Part shown: positions 1 to 38,553 of the stretch, one piece after another | How the letters are laid out: every line of letters begins with the position of its first letter | Position numbering within the stretch: the stretch's first letter is position 1 | Source: an uncultured Bacillota bacterium | GTDB taxonomy: Bacteria > Bacillota > Clostridia > Oscillospirales > Oscillospiraceae | Assembly (NCBI GenBank): GCA_947385365.1 | Contig: CANDKT010000008.1 | Coordinates: forward strand, 1 to 38,553 | DNA length: 38,553 nucleotides | Reading direction: 5' to 3' | Position numbers and translations under genes: made by a program | Notes under the pieces: generated by a model | The model's database searches: none | What the model saw: the letters and a program-made list of their open reading frames with translations, nothing else | Told to the model about the DNA's origin: nothing

Positions 1-811
1 ACTTGGCGTAGCAGCCGCCCTCGAAGTTGAACACGGAGTCGTCGGCCCAGCCGTGTTCGTCGTCGCCGATGAGTTTCCGGTTGGGGTCGGCGGACAGGGT
101 GGTCTTACCGGTGCCGGACAGGCCGAAGAAGATGGCGGAGTCGCCTGCGTCGCCGATGTTGGCGGAGCAGTGCATGGGGAAGATGCCTTCCTTGGGCATG
201 AGGTAGTTCATGACGGAGAAGACGGACTTTTTGATCTCGCCGGCGTACTGGGACCCAGCGATGAGGACCATTTTCTTCTCGTAGTCGATCATGATGGCGG
301 CCTCGGAGTTGACGTGGTCGCGTTCGGGGACGCACTTGAAGCCGGGGGCGGCGATGACGGTGAAGTCCGGGCTGTAGTTAGCCAGCTGCTCTTCGGTGGG
401 CCGCAGCAGGAGCTGATGGATGAACAGGTTCTGGGAAGCCAGCTCGTTGATGATGCGGAAGGCTTTGGTGTACTTGGGGTCGGCTCCGGCGAAGCCGTCG
501 AAGATGAAGACCTCGCGGTTCTGGAGGTAGGCGACCATTTTCTCGTACAGGGCGTCGAAGATCTCCTGCGTTGTGGGCACGTTGACTTTGCCCCAGGCGA
601 TGTCGTCATGCACTCCGGCGGAATCGACGATGAACTTGTCGTCGGGGGACCGGCCGGTGTACTTCCCGGTGTTGACGCACAGCGCGCCGGTGTTGTTCAG
701 GTAGCCCTCGCCCCGAGCCAGAGCCTTCTCCACCAGGACGGCGGGGGAGAGGTTGCGATAGACGGCGCTGGGATTGATGATACCCAGAGCCTCCAGACCA
801 TAGGTTTCCAT
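1..811 (-). CDS. pckA: ATP-dependent phosphoenolpyruvate carboxykinase, 5' part only
   Basis: Reading leftward from the ATG at 811, 270 codons are open to the window edge, about half of the usual ~530 residues; the 3' half lies outside. The enzyme interconverts oxaloacetate + ATP with PEP + CO2 in the cytosol. Visible family motifs are the substrate-binding segment YTGRSP (51-56), YAGEIKK (189-195), the P-loop [11 protein letters not shown] (230-240) and the metal-binding kinase-2 segment GDDEHGW (249-255). The P-loop type identifies the ATP family rather than the GTP family. An AAGGAGGAG ribosome binding site lies 7 bases before the ATG. A TTGCCA-17-TAGAAT promoter precedes it. The enzyme supplies or consumes PEP, which is also a substrate of the aromatic operon downstream, but no shared control is visible. 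Confidence 0.96.
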
Positions 812-867
812 GATAAACTCCTCCTTAATAAATAGTGAAAAGGGTCATCCAATTCCGATCATGGGAT

Positions 868-896
868 ATTCTACCCCATTTTTCCTCAGATGGCAA
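868..896 (-). promoter_or_regulatory. pckA promoter
   Basis: On the minus strand TTGCCA (891-896) and TAGAAT (868-873) are separated by 17 bases, giving a start about 50 bases before the pckA ATG. It is the only good sigma-A match in this gap. No cre-like site was recognised. Confidence 0.7.
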
Positions 897-926
897 GAGA
901 GAACAGCGGAAAAAAGCGGAATAGGC

Positions 927-959
927 GAAAAAATCAAACCAAGCCCCGCAAAGCGCGGG
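927..959 (-). terminator. rsmA terminator overlapping the end of the gene
   Basis: On the minus strand the final codons of rsmA contain the inverted repeat CCCGC-gcttt-GCGGG, followed after the TGA stop by a run of six T. The hairpin therefore overlaps the last codons, a compact intrinsic terminator that separates rsmA from pckA. Confidence 0.6.
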
Positions 960-1788
960 ACAGTTGGGCAAATTGAGGGATGGTCAGCTGTTCGCCTCGG
1001 ACGTTGGCGGGCAGACCGCAGCGTTCGATGGCCTGCGCCAACTCTTGTTTCGGCTGTGTCCGGAGAGAAGCGGACAGGCTGTTGAGCAAGGTCTTGCGCC
1101 GCAGGGCGAAAGCGCTCCGCACAATCAGGAAGAAGTGTTCCGGATCGTCCACATCCTCCGGCGCGGGCTGGGGCGTCAGCTGTACCACGGAGGACGTCAC
1201 CTTCGGCGCGGGAAGGAAACACTCCGGCGGCACATCGAAGAGCGGCTTCACCCCGGCGTGGAACTGGCAGAAGACCGAAAACGCACCGTACTCCGCCGTT
1301 CCCGGCGCGGCGCAGATACGCCGGGCGACTTCCCGCTGGACCATCACTGTGATCGTCGAAAAGCATTGGGCCATGACCAACGCTGTGAGAGCGGGTGAGG
1401 TGATGTTGTAGGGGAGGTTCGCGCAGGCCAGGGGCGTCAGCCCCTCGAACTTCTCCCGCGCCAGGGCCGGGACGTCCGTTTTGAGTATGTCCCCCGGCAC
1501 GATTTCCACGTTGCCGCAGTCCGCCAGCGTCTCCGCCAGGATCGGCAGCAGCGCGCGGTCCAGCTCCACCGAGACCACCCGTTCCGCACGCGCGGCCAGC
1601 TCGCGGGTCAGCGGTCCGATACCCGGCCCGATCTCCAGCACGCCTGTTCCAGGACCCGCGCCGGAAAGACGGGCGATCTCCCGCGGCACCCAGTCCGCGA
1701 CCAGGAAATTCTGCCCCATAGATTTGGAAAACCGGAACCCGTGCCGTTCCAGCAGCGCCTTGAGCTGTCTGATCTCGCAGAGATCCAT
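934..1788 (-). CDS. rsmA: 16S rRNA (adenine1518/1519-N6)-dimethyltransferase RsmA (KsgA)
   Basis: The 284-residue protein has the usual RsmA length. It dimethylates two adjacent adenines in the 3' terminal helix of 16S rRNA during 30S maturation, using S-adenosylmethionine. The N-terminal MGQNFL (24-29), the SAM-binding loop EIGPGIG (52-58) and the catalytic motif NLPY (124-127) are all present, with the C-terminal helical rRNA-binding region following. It has its own TTGCAA-17-TACAAT promoter and a terminator at its end, so it is probably monocistronic. Its start ATG gives the conventional N-terminus; the ribosome binding site is weak (AGGGG a few bases upstream). Confidence 0.95.
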   Translation of the reverse strand: MDLCEIRQLKALLERHGFRFSKSMGQNFLVADWVPREIARLSGAGPGTGVLEIGPGIGPLTRELAARAERVVSVELDRALLPILAETLADCGNVEIVPGDILKTDVPALAREKFEGLTPLACANLPYNITSPALTALVMAQCFSTITVMVQREVARRICAAPGTAEYGAFSVFCQFHAGVKPLFDVPPECFLPAPKVTSSVVQLTPQPAPEDVDDPEHFFLIVRSAFALRRKTLLNSLSASLRTQPKQELAQAIERCGLPANVRGEQLTIPQFAQLSRALRGLV

Positions 1789-1853
1789 ACTGTCAACCCC
1801 TCAAATCAAGCTCTTTTGCGTTCTTTTTCCGGGAAAAAGGACGCTCCGCTGCT

Positions 1854-1882
1854 ATTGTATATGCGGGAACGTCCGATTGCAA
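1854..1882 (-). promoter_or_regulatory. rsmA promoter with a dyad in the leader
   Basis: Minus-strand TTGCAA (1877-1882) and TACAAT (1854-1859) have a 17-base spacer. Just downstream in the presumed leader, 1823-1839 reads CTTTTTCC-G-GGAAAAAG, a perfect 8-bp dyad with one central base. It could bind a protein; no regulator can be named. Confidence 0.6.
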
Positions 1883-1902
1883 GAAAATTTGTCTCAAAGC
1901 TC

Positions 1903-1931
1903 TTGTTGAAGGCGTCGGAATCTGTTATAAT
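1903..1931 (+). promoter_or_regulatory. Promoter of the LacI-type regulator gene
   Basis: TTGTTG (1903-1908) and TATAAT (1926-1931) are 17 bases apart and point toward the regulator. The predicted start (~1938) is just upstream of the dyad at 1947-1963. Confidence 0.65.
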
Positions 1932-1946
1932 TTTCAGTAAATAATA

Positions 1947-1963
1947 ATGTACCTTTGGTACAT
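1947..1963. promoter_or_regulatory. Candidate autoregulatory operator (ATGTACC-TTT-GGTACAT)
   Basis: A perfect 7-bp inverted repeat with a 3-base centre sits between the regulator's -10 box and its ribosome binding site. The position is typical for negative autoregulation by a LacI-family dimer. Its sequence differs from the AT-rich dyads upstream of galK, so it may be read by another protein. Confidence 0.5.
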
Positions 1964-1977
1964 ACAGGAGTGATGAC

Positions 1978-3018
1978 ATGGCAACATTAAAGGAGTTGGC
2001 GGAACGGACCGGTTACGCTCCGGCGACGATCTCCCGCATCCTGAGCAACGACCCGTCCTTCTCCGTGACCCCGGAGGCCCGCCGGAAAGTGCTGGAAGAG
2101 GCGGGACGTCTGAACTACTCCGCCACTCGGAGCCGCCGGGGCCGCACGCCGAAAGGAATCCTGCGGATCGGACTGGCCGAGATGCTCACGCCGGTGCAGC
2201 AGCTGGACGACCCTTATTACTTGTACCTCAGCGGCTTTGTCCGTCAGGGCTGCAAGGACCGGCGTTATACCTGCCTGCCTCTGGAGTGCAAAGGAGACGC
2301 GATGTTCCTCCCCCCGGAAGGGGAGCGGCTGAATGGAGTCGTTGCCATCGGCCTGTTTACTTCCCTGCAAATCGAATCGCTGGCCGCGCTGACTCCCAAC
2401 GTGATCTTTGTGGACTCTTCCCCCTTCGAGAGCCGTTTCGACGCGGTGGTCCTGAACTATAAGCTGGGGATCTCCCTGGCTCTGGAACACCTGACCAGTC
2501 TGGGACACCGGCACATCGGTTTCATCGGGCCGACCTACAAGCTGGACGATTACCGGCAGCGCGCCCTTGAGGTGCGCCGCACGCTGTTTTCTCAGCAGAT
2601 CGAGGAGCGGGGATTGGCGTTGGAACCGGCGTGGCTCCTGGAGTGCCCTATGGAGGTCCCGGCCGCGACCCGCGCGGTGGAGGAGTTCTTGAACTCTGGA
2701 GCGGCCAGACCGACCGCGTTTCTATGCGCCAACGAGGAAGTCGCCATCGGCGCGGTCCGCGCCCTGGAACGCGCCGGACTCGCCGTCCCCGACGCGGTCT
2801 CCGTGGTCTCCTTCAACGACACGCCCCGGTCCGCGCTGGTGGAACCGCCTCTGACCTCCGTGTCCACCCACGTGGAAGAAATGGCCTGCACCGCCCTGCG
2901 GCTGCTGGCGGAACGCGCCGAACTCCACGACCGCGAGCCCGTGCGGACCGTGCCGCTGAAAGTCGTCGTCCCGCCGTCCCTGGTGGTGCGCGACAGCACA
3001 GGTCCGGCGGCAGAATGA
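1978..3018 (+). CDS. LacI/GalR-family transcriptional regulator, probable gal operon repressor
   Basis: The 346-residue protein has an N-terminal LacI-type helix-turn-helix (1-46: TLKELAERTGYAPATISRIL, then the hinge region) and a periplasmic-binding-protein-like sugar sensor domain (about 60-340) with the family segments GHRHIGFIG and SVVSFNDTP. Such repressors bind palindromic operators as dimers and release DNA when a sugar binds. It lies directly upstream of galK-galE-galT in the same direction, so galactose or a galactoside is the likely inducer. The ATG at 1978 follows AGGAG by 7 bases. It has its own promoter, and galK has another about 80 bases after this gene. The ligand is inferred from the neighbourhood only. 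Confidence 0.88.
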   Translation: MATLKELAERTGYAPATISRILSNDPSFSVTPEARRKVLEEAGRLNYSATRSRRGRTPKGILRIGLAEMLTPVQQLDDPYYLYLSGFVRQGCKDRRYTCLPLECKGDAMFLPPEGERLNGVVAIGLFTSLQIESLAALTPNVIFVDSSPFESRFDAVVLNYKLGISLALEHLTSLGHRHIGFIGPTYKLDDYRQRALEVRRTLFSQQIEERGLALEPAWLLECPMEVPAATRAVEEFLNSGAARPTAFLCANEEVAIGAVRALERAGLAVPDAVSVVSFNDTPRSALVEPPLTSVSTHVEEMACTALRLLAERAELHDREPVRTVPLKVVVPPSLVVRDSTGPAAE

Positions 3019-3042
3019 CGGAGCTTTGGCGTATTGCCCAAA

Positions 3043-3066
3043 AATTTTCTGTAAAATTGTACAGAA
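3043..3066. promoter_or_regulatory. Upstream candidate operator of the gal operon (overlapping dyads)
   Basis: AATTTT-CTGT-AAAATT (3043-3058) overlaps a second dyad TTCTGTA-aaattg-TACAGAA (3047-3066). The first resembles the dyad inside the galK promoter at 3101-3117, about 58 bases away centre to centre, as expected for an auxiliary operator. A weak terminator role is an alternative but there is no T-run. Confidence 0.4.
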
Positions 3067-3097
3067 GGCCGAAATTTGAGAAAGTGAACGTTAGGGC

Positions 3098-3126
3098 TTG
3101 AATTTTTAGTAAAAATTAAATATACT
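3098..3126 (+). promoter_or_regulatory. galKET promoter with operator in the spacer
   Basis: TTGAAT (3098-3103) and TATACT (3121-3126) are 17 bases apart. The spacer contains the perfect dyad AATTTTT-AGT-AAAAATT (3101-3117), which overlaps the -35 edge. A repressor bound here would block RNA polymerase directly; the adjacent LacI-type regulator is the obvious candidate. Confidence 0.72.
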
Positions 3127-3157
3127 GGAAACACAAACAAAAAGAGGTGACACTTTT

Positions 3158-4459
3158 ATGAAGACTTGTCAAACTCTGCTCACTGCCCTGGAATCCGGCG
3201 AATACGACCAGCAGTTAGCCGCTCTCTACGCCCTGGACGGAAAGTCTGAGAGTCTCGACCTGGCCCGTAAACGCGCCATCCGCGTCGCCGAGGGTCTGCA
3301 ACTGGCTTTCTCCCCCAGCGAGAAGACCCCCGCCGCGCTCTTCAGCGGCCCGGGCCGCACGGAAATCGGCGGCAACCACACCGACCATCAGCACGGTCAC
3401 GTCCTGTGCGGCAGCGTGGACCTGGATATGCTGGCCTGCGCCGTCCCCAACGGCTTGAACAAGATCCGCATCCTCTCCGAGGGCTACGCCGCCCTGGAAG
3501 TGGAACTGGACTCCCTGCTCCCCCGGAAAGAGGAGATCAATACCTCCGCCGCTCTGGTGCGCGGCGTCGCCGCGAAAGTTCAGGAGTTGGGCTACGACCT
3601 CAAGGGCTTCGACGCCTACGTGACCTCCACCGTGCTGTCCGGCTCCGGGCTGTCCTCCTCCGCCGCCTACGAGGTGCTGATCGGAAACATCCTCAACCGC
3701 TTCTGCTGCGACGGGAACATGGACGCCATCGAGATCGCCAAGACCGGCCAGTACGCCGAGAACATCTACTTCGGCAAACCCTGCGGCCTGATGGACCAGA
3801 TGGGTTCCTCCGTGGGCGGCGCGGTGGCCATCGACTTCGCCGACCCCAAAGCCCCCGTCGTGGAACAGGCCGGGTACGACTTCACCAAGTCCGGCCACGC
3901 CCTGTGCATCGTCGACACCGGCTCCTGTCACGCCGACCTCACCGACGACTACGCCGACATCACCCGCGAGATGAAAGCCGTCGCCGCCCACTTCGGCAAG
4001 GAAGTGCTGCGGGACGTCACAGAAGACGAGTTCCGCGCCGCGATTCCCTCCCTCCGGGTGCGCTGCGGCGACCGCGCCGTTTTACGCGCCATCCACTTCT
4101 TCGACGACGACCGCCGGGCTGTGCAGGAAGCGCAAGCCCTTGAAGAGGGCGACTTCAACCGCTTCCTCGCCCTGGTGAACGCCTCCGGGCTGTCCTCCGC
4201 CCTGAACCTCCAGAACACCTGGTCCATCGCCGATCCCAAACAGCAAGCCATCCCCTTGGCGTTGGCGGAAGGTACGCGGCTGCTGAACGGCGCGGGCGCG
4301 ATCCGCGTCCACGGCGGCGGTTTCGCCGGGACCATCCAGGCGTTCGTCCCCAATGATCGGCTGGAACTCTTCAAGACCGTGATGGAATCCCTGCTGGGCG
4401 CGGGGAAGTGCCACATCCTCCACATCCGGCCTCAGGGCGGCTGCGTGGTCGCGGAGTAA
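3158..4459 (+). CDS. galK: Galactokinase
   Basis: This 433-residue GHMP-family kinase phosphorylates galactose at C1 with ATP, the entry step of the Leloir pathway in the cytosol. The galactokinase signature region is recognisable but divergent (GPGRTEIGGNHTDH, near 64-77, where many members have GRVNLIGEHTDY). The ATP-binding loop GSGLSSSAA (162-170) and the catalytic aspartate in GLMDQMG (D213) are present, as is the C-terminal GHMP segment VHGGGFAGT. AGAGGTG precedes the ATG. It is first of three co-directional gal genes; galE follows after 54 bases. Confidence 0.94.
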   Translation: MKTCQTLLTALESGEYDQQLAALYALDGKSESLDLARKRAIRVAEGLQLAFSPSEKTPAALFSGPGRTEIGGNHTDHQHGHVLCGSVDLDMLACAVPNGLNKIRILSEGYAALEVELDSLLPRKEEINTSAALVRGVAAKVQELGYDLKGFDAYVTSTVLSGSGLSSSAAYEVLIGNILNRFCCDGNMDAIEIAKTGQYAENIYFGKPCGLMDQMGSSVGGAVAIDFADPKAPVVEQAGYDFTKSGHALCIVDTGSCHADLTDDYADITREMKAVAAHFGKEVLRDVTEDEFRAAIPSLRVRCGDRAVLRAIHFFDDDRRAVQEAQALEEGDFNRFLALVNASGLSSALNLQNTWSIADPKQQAIPLALAEGTRLLNGAGAIRVHGGGFAGTIQAFVPNDRLELFKTVMESLLGAGKCHILHIRPQGGCVVAE

Positions 4460-4513
4460 AACGGAAGTCTTACGGGGAACACCCCCTGACTATGAAAGGA
4501 GAAACGATTCGAA

Positions 4514-5506
4514 ATGTCTATTCTTGTTTTGGGCGGAGCCGGTTATATCGGGTCCCACACCGTCTACGAACTCATCGACGCCGGGCGCGACGTGGTCGTC
4601 GCCGATAACCTCCAGACCGGCTTCCAGGCCGCCGTCCACCCCAAAGCCCGCTTCTACCAGCTGGACATCCGCGACCGCGCCGCGTTGGACGTGCTGTTCC
4701 AGGCCGAGAAGATCGACGGCGTCATCCATTTCGCCGCCTCCTCTCAGGTGGGCGAGTCCATGTCCAATCCCCTGAAGTACTACGACAACAACCTCTACGG
4801 TACTATGGTACTCCTTCAAGCTATGGTGGCCCACGGCGTGGACAAGATCGTCTTCTCCTCCACCGCCGCCACTTACGGCGAACCCGAACAGATTCCCATT
4901 CTCGAGACCGACAAGACCGTTCCCACCAACTGTTACGGCGAAACGAAACTGTCGATGGAAAAAATGATGGCCTGGACCAGCAAAGCCCACGGCTTGCGCT
5001 ACGTCGCCCTGCGCTACTTCAACGCCTGCGGCGCGCACCCCTCCGGCAAGATCGGCGAGGCGCACAACCCTGAGACCCACCTGATCCCCGTCATCCTCCA
5101 AGTGCCCAACGGCCAGCGGGAAAAATTGTCCATCTTCGGCGGCGACTACCCCACCAAAGACGGCACCTGCGTCCGGGACTATATCCACGTCACCGATCTG
5201 GCGCAGGCCCACATCCTGGCTCTGGATTACCTGCTCAAGGGCGGCGAAAACAACGTCTTCAACCTGGGCAACGGCGTAGGCTTCACCAACAACGAGGTCG
5301 TGGAAGTCGCCCGGAAAGTCACCGGTCACCCCATCCCCGCCGAGATCGCCCCCCGCCGCGCCGGGGATCCCGCTCAGTTGGTCGCCTCCTCCGAGAAGGC
5401 CAAGACCGTCCTGGGCTGGAAGCCTCAGTACGCCGACCTGGAGACCATCGTCGCCTCCGCCTGGAACTGGCACAAAGCCCATCCCCACGGCTACGAGGAG
5501 GCGTGA
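4514..5506 (+). CDS. galE: UDP-glucose 4-epimerase
   Basis: The 330-residue extended short-chain dehydrogenase interconverts UDP-galactose and UDP-glucose with bound NAD. The N-terminal Rossmann motif GGAGYIGSH (7-15), the SSTAATYG segment (115-122) and the catalytic YxxxK (Y141, K145) are intact, and the C-terminal part carries family motifs such as VRDYIHVTDLA. The ATG follows AAAGGAG. Its TGA stop lies 5 bases before the probable galT start, consistent with translational coupling. Confidence 0.97.
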   Translation: MSILVLGGAGYIGSHTVYELIDAGRDVVVADNLQTGFQAAVHPKARFYQLDIRDRAALDVLFQAEKIDGVIHFAASSQVGESMSNPLKYYDNNLYGTMVLLQAMVAHGVDKIVFSSTAATYGEPEQIPILETDKTVPTNCYGETKLSMEKMMAWTSKAHGLRYVALRYFNACGAHPSGKIGEAHNPETHLIPVILQVPNGQREKLSIFGGDYPTKDGTCVRDYIHVTDLAQAHILALDYLLKGGENNVFNLGNGVGFTNNEVVEVARKVTGHPIPAEIAPRRAGDPAQLVASSEKAKTVLGWKPQYADLETIVASAWNWHKAHPHGYEEA

Positions 5507-5511
5507 GACAC

Positions 5512-7008
5512 ATGATCGACAGCGCTGTTTCCAAACTGGCCGCCTACGCGCTGCGTACCGGCCTGATTCAGGAAAGTGAGTACACCTGGGCCATCAACAC
5601 GATTCTGGACGTCCTCAAGCTGGATAGCTACACCGACCCCGGTCAGGAATGGGGAGACCTGGAACTGGCTCCCATCCTGGAAGAGCTGCTGGACGACGCC
5701 TACGCCCGCGGCGTGCTGACGGAAAACTCCGTGGTCTACCGCGACCTGTTCGACACCGAACTCATGGGCCGTCTGACGCCCCGTCCCTCTCAGGTCATCG
5801 CCCAGTTCAAGGGCCTGGAACGCTTCACTTCCCCCGTGGCGGCCACCGATTGGTACTACAAATTCAGCCAGGACACCAACTATATCCGCCGGGACCGCAT
5901 CGCGCGGGATATGAAGTGGAAGGCTCCCACGGAGTACGGCGACCTGGACATCACCATCAACCTCTCCAAGCCCGAGAAAGACCCGAAAGCAATCGCGGCC
6001 GCGAAAAATCTCCCTGCTTCCGCCTACCCCCGCTGCCAGCTGTGCGCCGAGAACGAGGGCTACGCCGGCCGCGTCAACCACCCCGCGCGTCAGAACCACC
6101 GCATCATTCCCATTTCCATCAATGGTTCCCCCTGGTTCTTGCAGTACTCCCCCTACGTCTACTACAACGAACATTGCATCTGCCTGAACAGCGAACACGT
6201 GCCGATGAAGATCGACCGGGCCTGCTTCGCCAAACTGCTGGACTTCGTGCAGCAGTTCCCCCACTACTTCGTCGGCTCCAACGCCGACCTGCCCATCGTA
6301 GGCGGCTCCATCTTAGCCCACGACCACTTCCAAGGCGGACGCTACACCTTCGCAATGGAACGCGCTGAAGTGGAAACACCGGTCACGTTCCCGGGCTTCG
6401 AGGACGTGCAGGCCGGTATCGTCAAATGGCCCATGTCGGTCGTGCGCATCACCAGCGAAAAACCGCAGCGTTTGATCGACCTGGCCGACAAGATCCTTGC
6501 GGCCTGGCGGGGGTACAGCGATGAGAGCGCGTTCCTCTTCGCCGAGACCGACGGAGAACCGCACAATACCATCACTCCTATTGCCCGCCGCCGGGGGGAG
6601 AAGTTTGAACTGGACCTGGTCCTGCGCAACAACATCACCACCGAAGAACACCCCTTGGGCGTCTACCACCCCCACGCGGAACTGCACCACATCAAAAAGG
6701 AGAACATCGGCTTGATCGAGGTCATGGGCCTGGCCGTCCTCCCCGCCCGGCTCAAAGAGGAACTGGCCGCTGTCGCGGACTGCCTGGCTTCCGGCGGCGA
6801 CCTGCGCGCCAGTGAACTGACCGCCAAACACGCCGATTGGGCGGAACATTTCGCTCCCAACTACACCATTACACAGGAAAACGCGATGGATATCGTGCAA
6901 AAAGAGACCGGTCTGGTCTTCGCCAAGGTCCTGGAACACGCCGGGGTCTACAAACGTACCCCCGAGGGCAAAGCCGCCTTCCTGCGCTTCCTGGAAACGA
7001 TACGGTAA
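5512..7008 (+). CDS. galT: UDP-glucose--hexose-1-phosphate uridylyltransferase, class II
   Basis: This is the long Firmicutes GalT2 family (about 498 residues), not the ~350-residue class I enzyme. It exchanges UMP between UDP-glucose and galactose-1-phosphate. Family segments include PRCQLCAENEGY, the active-site-like GGSILAHDHFQGG and, near the C-terminus, HPHAELHHIKKENIG. I chose the ATG at 5512 because GAGGAGG (5495-5501) lies 10 bases upstream; a GTG at 5503 that overlaps the galE stop is also in frame but has no room for a ribosome binding site. It is the last gal gene; a strong terminator follows at 7019. Confidence 0.95.
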   Translation: MIDSAVSKLAAYALRTGLIQESEYTWAINTILDVLKLDSYTDPGQEWGDLELAPILEELLDDAYARGVLTENSVVYRDLFDTELMGRLTPRPSQVIAQFKGLERFTSPVAATDWYYKFSQDTNYIRRDRIARDMKWKAPTEYGDLDITINLSKPEKDPKAIAAAKNLPASAYPRCQLCAENEGYAGRVNHPARQNHRIIPISINGSPWFLQYSPYVYYNEHCICLNSEHVPMKIDRACFAKLLDFVQQFPHYFVGSNADLPIVGGSILAHDHFQGGRYTFAMERAEVETPVTFPGFEDVQAGIVKWPMSVVRITSEKPQRLIDLADKILAAWRGYSDESAFLFAETDGEPHNTITPIARRRGEKFELDLVLRNNITTEEHPLGVYHPHAELHHIKKENIGLIEVMGLAVLPARLKEELAAVADCLASGGDLRASELTAKHADWAEHFAPNYTITQENAMDIVQKETGLVFAKVLEHAGVYKRTPEGKAAFLRFLETIR

Positions 7009-7018
7009 CGAACCTACA

Positions 7019-7066
7019 GCCGTCCGTCTCCCCGCACGGGGAGAGCGGACGGCGGCGGAAATTTTT
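7019..7066 (+). terminator. gal operon terminator
   Basis: GCCGTCCG-TCTCCCCG and its complement (7019-7053, one bulge, 3-base loop) form a very GC-rich stem, followed a few bases later by ATTTTTC. It ends the gal transcript just before the aromatic operon promoter. Confidence 0.8.
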
Positions 7067-7076
7067 CAAAAAAAGA

Positions 7077-7105
7077 TTGACAGCTCCGCGCCAGGGTGCT
7101 AGAAT
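7077..7105 (+). promoter_or_regulatory. Aromatic operon promoter
   Basis: A consensus TTGACA (7077-7082), 17-base spacer and TAGAAT (7100-7105) with an extended-10 TGC just before it. This is among the strongest-looking promoters in the window, which fits a constitutive promoter whose output is set by the downstream attenuator. Confidence 0.88.
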
Positions 7106-7144
7106 AAATCAACCTACCAGAGCAAAGAGGAGGCTCCCGCCCCA

Positions 7145-7258
7145 ATGAAAAATCAGTTTGCAGCGTTCTACTTTAGCAGCTTTTACTTTTTTGGCTTCGG
7201 TGTCAACAAGGTAAAAGTGCTTTTTGCTGCGAACAAGGATACGAGCTTCCCGGTGTAG
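7145..7258 (+). CDS. Phe/Tyr-rich leader peptide of the aromatic operon attenuator
   Basis: A 37-codon reading frame starts with ATG 11 bases after AGAGGAGG and ends with TAG. Nine of its 37 residues are Phe and two are Tyr; seven Phe and both Tyr fall between positions 5 and 18, including the run FYFFGF spread over SSFYFFGFG. This is the pattern of an attenuator leader peptide, as in E. coli pheL, but with an unrelated sequence. It lies between a strong promoter and the terminator at 7279, upstream of DAHP synthase and pheA, whose pathway makes Phe. The peptide itself probably has no function after translation; the ribosome's position on it is the signal. I infer that stalling at Phe (perhaps Tyr) codons uncovers the antiterminator. 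Confidence 0.85.
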   Translation: MKNQFAAFYFSSFYFFGFGVNKVKVLFAANKDTSFPV

Positions 7259-7299
7259 GTACAGGGGATCGTAATCAGGGCCTGTGGTGAAAAACACTT
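7175..7299 (+). promoter_or_regulatory. Attenuator RNA: alternative hairpins 1:2 and 2:3
   Basis: Segment 1 (7175-7186, AGCAGCTTTTAC), inside the Phe/Tyr codons, can pair with segment 2 (7211-7221, GTAAAAGTGCT), with one bulged base. Segment 2, extended to 7215-7227 (AAGTGCTTTTTGC), can instead pair with 7287-7299 (GTGAAAAACACTT), with 12 of 13 positions matched counting two G-U pairs. The second pairing invades the left arm and loop of the terminator at 7279-7310. So a ribosome stalled over segment 1 frees segment 2 to block termination, while a fast ribosome lets the terminator form. This is the classic three-segment attenuation logic. Confidence 0.75.
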
Positions 7300-7316
7300 C
7301 ACCGCAGGCCATTTTT
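7279..7316 (+). terminator. Attenuator terminator upstream of DAHP synthase
   Basis: GGCCTGTGGTGAA (7279-7291) pairs with TTCACCGCAGGCC (7298-7310) over 13 positions with one G-U pair and a 6-base loop, followed by ATTTTTGTT. It lies 54 bases before the DAHP synthase ATG, with no gene end in front of it other than the leader peptide. Confidence 0.85.
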
Positions 7317-7369
7317 GTTACCCTGAGTAACTGCCGCTTTAAAGCGTGAGAAAGGATCGAGTGCAAGTC

Positions 7370-8383
7370 ATGATTATCATTGTCAAACCGGAGGCCAAAG
7401 AAGAACGTGTGCAGGACCTGATCCACTGGATCGAAGGTCAGAACCTGCGCACCCACGTGTCGACAGGCGACTACACCACCATCATCGGCATCATCGGCGA
7501 CACCAGTAAGCTGGACGATGACCTAATCAGCGGTCTGGATATCGTGCAGGGCGTCAAGCACGTGTCGGAACCCTACAAGAGCGCGAACCGGAAATTCCAC
7601 CCCCTGGACTCCGTCATCGAGGTGGGCGAGCAGAAACTCAAAGTCGGACACGGGAACTTCGCGCTGATCGCCGGGCCGTGTTCCGTGGAGACCGAAGAAC
7701 AGATCATCTCCGTGGCCAAGAGCGTCAAAGCCGCTGGCGCGACGATGCTCCGCGGCGGCGCGTTCAAGCCCCGCACGTCTCCCTACGACTTCCAGGGCCT
7801 GAAAGCCGACGGCATCGAACTGCTCCTGGAAGCAAAACGCGAGACCGGTCTGCCTATCGTCACCGAGATCATGAACGCGAACCATCTGCCGCTCTTCGAG
7901 GACGTGGACGTCATCCAGGTCGGCGCGCGGAATATGCAGAACTTCGAGCTGCTCAAAGAGTTGGGCAAGACCAAAAAGCCCATCTTAATCAAACGCGGCT
8001 TGGCCAATACCATCAAGGAACTGCTGATGAGCGCGGAGTATATCATGGCCAGCGGCAATGAAAACATCATCCTCTGCGAGCGGGGTATCCGTACTTTCGA
8101 GACCGCGACTCGGAATACCTTGGATCTGTCCGCCGTCCCCGTCCTCCACGAACTGACTCACTTGCCTGTCATCGTCGATCCCAGCCATGCGACCGGCGTG
8201 GCCCGGTACGTCAAGCCGATGGCAATGGCTGCCGCCGCTTGCGGGGCGGATGGTCTGATTATCGAAGTCCACAACGACCCGCCGCACGCCTTGTGTGACG
8301 GCGCGCAGTCTCTGCGTCCGGAACAGTTCGAGGACGTCGCAAAGGCCGTTCAGGCGATTCGTGACGTTTCCACGCGGTTGTGA
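7370..8383 (+). CDS. aroF: 3-deoxy-7-phosphoheptulonate (DAHP) synthase, type I beta with N-terminal regulatory domain
   Basis: The 337-residue enzyme condenses PEP and erythrose-4-phosphate, the first committed step of aromatic biosynthesis. Residues 1-66 form the ferredoxin-like regulatory domain found in Thermotoga-type enzymes, where Phe/Tyr inhibit; residues 70-337 are the TIM barrel. Catalytic segments are AGPCSVE (starting at A101), KPRTSPYDFQG and the C-terminal DPSHATG. I chose the ATG at 7370 because MIIIVKP is the family N-terminus; in-frame GTGs upstream (7346, 7361) are possible but less typical. A Clostridial symbol such as aroF is used here by function. Control is probably double: attenuation of transcription and allosteric inhibition. 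Confidence 0.95.
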   Translation: MIIIVKPEAKEERVQDLIHWIEGQNLRTHVSTGDYTTIIGIIGDTSKLDDDLISGLDIVQGVKHVSEPYKSANRKFHPLDSVIEVGEQKLKVGHGNFALIAGPCSVETEEQIISVAKSVKAAGATMLRGGAFKPRTSPYDFQGLKADGIELLLEAKRETGLPIVTEIMNANHLPLFEDVDVIQVGARNMQNFELLKELGKTKKPILIKRGLANTIKELLMSAEYIMASGNENIILCERGIRTFETATRNTLDLSAVPVLHELTHLPVIVDPSHATGVARYVKPMAMAAAACGADGLIIEVHNDPPHALCDGAQSLRPEQFEDVAKAVQAIRDVSTRL

Positions 8384-8426
8384 TCCGGCCTCCCTTGACA
8401 AAACCTAGAAAAGAAGGTGCGTCTCA

Positions 8427-9518
8427 ATGAAAACCTTGCCAGTGGAAACCTCCCGTCCCTACGAGATCAAAATTGCACGGGGCTTACTGCCGCGGGCCGG
8501 GATATTGTGCCGTCAGGCGTTGCCGCAGGCCAAAAAGTTGGCCGTCGTCACCGACAGCAACGTCCTGCCGCTGTACCTGGGACGTTTGGCGGACAGTCTG
8601 AAAGCCGCAGGGTTTCAGGTGCAGTGCCTGACCGTCCCCGCCGGGGAAAACGCAAAGTGTGCGGAACAACTGGTCGTTCTTTGGGAGAAAATGATGGGTT
8701 CCGGCATGACCCGTACCGACGGCGTAGTCGCGTTGGGCGGCGGGGTCGTGGGCGATTTGGCGGGTTTCGCCGCCGCGACCGTGCTGCGCGGGGTGAATTA
8801 CGTTCAGATCCCGACAACGCTTTTGGCTCAGGTAGACTCTTCCGTGGGCGGCAAGGTCGCCATCGACCTTCAGGCAGGGAAGAACTTGGCCGGGGCGTTC
8901 TGGCAGCCCAGTTTAGTCATCATCGACCCCGATTGCCTGAACACGCTCCCGGACCGTGTGTTCTCCGACGGTATGGCGGAGGTCATCAAGTACGGCTGTA
9001 TCCGGGACCGGGCGTTTTTTGATTTGCTGGACGCCTGCGGCGGTCGGGCTGGGGTAATGGAACACATCGAAGACGTCATCCTCACCTGCTGCGACATCAA
9101 GCGGAAGGTCGTGCTGGCTGACGAGCGGGACACCGGAGAACGAATGGTCCTCAACTTCGGCCACACCATCGGCCACGCCTTCGAGAAGGCGGGACACTAC
9201 GAGACCTGGACCCACGGGCAAGGCGTAGCCGCCGGGATGAACTGGGCCGCTCAGATCGGCGTAGGGCTTGGCGTCACGCCGCCGGAGGCCGTGGAACCGG
9301 TTCAGAACATCCTGGAGAAGTACGACTTGCCGGTTGACATCCCCTGTCCGTGGGACGTGATGACCAATGCGGTCTTGCGGGACAAGAAGAACTTGGCGGG
9401 TAAGATCAACCTGATCGTGATGGAACGTTTAGGCCACGCGGTCCCGTACCCGCTCACCTTTGACCAACTGCTGGAACAGCTGGAGGCCATGCGGGAGGTA
9501 AGACCGTGGATGTGCTGA
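8427..9518 (+). CDS. aroB: 3-dehydroquinate synthase
   Basis: The 363-residue NAD- and metal-dependent enzyme cyclises DAHP to 3-dehydroquinate, step two. The NAD-binding segment GGGVVGDLAGF, the PTTLLAQVDSSVGGK motif and the metal-ligand region MVLNFGHTIGHAFE are all present. AGAAGG precedes the ATG. Its last 13 bases overlap the start of aroA, so the two are translationally coupled. Confidence 0.97.
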   Translation: MKTLPVETSRPYEIKIARGLLPRAGILCRQALPQAKKLAVVTDSNVLPLYLGRLADSLKAAGFQVQCLTVPAGENAKCAEQLVVLWEKMMGSGMTRTDGVVALGGGVVGDLAGFAAATVLRGVNYVQIPTTLLAQVDSSVGGKVAIDLQAGKNLAGAFWQPSLVIIDPDCLNTLPDRVFSDGMAEVIKYGCIRDRAFFDLLDACGGRAGVMEHIEDVILTCCDIKRKVVLADERDTGERMVLNFGHTIGHAFEKAGHYETWTHGQGVAAGMNWAAQIGVGLGVTPPEAVEPVQNILEKYDLPVDIPCPWDVMTNAVLRDKKNLAGKINLIVMERLGHAVPYPLTFDQLLEQLEAMREVRPWMC

Positions 9519-10687
9519 TTGCTCCGGCGTCTCTGGTTGGAACGGTGACGCCGCCCCCAAGCAAAAGTCAGGCACACCGGGTCCTGCTGGCTATGCTGCT
9601 GTCGGGAGGGGAGGGGACCGTCTCCAATCTGACCACCTCTCAGGACATTGAAGCCACTCAACGCTGTGCTGCCGCGCTCAAGGCGTCGGGGAACGGTCTG
9701 CCTCTGCTGGACTGCGGGGAATCCGGGTCCACGCTGCGGTTCCTCATCCCGATTGCATTAACGCTCCGGGGCGGGGGCCGGTTCACCGGGCGGGGACGGC
9801 TGATGGAGCGGCCTCAGAAGCCCTACTTCGATCTGTTCGACCAGAAAGGCGTCTCCTACGAGCAGAAAAACGGCGTCCTCACCGTACAAGGCGCCCTGAC
9901 GCCAGGGGAGTACCCCTTGCCCGGCAACGTGTCCAGTCAATTTGTCACCGGGCTTCTGTACGCTCTGCCCCTGCTGGAGGGGGAGAGCCAAATCGTACTC
10001 ACCTCGCCGCTGGAGTCCCGGAGCTACGTGGACATGACCCTGAAAACTTTGCGCGACTTCGGCGTGACGGCGGAGAACCGGGGCTATGAGACCTTCACCG
10101 TTCCCGGAAACCAGCGGTTCCAGGCGAGAGATGTGACCATTGAAGCGGACTGGTCTCAGGCGGCGTTCTGGTATGCGGCGATGTTCCTGAAACATCTGGT
10201 GGACGTGGTGGGGCTGGACCCGGATTCCGCCCAAGGGGACAAGGTGATCGGAGACTTTTTCGTCCAGCTGTGCCAGGAAGAAGATTTGGACTTGGACCTG
10301 TCCGATTGCCCCGACTTAGCCCCGCCTCTGGCGGTGATGTCCGCGTTTCGGGCAGGCCGAACAACGCGTTTAGTCAACGCCGCGCGGCTGCGTATGAAGG
10401 AAAGCGACCGGTTGAACTCCGTGGCCCGAACGCTGAACGCGTTGGGCGCGCAAGTGGAGGAGGGATCGGACCGTTTGGTCATCCGGGGGCGGGACCGCTT
10501 GGAAGGCGGCGCGGAGATTGATTGCTGCAACGACCACCGGATCGCTATGATGGCCGCCATTGCTGCGACCCGATGCCGTCAAGCGGTCACTTTGCGGGGG
10601 GCGGAGTGCGTCAGGAAGTCCTACCCGGAATTTTGGGAACACTACCGTATGTTAGGAGGAAACGCGCATGTCTTTGTATCTGGGTAA
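9506..10687 (+). CDS. aroA: 3-phosphoshikimate 1-carboxyvinyltransferase (EPSP synthase)
   Basis: At 393 residues it is slightly shorter than the usual ~430. It transfers the enolpyruvyl group of PEP to shikimate-3-phosphate. Starts at GTG 9506, preceded by GGGAGG inside aroB. Typical motifs: PPSKSQAHR near the N-terminus, CGESGSTLRFL (the PEP/glyphosate loop) and LRMKESDRL near the C-terminus, then NDHRIAMM. The loop differs from E. coli GNAGTAMRP at positions equivalent to T97 and P101 (S and F here). The 3' end overlaps aroC by 20 bases. Confidence 0.96.
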   Translation: MDVLIAPASLVGTVTPPPSKSQAHRVLLAMLLSGGEGTVSNLTTSQDIEATQRCAAALKASGNGLPLLDCGESGSTLRFLIPIALTLRGGGRFTGRGRLMERPQKPYFDLFDQKGVSYEQKNGVLTVQGALTPGEYPLPGNVSSQFVTGLLYALPLLEGESQIVLTSPLESRSYVDMTLKTLRDFGVTAENRGYETFTVPGNQRFQARDVTIEADWSQAAFWYAAMFLKHLVDVVGLDPDSAQGDKVIGDFFVQLCQEEDLDLDLSDCPDLAPPLAVMSAFRAGRTTRLVNAARLRMKESDRLNSVARTLNALGAQVEEGSDRLVIRGRDRLEGGAEIDCCNDHRIAMMAAIAATRCRQAVTLRGAECVRKSYPEFWEHYRMLGGNAHVFVSG

Positions 10688-11744
10688 AAATTTGCAAGTG
10701 TCCATTTTCGGCCAGTCGCACGCGCCAGCGATTGGAGTCACAGTAGACGGTCTGCCAGCGGGGGAAGCGGTGGATTTGGAAGCGTTGGAACGGTTCCTTC
10801 AACGCCGCGCGCCGGGCCAGGACCCTACCGCTACCGCTCGCAAGGAGGGGGATAAGCCGAAGATTCTCTGCGGACTGCTGGAGGGCCGCACTTGCGGCGC
10901 GCCTCTGGCCGCGGTCATCGAGAACACCAACACACGCGCCCAAGACTACGACCAGTTTCAGGACATACCCCGCCCCGGCCACGCCGACTACACTGCGCAC
11001 GTGCGGTATGGAGGGTTTCAGGACGCGGCGGGCGGCGGGCATTTTTCCGGGCGGCTCACAGCGCCTCTGTGCATTGCCGGAGCGATTTGCATCCAGATCC
11101 TGGAACGGCGGGGAATCGAGATTGCCGCGCACGTCCGCACCATTGCTGGAGTAGAGGACCGGCCTTTCGACCCGATGGGGGAGGACCTGGAAACGCTTCG
11201 GGCGTTGAAAAGCGCCTCGTTTCCGGTGCTGGACCCGGCGGCGGAGGCGAAAATGCGTGCTGTGATTTTGGAAGCGAAGGAACAGCTGGACTCCGTGGGC
11301 GGCGTAGTGGAATGTATCGCCTGCGGTGTGCCCGCAGGGCTTGGAGGTCCGATGTTCGGCGGCATGGAGAGCCGCTTAGCCGCCGCGCTCTTCGGCGTAC
11401 CCGCCGTCAAAGGCGTGGAGTTCGGCGCGGGCTTTGAAGCCGCGCGTCTGCGCGGCTCGGAGAACAACGACCCGTTTGTTATCAAAAATGGGGCCGTTTC
11501 CCTGAAATCGAACCGCGCCGGTGGTATTTTAGGCGGCATTACGGACGGGATGCCTCTGCTTATGCGCGTGGCGTTTAAACCTACGCCGTCCATCGGACGG
11601 GAGCAGGACAGCGTGTCGCTCACCCGGAAGACACCGGAGAAGCTCAAAGTTCACGGCCGGCACGACCCGTGTATCGCGCCGCGTGCGGTCCCGGTTGTGG
11701 AAGCCGCCGTCGCTGTGGTGTTGCTGGACGCCTTGCTGTCCTGA
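10668..11744 (+). CDS. aroC: Chorismate synthase
   Basis: The 358-residue FMN-dependent lyase converts EPSP to chorismate, the seventh and last step of the shikimate pathway. It shows the N-terminal FGQSHAPAIGVTVDGLPAG, RPGHADYT, the FMN-binding AGGGHFSGR region and the C-terminal RHDPCIAPRAVPVVEA. The ATG lies inside the end of aroA with TTAGGAGG 8-10 bases before it. It lacks any obvious truncation. Confidence 0.97.
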   Translation: MSLYLGKNLQVSIFGQSHAPAIGVTVDGLPAGEAVDLEALERFLQRRAPGQDPTATARKEGDKPKILCGLLEGRTCGAPLAAVIENTNTRAQDYDQFQDIPRPGHADYTAHVRYGGFQDAAGGGHFSGRLTAPLCIAGAICIQILERRGIEIAAHVRTIAGVEDRPFDPMGEDLETLRALKSASFPVLDPAAEAKMRAVILEAKEQLDSVGGVVECIACGVPAGLGGPMFGGMESRLAAALFGVPAVKGVEFGAGFEAARLRGSENNDPFVIKNGAVSLKSNRAGGILGGITDGMPLLMRVAFKPTPSIGREQDSVSLTRKTPEKLKVHGRHDPCIAPRAVPVVEAAVAVVLLDALLS

Positions 11745-11815
11745 CCAGGCGTGCGCAGTCACCCTGTACCCCGATGCTGTGAAGCCTTGGCGATAACAAA
11801 GAAAGGAAGAGGAAC

Positions 11816-12967
11816 ATGGACCAGAATTTAGAAGCCCTGCGGGGCAAGATCGACGAGATCGACGAGAAGATTGTGGAGCTGTTCAAGACGCGGATGGAGT
11901 TGTCCGGCGAGATCGCGAACTGCAAGAAAGCGGGCAACTTGCCGGTCTTAGCGGCGGGACGGGAACGCGCTCTGCTCAACCGGGTCGGGCAACAGGCGGG
12001 AGAAGAACTGGCCGATTACACCCAGTCGGTGTACCGGACGATCCTGTCCGCCAGCCGCTCTTACCAGAACGGAAAGATTGGGAAGGCGTCGGTTCTGTAC
12101 GCCGGTATCCGGCAGGCGTTGGAAGCGACGCCGGAGCTTTTCCCGCAGCGGCCCACCGTGGCCTGCAAGGGCGTGGAGGGTTCCTACACCCAGGCGGCCT
12201 GCGACCGGTTGTTCAAGGCTCCGGCGATGATGTATTTTCAGACTTACGACCATGTGTTCCGCGCCGTCGAGAGCGGGATGTGTCAGTATGGCATTCTGCC
12301 TATCGAGAACAGCAGCGGCGGTTCGGTGAAAGCGGTGTATGATCTGATGCTCCGCCATAATTTTTCGATTGTCCGTTCTGTACGGATGGGGGTCAGCCAA
12401 AACCTGATGGCTCGCAGCGGGGTCCGGGAAGCGGATATCCGGGAGCTGTTCGCCAATGAGCAGGCCATCGACGAGTGCGCGGGGTATCTGGCCGGGTTGA
12501 AAGAGGTCAAGGTGACGGTGACGGAGAACGCCGCCACGGCGGCGCGTATGGCGGCGGAGGACCAGAACGGGACAGCTGGAGCGTTGTCCGCTCGGTTCTG
12601 CGCGGAACACTTCGGGCTGGAGATCTTGCGGGAGAACCTTCAGGACCAGGACAATAACTACACCCGTTTCATCTGCATTTCCAAAAAGCCGGAGATTTAC
12701 CCCGGCGCGGACCGTACCACGCTGATGATGACGCTGCCGCACAAGCCCGGTTCTCTGTACAACGTGCTGGCGAAGTTCTACGCGCTGAACATCAACCTCC
12801 AGAAGTTGGAGAGCCGTCCTCTGCCTGGCCGGGAGTTTGAGTTCATGTTCTACTTCGACATCGAGGCGTCCGTCTACGCCCCCGAGGTGGAGCGGCTGTT
12901 CCGGGACTTGGAAGCGGACAGTGAACAGATGCGTTACCTGGGCAGCTACAACGAGGTCACGGGCTGA
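11816..12967 (+). CDS. pheA: Bifunctional chorismate mutase / prephenate dehydratase (P-protein)
   Basis: The 383-residue protein joins an AroQ-type chorismate mutase (1-90), a prephenate dehydratase domain (about 108-285, with the catalytic TRF motif at 283-285) and a C-terminal ACT domain (about 298-375) that contains ESRP (332-335), the Phe-binding segment. It takes chorismate to phenylpyruvate and is expected to be inhibited by phenylalanine. AAGGAAGAGG precedes the ATG after a 71-base gap from aroC. Its TGA overlaps the next gene's ATG by one base. No prephenate dehydrogenase (tyrA) is in this operon, so the operon is biased toward Phe, matching the Phe-rich leader. Confidence 0.96.
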   Translation: MDQNLEALRGKIDEIDEKIVELFKTRMELSGEIANCKKAGNLPVLAAGRERALLNRVGQQAGEELADYTQSVYRTILSASRSYQNGKIGKASVLYAGIRQALEATPELFPQRPTVACKGVEGSYTQAACDRLFKAPAMMYFQTYDHVFRAVESGMCQYGILPIENSSGGSVKAVYDLMLRHNFSIVRSVRMGVSQNLMARSGVREADIRELFANEQAIDECAGYLAGLKEVKVTVTENAATAARMAAEDQNGTAGALSARFCAEHFGLEILRENLQDQDNNYTRFICISKKPEIYPGADRTTLMMTLPHKPGSLYNVLAKFYALNINLQKLESRPLPGREFEFMFYFDIEASVYAPEVERLFRDLEADSEQMRYLGSYNEVTG

Positions 12968-14196
12968 TGGGACCGGAGGAGTTCGGCCTGATCGGGGAGA
13001 AACTGGGACACAGTTTTTCCCCTGCCATCCACCGGCAGCTGGGTGATTACAGCTACCGGCTGATCGAGCTGGCCCCGGAAGAGCTGGGACCGTTCCTGGA
13101 ACGCGGCGCGTTTCGGGGCCTGAACGTGACCATCCCCTACAAAAAGGCGGTCATCCCGTACTGCGGGACGCTGACCGCTCAGGCGGAACGGATCGGCAGC
13201 GTCAACACCATCGTGAAGCGTCCGAACGGTTCCCTGCTGGGGCACAACACAGACTACGACGGTTTTGTTTGGCTGCTCCGCGCCGCCGGGGCGCGGGTGG
13301 AGGGACGGAAAGCCTTAGTATTGGGCACCGGAGGCGCTTCCCTCACCGTCCGCGCCGTGCTTCAGGACTTGGGAGCGGGGGAGATCGTATCCATTTCCCG
13401 CTCCGGACCGGACAACTACCAGAACCTGGAACGTCACGCCGACGCGAAGATTTTGGTCAACGCGACCCCGGTGGGGATGTACCCCAAAACCGGCGTGTCG
13501 CCGGTGGAATTGTCGTGTTTCCCTCAGCTGGAGGGCGTGTTCGACCTGATCTACAACCCCGCGAAAACGAAACTGCTGCTGGACGCGGAACGGCGGGGGT
13601 TGATTTTCGCCAACGGCTTAGGGATGCTGGCGGCGCAGGCGAAAGCGGCGGCGGAGCTTTTCCTGCAACAAGATATCCCGGACGAACGGGTGGAGGAAAT
13701 CGTTCAGGATATGGAGAAACGGACCAAAAATCTGCTGTTAGTGGGGATGCCCGGCTGCGGAAAGAGTACGGTAGGTCGATTGCTGGCCCAGCGTCTGGGC
13801 CGGGAACTGGCCGATTTGGACGCGCTGATCGAAACCCGAGCGGGCTGCACCATCCCGGAGTTGTTCGCGCAAGAGGGAGAAGAGGCGTTCCGCCGTTTGG
13901 AGCATACGGTTCTGGAGGAGACCGCCCGGCGTTCCGGTCTGGTCATCGCCACAGGCGGCGGGGTCCTGACCCGAGCGGAGAACTGGGACCCTCTGCGGCA
14001 AAATTCCACGGTTATTTTCTTGCGCCGTCCGGTGGACCAACTGCCTGTCCAAGGCAGGCCCGTCTCCCAGGCCAACGATTTGGAACAGCTCTTCCGTCAG
14101 CGTCTGCCTCTGTACCAGAGAGCCGCTGATTTAGAAGTAGACAACCGGACGCCGGAGGACGCGGCGGAGGAGATTATAAGGAGGCTTTCACTGTGA
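12967..14196 (+). CDS. aroE-aroK: Fused shikimate dehydrogenase / shikimate kinase
   Basis: One 409-residue frame holds two enzymes. Residues 1-252 are AroE: the substrate motif GHSFSPAIH (S16, S18), the catalytic-site lysine K59 in VTIPYK, D96 in NTDYDG and the NADP loop LGTGGAS. Residues 255-409 are shikimate kinase: Walker A GMPGCGKST (260-268), DLDALIE, the FRRLE arginine, TGGGV and the C-terminal RLPLYQRAAD. It would perform steps four and five, 3-dehydroshikimate to shikimate to shikimate-3-phosphate. The junction (EEIVQDMEKRTKNLLLVG) contains no stop or start signal, so this is a true fusion rather than two overlapping genes. It starts on the pheA stop and overlaps aroQ by 4 bases. Confidence 0.94.
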   Translation: MGPEEFGLIGEKLGHSFSPAIHRQLGDYSYRLIELAPEELGPFLERGAFRGLNVTIPYKKAVIPYCGTLTAQAERIGSVNTIVKRPNGSLLGHNTDYDGFVWLLRAAGARVEGRKALVLGTGGASLTVRAVLQDLGAGEIVSISRSGPDNYQNLERHADAKILVNATPVGMYPKTGVSPVELSCFPQLEGVFDLIYNPAKTKLLLDAERRGLIFANGLGMLAAQAKAAAELFLQQDIPDERVEEIVQDMEKRTKNLLLVGMPGCGKSTVGRLLAQRLGRELADLDALIETRAGCTIPELFAQEGEEAFRRLEHTVLEETARRSGLVIATGGGVLTRAENWDPLRQNSTVIFLRRPVDQLPVQGRPVSQANDLEQLFRQRLPLYQRAADLEVDNRTPEDAAEEIIRRLSL

Positions 14197-14642
14197 AGCT
14201 GCTCGTCATCAACGGCCCGAACCTGAATCTGCTTGGGGTTCGGGAGCCGGATATCTACGGCAAGCAGGATTATAAAGCCCTGACCGCGCAGATCGAGACC
14301 GTTTGCAGGGAGTTGGGCATTCAGGTGAAGATCTTCCAGTCGAACCATGAGGGGACCATCGTGGACCAGATTCAAGCGGCTTACGGCGCGATGGACGCCA
14401 TCGTCATCAACCCCGCCGCTTACACCCACACCAGCGTGGCGATTCTGGACGCGTTGAAGGCGGTGGGACTGCCAGCGGTGGAGGTCCACCTGTCCGACGT
14501 CAGCGCCAGAGAAGACTTCCGTCAGGTGTCCTACGCCGGTATGGCCTGCGAGAAGACCATCATGGGTCGGGGGTTCCAAGGTTACGAGGACGCGATACGC
14601 TGGCTCTGGGAGCGGTACGGTGGAGAGGAGAGGCGTACATGA
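14193..14642 (+). CDS. aroQ: 3-dehydroquinate dehydratase, type II
   Basis: The 149-residue length and the motifs LVINGPNLNLLG, NPAAYTHTSVAI, EVHLSD and AREDFR identify the type II (dodecameric) enzyme that dehydrates 3-dehydroquinate to 3-dehydroshikimate. Starts at GTG 14193, which overlaps the previous stop as GTGA, with AAGGAGG 7 bases upstream. It completes the seven-step pathway in this operon. The stop overlaps the next gene by 4 bases. Confidence 0.96.
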   Translation: MKLLVINGPNLNLLGVREPDIYGKQDYKALTAQIETVCRELGIQVKIFQSNHEGTIVDQIQAAYGAMDAIVINPAAYTHTSVAILDALKAVGLPAVEVHLSDVSAREDFRQVSYAGMACEKTIMGRGFQGYEDAIRWLWERYGGEERRT

Positions 14643-15967
14643 AGGTCAACGTGGAGAGCTACGTCACGGTAACGCCGCGGATTTTGCACGCCAACCGTGT
14701 CCAACGGGTCGAGATCGCGCCCAAATTTGATTTCATCCGGTTCAACGGCGCGTATACGGTCTCGGTTTTTCCCCGTTACCGTTTCCGCTACGACGCTGGA
14801 CGGGGCGGCGCATACTACGAACCGTTCCGGTGTACCGCGGAGCATGGGCGGCTTTCGTTTGAGTACTCCTTCGGTTCGGAGCAGGAGTACATCATACAGG
14901 TGAAGCCGGATCAGGGGGGCGGCATCAATACGCGGGTCGTCGAGACTTCCGTCTACGCGCTGGAAGACGACCTGTACGGCTTGCGGGTACTGAAAGGCGA
15001 TCTGCACTTGCACACCACCTTCTCGGACGGCGTCGAGTCGCCGGAACACCGCGCGATGCAGGCGCGGAAAGCTGGGTTTGATTTCCTTGCAATCACGGAC
15101 CACAACACCTATTCCGGCAGTGTCCACCTGATCGAAAAAATGCGGGCGTGCCCCAACAACATGGTGTTTCTCCGCGGCGAGGAGGTCCACGCGACAGGTT
15201 GTCCGGTGCATATCCTGTCCTTAGGCGCGTCGGAGGCCATCGCGCCCAAAGTGACCAAGCCTGATGCGGAACGCTCCGCCCGTCTGCAAGCCATCGCGGA
15301 ACAGTATCAGGATACGCTGGACGCGGACGTGGACCGGCACGCGTTTGCGGCGGCGCAGGACGTGTTTCAGAAGATCCGGGAAGCGGGTGGTATGAGCGTT
15401 CTGTGTCACATCTACTGGGACGCTGTGGACGGTGGTCAGCATAGGCGTATGGGCGCGCCGGAGCAGCTGATCGACGCGCTGGTTCGGAACCGGCTCTTTG
15501 ACGCGTTTGAGATCACGTCCGGGGCTCCGGCCTTCGATTTGAAGGCAAACTATTTGCAGGAGATCTACTATCGGGAGAACCTTCCCCCCAATTTCCCGAT
15601 CATTGGGATCACCGATTCGCATTCGACCTTGCCCGCGGTGAGCATATTCGGACAGAATTACACGATTGCTTTCGTGGAAGCGCAGACAGAGGAGGGAATT
15701 TTGGAAGCGATTCGGAACGGTCGTTCCGTGTCGGTGGACGGTGTTGGAAGCAACGTCATCTGTCACGGGTCGCTCCGTTTGAGCAAATACGCCGCGTTCC
15801 TGCGGGAGAAGTACTTCCCCGCGCACGACGAGGCGGTGGAATTGGAAGCGGAACTGATGCTGAAGATCTTACTGGGGAAGCTGGAATATGTTTCCATACT
15901 GGAAGACGTGTGCAGAGACGATTTGCAGCTGTTGGCCTTGGAATGGGGCGTCATCTCTCCGAAATAG
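14639..15967 (+). CDS. PHP-domain metal-dependent hydrolase at the end of the aromatic operon
   Basis: The 442-residue protein has an N-terminal ~115-residue beta-rich domain of unknown role, then a PHP domain with all expected metal-ligand motifs: GDLHLHTTFSDG (near 120-131), TDHNTYSG, EEVHATG, VLCHIYW and the late ITDSHST. The layout resembles CehA/McbA-type phosphoesterases. It overlaps aroQ as ATGA and has a GGAGAGGAGAGG Shine-Dalgarno region, so it is co-translated with pathway enzymes. PHP proteins include histidinol phosphatases and other phosphoesterases; a phosphatase step linked to aromatic metabolism is possible, but the substrate cannot be read from sequence. A strong terminator follows. 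Confidence 0.85.
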   Translation: MKVNVESYVTVTPRILHANRVQRVEIAPKFDFIRFNGAYTVSVFPRYRFRYDAGRGGAYYEPFRCTAEHGRLSFEYSFGSEQEYIIQVKPDQGGGINTRVVETSVYALEDDLYGLRVLKGDLHLHTTFSDGVESPEHRAMQARKAGFDFLAITDHNTYSGSVHLIEKMRACPNNMVFLRGEEVHATGCPVHILSLGASEAIAPKVTKPDAERSARLQAIAEQYQDTLDADVDRHAFAAAQDVFQKIREAGGMSVLCHIYWDAVDGGQHRRMGAPEQLIDALVRNRLFDAFEITSGAPAFDLKANYLQEIYYRENLPPNFPIIGITDSHSTLPAVSIFGQNYTIAFVEAQTEEGILEAIRNGRSVSVDGVGSNVICHGSLRLSKYAAFLREKYFPAHDEAVELEAELMLKILLGKLEYVSILEDVCRDDLQLLALEWGVISPK

Positions 15968-15980
15968 ACGTTGCGCGACG

Positions 15981-16023
15981 AAAAAATTCCCTGAGGCGGT
16001 TCAGGCCGTCCAGGGAATTTTTT
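15981..16023 (+). terminator. Aromatic operon terminator
   Basis: AAAAAATTCCCTG (15981-15993) and CAGGGAATTTTTT (16011-16023) form a 13-bp stem with a 17-base loop, ending in a T-run. The A/T symmetry could also work on the other strand, but no gene arrives from that side. Confidence 0.88.
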
Positions 16024-16113
16024 GTGTCAGGTTTTTGCCTGCGGCGAGGTCACGCGGGCGATTGTGACCGATCCGGGGCGCGGAACGTTTTATAGGGGAA
16101 AGGAGGTCGAAGC

Positions 16114-16578
16114 ATGGAGCAGGAAGAATTTGAGCGGCTCTATGACGCTTACAGCGGGGCGGTGTTCCGGTTAGCGATGGTCTACTTGGGGCGGCGGAGC
16201 GACGCGGAGGACGTGACGCAGGAGGTGTTTCTGCGGTTGTTATCCCGCAGGCCGCAGTTCAGCGGAGAGGATCACAAAAAACGGTGGCTTTTGCGGGTGA
16301 GCGCGAACCTGTGCCGGGACCAGCTGCGGTGTTTCTGGCGAAAAAACGTGACGGGTTTGGAAGAGGGCGTTCTGACGGAGGCTCCGGCGGAGCGGGAGGC
16401 GTTGCTGGAAGTGTTCCGTCTGCCAGAGGCCTATAAGGTCCCCATTCACCTGTACTACTACGAGGGCTACTCCGTTGCGGAGATCGGGGAGATTTTGAAG
16501 CTGAGCCAATCGGCGGTCAAGATGCGCCTGAAACGGGGCAGAGATAGGCTGAAACTGGAATTGGAGGGAACGAGATGA
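16114..16578 (+). CDS. ECF-type RNA polymerase sigma factor
   Basis: The 154-residue protein contains only sigma regions 2 (about 6-70, with DAEDVTQEVFLRLL) and 4 (about 100-150, with YEGYSVAEIGEILKLSQSAVKMRLKRGR), the hallmark of extracytoplasmic-function sigma factors. AAAGGAGG lies 7-8 bases before the ATG. The stop overlaps the next gene as ATGA, which carries a membrane-anchored protein, the usual sigma/anti-sigma arrangement. The signal and regulon are unknown. No convincing sigma-A promoter was found in the 90 bases upstream, consistent with possible autoregulation. Confidence 0.93.
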   Translation: MEQEEFERLYDAYSGAVFRLAMVYLGRRSDAEDVTQEVFLRLLSRRPQFSGEDHKKRWLLRVSANLCRDQLRCFWRKNVTGLEEGVLTEAPAEREALLEVFRLPEAYKVPIHLYYYEGYSVAEIGEILKLSQSAVKMRLKRGRDRLKLELEGTR

Positions 16579-17993
16579 ATATGAGCGATTACCGGCGTGG
16601 GATGGACCGGCTGGAACCTGGCGCGGAGGTAAAGGTAAACGTGCTGCGCGTCCGGCGAAGAGGAACGAGACGATTCCGGCGTGTACTGACCGGCGTATGG
16701 GCGGCGGCGTTCGCGGCAGTCAGTCTGTTCACCGCGGCTCTGGCGGCCAGCCCGGAACTGCGGGCTGCGGTGCTGTCTTTTTTCGTCATGGAGGAGCGGG
16801 AGCAAGCTCCTGACGGGAACCGTCAGAGCGGCGTGGAAATTAGCCAAACGGAGATTGGCCAGCTGGTCAAGGCGCAGTATATCCGTCTGGACGGCTACCG
16901 TTACGGGTTCAGCGGCGGTCTGCTCAACGAGCTGACCTGGAGCGACGACGACAGGACTCTTTTGGCGGCCAAGTTCTGGGAGATCCAGGAGGATACGCTG
17001 GTTCCGGTGGACATTCGCTTGGAGAACGTAACGGTAGAGGTCACGTTCCAGGGCAAGCACTGCCGGGGAGAGCTGTACTGGTTTATCTGGAACGGGGAAC
17101 TGGCCGTGCTGAAAGGCGACCCGCTGGGCATTGATATCCGTCCGGAAGACGAGTGGTATGTGGAAGAGATTCCGGGCCGCACAGATGTGATTTGGCTGCG
17201 CCTGTACGAGGGCGGTCAGATGGAGTACAGCGAGTACCCGCTGCTCTACCACCTGGACACCGGCGAGGTGGAGGATATTTTATCCGGCACCGGCGCGGCG
17301 GCGTTAAAACACGCCTACTCCTATACCTGGTCGGAGGATATGCGCCGGGCGATCATCTTGTGCGAGGAACGTCCGGATAAAATTCAGACTTGGGTATGCG
17401 ACTTGGAAGCCGGTTCCACAGAGCGGTTGAAAGACCTGACCGGTTTAGATGGGGAGATTGTCGCCAGTTTTGCGGACGACAGGACATTGATACTCTACGC
17501 CTACACCAAAGACGCGGAGCAGCTCTATCAGGACGTGACGTGCTACGCCTTTGACATCCCGTCCGGGCGGCTCGCCAAAACGCTGGACAAGGCTCCGTAT
17601 TACCGCTGGTTTGACGAACACCCGCAAGGCGCGATGACCTACGGCTCCGGTTGTGTTCTGATCGGGCCGGACGGAAAGATTCAAGTGGTGGATTTGAAAT
17701 CCGGGGAGCGGACGGAAGTGGAAGGGTTCACGTTCCAGAAGGGCGACGACTTCATGCCGAGTCCGTCCGGAACGAAACTGTTGTATTACGCCCCCGACCC
17801 CGAGGCCGACGGCCTTGGGATTGCCCGCTTAGGCGTGTTAGATTTGGAGAAGAACACGTTCATTGCTTTCGACCGGGATGGTTGGGAGGACCTTTACGGG
17901 GAGGGCATCGGCTGGCAGGACGACTGTCATGTAGGCGTCAATGTCCGGACCGGGGACGGCGGGACCCGTTACCTGATTTTGTACCAATTTTGA
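16575..17993 (+). CDS. Membrane-anchored protein coupled to the ECF sigma factor, putative anti-sigma/sensor
   Basis: The 472-residue protein has a basic N-terminal cytoplasmic tail (1-35, many Arg), one membrane segment (about 38-58, VWAAAFAAVSLFTAALA) and a ~410-residue outside domain with repeated short strand-turn units such as WSDDDRTLLAAKF, WSEDMRRAIILC, SFADDRTLILYAY and SPSGTKLLYYAP, suggestive of a beta-propeller (TolB-like). No zinc anti-sigma HxxxCxxC motif is seen. Overlap with the sigma gene argues that the short tail holds the sigma factor while the outer domain senses a signal. That is inference; it is otherwise a protein of unknown function. Confidence 0.75.
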   Translation: MNMSDYRRGMDRLEPGAEVKVNVLRVRRRGTRRFRRVLTGVWAAAFAAVSLFTAALAASPELRAAVLSFFVMEEREQAPDGNRQSGVEISQTEIGQLVKAQYIRLDGYRYGFSGGLLNELTWSDDDRTLLAAKFWEIQEDTLVPVDIRLENVTVEVTFQGKHCRGELYWFIWNGELAVLKGDPLGIDIRPEDEWYVEEIPGRTDVIWLRLYEGGQMEYSEYPLLYHLDTGEVEDILSGTGAAALKHAYSYTWSEDMRRAIILCEERPDKIQTWVCDLEAGSTERLKDLTGLDGEIVASFADDRTLILYAYTKDAEQLYQDVTCYAFDIPSGRLAKTLDKAPYYRWFDEHPQGAMTYGSGCVLIGPDGKIQVVDLKSGERTEVEGFTFQKGDDFMPSPSGTKLLYYAPDPEADGLGIARLGVLDLEKNTFIAFDRDGWEDLYGEGIGWQDDCHVGVNVRTGDGGTRYLILYQF

Positions 17994-18516
17994 CGGCTTT
18001 TCTGGCAGGAAGACGCGGTTTTTTGACCCGATGGCGGTAAAGCAGGAACGCATACCCGCCGATGTAACACAGACCGACGCCTCTGCCGAAAAGGGAGAGG
18101 TTGTGGAACAGATTCAGCTGGCTTTGCAAGTCCTCGCCGCGTTCGAGAAAAAACGTCCCCGCGTTATAGATCAGACCTAAAATAGGGTTTGGCCGCGTCC
18201 AGGCGCGGTAGACGTGCCGTTGAACGGTTTGATGATTTTCCACGGCCTCTTTGGCGGTGTAGAGCATCGGGACTTTTTCCAGGAAGCGGAACCCGCCTTC
18301 TGCGTTGGTCTGGTAGATGATGTAGTGTTTTTTATTCCGCGTGACCTCGTCTTTCGCCACAAAGGTGAGAAGTCCCAGATCTTCATATCCTTCCGCGCGG
18401 TACCACGAGCCGGGGACCATAAACAGCAAGATGGTCAGGGGCAAAAATACTCCAACCAGGAGAAAGAATGCGATGTCGCGTTGGATTAGAGCGGAACGCT
18501 GCGTTTGCTGAGCCAT
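17938..18516 (-). CDS. Small membrane protein of unknown function
   Basis: The 192-residue frame starts at ATG 18516 with AAGGGAG 8 bases upstream. It has a hydrophobic segment near residues 13-33 (IAFFLLVGVFLPLTILLFMV) and another near 148-165 (GVGLCYIGGYAFLLY), with a ~115-residue region between them and a basic C-terminal tail. It lies just downstream of uvrC on the same strand and may share its transcript. Its 3' end overlaps the convergent sigma-partner gene by 56 bases. I do not recognise the family. The last ~20 residues, rich in Arg and Lys, lie in the overlap. Confidence 0.65.
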   Translation of the reverse strand: MAQQTQRSALIQRDIAFFLLVGVFLPLTILLFMVPGSWYRAEGYEDLGLLTFVAKDEVTRNKKHYIIYQTNAEGGFRFLEKVPMLYTAKEAVENHQTVQRHVYRAWTRPNPILGLIYNAGTFFLERGEDLQSQLNLFHNLSLFGRGVGLCYIGGYAFLLYRHRVKKPRLPARKAVKIGTKSGNGSRRPRSGH

Positions 18517-18586
18517 GAACGACACTCCCTTTCGCATGATTTGAACGTTTCCAAGTATGGACGGCGGGGTGCGGTCCCGGAAAACT

Positions 18587-20410
18587 TCACGGTTCCTTGG
18601 GATGGAAGTACAGATAGACCGCCTGCGCGGTATTGCGCGGGACCGCTTGGGCAAGCTGTTCCAGGGACGCGGCTTTGATCGCCTTGAGGGTTTTGAAGCG
18701 CTTGAGCAGTTGGTTCCGGCGTTTCTCCCCGATGCCGGGGATTTGATCTAAAGCGGACGTTTTGACGTGTCCGGCCTGAAGCTGCCGGTGAAATTCGATG
18801 GCGAAGCGGTGTGTTTCCTCTTGGATCTGGCCGATCAGGGCGAAGACGGCGGGGATTGCTTGGATACCGATTTCCCGGCCGTCCGGGTGGACGAGGGCGC
18901 GGGTTCGGTGCCGGTCGTCCTTGACCATGCCGAAGGCGGGGAGGTTCAAGTTCATCGACTCCAGCACCCGCTGAGCGACACGAACGTGTTCCAAGCCGCC
19001 GTCGATGAGGAGCAAGTCTGGTTTCTGGTCGAATTTTTCGTCGCCGTCCAGGTAGCGGCGGAACCGCCGTGTCAGGACCTGTTCCATAGACGCGTAGTCG
19101 TTCGGACCGGCCATATCCTTGAGTTTGAAACGCCGGTAATCCCGTTTCAGAGGCTTCCCGTTGACGTAGACCACCATAGACGCGACGATATCGCTGGCTC
19201 CGGTGTTGGAGATGTCGTAGGATTCCATTCGTTTCGGCGGGGCGTCCAGGCCCAGCATACGGCCCAGCGCTTCCAACAGCTTGTTCTGGCGTTCCTCCCG
19301 CGTGGTGGCCCGTTCCACTTCCTCTTGCGCGTTCTGCGCGGCCAGTTTGATGAGATCCATCTTCGCGCCCCGCTGAGGCGTGACCAACTCCACCCGGCGG
19401 CCTGTCTGCTCGGAGAGCATCCGCGTCAGCGGGACCTGATCGGGCAGCTCACAAGGCAGCAGGATCTGCTTCGGCAGGCTGGTACGGTCCACGTAGTACT
19501 CCCGGACCAGAGAGGACACGACGTTTTCCTGTTCCTCTTCCACGGGGGTCTCCAGCAGCTCGAAGTCCTTCGCGGCCAGTTCGCCGTCCACGTAGTGGAG
19601 GACCACGAAGCAGCTTTTCGCTGTGCCTTGGAAGAACCCGGTCACGTCCGTGTCCGCCAAGGAAGCGGCGATCACCTTCTGTCGTTTGCTCAGCAGCTCG
19701 ATGGCCCGCAGGCGGTCCCGCAGTTCCGCGGCCCGTTCAAAACGCAGCTCTTCCGCCGCCTGTTCCATCTCGGCGGTCAAACCGGCCTGCACCTCTTGGA
19801 AACGGCCTTCCAGCAGAGAAACCGCTTGTGCGATAGCCTGACTGTGCTGTTCCCGCAGCTCCTCGCCCCGGCAGTAGCCGTCGCATTTCCCCATGTGAAA
19901 ATTCAGACAGGGGCGGTCCTTGCCGATGTCCCGGGGGAACTTCTTCCCGCAGGCGGGCAGGCGTAAAGCGGCGTTCAGGGCGTCGATGATGTTCTGACTG
20001 CTGTGCCGTCCGGCGTAGGGGCCGAAGTAACGTGCGCCGTCTTCCTCGACTTTATTGGTCAGCGAGAAACGCGGGTAAGGTTCCTTAGACAGGCGGATGT
20101 AGGGGTAGCCCTTGCCGTCCTTCAGCAGGATGTTGTAATGGGGCTGGTGGCGTTTGATGAGGGCGCACTCCAAGACCAACGCTTCGAACTCGCTGTTGGC
20201 GACGATGATGTCGAAGTGGTCGATCTGCGCGACCATAGCTCTGGTTTTTTCGGTGTGGGAGGCGGAGTCCTGGAAATACTGGCTCACGCGGTTTTTCAAC
20301 GCCTTGGCCTTCCCCACGTAGATGACCGTATTCCGGGCGTCCTGCATGATGTAGACCCCTGGTTTCAGAGGCAGGGCGTGCGCTTTTTCTTTCAGTTCGT
20401 CAAAGGTCAT
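18587..20410 (-). CDS. uvrC: Excinuclease ABC subunit C
   Basis: The 607-residue protein makes both incisions in UvrABC nucleotide excision repair. The N-terminal GIY-YIG nuclease domain is clear (PGVYIMQD and IYVGKAK, about 16-36), followed by the UvrB-interacting UVR segment (AAEELRFERAAELRDRLRAI), the RNase H-like endonuclease part (ESYDISNTGASDIVASMVVY, DLLLIDGG) and C-terminal helix-hairpin-helix motifs (LDQIPGIGEKRRNQLLKRF). The ATG at 20410 was chosen for its GGAGG six bases upstream and typical N-terminus; an upstream start would run into the terminator. The region between that terminator and the start has no room for a promoter. Confidence 0.97.
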   Translation of the reverse strand: MTFDELKEKAHALPLKPGVYIMQDARNTVIYVGKAKALKNRVSQYFQDSASHTEKTRAMVAQIDHFDIIVANSEFEALVLECALIKRHQPHYNILLKDGKGYPYIRLSKEPYPRFSLTNKVEEDGARYFGPYAGRHSSQNIIDALNAALRLPACGKKFPRDIGKDRPCLNFHMGKCDGYCRGEELREQHSQAIAQAVSLLEGRFQEVQAGLTAEMEQAAEELRFERAAELRDRLRAIELLSKRQKVIAASLADTDVTGFFQGTAKSCFVVLHYVDGELAAKDFELLETPVEEEQENVVSSLVREYYVDRTSLPKQILLPCELPDQVPLTRMLSEQTGRRVELVTPQRGAKMDLIKLAAQNAQEEVERATTREERQNKLLEALGRMLGLDAPPKRMESYDISNTGASDIVASMVVYVNGKPLKRDYRRFKLKDMAGPNDYASMEQVLTRRFRRYLDGDEKFDQKPDLLLIDGGLEHVRVAQRVLESMNLNLPAFGMVKDDRHRTRALVHPDGREIGIQAIPAVFALIGQIQEETHRFAIEFHRQLQAGHVKTSALDQIPGIGEKRRNQLLKRFKTLKAIKAASLEQLAQAVPRNTAQAVYLYFHPKEP

Positions 20411-20441
20411 GGCGTACCTCCAAGTCAGGATTGGGAACGAC

Positions 20442-20471
20442 AAAAAAGGCGCCGCTCCGCGGCGCCTTTTT
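20442..20471 (-). terminator. Strong terminator between HPr and uvrC
   Basis: A GGCGCCGC/GCGGCGCC stem with a 3-base loop is flanked by A-runs and T-runs on both sides, so it should work in either direction. In the leftward direction it ends the HPr transcript 11 bases after the stop codon, only 31 bases before the uvrC start. Confidence 0.9.
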
Positions 20472-20481
20472 GCTGCTTTGA

Positions 20482-20745
20482 TTATTCGGAGAAATCAGAG
20501 GAGATCATCTTGAACAGCGCCTCAACGGCTTCCCTCTCGTCCGGGCCGTCCGCGATCAGTTTAATGGGCGTGCCCTTCACGATACCCAGGGAGAGTACGC
20601 CAAGCAAGCTCTTTGCATTGACCTGACGCTCTTCTTTTTCCACCCAGATGGAGCTTTTAAATTCGTTTGCCTTCTGGATAAAGAAAGTGGCGGGCCTGGC
20701 ATGTAAACCGACCTGGTTATTCACAACTGCTTCCTGACTATACAT
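20482..20745 (-). CDS. ptsH: HPr phosphocarrier protein of the sugar phosphotransferase system
   Basis: The 87-residue protein has the phosphorylated histidine H15 in GLHARPAT and the regulatory serine S46 in NAKSLLG, both at exactly the canonical positions. HPr carries phosphate from enzyme I to sugar-specific EII proteins; in Firmicutes HPr kinase phosphorylates S46 and the product works with CcpA in carbon catabolite repression. The ATG at 20745 has GGAGG 8 bases upstream and makes H15 fall at the correct number. It stands alone, without enzyme I, between its own promoter and terminator. A Crh-like role is excluded by H15. Confidence 0.95.
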   Translation of the reverse strand: MYSQEAVVNNQVGLHARPATFFIQKANEFKSSIWVEKEERQVNAKSLLGVLSLGIVKGTPIKLIADGPDEREAVEALFKMISSDFSE

Positions 20746-20779
20746 AATTTGTACCTCCGCCTCGTTTATCGGTGTACAT

Positions 20780-20809
20780 AGCATACCAGATTTATCCCGT
20801 CCGCGTCAA
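20780..20809 (-). promoter_or_regulatory. HPr gene promoter
   Basis: Minus-strand TTGACG (20804-20809), 18-base spacer, TATGCT (20780-20785). The start would be about 30 bases before the HPr ATG. Confidence 0.7.
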
Positions 20810-21122
20810 TGGCAATTCTCACAAATATTACAGCGTATTTTCACAAATTTTACGGGTCCATCCTGAGATTTTCCACCATCTTGTTAAAAAAGTAAAAATT
20901 TTCCAAACTCAGCGGTTCTTTCCGTGGCAAATTTTGTAAATTTAGCTATACCATTTTGCCGCCTCCGGTGTGGCGAGGCGTACTGAGCCGCTTTCTTCGG
21001 TTTTTCACCTTGTCAAACATCTGTTTCGCACATTTTATGAAAAAAGATTGCACGATCCCGTTTCGTGTCCGGACGTCCCGGAGCAAAACAGACTTTATGT
21101 GTCCTTTCCTGATGTTTGCGCT
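20810..21122. other. AT-rich intergenic stretch without a recognisable gene
   Basis: About 310 bases, markedly AT-richer than the surrounding DNA, with several ATTTTC/AAATTTT runs. A hairpin CGCCTC...GAGGCG lies near 20962-20981 and a short TCCGG...CCGGA dyad near 21070-21090; neither has a proper T-run in the direction of the SLOG gene. Frames crossing this stretch have no ribosome binding site. It marks the left edge of the accessory region. Confidence 0.5.
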
Positions 21123-21638
21123 TTAAGTTGGCTCACAGGAGTAAGGGTTCAGTACAAGAATCTCCCTCCCCAATTTCCGGGCATACCTCACCGTCATTGC
21201 CGTTCCTCCTCTCCACTCGCCGTTGTAGACGGCCAGCAGGCAGGCGGCGTGATCGACCAGATAGCGGTTGCGTTCCAGCATACAGCCTTCATGGTACCCC
21301 CGGCTCACATACACGACCTCATCCGCCCGCTCCAAAATCGAAAAATAGCGTTCCCGCGCCGAAGCCGACCACCCGTCCGCCTGTCCCTCACAAGGCAGGA
21401 TACAGTGGAGCCTCAGCGCGGGATTTTCTTTTTTCAAGGTCAGGACTGCCAGCGCTGCCCAGGTGTCGTTCCCCTCCGCCATACCGGAGAAGAAGTCAGT
21501 GTACCCGCCATTCACTAGCTTGGCAATCTCTCCGGCAAGTGCCTGTTTCAGAGCGATACATCTGGCGTCGGTCTCGTTATAGCCCCAGGGAAATTTCTTC
21601 GGGCGATGACCCGTGAACGCACAGTTCTTCTCTTGCAT
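21123..21638 (-). CDS. SLOG-family (DUF1273/YpsA-like) nucleotide-binding protein
   Basis: The 171-residue protein begins with CAFTGHRPKKFPWGY (TGHRP at 9-13), followed by DFFSGMAEGNDTWAA, the glycine-rich Rossmann-like loop, and later VVYVSRGYHEGCMLERNRYLVDHA and AVYNGEWRGGTAMTVRYA. These are the standard blocks of the YpsA/DUF1273 group of the SLOG superfamily, which is proposed to bind nucleotide-derived ligands. I chose the ATG at 21638, which has GGAGG 8 bases upstream. It has a strong TTGACA-18-TATAAT promoter. A decayed copy of its 5' end lies at 22883-22952. The role is unknown; SLOG proteins occur in several defence and signalling contexts. Confidence 0.85.
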   Translation of the reverse strand: MQEKNCAFTGHRPKKFPWGYNETDARCIALKQALAGEIAKLVNGGYTDFFSGMAEGNDTWAALAVLTLKKENPALRLHCILPCEGQADGWSASARERYFSILERADEVVYVSRGYHEGCMLERNRYLVDHAACLLAVYNGEWRGGTAMTVRYARKLGREILVLNPYSCEPT

Positions 21639-21669
21639 AGCTGAATCCTCCAAAGTTAGTTTGATTTTG

Positions 21670-21719
21670 TGGCAATGCCGCCACGAGAATTATATAGGCC
21701 CCACTTCCATGATGTCAAG
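21670..21719 (-). promoter_or_regulatory. Promoter of the SLOG gene with a leader dyad
   Basis: Minus-strand TTGACA (21714-21719), 18-base spacer, TATAAT (21690-21695). The predicted start lies at the dyad GTGGC-aatgcc-GCCAC (21670-21685), which could be an operator or a small 5' hairpin. Confidence 0.75.
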
Positions 21720-21734
21720 TATTAGAGCCATAAA

Positions 21735-21767
21735 TGATAATGACTTATCAAAAATGGAAAGTATACT
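21735..21767 (+). promoter_or_regulatory. Promoter and candidate operator of the first XRE gene
   Basis: The dyad TGATAA-tgac-TTATCA (21735-21750) lies over the -35 position of a TATACT -10 box (21762-21767); the -35 itself is poor. A dyad at this place is typical for a Cro/CI-like protein controlling its own gene. This promoter and the SLOG promoter are divergent, with only about 20 bases between their elements. Confidence 0.55.
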
Positions 21768-21790
21768 TTAGGAGGGGAGGGAGATCAGCT

Positions 21791-22078
21791 ATGACAGCAG
21801 AACGTATCAAATCTTTAAGGATAGCAAGGGGCTGGACACAAGCAGACCTCGCTCGCCGTTTGGGTATTACTCGTAATGGCGTCAACTCATGGGAGCAAGG
21901 ATTATCCATGCCGTCGCCAGCTTTCCTTGTGGAATTGGCAAAAGTTTTTTCTGTTTCCACGGATTACCTCTTGGGAATAGAACGACTTGAAAGCCTAAAC
22001 ATTACCGGTTTAGGGGAAAGAGATGTTGCGGTGCTGTCAGAATTGGCCGACCGGTTACGCCATTGCAACAACGAATAA
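21791..22078 (+). CDS. XRE-family (Cro/CI-like) regulator, 95 residues
   Basis: MTAERIKSLRIARGWTQADL starts a clear XRE helix-turn-helix (about 3-57; the recognition region is LARRLGITRNGVNSWEQG), followed by a short linker FSVSTDYLLGIE and a ~35-residue C-terminal tail. The ATG at 21791 has GGAGGGGAGGGAG about 7-10 bases upstream, so an upstream in-frame start (21734) is unlikely. Divergent from the SLOG gene. It differs from the two 67-residue HTH proteins downstream. It may control the divergent pair. Confidence 0.85.
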   Translation: MTAERIKSLRIARGWTQADLARRLGITRNGVNSWEQGLSMPSPAFLVELAKVFSVSTDYLLGIERLESLNITGLGERDVAVLSELADRLRHCNNE

Positions 22079-22109
22079 ACGGACAGCCCCTGTAAGCAGG
22101 GCTGTCCGT
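22079..22109 (+). terminator. Long hairpin directly after the first XRE stop codon
   Basis: ACGGACAGCCC (22079-22089) pairs with GGGCTGTCCGT (22099-22109), and the inner CTG/CAG can add further pairs. No T-run follows and the next gene starts 15 bases later, so it may be a processing or translation-limiting hairpin rather than a terminator. Confidence 0.5.
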
Positions 22110-22123
22110 CAGGGGATGATGTC

Positions 22124-22327
22124 GTGATTATTTTTGATAAGCTGTGGGATGTGGTGAAGGAAAAGGGTGTCTCCACCTACCAGCTCCGGGAGAAGTGCGG
22201 CATCGACAGCAAGACCGTCCGGCGTCTGCGGGCCAATGACAACATGGAAACAAAGACGCTGAACAAATTGTGTTTCGCGCTGGACTGTCGGCTGGAGGAC
22301 ATTGCGGAATACGTTCCGGACGAATAG
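22124..22327 (+). CDS. Small XRE-type DNA-binding protein, 67 residues (paralogue 1)
   Basis: Starts at GTG 22124 with AGGGG 8 bases upstream. It is almost entirely one helix-turn-helix of the XRE/Cro type: LWDVVKEKGVSTYQLREKCG, then SKTVRRLRAND, then TLNKLCFALDCRLEDIAEYVPDE. It aligns without gaps to the protein at 23036-23239, with 37 of 67 residues identical by my count and the same C-terminal YVPDE. It ends immediately before the next XRE gene (TAG then ATG). Confidence 0.82.
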   Translation: MIIFDKLWDVVKEKGVSTYQLREKCGIDSKTVRRLRANDNMETKTLNKLCFALDCRLEDIAEYVPDE

Positions 22328-22576
22328 ATGGATATGCGTATCAAACCGGCAATCGTTCAGCGATTCCAACAGCTGTGCAAAGAACGAAACATCAAGTATA
22401 ACGAATTGGCTACGCTGTCAGGGGTAACTCCATCGACTGTATACAGTATGATGGATGACACACGCAAAGATGTATCTGTAATCACAGTCAAAAAACTATG
22501 CGATGGACTGAATATCACCATTACAGAGTTTTTCGACGCACCCATTTTTGAACTGCTGGAACAGGAACTACAGTAA
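22328..22576 (+). CDS. Small XRE-type DNA-binding protein, 82 residues
   Basis: MDMRIKPAIVQRFQQLCKERN begins an XRE fold with the recognition stretch LATLSGVTPSTVYSMM and a later TVKKLCDGLNITITEFF, matching the common small gut-Firmicutes XRE proteins. There is no clear ribosome binding site; the start follows the upstream TAG directly, so it is probably translated by coupling. An in-frame ATG at 22334 is an alternative. The TAA stop is the first part of a 17-bp perfect hairpin. Confidence 0.8.
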   Translation: MDMRIKPAIVQRFQQLCKERNIKYNELATLSGVTPSTVYSMMDDTRKDVSVITVKKLCDGLNITITEFFDAPIFELLEQELQ

Positions 22577-22617
22577 CAGCGTCAGTGTTTACCAGACAGA
22601 TAAACACTGACGCTGTT
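22575..22617 (+). terminator. Perfect 17-bp hairpin overlapping the stop codon
   Basis: AACAGCGTCAGTGTTTA (22575-22591) and its exact complement (22601-22617) flank a 9-base loop, followed by CCCATTTTCG. The first two bases are part of the TAA stop. It probably terminates transcription. A hairpin with the same outer arms, AACAGC/GCTGTT, and the same CCATTTTCG tail follows the paralogous gene at 23239. Confidence 0.65.
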
Positions 22618-22712
22618 CCCATTTTCGGAGCGTGGGGCCAGACTGCGTTTTTGCAGTCTGTGGCTATACGACTTTTGGGACGGAGTGGAGAAAGTTTAGT
22701 ATGTTATATGAT

Positions 22713-22878
22713 AAATGAGCAAATTCAAGAAATGACGAAAGCGGAACGGTAGAGATGTAGGGCGAAGAGACTGGTGGTTGCGCTTCCGGAAACCCTCTTG
22801 TTAAAGCCGCCGCTTTGTGAGAAAATTAGGAGCATACCATTCCGCCGTTCCGGCGAAGGAGAACTTGATTATGAGCGA
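22713..22878 (+). repeat. Direct repeat copy A (mutS2 leader including the start codon)
   Basis: This 166-base segment matches 23320-23484 with 7 substitutions and one 1-base gap by eye (about 95%). It ends with the mutS2 ribosome binding site GAAGGAG, the ATG and the bases of codons 2-3 (AGCGA), then switches abruptly to the SLOG remnant. The stretch before it (22618-22712) holds a separate hairpin CAGACTGC-gttttt-GCAGTCTG (22639-22660). Confidence 0.9.
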
Positions 22879-22882
22879 TTCG

Positions 22883-22952
22883 TGGCGTCGGCCTCATTAT
22901 AGCCCCATAGCCCCAAAGAAATTTCTTCGGGCGATGACCCGTAAATGTACAG
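22883..22952 (-). pseudogene. Remnant of the 5' end of a second SLOG-family gene
   Basis: The minus strand still encodes CTFTGHRPKKFLWGY, nearly identical to the start of the intact SLOG protein. An 8-base tandem duplication (ATAGCCCC twice on the plus strand) then shifts the frame. The DNA is about 89% identical to 21563-21624 outside this insertion. Only about 20 codons remain and there is no obvious start. It directly abuts the end of repeat copy A. Confidence 0.75.
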
Positions 22953-23035
22953 CACCATTCAATTATGGCAATCAGCCTCCTTTTGGTATGGCTAAATAAT
23001 GGCCATAATAGGAACTGTAAGGGGGGGTGGAGACA

Positions 23036-23239
23036 ATGATCCACTATGCGCCATTGTGGAAAACGATGGAGGAACAGAAGGTGACGACCTATACTCTGCG
23101 GTTCAAGCACGGTATGAGCCATGCGACTGTTCAACGCCTTCAGTCCAATATGCCGGTATCGACACATACGCTGAATAAGCTGTGTACAATCTTGAATTGC
23201 CGTCTGGAAGATGTGGCGGAGTACGTCCCCGACGAATAA
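23036..23239 (+). CDS. Small XRE-type DNA-binding protein, 67 residues (paralogue 2)
   Basis: I chose the ATG at 23036, which follows AAGGGGGGG by 9 bases; a GTG at 23027 is in frame but too close to that site. The protein has the same length as the one at 22124 and aligns without gaps: LWKTMEEQKVTTYTLRFKHG, then HATVQRLQSN, then TLNKLCTILNCRLEDVAEYVPDE. The recognition part is the most diverged section, so the two probably bind different sites. It lies in the second, reduced cassette between the SLOG remnant and repeat copy B. Confidence 0.8.
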   Translation: MIHYAPLWKTMEEQKVTTYTLRFKHGMSHATVQRLQSNMPVSTHTLNKLCTILNCRLEDVAEYVPDE

Positions 23240-23279
23240 CAGCTCTACAGGTCTGCGGGTGCAGGACCGTAGAGCTGTT
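23238..23279 (+). terminator. Long hairpin overlapping the stop codon of paralogue 2
   Basis: AACAGCTCTAC (23238-23248) pairs with GTAGAGCTGTT (23269-23279). The inside adds GGTC/GACC and TGC/GCA with single bulges. It is followed by TCCATTTTCG, as in the hairpin at 22575, although the inner stem sequence is different. Probable terminator. Confidence 0.6.
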
Positions 23280-23319
23280 TCCATTTTCGCAGTCTGTGAC
23301 CACACGGCTTTTGGAACGG

Positions 23320-23484
23320 AAATGAGCAAATTCAAGAAATGACGAAAGCGGGGCGGTAGAGATATAGGGTGAAGAGACTGGTGGTTGCGCGTTCGGAAAC
23401 CCTCTTGTCAAAGCCGCCGCTTTGTGAGAAAATAGGAGCATACCATTCCGCCGTTCCGGCGAAGGAGAACTTGATTATGAGCGA
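23320..23484 (+). repeat. Direct repeat copy B (genuine mutS2 leader)
   Basis: The partner of copy A, starting at AAATGAGCAAATTC and running through the mutS2 ribosome binding site and first three codons. This copy is joined to an intact mutS2. Similarity continues weakly upstream to the hairpin tail (CCATTTTCG, GCAGTCTGTG, CTTTTGG-ACGGA). Confidence 0.9.
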
Positions 23485-25843
23485 CTTGTTTGAAAAATCC
23501 ATGACCACACTGGAACTGCCTCGCGTGTTGGAGCTGCTGTCCGGGTGCGCCGCGACCGAAGAGGGCCGGGACCGCGCCCGCGCTCTGCGGCCCATGACGG
23601 ATCTGGACGACATCCAGCGCGCGCAGGCGGAAACTTCCGCCGCGGTGAAACTTCTCGTCCTCCGGGGCAGCCCCAGTTTTTCGGACGTCCGGCCTGTTGG
23701 CGCTTCGCTCCAGCGGGCGGACCTGGGCGGCAGTCTGTCCACGCGGGAGCTGTTGGATATCGCCGCGGTCCTCCGCGTCGCCAGAGGCGCGGCGGAGTAC
23801 GGCGCGGGAGAGGAAAAAACGCCTATCTCCCATCTCTTCCGCGCCCTGACCCCGAACCGCTTCCTGGAAGACACCATCACCAATTCCATCCTCAGCGACG
23901 ACGAGATTGCCGACTCCGCCAGTCCGGAGCTGGCCTCTATCCGCCGCCACATGCGGGCCACCGAAGCAAAAGTCCGGGAGATTCTGCAAAAGCTGATCTC
24001 CTCCAATCAGGCCAAGTACCTCCAGGAATCCATCATCACCATCCGCTCCGACCGGTACGTGGTGCCGGTGAAATCGGAACACAAAAACGCGATTCCCGGT
24101 CTGGTCCATGACGTGTCCTCTTCCGGTTCCACCTTCTTCATCGAGCCGATGGGCGTCGTCAAGGCCAACAATGAATTGCGGGAACTTTTGGCCAAGGAGA
24201 AAAAGGAGATCGAGCGGATCTTAGCGGAACTGTCCGCGCAGTGCGCCGCGCACAAGGACGACATCGCGGAAGATTACCAGCTTCTAATCTGGCTGGACGC
24301 CATCTTCGCCCGCGCGCAGCTTTCCTTGAAGCTGGAATGCACCGAACCGAAATTGTCCGACCGTTTCCTATGCTTACGCGGGGCGCGTCACCCGCTGCTG
24401 GACCAAAAGAAGGCCGTCGCAAACGATCTGGAACTGGGCGAACGGTTCGACACGCTGGTTATCACCGGCCCTAACACCGGCGGCAAGACGGTCACGCTGA
24501 AGACGTTAGGGCTCATTACCCTCATGGCCCAGTGCGGTCTGCACATACCCGCCCGGGACGATTCCACCGTTCGAGTCTTCTCCCGGGTGCTGGCCGATAT
24601 CGGCGACGAGCAGTCCATCGCGCAGTCGCTGTCCACGTTCTCTTCCCACATGACCAACATCGTTGGCATCCTGGCCGAGGCGGACAGCGATACGCTGATC
24701 CTCTTCGACGAGCTGGGAGCGGGTACCGATCCGGTGGAAGGCGCCGCCTTAGCCGCCGCGATCATCGAATCCGCTCGAGGCTTAGGCGCGCAGGTGGCCG
24801 CTACCACCCACTACGCCGAGCTGAAAGTGTACGCCATGACCACGCAGGGCGTAGAGAACGCTTCCTGTGAGTTCAACGTGGACACGTTAGCGCCTACCTA
24901 CCGTCTGGTCATGGGCATTCCGGGGAAATCCAACGCGTTCGCGATCTCCCGGCGTCTGGGACTGCCGGAGTCTATCATCGAAAAAGCCGCCGCCCGGTTA
25001 GACGCGGAGAACGTGCGTTTCGAGGACGTCCTGACCCGTCTGGACCAGCAGCGTCAGGAGATGGAGCGGGAACGCAGCGAAGCCAGCCGTTTGAAGCTGG
25101 AAATGGAGCAGTCCGCGCAAAAAGCGCGGGAGTACCGCCAGCGTTTGGAGGCGGAGCGGGCGAAAGCAGTGGAAAAGGCTCAGGCGGAGGCGCGGGCGAT
25201 CATCGAAGAGGCGCGGGCGGCCAGCGATCTGGCCTTGGCCGAGCTGAAAGAGTTGAAAAAGCGTCAGGACTTGGACTGGCAGCAGGTCAACGACGGCCGC
25301 GCGGAAGCCCGCCGTCTGCTCAACGAAGCGGAACGCGCCATTGGCGGACAGGCTCCCGGCCTGGAACCGCCGCCGCCTACCAGACCCGCTCAAGTTGGCG
25401 ATACCGTGGAGCTGGTCTCTATGGGCACCAAAGCAACTGTGCTTTCCGTCAATAAGGACGGTTCGTTGCAGCTCCAAGCCGGTATCTTGAAAATTTCCGC
25501 CAAGCAAGAGGAAGTCCGCGTGGTGGAAGGCGAGACGTCCGCGCAAAAGGAGACCCGCCGTATTCTGGCCCGAGCGGAACACACGCTTCGGACCGCCGCC
25601 GTCCCCAGCGAGATCGACCTGCGCGGCATGATGACCGACGAGGCGGTCGCTGCGCTGGAACGTTTTCTGGACACCGCCATGATGGGGAAACTGGAAAGCG
25701 TCACCATCATCCACGGGAAAGGCACCGGCGCGGTCCGGTCCGCCGTCCGCGCCTACCTGAAACGCAGCCGCTACGTCAAAACGTTCCGCCCAGGCCGCTA
25801 CGGCGAAGGGGAGGATGGCGTCACCATCGCCGAACTCAGGTGA
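23477..25843 (+). CDS. mutS2: Endonuclease MutS2
   Basis: The 788-residue protein (MutS2s are typically ~785) has a MutS-like clamp/ATPase core with Walker A GPNTGGKT (331-338) and Walker B ILFDELGAGTDP (D411, E412), a long coiled coil rich in Glu/Arg (about 510-620), a KOW-like linker and a C-terminal Smr nuclease domain (DLRG near 714-717, HGKGTG near 746-751). MutS2 in Firmicutes has been linked to ribosome collision rescue and to suppression of recombination, not to mismatch repair. The ATG at 23477 follows GAAGGAG by 9 bases and fits the family N-terminus SDLFEKSMTTLELPRVLELL. Its leader is duplicated at 22713-22878. dnaE follows after 60 bases. Confidence 0.95.
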   Translation: MSDLFEKSMTTLELPRVLELLSGCAATEEGRDRARALRPMTDLDDIQRAQAETSAAVKLLVLRGSPSFSDVRPVGASLQRADLGGSLSTRELLDIAAVLRVARGAAEYGAGEEKTPISHLFRALTPNRFLEDTITNSILSDDEIADSASPELASIRRHMRATEAKVREILQKLISSNQAKYLQESIITIRSDRYVVPVKSEHKNAIPGLVHDVSSSGSTFFIEPMGVVKANNELRELLAKEKKEIERILAELSAQCAAHKDDIAEDYQLLIWLDAIFARAQLSLKLECTEPKLSDRFLCLRGARHPLLDQKKAVANDLELGERFDTLVITGPNTGGKTVTLKTLGLITLMAQCGLHIPARDDSTVRVFSRVLADIGDEQSIAQSLSTFSSHMTNIVGILAEADSDTLILFDELGAGTDPVEGAALAAAIIESARGLGAQVAATTHYAELKVYAMTTQGVENASCEFNVDTLAPTYRLVMGIPGKSNAFAISRRLGLPESIIEKAAARLDAENVRFEDVLTRLDQQRQEMERERSEASRLKLEMEQSAQKAREYRQRLEAERAKAVEKAQAEARAIIEEARAASDLALAELKELKKRQDLDWQQVNDGRAEARRLLNEAERAIGGQAPGLEPPPPTRPAQVGDTVELVSMGTKATVLSVNKDGSLQLQAGILKISAKQEEVRVVEGETSAQKETRRILARAEHTLRTAAVPSEIDLRGMMTDEAVAALERFLDTAMMGKLESVTIIHGKGTGAVRSAVRAYLKRSRYVKTFRPGRYGEGEDGVTIAELR

Positions 25844-25903
25844 GCCTGCGGGCAGGCGATTGCGCACGGCGAGGCCGCCAAAACGATTCAAGGAGGGTTG
25901 ACT

Positions 25904-28900
25904 ATGGCATTTGTCCACCTGCATCTGCATACGGAATTTTCCTTGCTGGACGGCGCGTGCCGTATCCAAAAGCTGGTCCAGCGCGTGAAGGAGCTGGGGC
26001 AAGAAGCCGTTGCGATCACAGATCACGGGAATATGTACGGAGTGATTGACTTCTACCAGGCGTGCAAGGAGGCTGGAATCAAGCCGCTCATCGGCTGTGA
26101 AGTCTACGTGGCGCCCCGGGGACGGACGCGGTTCGAGAAGGTCCACGAGTTCGACGCCGAGTCGCGCCATTTGGTCCTTCTGTGCCGGGACGAGGAGGGG
26201 TATCACAACCTGTCCTACCTGGTCTCCAAAGCCTATTTGGAGGGCTTTTATATCAAGCCCCGCATTGATATGGACCTGTTGCGGGAACACGCGGGCGGTT
26301 TGATTGCCTGTTCCGCTTGCCTGGGCGGCGAGCTGCCCAAGCTGATTCTGTCCGGCGAATACGAAAAAGCGCGGGAAACCGCGTTGGAAATGCGGGAGCT
26401 GTTCGGCGTGGACGGCTACTATCTGGAGCTTCAGGACCACGGGATACCCGCCCAGAAGAAGGTGAACGAAGCCCTTATCCGCATGAGTCAGGAGACCGGA
26501 ATCCCTTTGATCGCCACCAACGACGCCCACTACCTGCGCCGGGAAGACGCCAGTATGCAGGATATCCTCATGTGTATCCAGACCGGCAAGACGCTGGACG
26601 AACCCAACCGAATGCGGTTTGAGACGCAGGAGTTCTACGTCAAGTCGGAGGAGGAAATGGCCGCGCTCTTCCCGGAGTGCCCCGAAGCGATTGAAAACAC
26701 CGCGAAAATAGCGGAACTGTGCAATGTGGAGTTTGAGTTTGGGAAGTACCACCTGCCGCTCTTCCAGCTCCCGGACGGCTGGACGGACGGGGAGGCTTAT
26801 TTAAGGAAGCTGTGCCTGGATGGTTTCGCCCGGCGGTACTCCGACCCGCCTCCCGAATACCGCACGCAGCTGGACCACGAGTTGGCTATGATCCAGAAAA
26901 TGGGCTATGTCGATTACTTCCTCATCGTCTCCGACTTCATCGACTTCGCCAAAAGGAACGGTATCCCAGTCGGACCCGGCCGCGGTTCCGCGGCGGGGTC
27001 TATGGTGGCCTACTGCCTGAACATCACCGACGTGGACCCCATGAAGTACGGCCTCTACTTTGAGCGTTTCCTGAACCCCGCGCGGGTGTCCATGCCGGAT
27101 ATCGACATCGACTTCTGCCCCCGCCGCCGGCAGGAGGTCATTGAGTACGTGAAGCGGAAGTACGGCCCGGACCATGTGGCGCAGATCGTCACGTTCGGCA
27201 CGATGGCCGCCCGAGGCGCGGTCCGGGACGTGGGCCGGGTGCTGGGCGTCCCCTACGGCGAAGTGGACGCTTTGGCGAAACTGATCCCCAGCGTGTCCAG
27301 CAGTCAGCACATCACCTTGGAGGAAGCGCTCGTGCTGTCCAAGCAGCTGAAGGAAGCCTACGATTCCAGCCCGAACGCCAAGAAATTGATCGACACCGCG
27401 ATGGCAATCGAAGGTATGCCGCGAAACACGTCCACCCACGCCGCCGGTGTGGTCATCACCCGCCGCCCCGTGATGGACTACGTCCCCCTGGCCACCAACG
27501 ACGGCCAGCCCGTCACGCAGTACGTCATGACCACGCTGGAGCGGTTAGGCTTGCTCAAGATGGATTTCCTGGGCCTGCGCAACCTCACGGTGTTGGACGA
27601 CGCGGCGAAGATGGTCCAGACGCGTGAGCCGGGGTTCACCATCGCCAGCATCCCCGAGAACGACCCGGAGACGATGGCTATGCTGTCCGAGGGCAAAACG
27701 ACCGGTGTGTTCCAGCTGGAATCCGCCGGGATGACCGGCGTGTGCGTGGGGCTGAAGCCCAAAAGCATCGAGGATATCTGCGCTGTGATCGCGCTCTACC
27801 GGCCCGGTCCGATGGACTCCATCCCGCGCTTTCTGGCCTGCGCCCAGGACCCGGCCAAGGTCACTTACAAGGACCCCTCTTTGATTCCCATTCTCTCCGG
27901 GACTTACGGGTGTATCATATACCAGGAGCAAGTCATCCGCATTTTTCAGGATCTGGCGGGGTACTCGCTGGGCCAGGCGGATATGGTGCGCCGGGCTATG
28001 AGTAAGAAGAAGGCCAAGGAGATTGAAAAGGAACGGGAGGCGTTCCTTCACGGCGACCCGGAACGTGGAATCGCGGGCTGCGTAGCCAACGGCATCCCGG
28101 AGGAGGTCGCTCAGGAGATCTACAACGAGATGTCCGACTTCGCCGAGTACGCCTTCAACAAGTCCCACTCGTTGGTCTACGCCATCGTGTGCTACCAGAC
28201 CGCGTGGTTCAAGTGCCATCACCCCAAGGAGTACATGGCCGCGCTGCTCACGTCCGTGCTGGACACATCCGCGAAAGTGGCTGGCTATATCGGAGAGTGC
28301 CGGGATATGGGCATTCCGCTGCTCCCGCCGGACGTGAACCAATCCGGGGCGGACTTCACCGTGGTGGACGAGGGGATCCGTTTTGGACTGGTTGCGCTGA
28401 AGGGCGTAGGCCGGACGTTCATCAACAACCTGCTGGCCGAACGGGAAAAGGGCCGGTTCACGGGGTTCATGGACTTCTGCCAGCGTCTGTACGACCAGGA
28501 CTTGAACCGGCGGGTGATGGAGAGTCTCATCAAATCGGGGGCGTTTGATTCGATGGGCTACCGCCGGTCTCAGCTGATGCAGGTCTACGGGCAGGTGTTG
28601 GACGGCGTCGCCGCCGCCCGGAAACGCAATCTGGACGGTCAGCTGGATCTGTTCAGCATGGCCGGTGAGCCGGTGGACCAGCCGTCTCTGAAGCTGGAAC
28701 TGCCCGATCTGCCGGAATATCCGATCCAGGAGCGGATGAATATGGAGCGGGAGATTACCGGTCTGTACCTCTCCGGCCACCCAATGGACCAGTACCGGGG
28801 AGCGGCCCGGAACCGCGGCGCGGTGACAATCGGTTCGATTCTGGGGGATTTCCAGGAGGAAGGGGGCCCGCGGCTGTACCGGGACGGTCAGCGTGTGACG

Positions 28901-29371
28901 GTGGCAGGGATCATCGCGACTTACCGCACGCGGGCGACCCGCAACAATTCCATGATGGCCTACGTGGATCTGGAGGACGACACGGGGACGATTGAGCTTC
29001 TGTGCTTTGCCAGGGCGTTGAACGGGAGCCGGAGCTACATCCGGGAAAACGGCGCGATTCTGGTGGAGGGCAAGCTCTCCGTTCGGGACGAGAAGGAGCC
29101 GCAGGTGATGGTGGATGCCATACGCCCGCTCAGCGATCTGGACGCGGAGGCCTCCGCCGCAAAGGAGACGCTCTATCTGCGCCTGCCCAGCCGGGAGGAC
29201 CCGCGTATGCGGAAGATCAAGTTAGTGTTGTCCTTCTTCCCCGGCGAGAACGCGGTGGTGCTGTACTTCGAGGACACCAAAAAACGGGTCGGGTCTCACT
29301 GCCAGATCCACCCCGCTTTGCTCAAAGATCTGAACGAGCGGTTAGGAACCGAGAACGTGGTGGTGAAATAG
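25904..29371 (+). CDS. dnaE: DNA polymerase III subunit alpha (DnaE)
   Basis: The 1155-residue replicative-type polymerase has an N-terminal PHP domain with intact metal motifs (HLHLHTEFSLLDG, TDHGNMYG), the catalytic-core motifs GPGRGSAAGS and PDIDIDF (D399, D401, D403) and a third aspartate near 554 in LKMDFLGLRN. The helix-hairpin-helix follows, and a C-terminal OB-fold (VTVAGIIATYRTRATRNNS) ends it. The length and OB-fold place it in the DnaE1/DnaE3 group rather than PolC. I chose the ATG at 25904, 6 bases after GGAGGG; a TTG at 25898 is not needed. It shares direction with mutS2, and a GCCTGC-GGGC-AGGC-like hairpin lies in the gap. Confidence 0.97.
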   Translation: MAFVHLHLHTEFSLLDGACRIQKLVQRVKELGQEAVAITDHGNMYGVIDFYQACKEAGIKPLIGCEVYVAPRGRTRFEKVHEFDAESRHLVLLCRDEEGYHNLSYLVSKAYLEGFYIKPRIDMDLLREHAGGLIACSACLGGELPKLILSGEYEKARETALEMRELFGVDGYYLELQDHGIPAQKKVNEALIRMSQETGIPLIATNDAHYLRREDASMQDILMCIQTGKTLDEPNRMRFETQEFYVKSEEEMAALFPECPEAIENTAKIAELCNVEFEFGKYHLPLFQLPDGWTDGEAYLRKLCLDGFARRYSDPPPEYRTQLDHELAMIQKMGYVDYFLIVSDFIDFAKRNGIPVGPGRGSAAGSMVAYCLNITDVDPMKYGLYFERFLNPARVSMPDIDIDFCPRRRQEVIEYVKRKYGPDHVAQIVTFGTMAARGAVRDVGRVLGVPYGEVDALAKLIPSVSSSQHITLEEALVLSKQLKEAYDSSPNAKKLIDTAMAIEGMPRNTSTHAAGVVITRRPVMDYVPLATNDGQPVTQYVMTTLERLGLLKMDFLGLRNLTVLDDAAKMVQTREPGFTIASIPENDPETMAMLSEGKTTGVFQLESAGMTGVCVGLKPKSIEDICAVIALYRPGPMDSIPRFLACAQDPAKVTYKDPSLIPILSGTYGCIIYQEQVIRIFQDLAGYSLGQADMVRRAMSKKKAKEIEKEREAFLHGDPERGIAGCVANGIPEEVAQEIYNEMSDFAEYAFNKSHSLVYAIVCYQTAWFKCHHPKEYMAALLTSVLDTSAKVAGYIGECRDMGIPLLPPDVNQSGADFTVVDEGIRFGLVALKGVGRTFINNLLAEREKGRFTGFMDFCQRLYDQDLNRRVMESLIKSGAFDSMGYRRSQLMQVYGQVLDGVAAARKRNLDGQLDLFSMAGEPVDQPSLKLELPDLPEYPIQERMNMEREITGLYLSGHPMDQYRGAARNRGAVTIGSILGDFQEEGGPRLYRDGQRVTVAGIIATYRTRATRNNSMMAYVDLEDDTGTIELLCFARALNGSRSYIRENGAILVEGKLSVRDEKEPQVMVDAIRPLSDLDAEASAAKETLYLRLPSREDPRMRKIKLVLSFFPGENAVVLYFEDTKKRVGSHCQIHPALLKDLNERLGTENVVVK

Positions 29372-29397
29372 ACCGGAACGGAAAGGGGGCGGCGCGT

Positions 29398-30123
29398 GTG
29401 GCTCTGCTGCGCTACCTGCGGGAATTTCATCTGACTTCCGTCCTTCTGCGGCTGACGCTGGCGGTATTGTTCGGCGGCGTCATCGGCAGCGGACGGGAAC
29501 ACCGGCGGCGGCCTGCGGGCTTCCGTACTTACATGATGGTCTGCCTGGGAGCCGCGCTGACGATGGTGCTGGGGCAGTATCAGTACGCCATGTTAGGCAC
29601 CGTCTGGAAGAAGGAACAGGACGCCGTAGGCATGATGGCTGACGTCACCCGCCTGGGCGCGCAGGTTATTAACGGCATCGGTTTTCTGGGCACCGGCACC
29701 ATTCTGGTCACGGAGCGGCGGGAGGTCAAGGGCCTGACGACGGCGGCGGGACTGTGGGCGTCCGCCTGCGTCGGGCTGGCCATCGGGGCCGGGTTTTATG
29801 AGGGCGTCCTGCTGGGCTTTTTGGCGATCCTGCTGAGCATCGAGGCGTTTCCCAGAGTGGAAACGTTTCTCCTGGCCCACTCCCGGAATATGAACCTGTG
29901 CGTGGAGCTGACCGATATGGAGCAGCTTCAGGACCTGACCGCGCAGATGAAGTCTATGGGGATCCAGATCCGGGACGTGGAGCTGGAACGCCGGGGCCGA
30001 GGGAAAAATACGGAACGGGTCAGTGTTTTGCTCAGCCTGCACCTGCCGCGGCATCAGTCTCATGACAAAGTGCTGGCCCGATTGGCGGGCTGCCCGGACG
30101 TGCGGGTCATCCACGAGGTGTAG
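29398..30123 (+). CDS. MgtC/SapB-family membrane protein, first copy
   Basis: The 241-residue protein starts at GTG 29398 with AAGGGGG 9 bases upstream, 26 bases after dnaE. It shows the family core GGVIGSGREHRRRPAGFRTYMMVCLGAAL, GAQVINGIGFLGTGTILV and GLTTAAGLWASACVGLAIG, giving four or five membrane helices, then an ACT-like cytoplasmic domain of ~80 residues. Relatives are linked to magnesium or acid stress and membrane potential; the biochemical role is unsettled. The stop TAG overlaps the ribosome binding site of the next gene (TAGGAGG). Confidence 0.88.
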   Translation: MALLRYLREFHLTSVLLRLTLAVLFGGVIGSGREHRRRPAGFRTYMMVCLGAALTMVLGQYQYAMLGTVWKKEQDAVGMMADVTRLGAQVINGIGFLGTGTILVTERREVKGLTTAAGLWASACVGLAIGAGFYEGVLLGFLAILLSIEAFPRVETFLLAHSRNMNLCVELTDMEQLQDLTAQMKSMGIQIRDVELERRGRGKNTERVSVLLSLHLPRHQSHDKVLARLAGCPDVRVIHEV

Positions 30124-30136
30124 GAGGAAGAGCGCA

Positions 30137-30832
30137 ATGTTGGAATGTCTGAATTTCCTCCGCCAGCCCGACCTGCCGGGCATGACGGTACGGGTTCTTT
30201 TGGCTCTGCTGTGCGGCGGGCTGATCGGCATCGAACGGGCCGGGAAACGACGTCCCGCTGGGTTCCGGACCCATATTCTGATCTGCCTCGGCGCGGCGAT
30301 GACCACCGCTACCAGTCAGTATATGTATCTGGTCATGCACTACCCCATCAGCATGAGCCGCATGGGCGCGCAGGTCATCGCAGGCGTCAGCTTCATCGGC
30401 GCGGGCGCGATCATCATGACCAAATGGCAGCGGGTACGGGGTCTGACCACCGCGGCGGGACTGTGGGTAGCGGCGATTGTCGGGCTGTGCTGCGGGGCGG
30501 GGTTCTACGAGGGCGCGGCGTATACGACGTTCCTGGTGCTGGTGGCGGAGGTGTTTTTCTCCAAGCTGGAGTTCCGGCTCTTGCGGGACATACGGGAAGT
30601 GAACGTGTACGTGGAGTACACCCGAACCGCCTGTTTGGAGGAGATCGTGACCCGCTGTCATTGGATGGGCGCGAAGATCGTGGACCTGGAGGTCACGCGA
30701 AAAAATGGACAGGACAGCGTGTCCTGCGCTGTCCTGTCGCTGCTGTCCCAGCAGGGGATGGAAAAAGAAGAGATACTCCGGGAACTCTCCCATCTGGAGG
30801 GCGTTCAGGCTGTGGCGGAGGCTCAGATGTGA
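30137..30832 (+). CDS. MgtC/SapB-family membrane protein, second copy
   Basis: The 231-residue paralogue of its upstream neighbour shares GGLIGIERAGKRRPAGFRTHILICLGAAM, GAQVIAGVSFIGAGAIIM and GLTTAAGLWVAAIVGLCCGAGFYEGA. AGGAGG lies ten bases before the ATG. The C-terminal cytoplasmic part (REVNVYVEYTRTACLEEI onward) is again ACT-like. It overlaps the convergent S-component gene by 10 bases at their stop codons. The two copies may form a heteromeric complex, but that is inference. Confidence 0.88.
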   Translation: MLECLNFLRQPDLPGMTVRVLLALLCGGLIGIERAGKRRPAGFRTHILICLGAAMTTATSQYMYLVMHYPISMSRMGAQVIAGVSFIGAGAIIMTKWQRVRGLTTAAGLWVAAIVGLCCGAGFYEGAAYTTFLVLVAEVFFSKLEFRLLRDIREVNVYVEYTRTACLEEIVTRCHWMGAKIVDLEVTRKNGQDSVSCAVLSLLSQQGMEKEEILRELSHLEGVQAVAEAQM

Positions 30833-31335
30833 GCCAGCGCGCGGCTGTGGAACAGGAGGGCGTAGACCGCCCCGGCGGCGATCAGCCCGAACGCGCCTTG
30901 GATGACGTTGCCGGGTATGGAAGCCGCCGCGGCCAGACCCTTCCCCAGCCAGAGGGAGGCGTAGGCGAAGTAGCCGGACACCATGATGGTTTCCGCGGCG
31001 AGTCCGCTGACGGCCTGCGCGGCGGGGCGGGGCAGGCGGTCTTTCAGGACCTGGAACAACGCGGCTGCGGCGCAGGCCATGCCGAATTTGATTAGGAACG
31101 TGCCTGGGGCGTAGTGGGCGTAGCCGGACAGCAGGTCGGCCAGCATGGAGCCGGTTCCGGCGGCGAGTCCGCCGTACAGAGGTCCCAGGACCCAAGCGGC
31201 CAGCAAAACGGCGCAGTCGCCTAAATTGACGTACCCCTGCATGGGGGAGGGGACTTGGATCACCAAGGTCATGACCGTACACAGTGCGGCGAACAGTGCG
31301 GATAGGACCAATTTTTTGATTTTTGCGTCTGTCAT
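30823..31335 (-). CDS. ECF transporter substrate-binding (S) component, possibly for vitamin B6
   Basis: The 170-residue hydrophobic protein has five or six membrane segments and the S-component features near the N-terminus (LSALFAALCTVMTLVIQVPSP, then NLGDCAVLLAAWVLGPLYGGLAAGTGSMLADLLSGY). It resembles the HmpT/PdxU-type family of energy-coupling factor transporters, which bind a vitamin and borrow shared EcfA/A'/T subunits encoded elsewhere. It is divergent from a MocR/PdxR-type regulator, which in other bacteria controls B6 uptake or synthesis, so a pyridoxine-type substrate is likely. AAGGAG lies 11 bases before the ATG. Substrate assignment is inference. Confidence 0.82.
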   Translation of the reverse strand: MTDAKIKKLVLSALFAALCTVMTLVIQVPSPMQGYVNLGDCAVLLAAWVLGPLYGGLAAGTGSMLADLLSGYAHYAPGTFLIKFGMACAAAALFQVLKDRLPRPAAQAVSGLAAETIMVSGYFAYASLWLGKGLAAAASIPGNVIQGAFGLIAAGAVYALLFHSRALAHI

Positions 31336-31442
31336 AACGGTTGAAACTCCTTTCCCTTGCGGCTGTACTGTATTATAGTCGGATCTGGCATGAGCGAAAG
31401 GGCCAATTTGATCTTTTTTTACAGGGCCAGAGGGGGGAGATT
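31336..31442. promoter_or_regulatory. Divergent promoter region between the ECF S component and the MocR gene
   Basis: A minus-strand TATAAT (31372-31377) serves the S-component gene; its -35 is poor, which suits an activator. For the MocR gene only the strong AGGGGGGAG ribosome binding site is clear. I found no convincing repeat motif for the regulator. Confidence 0.45.
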
Positions 31443-32837
31443 ATGCTGACCTACGACTTGGAACGCCGGGGGTGTTTGACGCGGTACGAGTACCTCTACC
31501 GCTGTGTGCGGGAAGACATCGTGTTGGGGCGGCTGGCGGCGGGGGAACGACTGCCGTCCCGGCGGGCGTTGGCGGCGCATTTAGGGACCGCGGTGGGGAC
31601 GGTAGAGAACGCCTATGCGCAGTTGGAGGCGGAAGGTTACGTGGAGGCGCGGGAACGGCGCGGGTATTTTGTAGCGGCTGGGGCGATGGAGAGCCGCCCG
31701 CAAGTACCGGAGAGGGAGCTTGCACCGCCGGAGGAGGCGGAGTCGGACCGGACGTGGCTGTTGGACCTGAAAGGCGGCGGGAATCGAGCGGAAGGGTTTC
31801 CGTTCTCCGTGTGGGCCAAGCTCATGCGCCGGACGCTCTCGGAGCGGGGGGAAGCGTTGCTTCAGGCCACCGCCCACAACGGCGCGGTGGAATTGCGGCG
31901 AGCGATTGCCCGGCGGCTGTACCAGCAGCGAGGGATCGCCGCGCGGCCCGCGCAGATCGTGGTGGGAGCGGGGACGGAGTACCTGTATAATCTTCTGGTC
32001 CAACTTCTGGGGCGGGAGGGCCGCTTCGGGGTGGAGGACCCGGGCTACTCCAAAGCCGCGCGGATCTACCGCATCAACGGCGTGCAGACGGTCCCCATCC
32101 CCGTGGACGGGAAAGGCGCGGTTCCGCAGGCGGTACAGGCGGCGGACGTGCGGGTACTGCACATCTCCCCCAACCACCAGTTTCCGACCGGTACGGTCAT
32201 GCCAATCGCGCGCCGTCAGGCGTTGCTGCGCTGGGCGGCGGAGGGCGCGCGTTACATCATCGAAGACGACTACGACAGCGAGTTCCGCTTCACAGGCCGC
32301 CCTATCCCTACCCTGCAAAGCATCTCCCCGGAAGGGCCGGTCATCTACATGAACACCTTTTCGCGGTCATTGGCCCCGTCCCTGCGTATCAGCTACATGG
32401 TCCTGCCGGTCCATATGCTGGCCGATTACCAGCAGCGTCTGGGGTTTTACTCCTGCACCGTCCCGGCAATGGAACAGTACACCTTGGCCCGCTTTCTGGA
32501 CGAGGGGCATTTTGATTCCCATCTCAGCCGCATGAAGGTCTTCTACCGCAGCCGCCGGGACGCGGTGTTGGAAGCGATTCAGGCGAGTCCGCTGGCCGGC
32601 CGCTGTCAGGTCTACGGTCAAAACGCCGGCCTGCACTTTCTGTTGAAGCTGGATACTGGACGCGATGACCGGACCTTGGCCCGGCTAGCGGAGGAAAACG
32701 GGTTGCGGTTGTCCTTCCTGTCCGAGTATTGCCTGGAAACGAACGATGCCCTCAGCCACACGTTGGTGGTCCATTATCCCGGCGCGGATCTGGAACGGCT
32801 GAAACAAGCGTTGGCCGTACTGGTCCAACTGCTTTAG
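31443..32837 (+). CDS. MocR/PdxR-type GntR-HTH plus aminotransferase-like regulator with Lys-to-Arg at the PLP site
   Basis: The 464-residue protein has a GntR winged helix (about 8-76: DIVLGRLAAGERLPSRRALAAHLGTA) and a fold-type I aminotransferase-like domain (about 110-464) with DPGYSKAARIY, SPNHQFPTGTVM and IIEDDYDSEFRF. In MocR proteins the residue after FS in the TFSKxLxPxLR motif is the PLP Schiff-base lysine; here it is TFSRSLAPSLR (codon CGG, R308). It may therefore bind PLP without a covalent bond or sense another ligand. The ATG at 31443 is preceded by AGGGGGGAG. It is divergent from the ECF S component and followed, 18 bases later, by a MATE transporter that may be in its operon. 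Confidence 0.92.
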   Translation: MLTYDLERRGCLTRYEYLYRCVREDIVLGRLAAGERLPSRRALAAHLGTAVGTVENAYAQLEAEGYVEARERRGYFVAAGAMESRPQVPERELAPPEEAESDRTWLLDLKGGGNRAEGFPFSVWAKLMRRTLSERGEALLQATAHNGAVELRRAIARRLYQQRGIAARPAQIVVGAGTEYLYNLLVQLLGREGRFGVEDPGYSKAARIYRINGVQTVPIPVDGKGAVPQAVQAADVRVLHISPNHQFPTGTVMPIARRQALLRWAAEGARYIIEDDYDSEFRFTGRPIPTLQSISPEGPVIYMNTFSRSLAPSLRISYMVLPVHMLADYQQRLGFYSCTVPAMEQYTLARFLDEGHFDSHLSRMKVFYRSRRDAVLEAIQASPLAGRCQVYGQNAGLHFLLKLDTGRDDRTLARLAEENGLRLSFLSEYCLETNDALSHTLVVHYPGADLERLKQALAVLVQLL

Positions 32838-32855
32838 AAATTAGGAGGGACCCTT

Positions 32856-34229
32856 ATGCCGGAACAAAACAACATCCTTGGCACGATGCCTATGGGACGG
32901 CTGGTGATACGGATGTCGCTGCCGATCATGCTGTCGATGCTCATGCAGGCCGTCTACAATCTGGTAGACAGTCTGTATGTGACGCAGGCAGGCGACGGCG
33001 CGTTTCTGGCGTTGTCCTACGCCTACCCGGTGCAGCTGCTGATGATCGCGTTCTGTGTTGGTTCCGGCGTTGGGTTCAACGCCATGCTGGCGCGGCGGTT
33101 GGGGGAGCGGCGGCAAGAGGATGCCAATGCGGTCGTTTTGCATGGGTTCCTGCTGTATTTGGCCTGCTGGGGGCTTTTTTTGAGCTTCGCCGTGTTTGGC
33201 GCGGGGTTTTATATGCGGCAGTGTACCGCGACGGAGGCAGTCGCGGTACAGGGGACCGCGTATCTGCGCATTTGCTGTGGGCTGTCGATTGGCATTTGCG
33301 TGCAGTTTCCGTGCGAACGCATTTTGCAGTCCACGGGACATCCGGCGGGGTTCATGATCGTGCAGGGCAGCGGGGCGTTGATTAACATCCTGCTGGACCC
33401 GATTCTGATCTTACACTGGAACATGGGCGTGCGGGGCGCGGCGATTGCGACCGTCATCGGGCAGATTGCAGGCGGCGTCATCGGGTTGGGACTGCTTTGG
33501 GGGATTCGGCGGGAATTTCCCATCCGGTGGGGAGGCTTCCGCGTTCAGCCTGCCGTGCTGGGCGAAATGTGCCGTATCGCCGCGCCTGCGGTACTGATGC
33601 AATCGCTGGGCAGTTTCATGTCCCTGGGGCTGAACGCCATCTTCACGGCGTGGTCAGAGACAGCGGTTTGGGTGCTGGGGGTCTACTTCAAGCTGCAATC
33701 GTTCGTCTATATGCCGGTTTTCAGTATCAATAACGGCTTGATTTCCATCATAAGCTACAACCGCGGCGCGAAGGAACGGAAACGTATCCGGCAAGCGGTC
33801 TCGTTCGGGATGCTCACGGCGGTGAGCGTGGCGGTTTTCGGCGCGGCGGTACTTTGGGTATGTGCCGGGCCGCTGTTGGTTCACGGGTTCCACGCCGCCG
33901 GACCTGCCAGCGTCTCCGGCGTACCTGCCCTGCGCATGACCGCCTTAGCCTTCCCCATTGGCGCGGTGAGCATTATTTTATCCGCCGCGTTCCAGTCTCT
34001 GGACCGGAGCGTGTTCTCCTTGCTCATTGCGCTGCTGCGGCAGCTCGTTCTGCTTCTGCCCGCCGCGTATTTCCTGGTCCGGTTCGCCCCGCAGTACGCC
34101 TTTCTGGCCTTTCTGCTCGCGGAACTTCTCACCTGTTTCGTTTCGCTGACCCTTGCGTTTGGACTCCGAGTTGAGCCGCCGGTTTCCGATCACGGAACAC
34201 GGGCGCAGTCCGGAGGATTGGACCCCTGA
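32856..34229 (+). CDS. MATE-family efflux transporter
   Basis: The 457-residue protein has about 12 hydrophobic segments and the family's N-terminal block SLPIMLSMLMQAVYNLVDSLYV, with repeat-like motif LINILLDPILI in the first half and FNALISII-like NNGLISIISYNRGA in the second. MATE carriers export cationic drugs or metabolites in exchange for Na+ or H+. TTAGGAGG lies 7-8 bases before the ATG, 18 bases after the MocR stop, so co-transcription is likely. Its substrate is unknown. Confidence 0.92.
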   Translation: MPEQNNILGTMPMGRLVIRMSLPIMLSMLMQAVYNLVDSLYVTQAGDGAFLALSYAYPVQLLMIAFCVGSGVGFNAMLARRLGERRQEDANAVVLHGFLLYLACWGLFLSFAVFGAGFYMRQCTATEAVAVQGTAYLRICCGLSIGICVQFPCERILQSTGHPAGFMIVQGSGALINILLDPILILHWNMGVRGAAIATVIGQIAGGVIGLGLLWGIRREFPIRWGGFRVQPAVLGEMCRIAAPAVLMQSLGSFMSLGLNAIFTAWSETAVWVLGVYFKLQSFVYMPVFSINNGLISIISYNRGAKERKRIRQAVSFGMLTAVSVAVFGAAVLWVCAGPLLVHGFHAAGPASVSGVPALRMTALAFPIGAVSIILSAAFQSLDRSVFSLLIALLRQLVLLLPAAYFLVRFAPQYAFLAFLLAELLTCFVSLTLAFGLRVEPPVSDHGTRAQSGGLDP

Positions 34230-34239
34230 ACTGCGCCCG
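34200..34239. terminator. Hairpin spanning the MATE stop codon
   Basis: CGGGCGCAGT (34200-34209) is the exact complement of ACTGCGCCCG (34230-34239) across a 20-base loop. It lies between the convergent MATE and chemotaxis genes. No T-run follows on either strand, so termination would be weak. Confidence 0.35.
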
Positions 34240-34266
34240 CAGTAAAATCTAGGAAGCGGATCTTTT

Positions 34267-36237
34267 TTATTGGGCAAGTTTGAACTGTTCGACGAGTTCT
34301 TTAAGGCTGGCGGCCTCCGCAGAGAGCTGCTGACTTGCGGCGGCGGACTGCTCTGCGGTAGCGGAGTTGGTCTGGACGACGGAGGAGATCTGATCGACGC
34401 CTTCCGTGACCTGCGTGATGGCGGAGGTCTGTTTTTCGACGGCGTCCACGACGATGTCCATTTGAGTGGTGACGTTTCCGGCCAGGACGCTGGTGCGTTC
34501 CAGGGACGCGGTGACTTTCTCGACCGCCTGTCCGCCCTCGGTGACGGCGGTGATCGCGCTGCTGATTAAGTCCTTCGTTGCCTTTGCGGCCTCGTCGGAT
34601 TTCGCGGCCAGGTTACGGACCTCGTCGGCGACGACGGCGAAGCCTTTTCCTGCGGTCCCGGCGCGGGCGGCTTCCACCGCAGCGTTCAGGGCGAGGATAT
34701 TGGTCTGGAAGGCGATATTTTCAATCGCGGCGATGATTTTGGAGATTTCCTCTGCGGAGCTGGAGATCTTCTCCATTGCGGCGTTGAGTTCTTTGACGTA
34801 CTCGACGCTGGTACCCAGCTGCGCGCCCGCCTGATTGACGAAGTTCCCGGCTTCTGCGGCAGCGGAGGAGGTCTGCTTGGCGCTGACGGAGATCTCGTTG
34901 ATGGTGGCGGCCAACTGTTCCACCGCGCTGGCCTGTTCCATAGAGCCCTGACTTAAAGTCTGCGCGCCCATAGAGACCTGTCCGCTGGCGGAAGAGACCT
35001 GACTGGCGGAGGCGTCGATCTGGCGCATGGTCGTACTCAGTTCGACTTTCAGGTTCCGCATAGACAGGAGGATGCTCTGGAACCCGCCGACGTAGGCGTC
35101 CCGGTTCGGGGACTGGATGTTGAAATTACGGTTTGCCATTTCGGTGAGCAGGTAGCCGATATCGCTGATGATGGTGTTGAGGCTATCGACCATATCGGCG
35201 GTGGAGCGGGTCAGTTCCGCGGTTTCGTCCTGACCGCAGGATTGCGGGACGGGGGAGTTCAGGTCGCCTTCCACCAGGAGTTTCATGCGGGCGGCGCAGG
35301 CGCGCATAGGTGTGCTGATGCTGATGGAGAGTTTCAGGGCGACCACGATAGAGGCCAGCAGGGAGACGATGATGACGAGGACATTCAGGAACATACTGAA
35401 GTAGGTATCGGCCAGGTAGTCCTTTTTCATTGCGGTGACGGCGACGCTCCAACCGTTGGTGCCGTCCACGGGGGCGTAGGCGGCGTAGCGGGGGCCGTCC
35501 TCGCCGTGGAAGCTGCCGAAGCCCACTTTTCCCATACGCATTTCGCTGTGGATCGCGGCCAGGTCCTTGAGGGAGCGATTGCTCTGCGCTTCCCGTTCGA
35601 TGTTCTGGGTGGTGATGGTGTCCATAGTGACGTCCGCGATGGTGTCGCCGGACTGATCGATCATGTAGGCGCGGCTGTTGGCGCTGATCTGGATGGAGGA
35701 GACGATATCGTTCAGGAAGGTTTCCGGGGGGACGAAGTAGATGACGCCTGCGATCTGCCCGCCGTGCTGGCCATTGGCGTAGAGAGGCGCGGCGACCATG
35801 ATGGACAATTCGCCGGTGATTTTGCTAATCAGGGGTTTGGAGACGTAGACGTTTCCGTTCATAGCCTGACGGACGTATTCTCGGTCGGAGTAGTCGTTGC
35901 CGTCGAAGATGCTGCGACCGTCCAGACCGATGATATTCCCGCGCTGGAAGCCGTGCATAGCGACACGTTCATCCAGCACGGCGCGTTTTTCTTCGACGGG
36001 GACGGCGGGGTCGGACAGCTGCGGGATACATCCGGCGTCCACGGCGACGTTGCAGTAAGCGGAGAGTTCCTGACTGATGCGTTCTGCGGCCAGCACTGCG
36101 GTTTCGCGCATCATCTGGCGCACAGTGGCGACGGTGCTGCGGTAGCTCAAAGCCATACTGGTCGCGCCCACAAAGGCCAGTGCGATCAGGACGGTAGCCA
36201 TCAGGCACAAGGTAATTTTCTGTCGGATACTTTTCAT
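34267..36237 (-). CDS. Methyl-accepting chemotaxis protein with an extracellular dCache-type sensor
   Basis: The 656-residue protein has a first membrane segment (about 8-29), a ~250-residue outside sensor with Cache-like elements ([29 protein letters not shown]), a second membrane segment (about 283-305), HAMP-like region and a long signalling coiled coil. The tip is recognisable ([20 protein letters not shown] near 505-525, then [12 protein letters not shown]). In most such tips the residue after AG is Glu; here it is Thr (AGTAGKGF), a possible weakening of the CheA/CheW contact. The ATG at 36237 follows AGGTGG by 6 bases. No che genes are nearby; ligand unknown. Confidence 0.94.
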
Positions 36238-36296
36238 CTCTTTCCACCTCAACCTCTCGCATGAACGCCCGTGGGGCGCATGCTATGTCATTTTCA

Positions 36297-36342
36297 ATTA
36301 TAGGCGAAACCGGGAGGTTTTGTCAAGCGTTCGTGACGCTTG
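36297..36342 (-). promoter_or_regulatory. Chemotaxis receptor promoter with an upstream dyad
   Basis: Minus-strand TTGACA (36321-36326), 18-base spacer and TATAAT (36297-36302): full consensus boxes. The dyad CAAGCGT-tcgtg-ACGCTTG (36324-36342) overlaps the upstream side of the -35 and may be an operator. Confidence 0.75.
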
Positions 36343-36362
36343 AATTTCCTTGAAAATTCCCC

Positions 36363-36391
36363 TTGCAAAACCGGAACGTTTATGCTATACT
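36363..36391 (+). promoter_or_regulatory. tRNA-Gly promoter
   Basis: TTGCAA (36363-36368), 17-base spacer and TATACT (36386-36391), 19 bases before the mature tRNA. Confidence 0.75.
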
Positions 36392-36410
36392 AAACGTGTT
36401 GGGATACGAT

Positions 36411-36484
36411 GCAGGTGTAGTTCAATGGCAGAATGTCAGCTTCCCAAGCTGAACACGGGGGTTCGATTCCCCTCACCTGCTCCA
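36411..36484 (+). tRNA. tRNA-Gly (anticodon CCC)
   Basis: A complete 74-base cloverleaf: acceptor GCAGGTG/CACCTGC, D-stem GTTC/GAAT, anticodon stem TCAGC/GCTGA with loop TTCCCAA (anticodon CCC), 4-base variable loop, T-arm GGGGG-TTCGATT-CCCCT and encoded TCCA end. It reads GGG glycine codons. A strong terminator follows at once, then the accessory island. No copy of the tRNA 3' end was found later in the window. Confidence 0.97.
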
Positions 36485-36489
36485 CTGGG

Positions 36490-36534
36490 AAAACTCCCGT
36501 AACCGTTGAAATTTCAAGGGTTACGGGAGTTTTT
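36490..36534 (+). terminator. tRNA-Gly terminator
   Basis: AAAACTCCCGTAACC (36490-36504) pairs with GGTTACGGGAGTTTT (36519-36534), giving a 15-bp stem with a T-rich end. The loop is itself partly self-complementary (TTGAAATTTCAA). Confidence 0.9.
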
Positions 36535-36690
36535 CTGTTCAATCTCCCATCGGGAAAATACCGCTCAAAACCCAAGAAATGCGGCTTAAAACCGGGTTCG
36601 GACAAGTCAGAATACAGGTCAACTAAATGCCGCGGACCTCCCTTGCTCATGACGTATACATCCGTTAGAAAGAGAGAAAGGATGAACGTC

Positions 36691-37062
36691 ATGGCGATTA
36701 TGATTGAGCTGTCCCCGGAGCGGCTGGAGTGTCAAGAGATCGAGACGGTATTACGGCGTCTCCGCATCCCTGGGACGCGGGTAGGGCAGAGGTACCTGGC
36801 CTATGCGGTGCAGTGTGCCATGCTGGACCCGGATCTCACCCTGACCAAGACCGGCGCGCTGTATCCCATGATAGCGGATAATTTTGGCGTCACGCGCACG
36901 GGCGTGGAGCGTGCCATGCGGACGGCGGTGCAGGCCAGCTGGGAGCGCGGCGGACGTGCAACGCTTGATGAGATAGCCGGATACCATCTCGACGTGCGCC
37001 CCACAACTTTTGAGTTTGTGGATTTGGTCGCAGCGCACCTATTGCGGTCCGTGTTGCCCTAA
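36691..37062 (+). CDS. Orphan Spo0A C-terminal-domain protein, first copy
   Basis: A 123-residue protein without a receiver domain. It matches the Spo0A effector domain: LECQEIETVLRRLRIP, YLAYAVQCAML, LYPMIADNFGVTRTGVERAMRTAVQASWERGG and, at the end, RPTTFEFVDLVAAHLL, parallel to B. subtilis Spo0A ([32 protein letters not shown] and KPTNSEFIAMVADKL). It should bind DNA without phosphorylation control. AGAAAGG lies 9 bases before the ATG at 36691; ATGs at 36682 and 36700 are also in frame. A strong terminator follows. Its presence behind a tRNA suggests acquisition by a mobile element. Confidence 0.85.
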   Translation: MAIMIELSPERLECQEIETVLRRLRIPGTRVGQRYLAYAVQCAMLDPDLTLTKTGALYPMIADNFGVTRTGVERAMRTAVQASWERGGRATLDEIAGYHLDVRPTTFEFVDLVAAHLLRSVLP

Positions 37063-37076
37063 TAGCAGCAATTTTT

Positions 37077-37117
37077 CCGGGCGGGAGCATACTGCACCCG
37101 CCCGGTTTTCTTTTTTT
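37077..37117 (+). terminator. Terminator of the first Spo0A-like gene
   Basis: CCGGGCGGG (37077-37085) pairs with CCCGCCCGG (37097-37105) and is followed by TTTTCTTTTTTT. Confidence 0.93.
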
Positions 37118-37261
37118 CAATCCACACCCCCCGTATGGGGGCGACAATCGTCATAGATATCTCTCCCCTAGTGGTATTCAAAAAGTCAAGAGGTTTTTTA
37201 AACATTTTTTGTGCCCTTTGAGCAAAGGTGTCGTTACGTGTCGTATTTTGCGCGGTGCAGT

Positions 37262-37298
37262 CGATTTTTCCGATTTTCGCCGATTCTTGTCTTATAAT
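37262..37298 (+). promoter_or_regulatory. Candidate promoter of the second Spo0A-like gene, with tandem CGATT repeats
   Basis: TATAAT (37293-37298) has no normal -35. Instead CGATT occurs three times at 37262, 37271 and 37281, about one helical turn apart, and the complement of 37274-37283 reads TCGGCGAAAA, near to the Spo0A box TGTCGAA. This could be an activator site. The rest of 37118-37261 has no gene and no other signal I could identify. Confidence 0.4.
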
Positions 37299-37329
37299 CT
37301 TCCCATCTCTATAGATATGGGGTGTCATT

Positions 37330-37677
37330 ATGACAATCGAGGAGCAAATCTACGCAGAGCTGCTGGTCATGGGGATCACGCGGCGCTATCGCGGCTGTAC
37401 ACAGGTCTGTATAGCGACGGTACTGGCGATACAGGATGCAGAGCGTCTGCACGACATCACCGAGCAGATCTATGAGGTTGTAGCGTCGCGTTGTGGTACG
37501 CGGGTGAGCAATGTGGAGCGCAATATCCGCACCGTCTGCCAACGGGCGTGGAGAATAAACCGCAAGCGTATGAGCGAGCTGGCGGGGTATCCGCTCTACG
37601 CGCCGCCTGCGGTTTCAGATTTCATCTCAATTTTGGCGGCGCATATGCAACGCACCCAGCACACGGCAGATGTTTAG
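37330..37677 (+). CDS. Orphan Spo0A C-terminal-domain protein, second copy
   Basis: The 115-residue protein has the same fold signature but is strongly diverged from the first copy: MGITRRYRGCTQVCIATVL, LHDITEQIYEVVASRCGTRVSNVERNIRTVCQRAW and a C-terminal APPAVSDFISILAAHM. The VERxIRT recognition helix is retained. The ribosome binding site is weak (GGGGTG 5-8 bases before ATG). It ends 4 bases from the convergent RHH gene. It has no receiver domain or membrane segment. A role as DNA-binding regulator is likely; its targets are unknown. Confidence 0.75.
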   Translation: MTIEEQIYAELLVMGITRRYRGCTQVCIATVLAIQDAERLHDITEQIYEVVASRCGTRVSNVERNIRTVCQRAWRINRKRMSELAGYPLYAPPAVSDFISILAAHMQRTQHTADV

Positions 37678-37681
37678 GGTG

Positions 37682-37906
37682 TTATTTTTCCGGGTCAATA
37701 CCAATGTCCTCTGTAGGGGCGGCGTTGTCCCGCTCCATAGCTTCTAATATTGCGCGTTTGATAAAGGTGTTGACGCTCTCTCCCTTAGCTTTTGCGTGGG
37801 CTTGGATAGCGTCGCGCTCATTGGGAGATATACGCACCTCAATCCGTGCAAATTTCTCTATATAGGCTTTCTGTGCCCTTTTCTGGGCCTCAGTTTTTTC
37901 CGCCAT
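37682..37906 (-). CDS. Ribbon-helix-helix (Arc/CopG-like) DNA-binding protein
   Basis: The 74-residue protein has a charged N-terminus (MAEKTEAQKRAQKAYIEKF), the RHH strand ARIEVRISPNE, helix A (ERDAIQAHAKAKG) and helix B (SVNTFIKRAILEAMERD). GAGGTGATG precedes the ATG at 37906. It faces leftward, and the DNA upstream of it carries three copies of a 14-bp palindrome, as expected for an RHH repressor controlling itself and the divergent gene. Such proteins are common as antitoxins or plasmid/ICE regulators. Confidence 0.85.
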   Translation of the reverse strand: MAEKTEAQKRAQKAYIEKFARIEVRISPNERDAIQAHAKAKGESVNTFIKRAILEAMERDNAAPTEDIGIDPEK

Positions 37907-37942
37907 GTTCATCACCTCAACCATACTATAACACAAAGATAA

Positions 37943-38021
37943 ATCTACCGATAGACACATATTGCACAAATATCTACCGGTAGATTTATGCAATATTCCG
38001 ACTTGATATCTACCGGAAGAT
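37943..38021. promoter_or_regulatory. Three palindromic operators ATCTACCGGTAGAT
   Basis: Sites at 37943-37956 (ATCTACCGATAGAC), 37972-37985 (ATCTACCGGTAGAT, perfect) and 38008-38021 (ATCTACCGGAAGAT), with centres 29 and 36 bases apart. They fill the region between the RHH gene and the divergent 46-residue peptide. The third lies between the -35 and -10 boxes of the rightward promoter. The regularity makes the RHH protein the likely ligand. Confidence 0.8.
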
Positions 38022-38031
38022 ATGGTATTAT
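38003..38031 (+). promoter_or_regulatory. Promoter of the small-peptide genes
   Basis: TTGATA (38003-38008), 17-base spacer and TATTAT (38026-38031; TATAAT also overlaps at 38029-38034), with the third operator inside the spacer. Repression by the RHH protein is expected. Confidence 0.68.
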
Positions 38032-38055
38032 AATATCAGAAAGGGGGTGAACACC

Positions 38056-38196
38056 ATGAGCAAGCAAAAAAAGAAACGCCGCAAGGCAAAGCCTGCGGCG
38101 CGGCCCAATAGGATAGAAGGTTTCCTCGCCGACATCCTAGCGGGCATCGCCTCCGGCCTAATCACAGCGGCAATCCTCAAATTGCTGAACTGGTAG
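38056..38196 (+). CDS. 46-residue basic membrane-active-type peptide
   Basis: AAAGGGGGTG lies 8 bases before the ATG. The peptide has a strongly basic start (MSKQKKKRRKAKPAARPNR) and then a hydrophobic helix with Gly and Ala (GFLADILAGIASGLITAAIL) ending KLLNW. A single membrane or amphipathic helix is likely. It is controlled by the triple operator and is divergent from an RHH protein, the layout of an antitoxin-like regulator with a small effector. I do not recognise a family. Too short for standard gene callers, but the signals are good. Confidence 0.6.
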   Translation: MSKQKKKRRKAKPAARPNRIEGFLADILAGIASGLITAAILKLLNW

Positions 38197-38277
38197 GCCG
38201 AGGGGCGGGGCGCGGGGCCTCAACCCCCGCGCCCCAATCATAAAGGATTTTCAGTAAAACGTCAAGGGGGATAACGC

Positions 38278-38358
38278 ATGAAATATTTGCTGTTCGTAAT
38301 TATTTTTGTGCCAGTATTTGTGCTGGTACGATGGATCATCCGCAAAATCTGGAAGTAA
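38278..38358 (+). CDS. 26-residue single-helix membrane peptide
   Basis: MKYLLFVIIFVPVFVLVRW followed by IIRKIWK: one hydrophobic segment and a basic end. AAGGGGG lies 7 bases before the ATG. It follows the 46-residue gene by 81 bases with no terminator between them, so it is probably on the same transcript. Size and layout resemble type I toxin-like peptides, but no antisense RNA can be demonstrated here. Confidence 0.45.
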   Translation: MKYLLFVIIFVPVFVLVRWIIRKIWK

Positions 38359-38383
38359 AGATGGTTGCTACTAAAGGCATATG

Positions 38384-38414
38384 TCCGCCCCCGCTCACTT
38401 AGAGCGGGAGCGGA
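38384..38414 (+). terminator. Terminator of the small-peptide operon
   Basis: TCCGCCCCCGCTC (38384-38396) pairs with GAGCGGGAGCGGA (38402-38414) with one mismatch and a 5-base loop; the following T-run is short (TTTAAC). Confidence 0.6.
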
Positions 38415-38442
38415 TTTAACTTGCCAGAGCCGTTCTTTCCTA

Positions 38443-38477
38443 GAGAAAAACCCCGTAAAACCCTTGCGGTGCAAGGG
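38443..38477 (-). terminator. Terminator of the gene entering from the right
   Basis: On the minus strand CCCTTGC-acc-GCAAGGG (38461-38477) is followed by TTTTACGGGGTTTTT. It lies five bases after the stop of the partial SLH-type gene. Confidence 0.8.
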
Positions 38478-38482
38478 ATATC

Positions 38483-38553
38483 TTACTTGCTCAGCTTGGC
38501 GGCGACGACGGCCATTTCCTCGCGGGTGATGTTGGCTCTGGGGCGGTCGATAG
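38483..38553 (-). CDS. 3' tip of a gene, probably ending in an SLH (S-layer homology) domain
   Basis: The minus strand reads ...PRANITREEMAVVAAKLSK then TAA; about 23 codons are in the window. ANITREEMAVVAAKL matches the end of SLH repeats (typically ITRAEAAxIxxRL), which anchor proteins to cell-wall polymers. A terminator directly after the stop supports it being a real gene end. The identification rests on a short segment only. Confidence 0.5.
   Translation of the reverse strand, partial: IDRPRANITREEMAVVAAKLSK

Follow-up and report, generated by a model that had tools for sequence, protein, structure and literature searches.

Escherichia coli pheL-pheA and pheST are controlled by a Phe-rich leader, alternative hairpins and a terminator that respond to charged tRNA-Phe. 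These attenuators are summarised in PMC11802643, where the aroR leader of the Corynebacterium glutamicum aroF operon is also treated (Neshat 2014 as cited there; also PMC4046766); the passages on aroR in these two papers name a Phe-Tyr-Phe run and report that it responds to Phe limitation, not to Tyr. Candidate upstream open reading frames (uORFs) with Phe or Tyr codons at shikimate genes are already in print (PMC6429828, PMC8632094). One, uORFC-13-1, reported from Acholeplasma and environmental sequences (24 representatives), is described in the relevant part of PMC8632094 as a candidate uORF that precedes aroF together with a terminator and contains one or more Phe codons, and a sentence in the Fig. 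6b legend of PMC6429828, a study whose five genomes include C. novyi, gives two candidate uORFs with Phe and Tyr 5' of shikimate genes. Leader attenuators for His and Leu are reported, in the sections concerned, from Firmicutes, where T-boxes are common (PMC9413887, PMC2965389).

The window analyzed here, a stretch of 38,553 nucleotides from an uncultured member of the Oscillospiraceae (GCA_947385365.1, contig CANDKT010000008.1), carries an aroF operon preceded by what we predict, with a probability of about 0.93, to be a ribosome-mediated transcription attenuator of the trpL/pheL kind that senses charged tRNA-Phe and, less so, tRNA-Tyr. Computation provides conserved Phe/Tyr frames, terminators, co-varying antiterminators and a fold that depends on where the ribosome stalls. 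As each defining feature that can be computed is present, the locus is placed among the classical leader-peptide attenuators. Like pheL-pheA and pheST it has a Phe-rich frame, alternative hairpins and a terminator, and a response to charged tRNA-Phe would be expected; unlike them, it has DAHP synthase and the whole shikimate pathway downstream, and its control codons mix Phe and Tyr. With C. glutamicum aroR it shares aromatic leader codons before a DAHP synthase operon, but only Phe-Tyr-Phe is named in the accounts of that actinobacterial leader, whereas 6-10 Phe/Tyr fall within 12 codons here. For uORFC-13-1, the part of PMC8632094 devoted to it mentions a further base-paired element and describes no antiterminator, whereas antiterminators are predicted here. 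The uORFs of PMC6429828, known from that one legend sentence, are likewise short Phe/Tyr frames 5' of shikimate genes, and the Firmicutes His and Leu leaders, as presented in the sections cited, are classical leader peptides too but use histidine or leucine codons and serve other operons. In the literature covered by our search, which for PMC6429828 and PMC8632094 was text passages, so that their motifs may overlap with this one, we found neither this clostridial attenuator nor its antiterminators described, and no mention of the connection between Tyr share and tyrA treated below.

Table 1. Features of the aroF leader region and operon in the window, with the base-paired segments of the predicted switch.
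Feature	Coordinates	Strand	Remarks
Promoter	7077..7105	+	-35 TTGACA, 17-nt spacer, TG, -10 TAGAAT; 11/12 consensus matches
Likely Shine-Dalgarno of leader frame	7127..7133	+	GAGGAGG, 11 nt 5' of ATG; read from sequence
Leader peptide frame	7145..7258	+	37 codons, 9 Phe and 2 Tyr; translation MKNQFAAFYFSSFYFFGFGVNKVKVLFAANKDTSFPV
Control codons of leader frame	within 7145..7258	+	codons 8-10, 13-16 and 18
Segment 1 and hairpin top	7156..7206	+	inside control codons; from fold
Segment 2	7208..7234	+	partner of segment 1, or of segment 3 (antiterminator)
Segment 3	7279..7299	+	terminator 5' arm, loop, first base pairs of 3' arm; bases 7284-7299 are the partner of segment 2 in the antiterminator
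Segment 4	7298..7318	+	terminator 3' arm 7298-7310 and T-run
1:2 hairpin	7156-7165/7225-7234, 7175-7189/7208-7221, 7191-7195/7202-7206	+	one base left out in 7175-7189/7208-7221
Antiterminator	7215-7219/7295-7299, 7221-7230/7284-7293	+	4 of the ten pairs of 7221-7230/7284-7293 are G-U
Intrinsic terminator	7279..7310	+	13 bp, 8 GC pairs, 6-nt loop, then ATTTTTGTTA
aroF, type I DAHP synthase, ferredoxin-like N-terminal domain	7370..8383	+	PF00793, PF18152
aroB, 3-dehydroquinate synthase	8427..9518	+	Pfam search
aroA, EPSP synthase	9506..10687	+	Pfam search
aroC, chorismate synthase	10668..11744	+	Pfam search
pheA, chorismate mutase - prephenate dehydratase	11816..12967	+	Pfam search
aroE-aroK fusion (shikimate dehydrogenase substrate-binding domain and shikimate kinase)	12967..14196	+	Pfam search
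aroQ, type II dehydroquinase	14193..14642	+	Pfam search
PHP-domain protein, final frame of run	14639..15967	+	Pfam search

The leader occurs as a single copy in the window's own genome, and aroF starts about 60 nt 3' of its terminator. The strong promoter, the 37-codon frame with its Phe and Tyr codons and the 13-bp terminator with T-run were all correctly recognised in a first-pass annotation made from the sequence (Table 1). The promoter is near-consensus and of the extended -10 type, and transcription would be expected to start near 7111-7113. By eye, TTGACA / TATGAT-like elements lie in the same place in many relatives, and AGGAG-like stretches precede the leader ATG there too. Folding of 7106-7320, a check that the same annotation had proposed, gave z -6.9 against shuffles (0 of 200 as good), and the exclusive pairings fold and co-vary. 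Both the 1:2 hairpin (folded for the window only) and an antiterminator exclusive with the terminator are present; one segment thus has two mutually exclusive partners, as first proposed, at positions somewhat different from the 7211-7227, 7175-7186 and 7287-7299 originally given. Taken alone, the window's antiterminator is not better than its shuffles (z -0.89, p 0.17), and its significance comes from the relatives.

We modelled stalling in the window by placing a ribosome at eleven sites (A-site codons 5, 8, 9, 10, 13-16, 18, 27 and the stop codon) and folding the RNA 3' of it at successive transcript ends, an equilibrium, not a kinetic, calculation with a footprint assumed to reach 11 nt past the first base of the A site. 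For A-site codons 10, 13-16 and 18, the fold contains 16-19 antiterminator pairs at ends 7299 and 7304. The corresponding values at these two ends are 15.2 and 12.4 for codon 9, 13.5 and 4.9 for codon 8, and 10.7 and 3.1 for codon 5, and antiterminator pairs fall to 0.4 at codon 27 and to 0 at the stop codon. Ribosome-free RNA has 25.7 expected pairs between 7145-7204 and 7205-7240 and no antiterminator. The control codons are placed such that stalls at 9, 10, 13-16 and 18 free the antiterminator segment. In the full-length RNA, every folded state favours the terminator form, by 14-17 kcal/mol at codons 10, 14, 16 and 18 (relative to the best fold with 7300-7310 unpaired), so antitermination would have to be kinetic. 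As in the E. coli trp operon, the decision would have to fall while RNA polymerase is passing from segment 3 to segment 4.

We infer that the leader is translated, that ribosomes stall on it and that switching is kinetic. With charged tRNAs at hand, the ribosome would reach the stop codon and cover segment 2, the 3:4 terminator would form and transcription would end before aroF. When charged tRNA is short, the ribosome would stall at codons 9-18 and cover segment 1, so that segment 2, left unpaired, would join with segment 3 as the latter emerges and before segment 4 exists; this antiterminator would let RNA polymerase read into aroF-aroB-aroA-aroC-pheA-aroEK-aroQ. If the leader is not translated, the 1:2 hairpin would form and termination would be the default.

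The survey of relatives comprised 45 loci found with AroF as bait in genomes of the genus and order (own included) and the best 80 of a longer list of matches to named records; one locus (L113) was dropped throughout for too short an upstream stretch, leaving 124. Leader frames were defined by at least six Phe/Tyr in 12 codons no more than 400 nt from aroF. Such frames precede aroF at 91 of the 124 loci (related to each other, not 91 independent events), where dinucleotide shuffles predict 3.4, and we therefore reject a chance frame; the reverse strand, as a control, has five. Carriers include 27 of 31 loci of the genus (own included), 10 of 14 from other families of the order and 54 of the 79 named loci. 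Among the best 80 matches listed, the named records that come nearest belong to Oscillospiraceae and other Clostridia (several named MAGs carry labels of other phyla, kept as recorded), and the named isolates in which a leader is found include Oscillibacter valericigenes (L107), Angelakisella massiliensis (L100) and Bittarella massiliensis (L139). The relatives thus keep the Phe-rich frame along with the terminator, rather than the terminator with its Phe codons lost. The first-pass annotation had also considered a leader over DAHP synthase and the whole pathway unusual; a Phe/Tyr leader over DAHP synthase has precedents in Corynebacterium and, as a candidate, in Acholeplasma, and the arrangement is the commonest among the sampled aroF loci. 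In a broad clostridial sample, the control predicted most often for the shikimate operon would be classical leader-peptide attenuation.

Frame length, as chosen, varies from 12 to 60 codons, and the tails have little in common from one group to another. When the window's 37-aa leader was searched directly against 394 genomes of the order, only four genomes, own included, gave a match below E 0.001, as leaders diverge fast. What appears in these sequences to be the same device, in different letters, stands before the same operon in many related bacteria. At the other 33 of the 124 loci, the 400 nt next to aroF contain no such leader. For L007 and L092 a frame lies further out; the L007 leader is almost that of L006 and sits about 180 nt further 5' of aroF, a shift for which additional sequence between the terminator and aroF apparently accounts. 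A T-box scan of 20 of the 25 named leaderless loci found none at the gathering score.

Two kinds of aroF operon occur within the genus, one in L003-L015 and one in L025-L031, L061-L065 and L070, with AroF 86-93% and 60-65% identical to the window's, respectively, and with unlike leader and terminator sequences; operon replacement may account for this. Three further loci of the genus (L069, L071 and L072; AroF 59-61% identical) have a different leader-like frame, below the leader threshold, with FGWARFMG and similar runs in which Trp stands beside Phe/Tyr, possibly a three-amino-acid variant of the leader.

A T-box or metabolite riboswitch could control the terminator, the Phe-rich frame then being incidental. 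T-boxes are common in such genomes: the window's own has 13 matches at E <= 0.001, including one about 150 nt upstream of trpE (E 3e-14 and a score of 66.6 bits, short of the gathering score of 93, with T-box sequence visible), and Rfam finds one before aroF in L074. However, no family in the Rfam library, in which an E. coli-type Phe leader is presumably included, matches 7000-7400 even at E 5. Moreover, Phe/Tyr frames persist at loci whose RNA sequence has diverged, and the antiterminator segment sits in or just after the leader frame. On this evidence control by a T-box or riboswitch is very improbable. A T-box (RF00230) before the window's aroF was sought specifically and gave no match, though the same library detects that of L074, and at gathering scores Rfam matches none of the aroF leaders from 19 further loci that carry one. 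In genome G038, a T-box match (contig 65, 54303-54567) ends 57 nt 5' of that genome's second aroF and occupies the place where others have the leader.

The window's genome pairs a predicted leader attenuator at aroF with a T-box at trpE, so that Trp synthesis and the shikimate/Phe operon appear to be under distinct kinds of RNA control. A trpE gene was found in this genome and in five of 29 other relatives; Phe and Tyr may therefore be the main products for which many of them use the pathway, in keeping with leaders nearly free of Trp.

Ribosome-mediated attenuation is further supported by terminators and antiterminators across the loci. A terminator (dG below -8) lies between leader and aroF in 86 of the 91 leader loci; in 81 it is below -15 kcal/mol, a value reached by none of 455 shuffles of the same stretches. 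In 57 of the 86 loci, segment 2 pairs with segment 3 better than its own shuffles do (p <= 0.05; about four loci expected). When partners were swapped among 53 representatives of these 86, the centred energies favoured pairing of segment 2 with its own terminator by 5.4 kcal/mol (5000 permutations, z -12.8), the own terminator ranking first in 15 and among the best five in 34. Shuffled segment 2 keeps only -0.7 to -1.5 kcal/mol of this effect, its composition share, and the stretch 5' of the leader, used as a control, has no preference (z -0.1). Restricted to the 14 class-1 loci, the comparison shows no consistent advantage of the own partner, as class-1 sequences hardly vary. Changes on both sides of the antiterminator were read by hand in L065, L070 and L099. 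The conserved-looking peptide tails KVKVLFAAN (window's group) and GKACFGLAE (a second group) coincide with RNA segment 2. Variable sites of the class-1 leader fall on codon positions in the numbers 22, 21 and 22; the missing third-position excess is expected if RNA pairing also constrains the sequence and is not positive evidence of coding.

The amino acids sensed can be gauged from codon content. Over all leaders, residue shares are 18% Phe, 12% Tyr, 0.5% Trp and 0.3% His; Tyr is present in all 91 and at least as frequent as Phe in 23. In an alignment of the window with 13 class-1 relatives (L007 left out), F and Y exchange at three control columns and others are fixed as Phe or Tyr. The initial proposal of control by charged tRNA-Phe, perhaps with a smaller effect of tRNA-Tyr, is supported; for the group as a whole, Phe and Tyr together would be sensed.

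Tyr content is associated with operon content. The gene tyrA lies directly 3' of aroF in 63 of the 83 leader loci with a recognised next gene, and the Tyr share Y/(F+Y) has a median of 0.43 with tyrA next and 0.26 without, a class in which tyrA may lie further downstream, most loci being short. Generalised least-squares on the AroF tree, which stands in for the operon tree, gave a tyrA effect of 0.108 (p 0.006; 83 of 91 loci) in a test conceived after seeing the data; counting the eight loci with an unidentified next gene as lacking tyrA gave 0.091 (p 0.011; 91 loci). For runs on 81 loci, which left out 10 of the 91, two of them with pheA as next gene, the p value was 0.0046; it was 0.001 once G+C and A-skew were added as covariates, again 0.001 when the set was restricted to named loci, 0.0014 when the window's group was left out and 0.0097 when six dubious loci were removed. 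On the AroF tree, the tyrA label switches at least 11 times. Within the window's group the difference is small (0.18-0.25 without tyrA, 0.18-0.33 with it).

On balance, we lean slightly toward regarding the leader as a tunable two-amino-acid sensor, in which the mix of Phe and Tyr codons would be set by the products of the operon and the switch kept while nearly all its letters are replaced. Under this reading, tyrA directly behind aroF would go with more Tyr codons, its absence from that position, as in the window, with a shift to Phe, and the letters of leader tail and terminator would be replaced together across the group. The link of Tyr share to tyrA is possibly a new evolutionary pattern. 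The 91 leaders, among which the gene behind aroF has changed 11 or more times, make it testable whether codon content evolves to suit that of the operon.

A constitutive partial terminator without amino-acid response, its Phe/Tyr richness stemming from T-rich RNA, would account for the terminator winning at full length in every folded state; it is nonetheless scarcely credible, since same-dinucleotide shuffles rarely yield such frames, the leaders are enriched in Tyr and almost without Trp and His (shares above), and Tyr share tracks operon content. Equally implausible is a functional small hydrophobic peptide (membrane or toxin-like) lying before aroF by chance, for while an aromatic, partly hydrophobic sequence is kept in most sampled members of the genus, beyond its aromatic density it differs between groups in length and tail, the conserved tails are antiterminator letters, and the genome holds the one copy.

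The genes behind the predicted attenuator form the complete shikimate operon named in the first-pass annotation: aroF, aroB, aroA, aroC, aroE-aroK and aroQ cover all seven steps, with pheA in addition. The PHP-domain gene overlaps the end of aroQ and may be part of the operon. In this genome (88.5% complete), aroF is the sole DAHP synthase of either Pfam class found. The tyrA gene is on a separate contig and has, by eye, a promoter-like sequence just 5' of its start, with no room for a leader.

Directly 5' of the leader, on the same strand, lies a gal cluster (3158-7008) with galactokinase-like (3158), UDP-glucose 4-epimerase-like (4514) and galT (5503-7008) genes, galT being assigned by Pfam GalP_UDP_transf and the other two named from reading their translations. 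Further along the window, the Spo0A C-terminal DNA-binding domain (PF08769) is found in the frames 36700-37062 (E 3e-24) and 37330-37677 (E 1e-22), which have no receiver domain match and adjoin a tRNA-Gly gene. Just 3' of that tRNA gene, an inverted repeat at 36490-36533, with two adjoining 22-nt arms, 95% complementary and with zero spacer, is possibly a bidirectional terminator.
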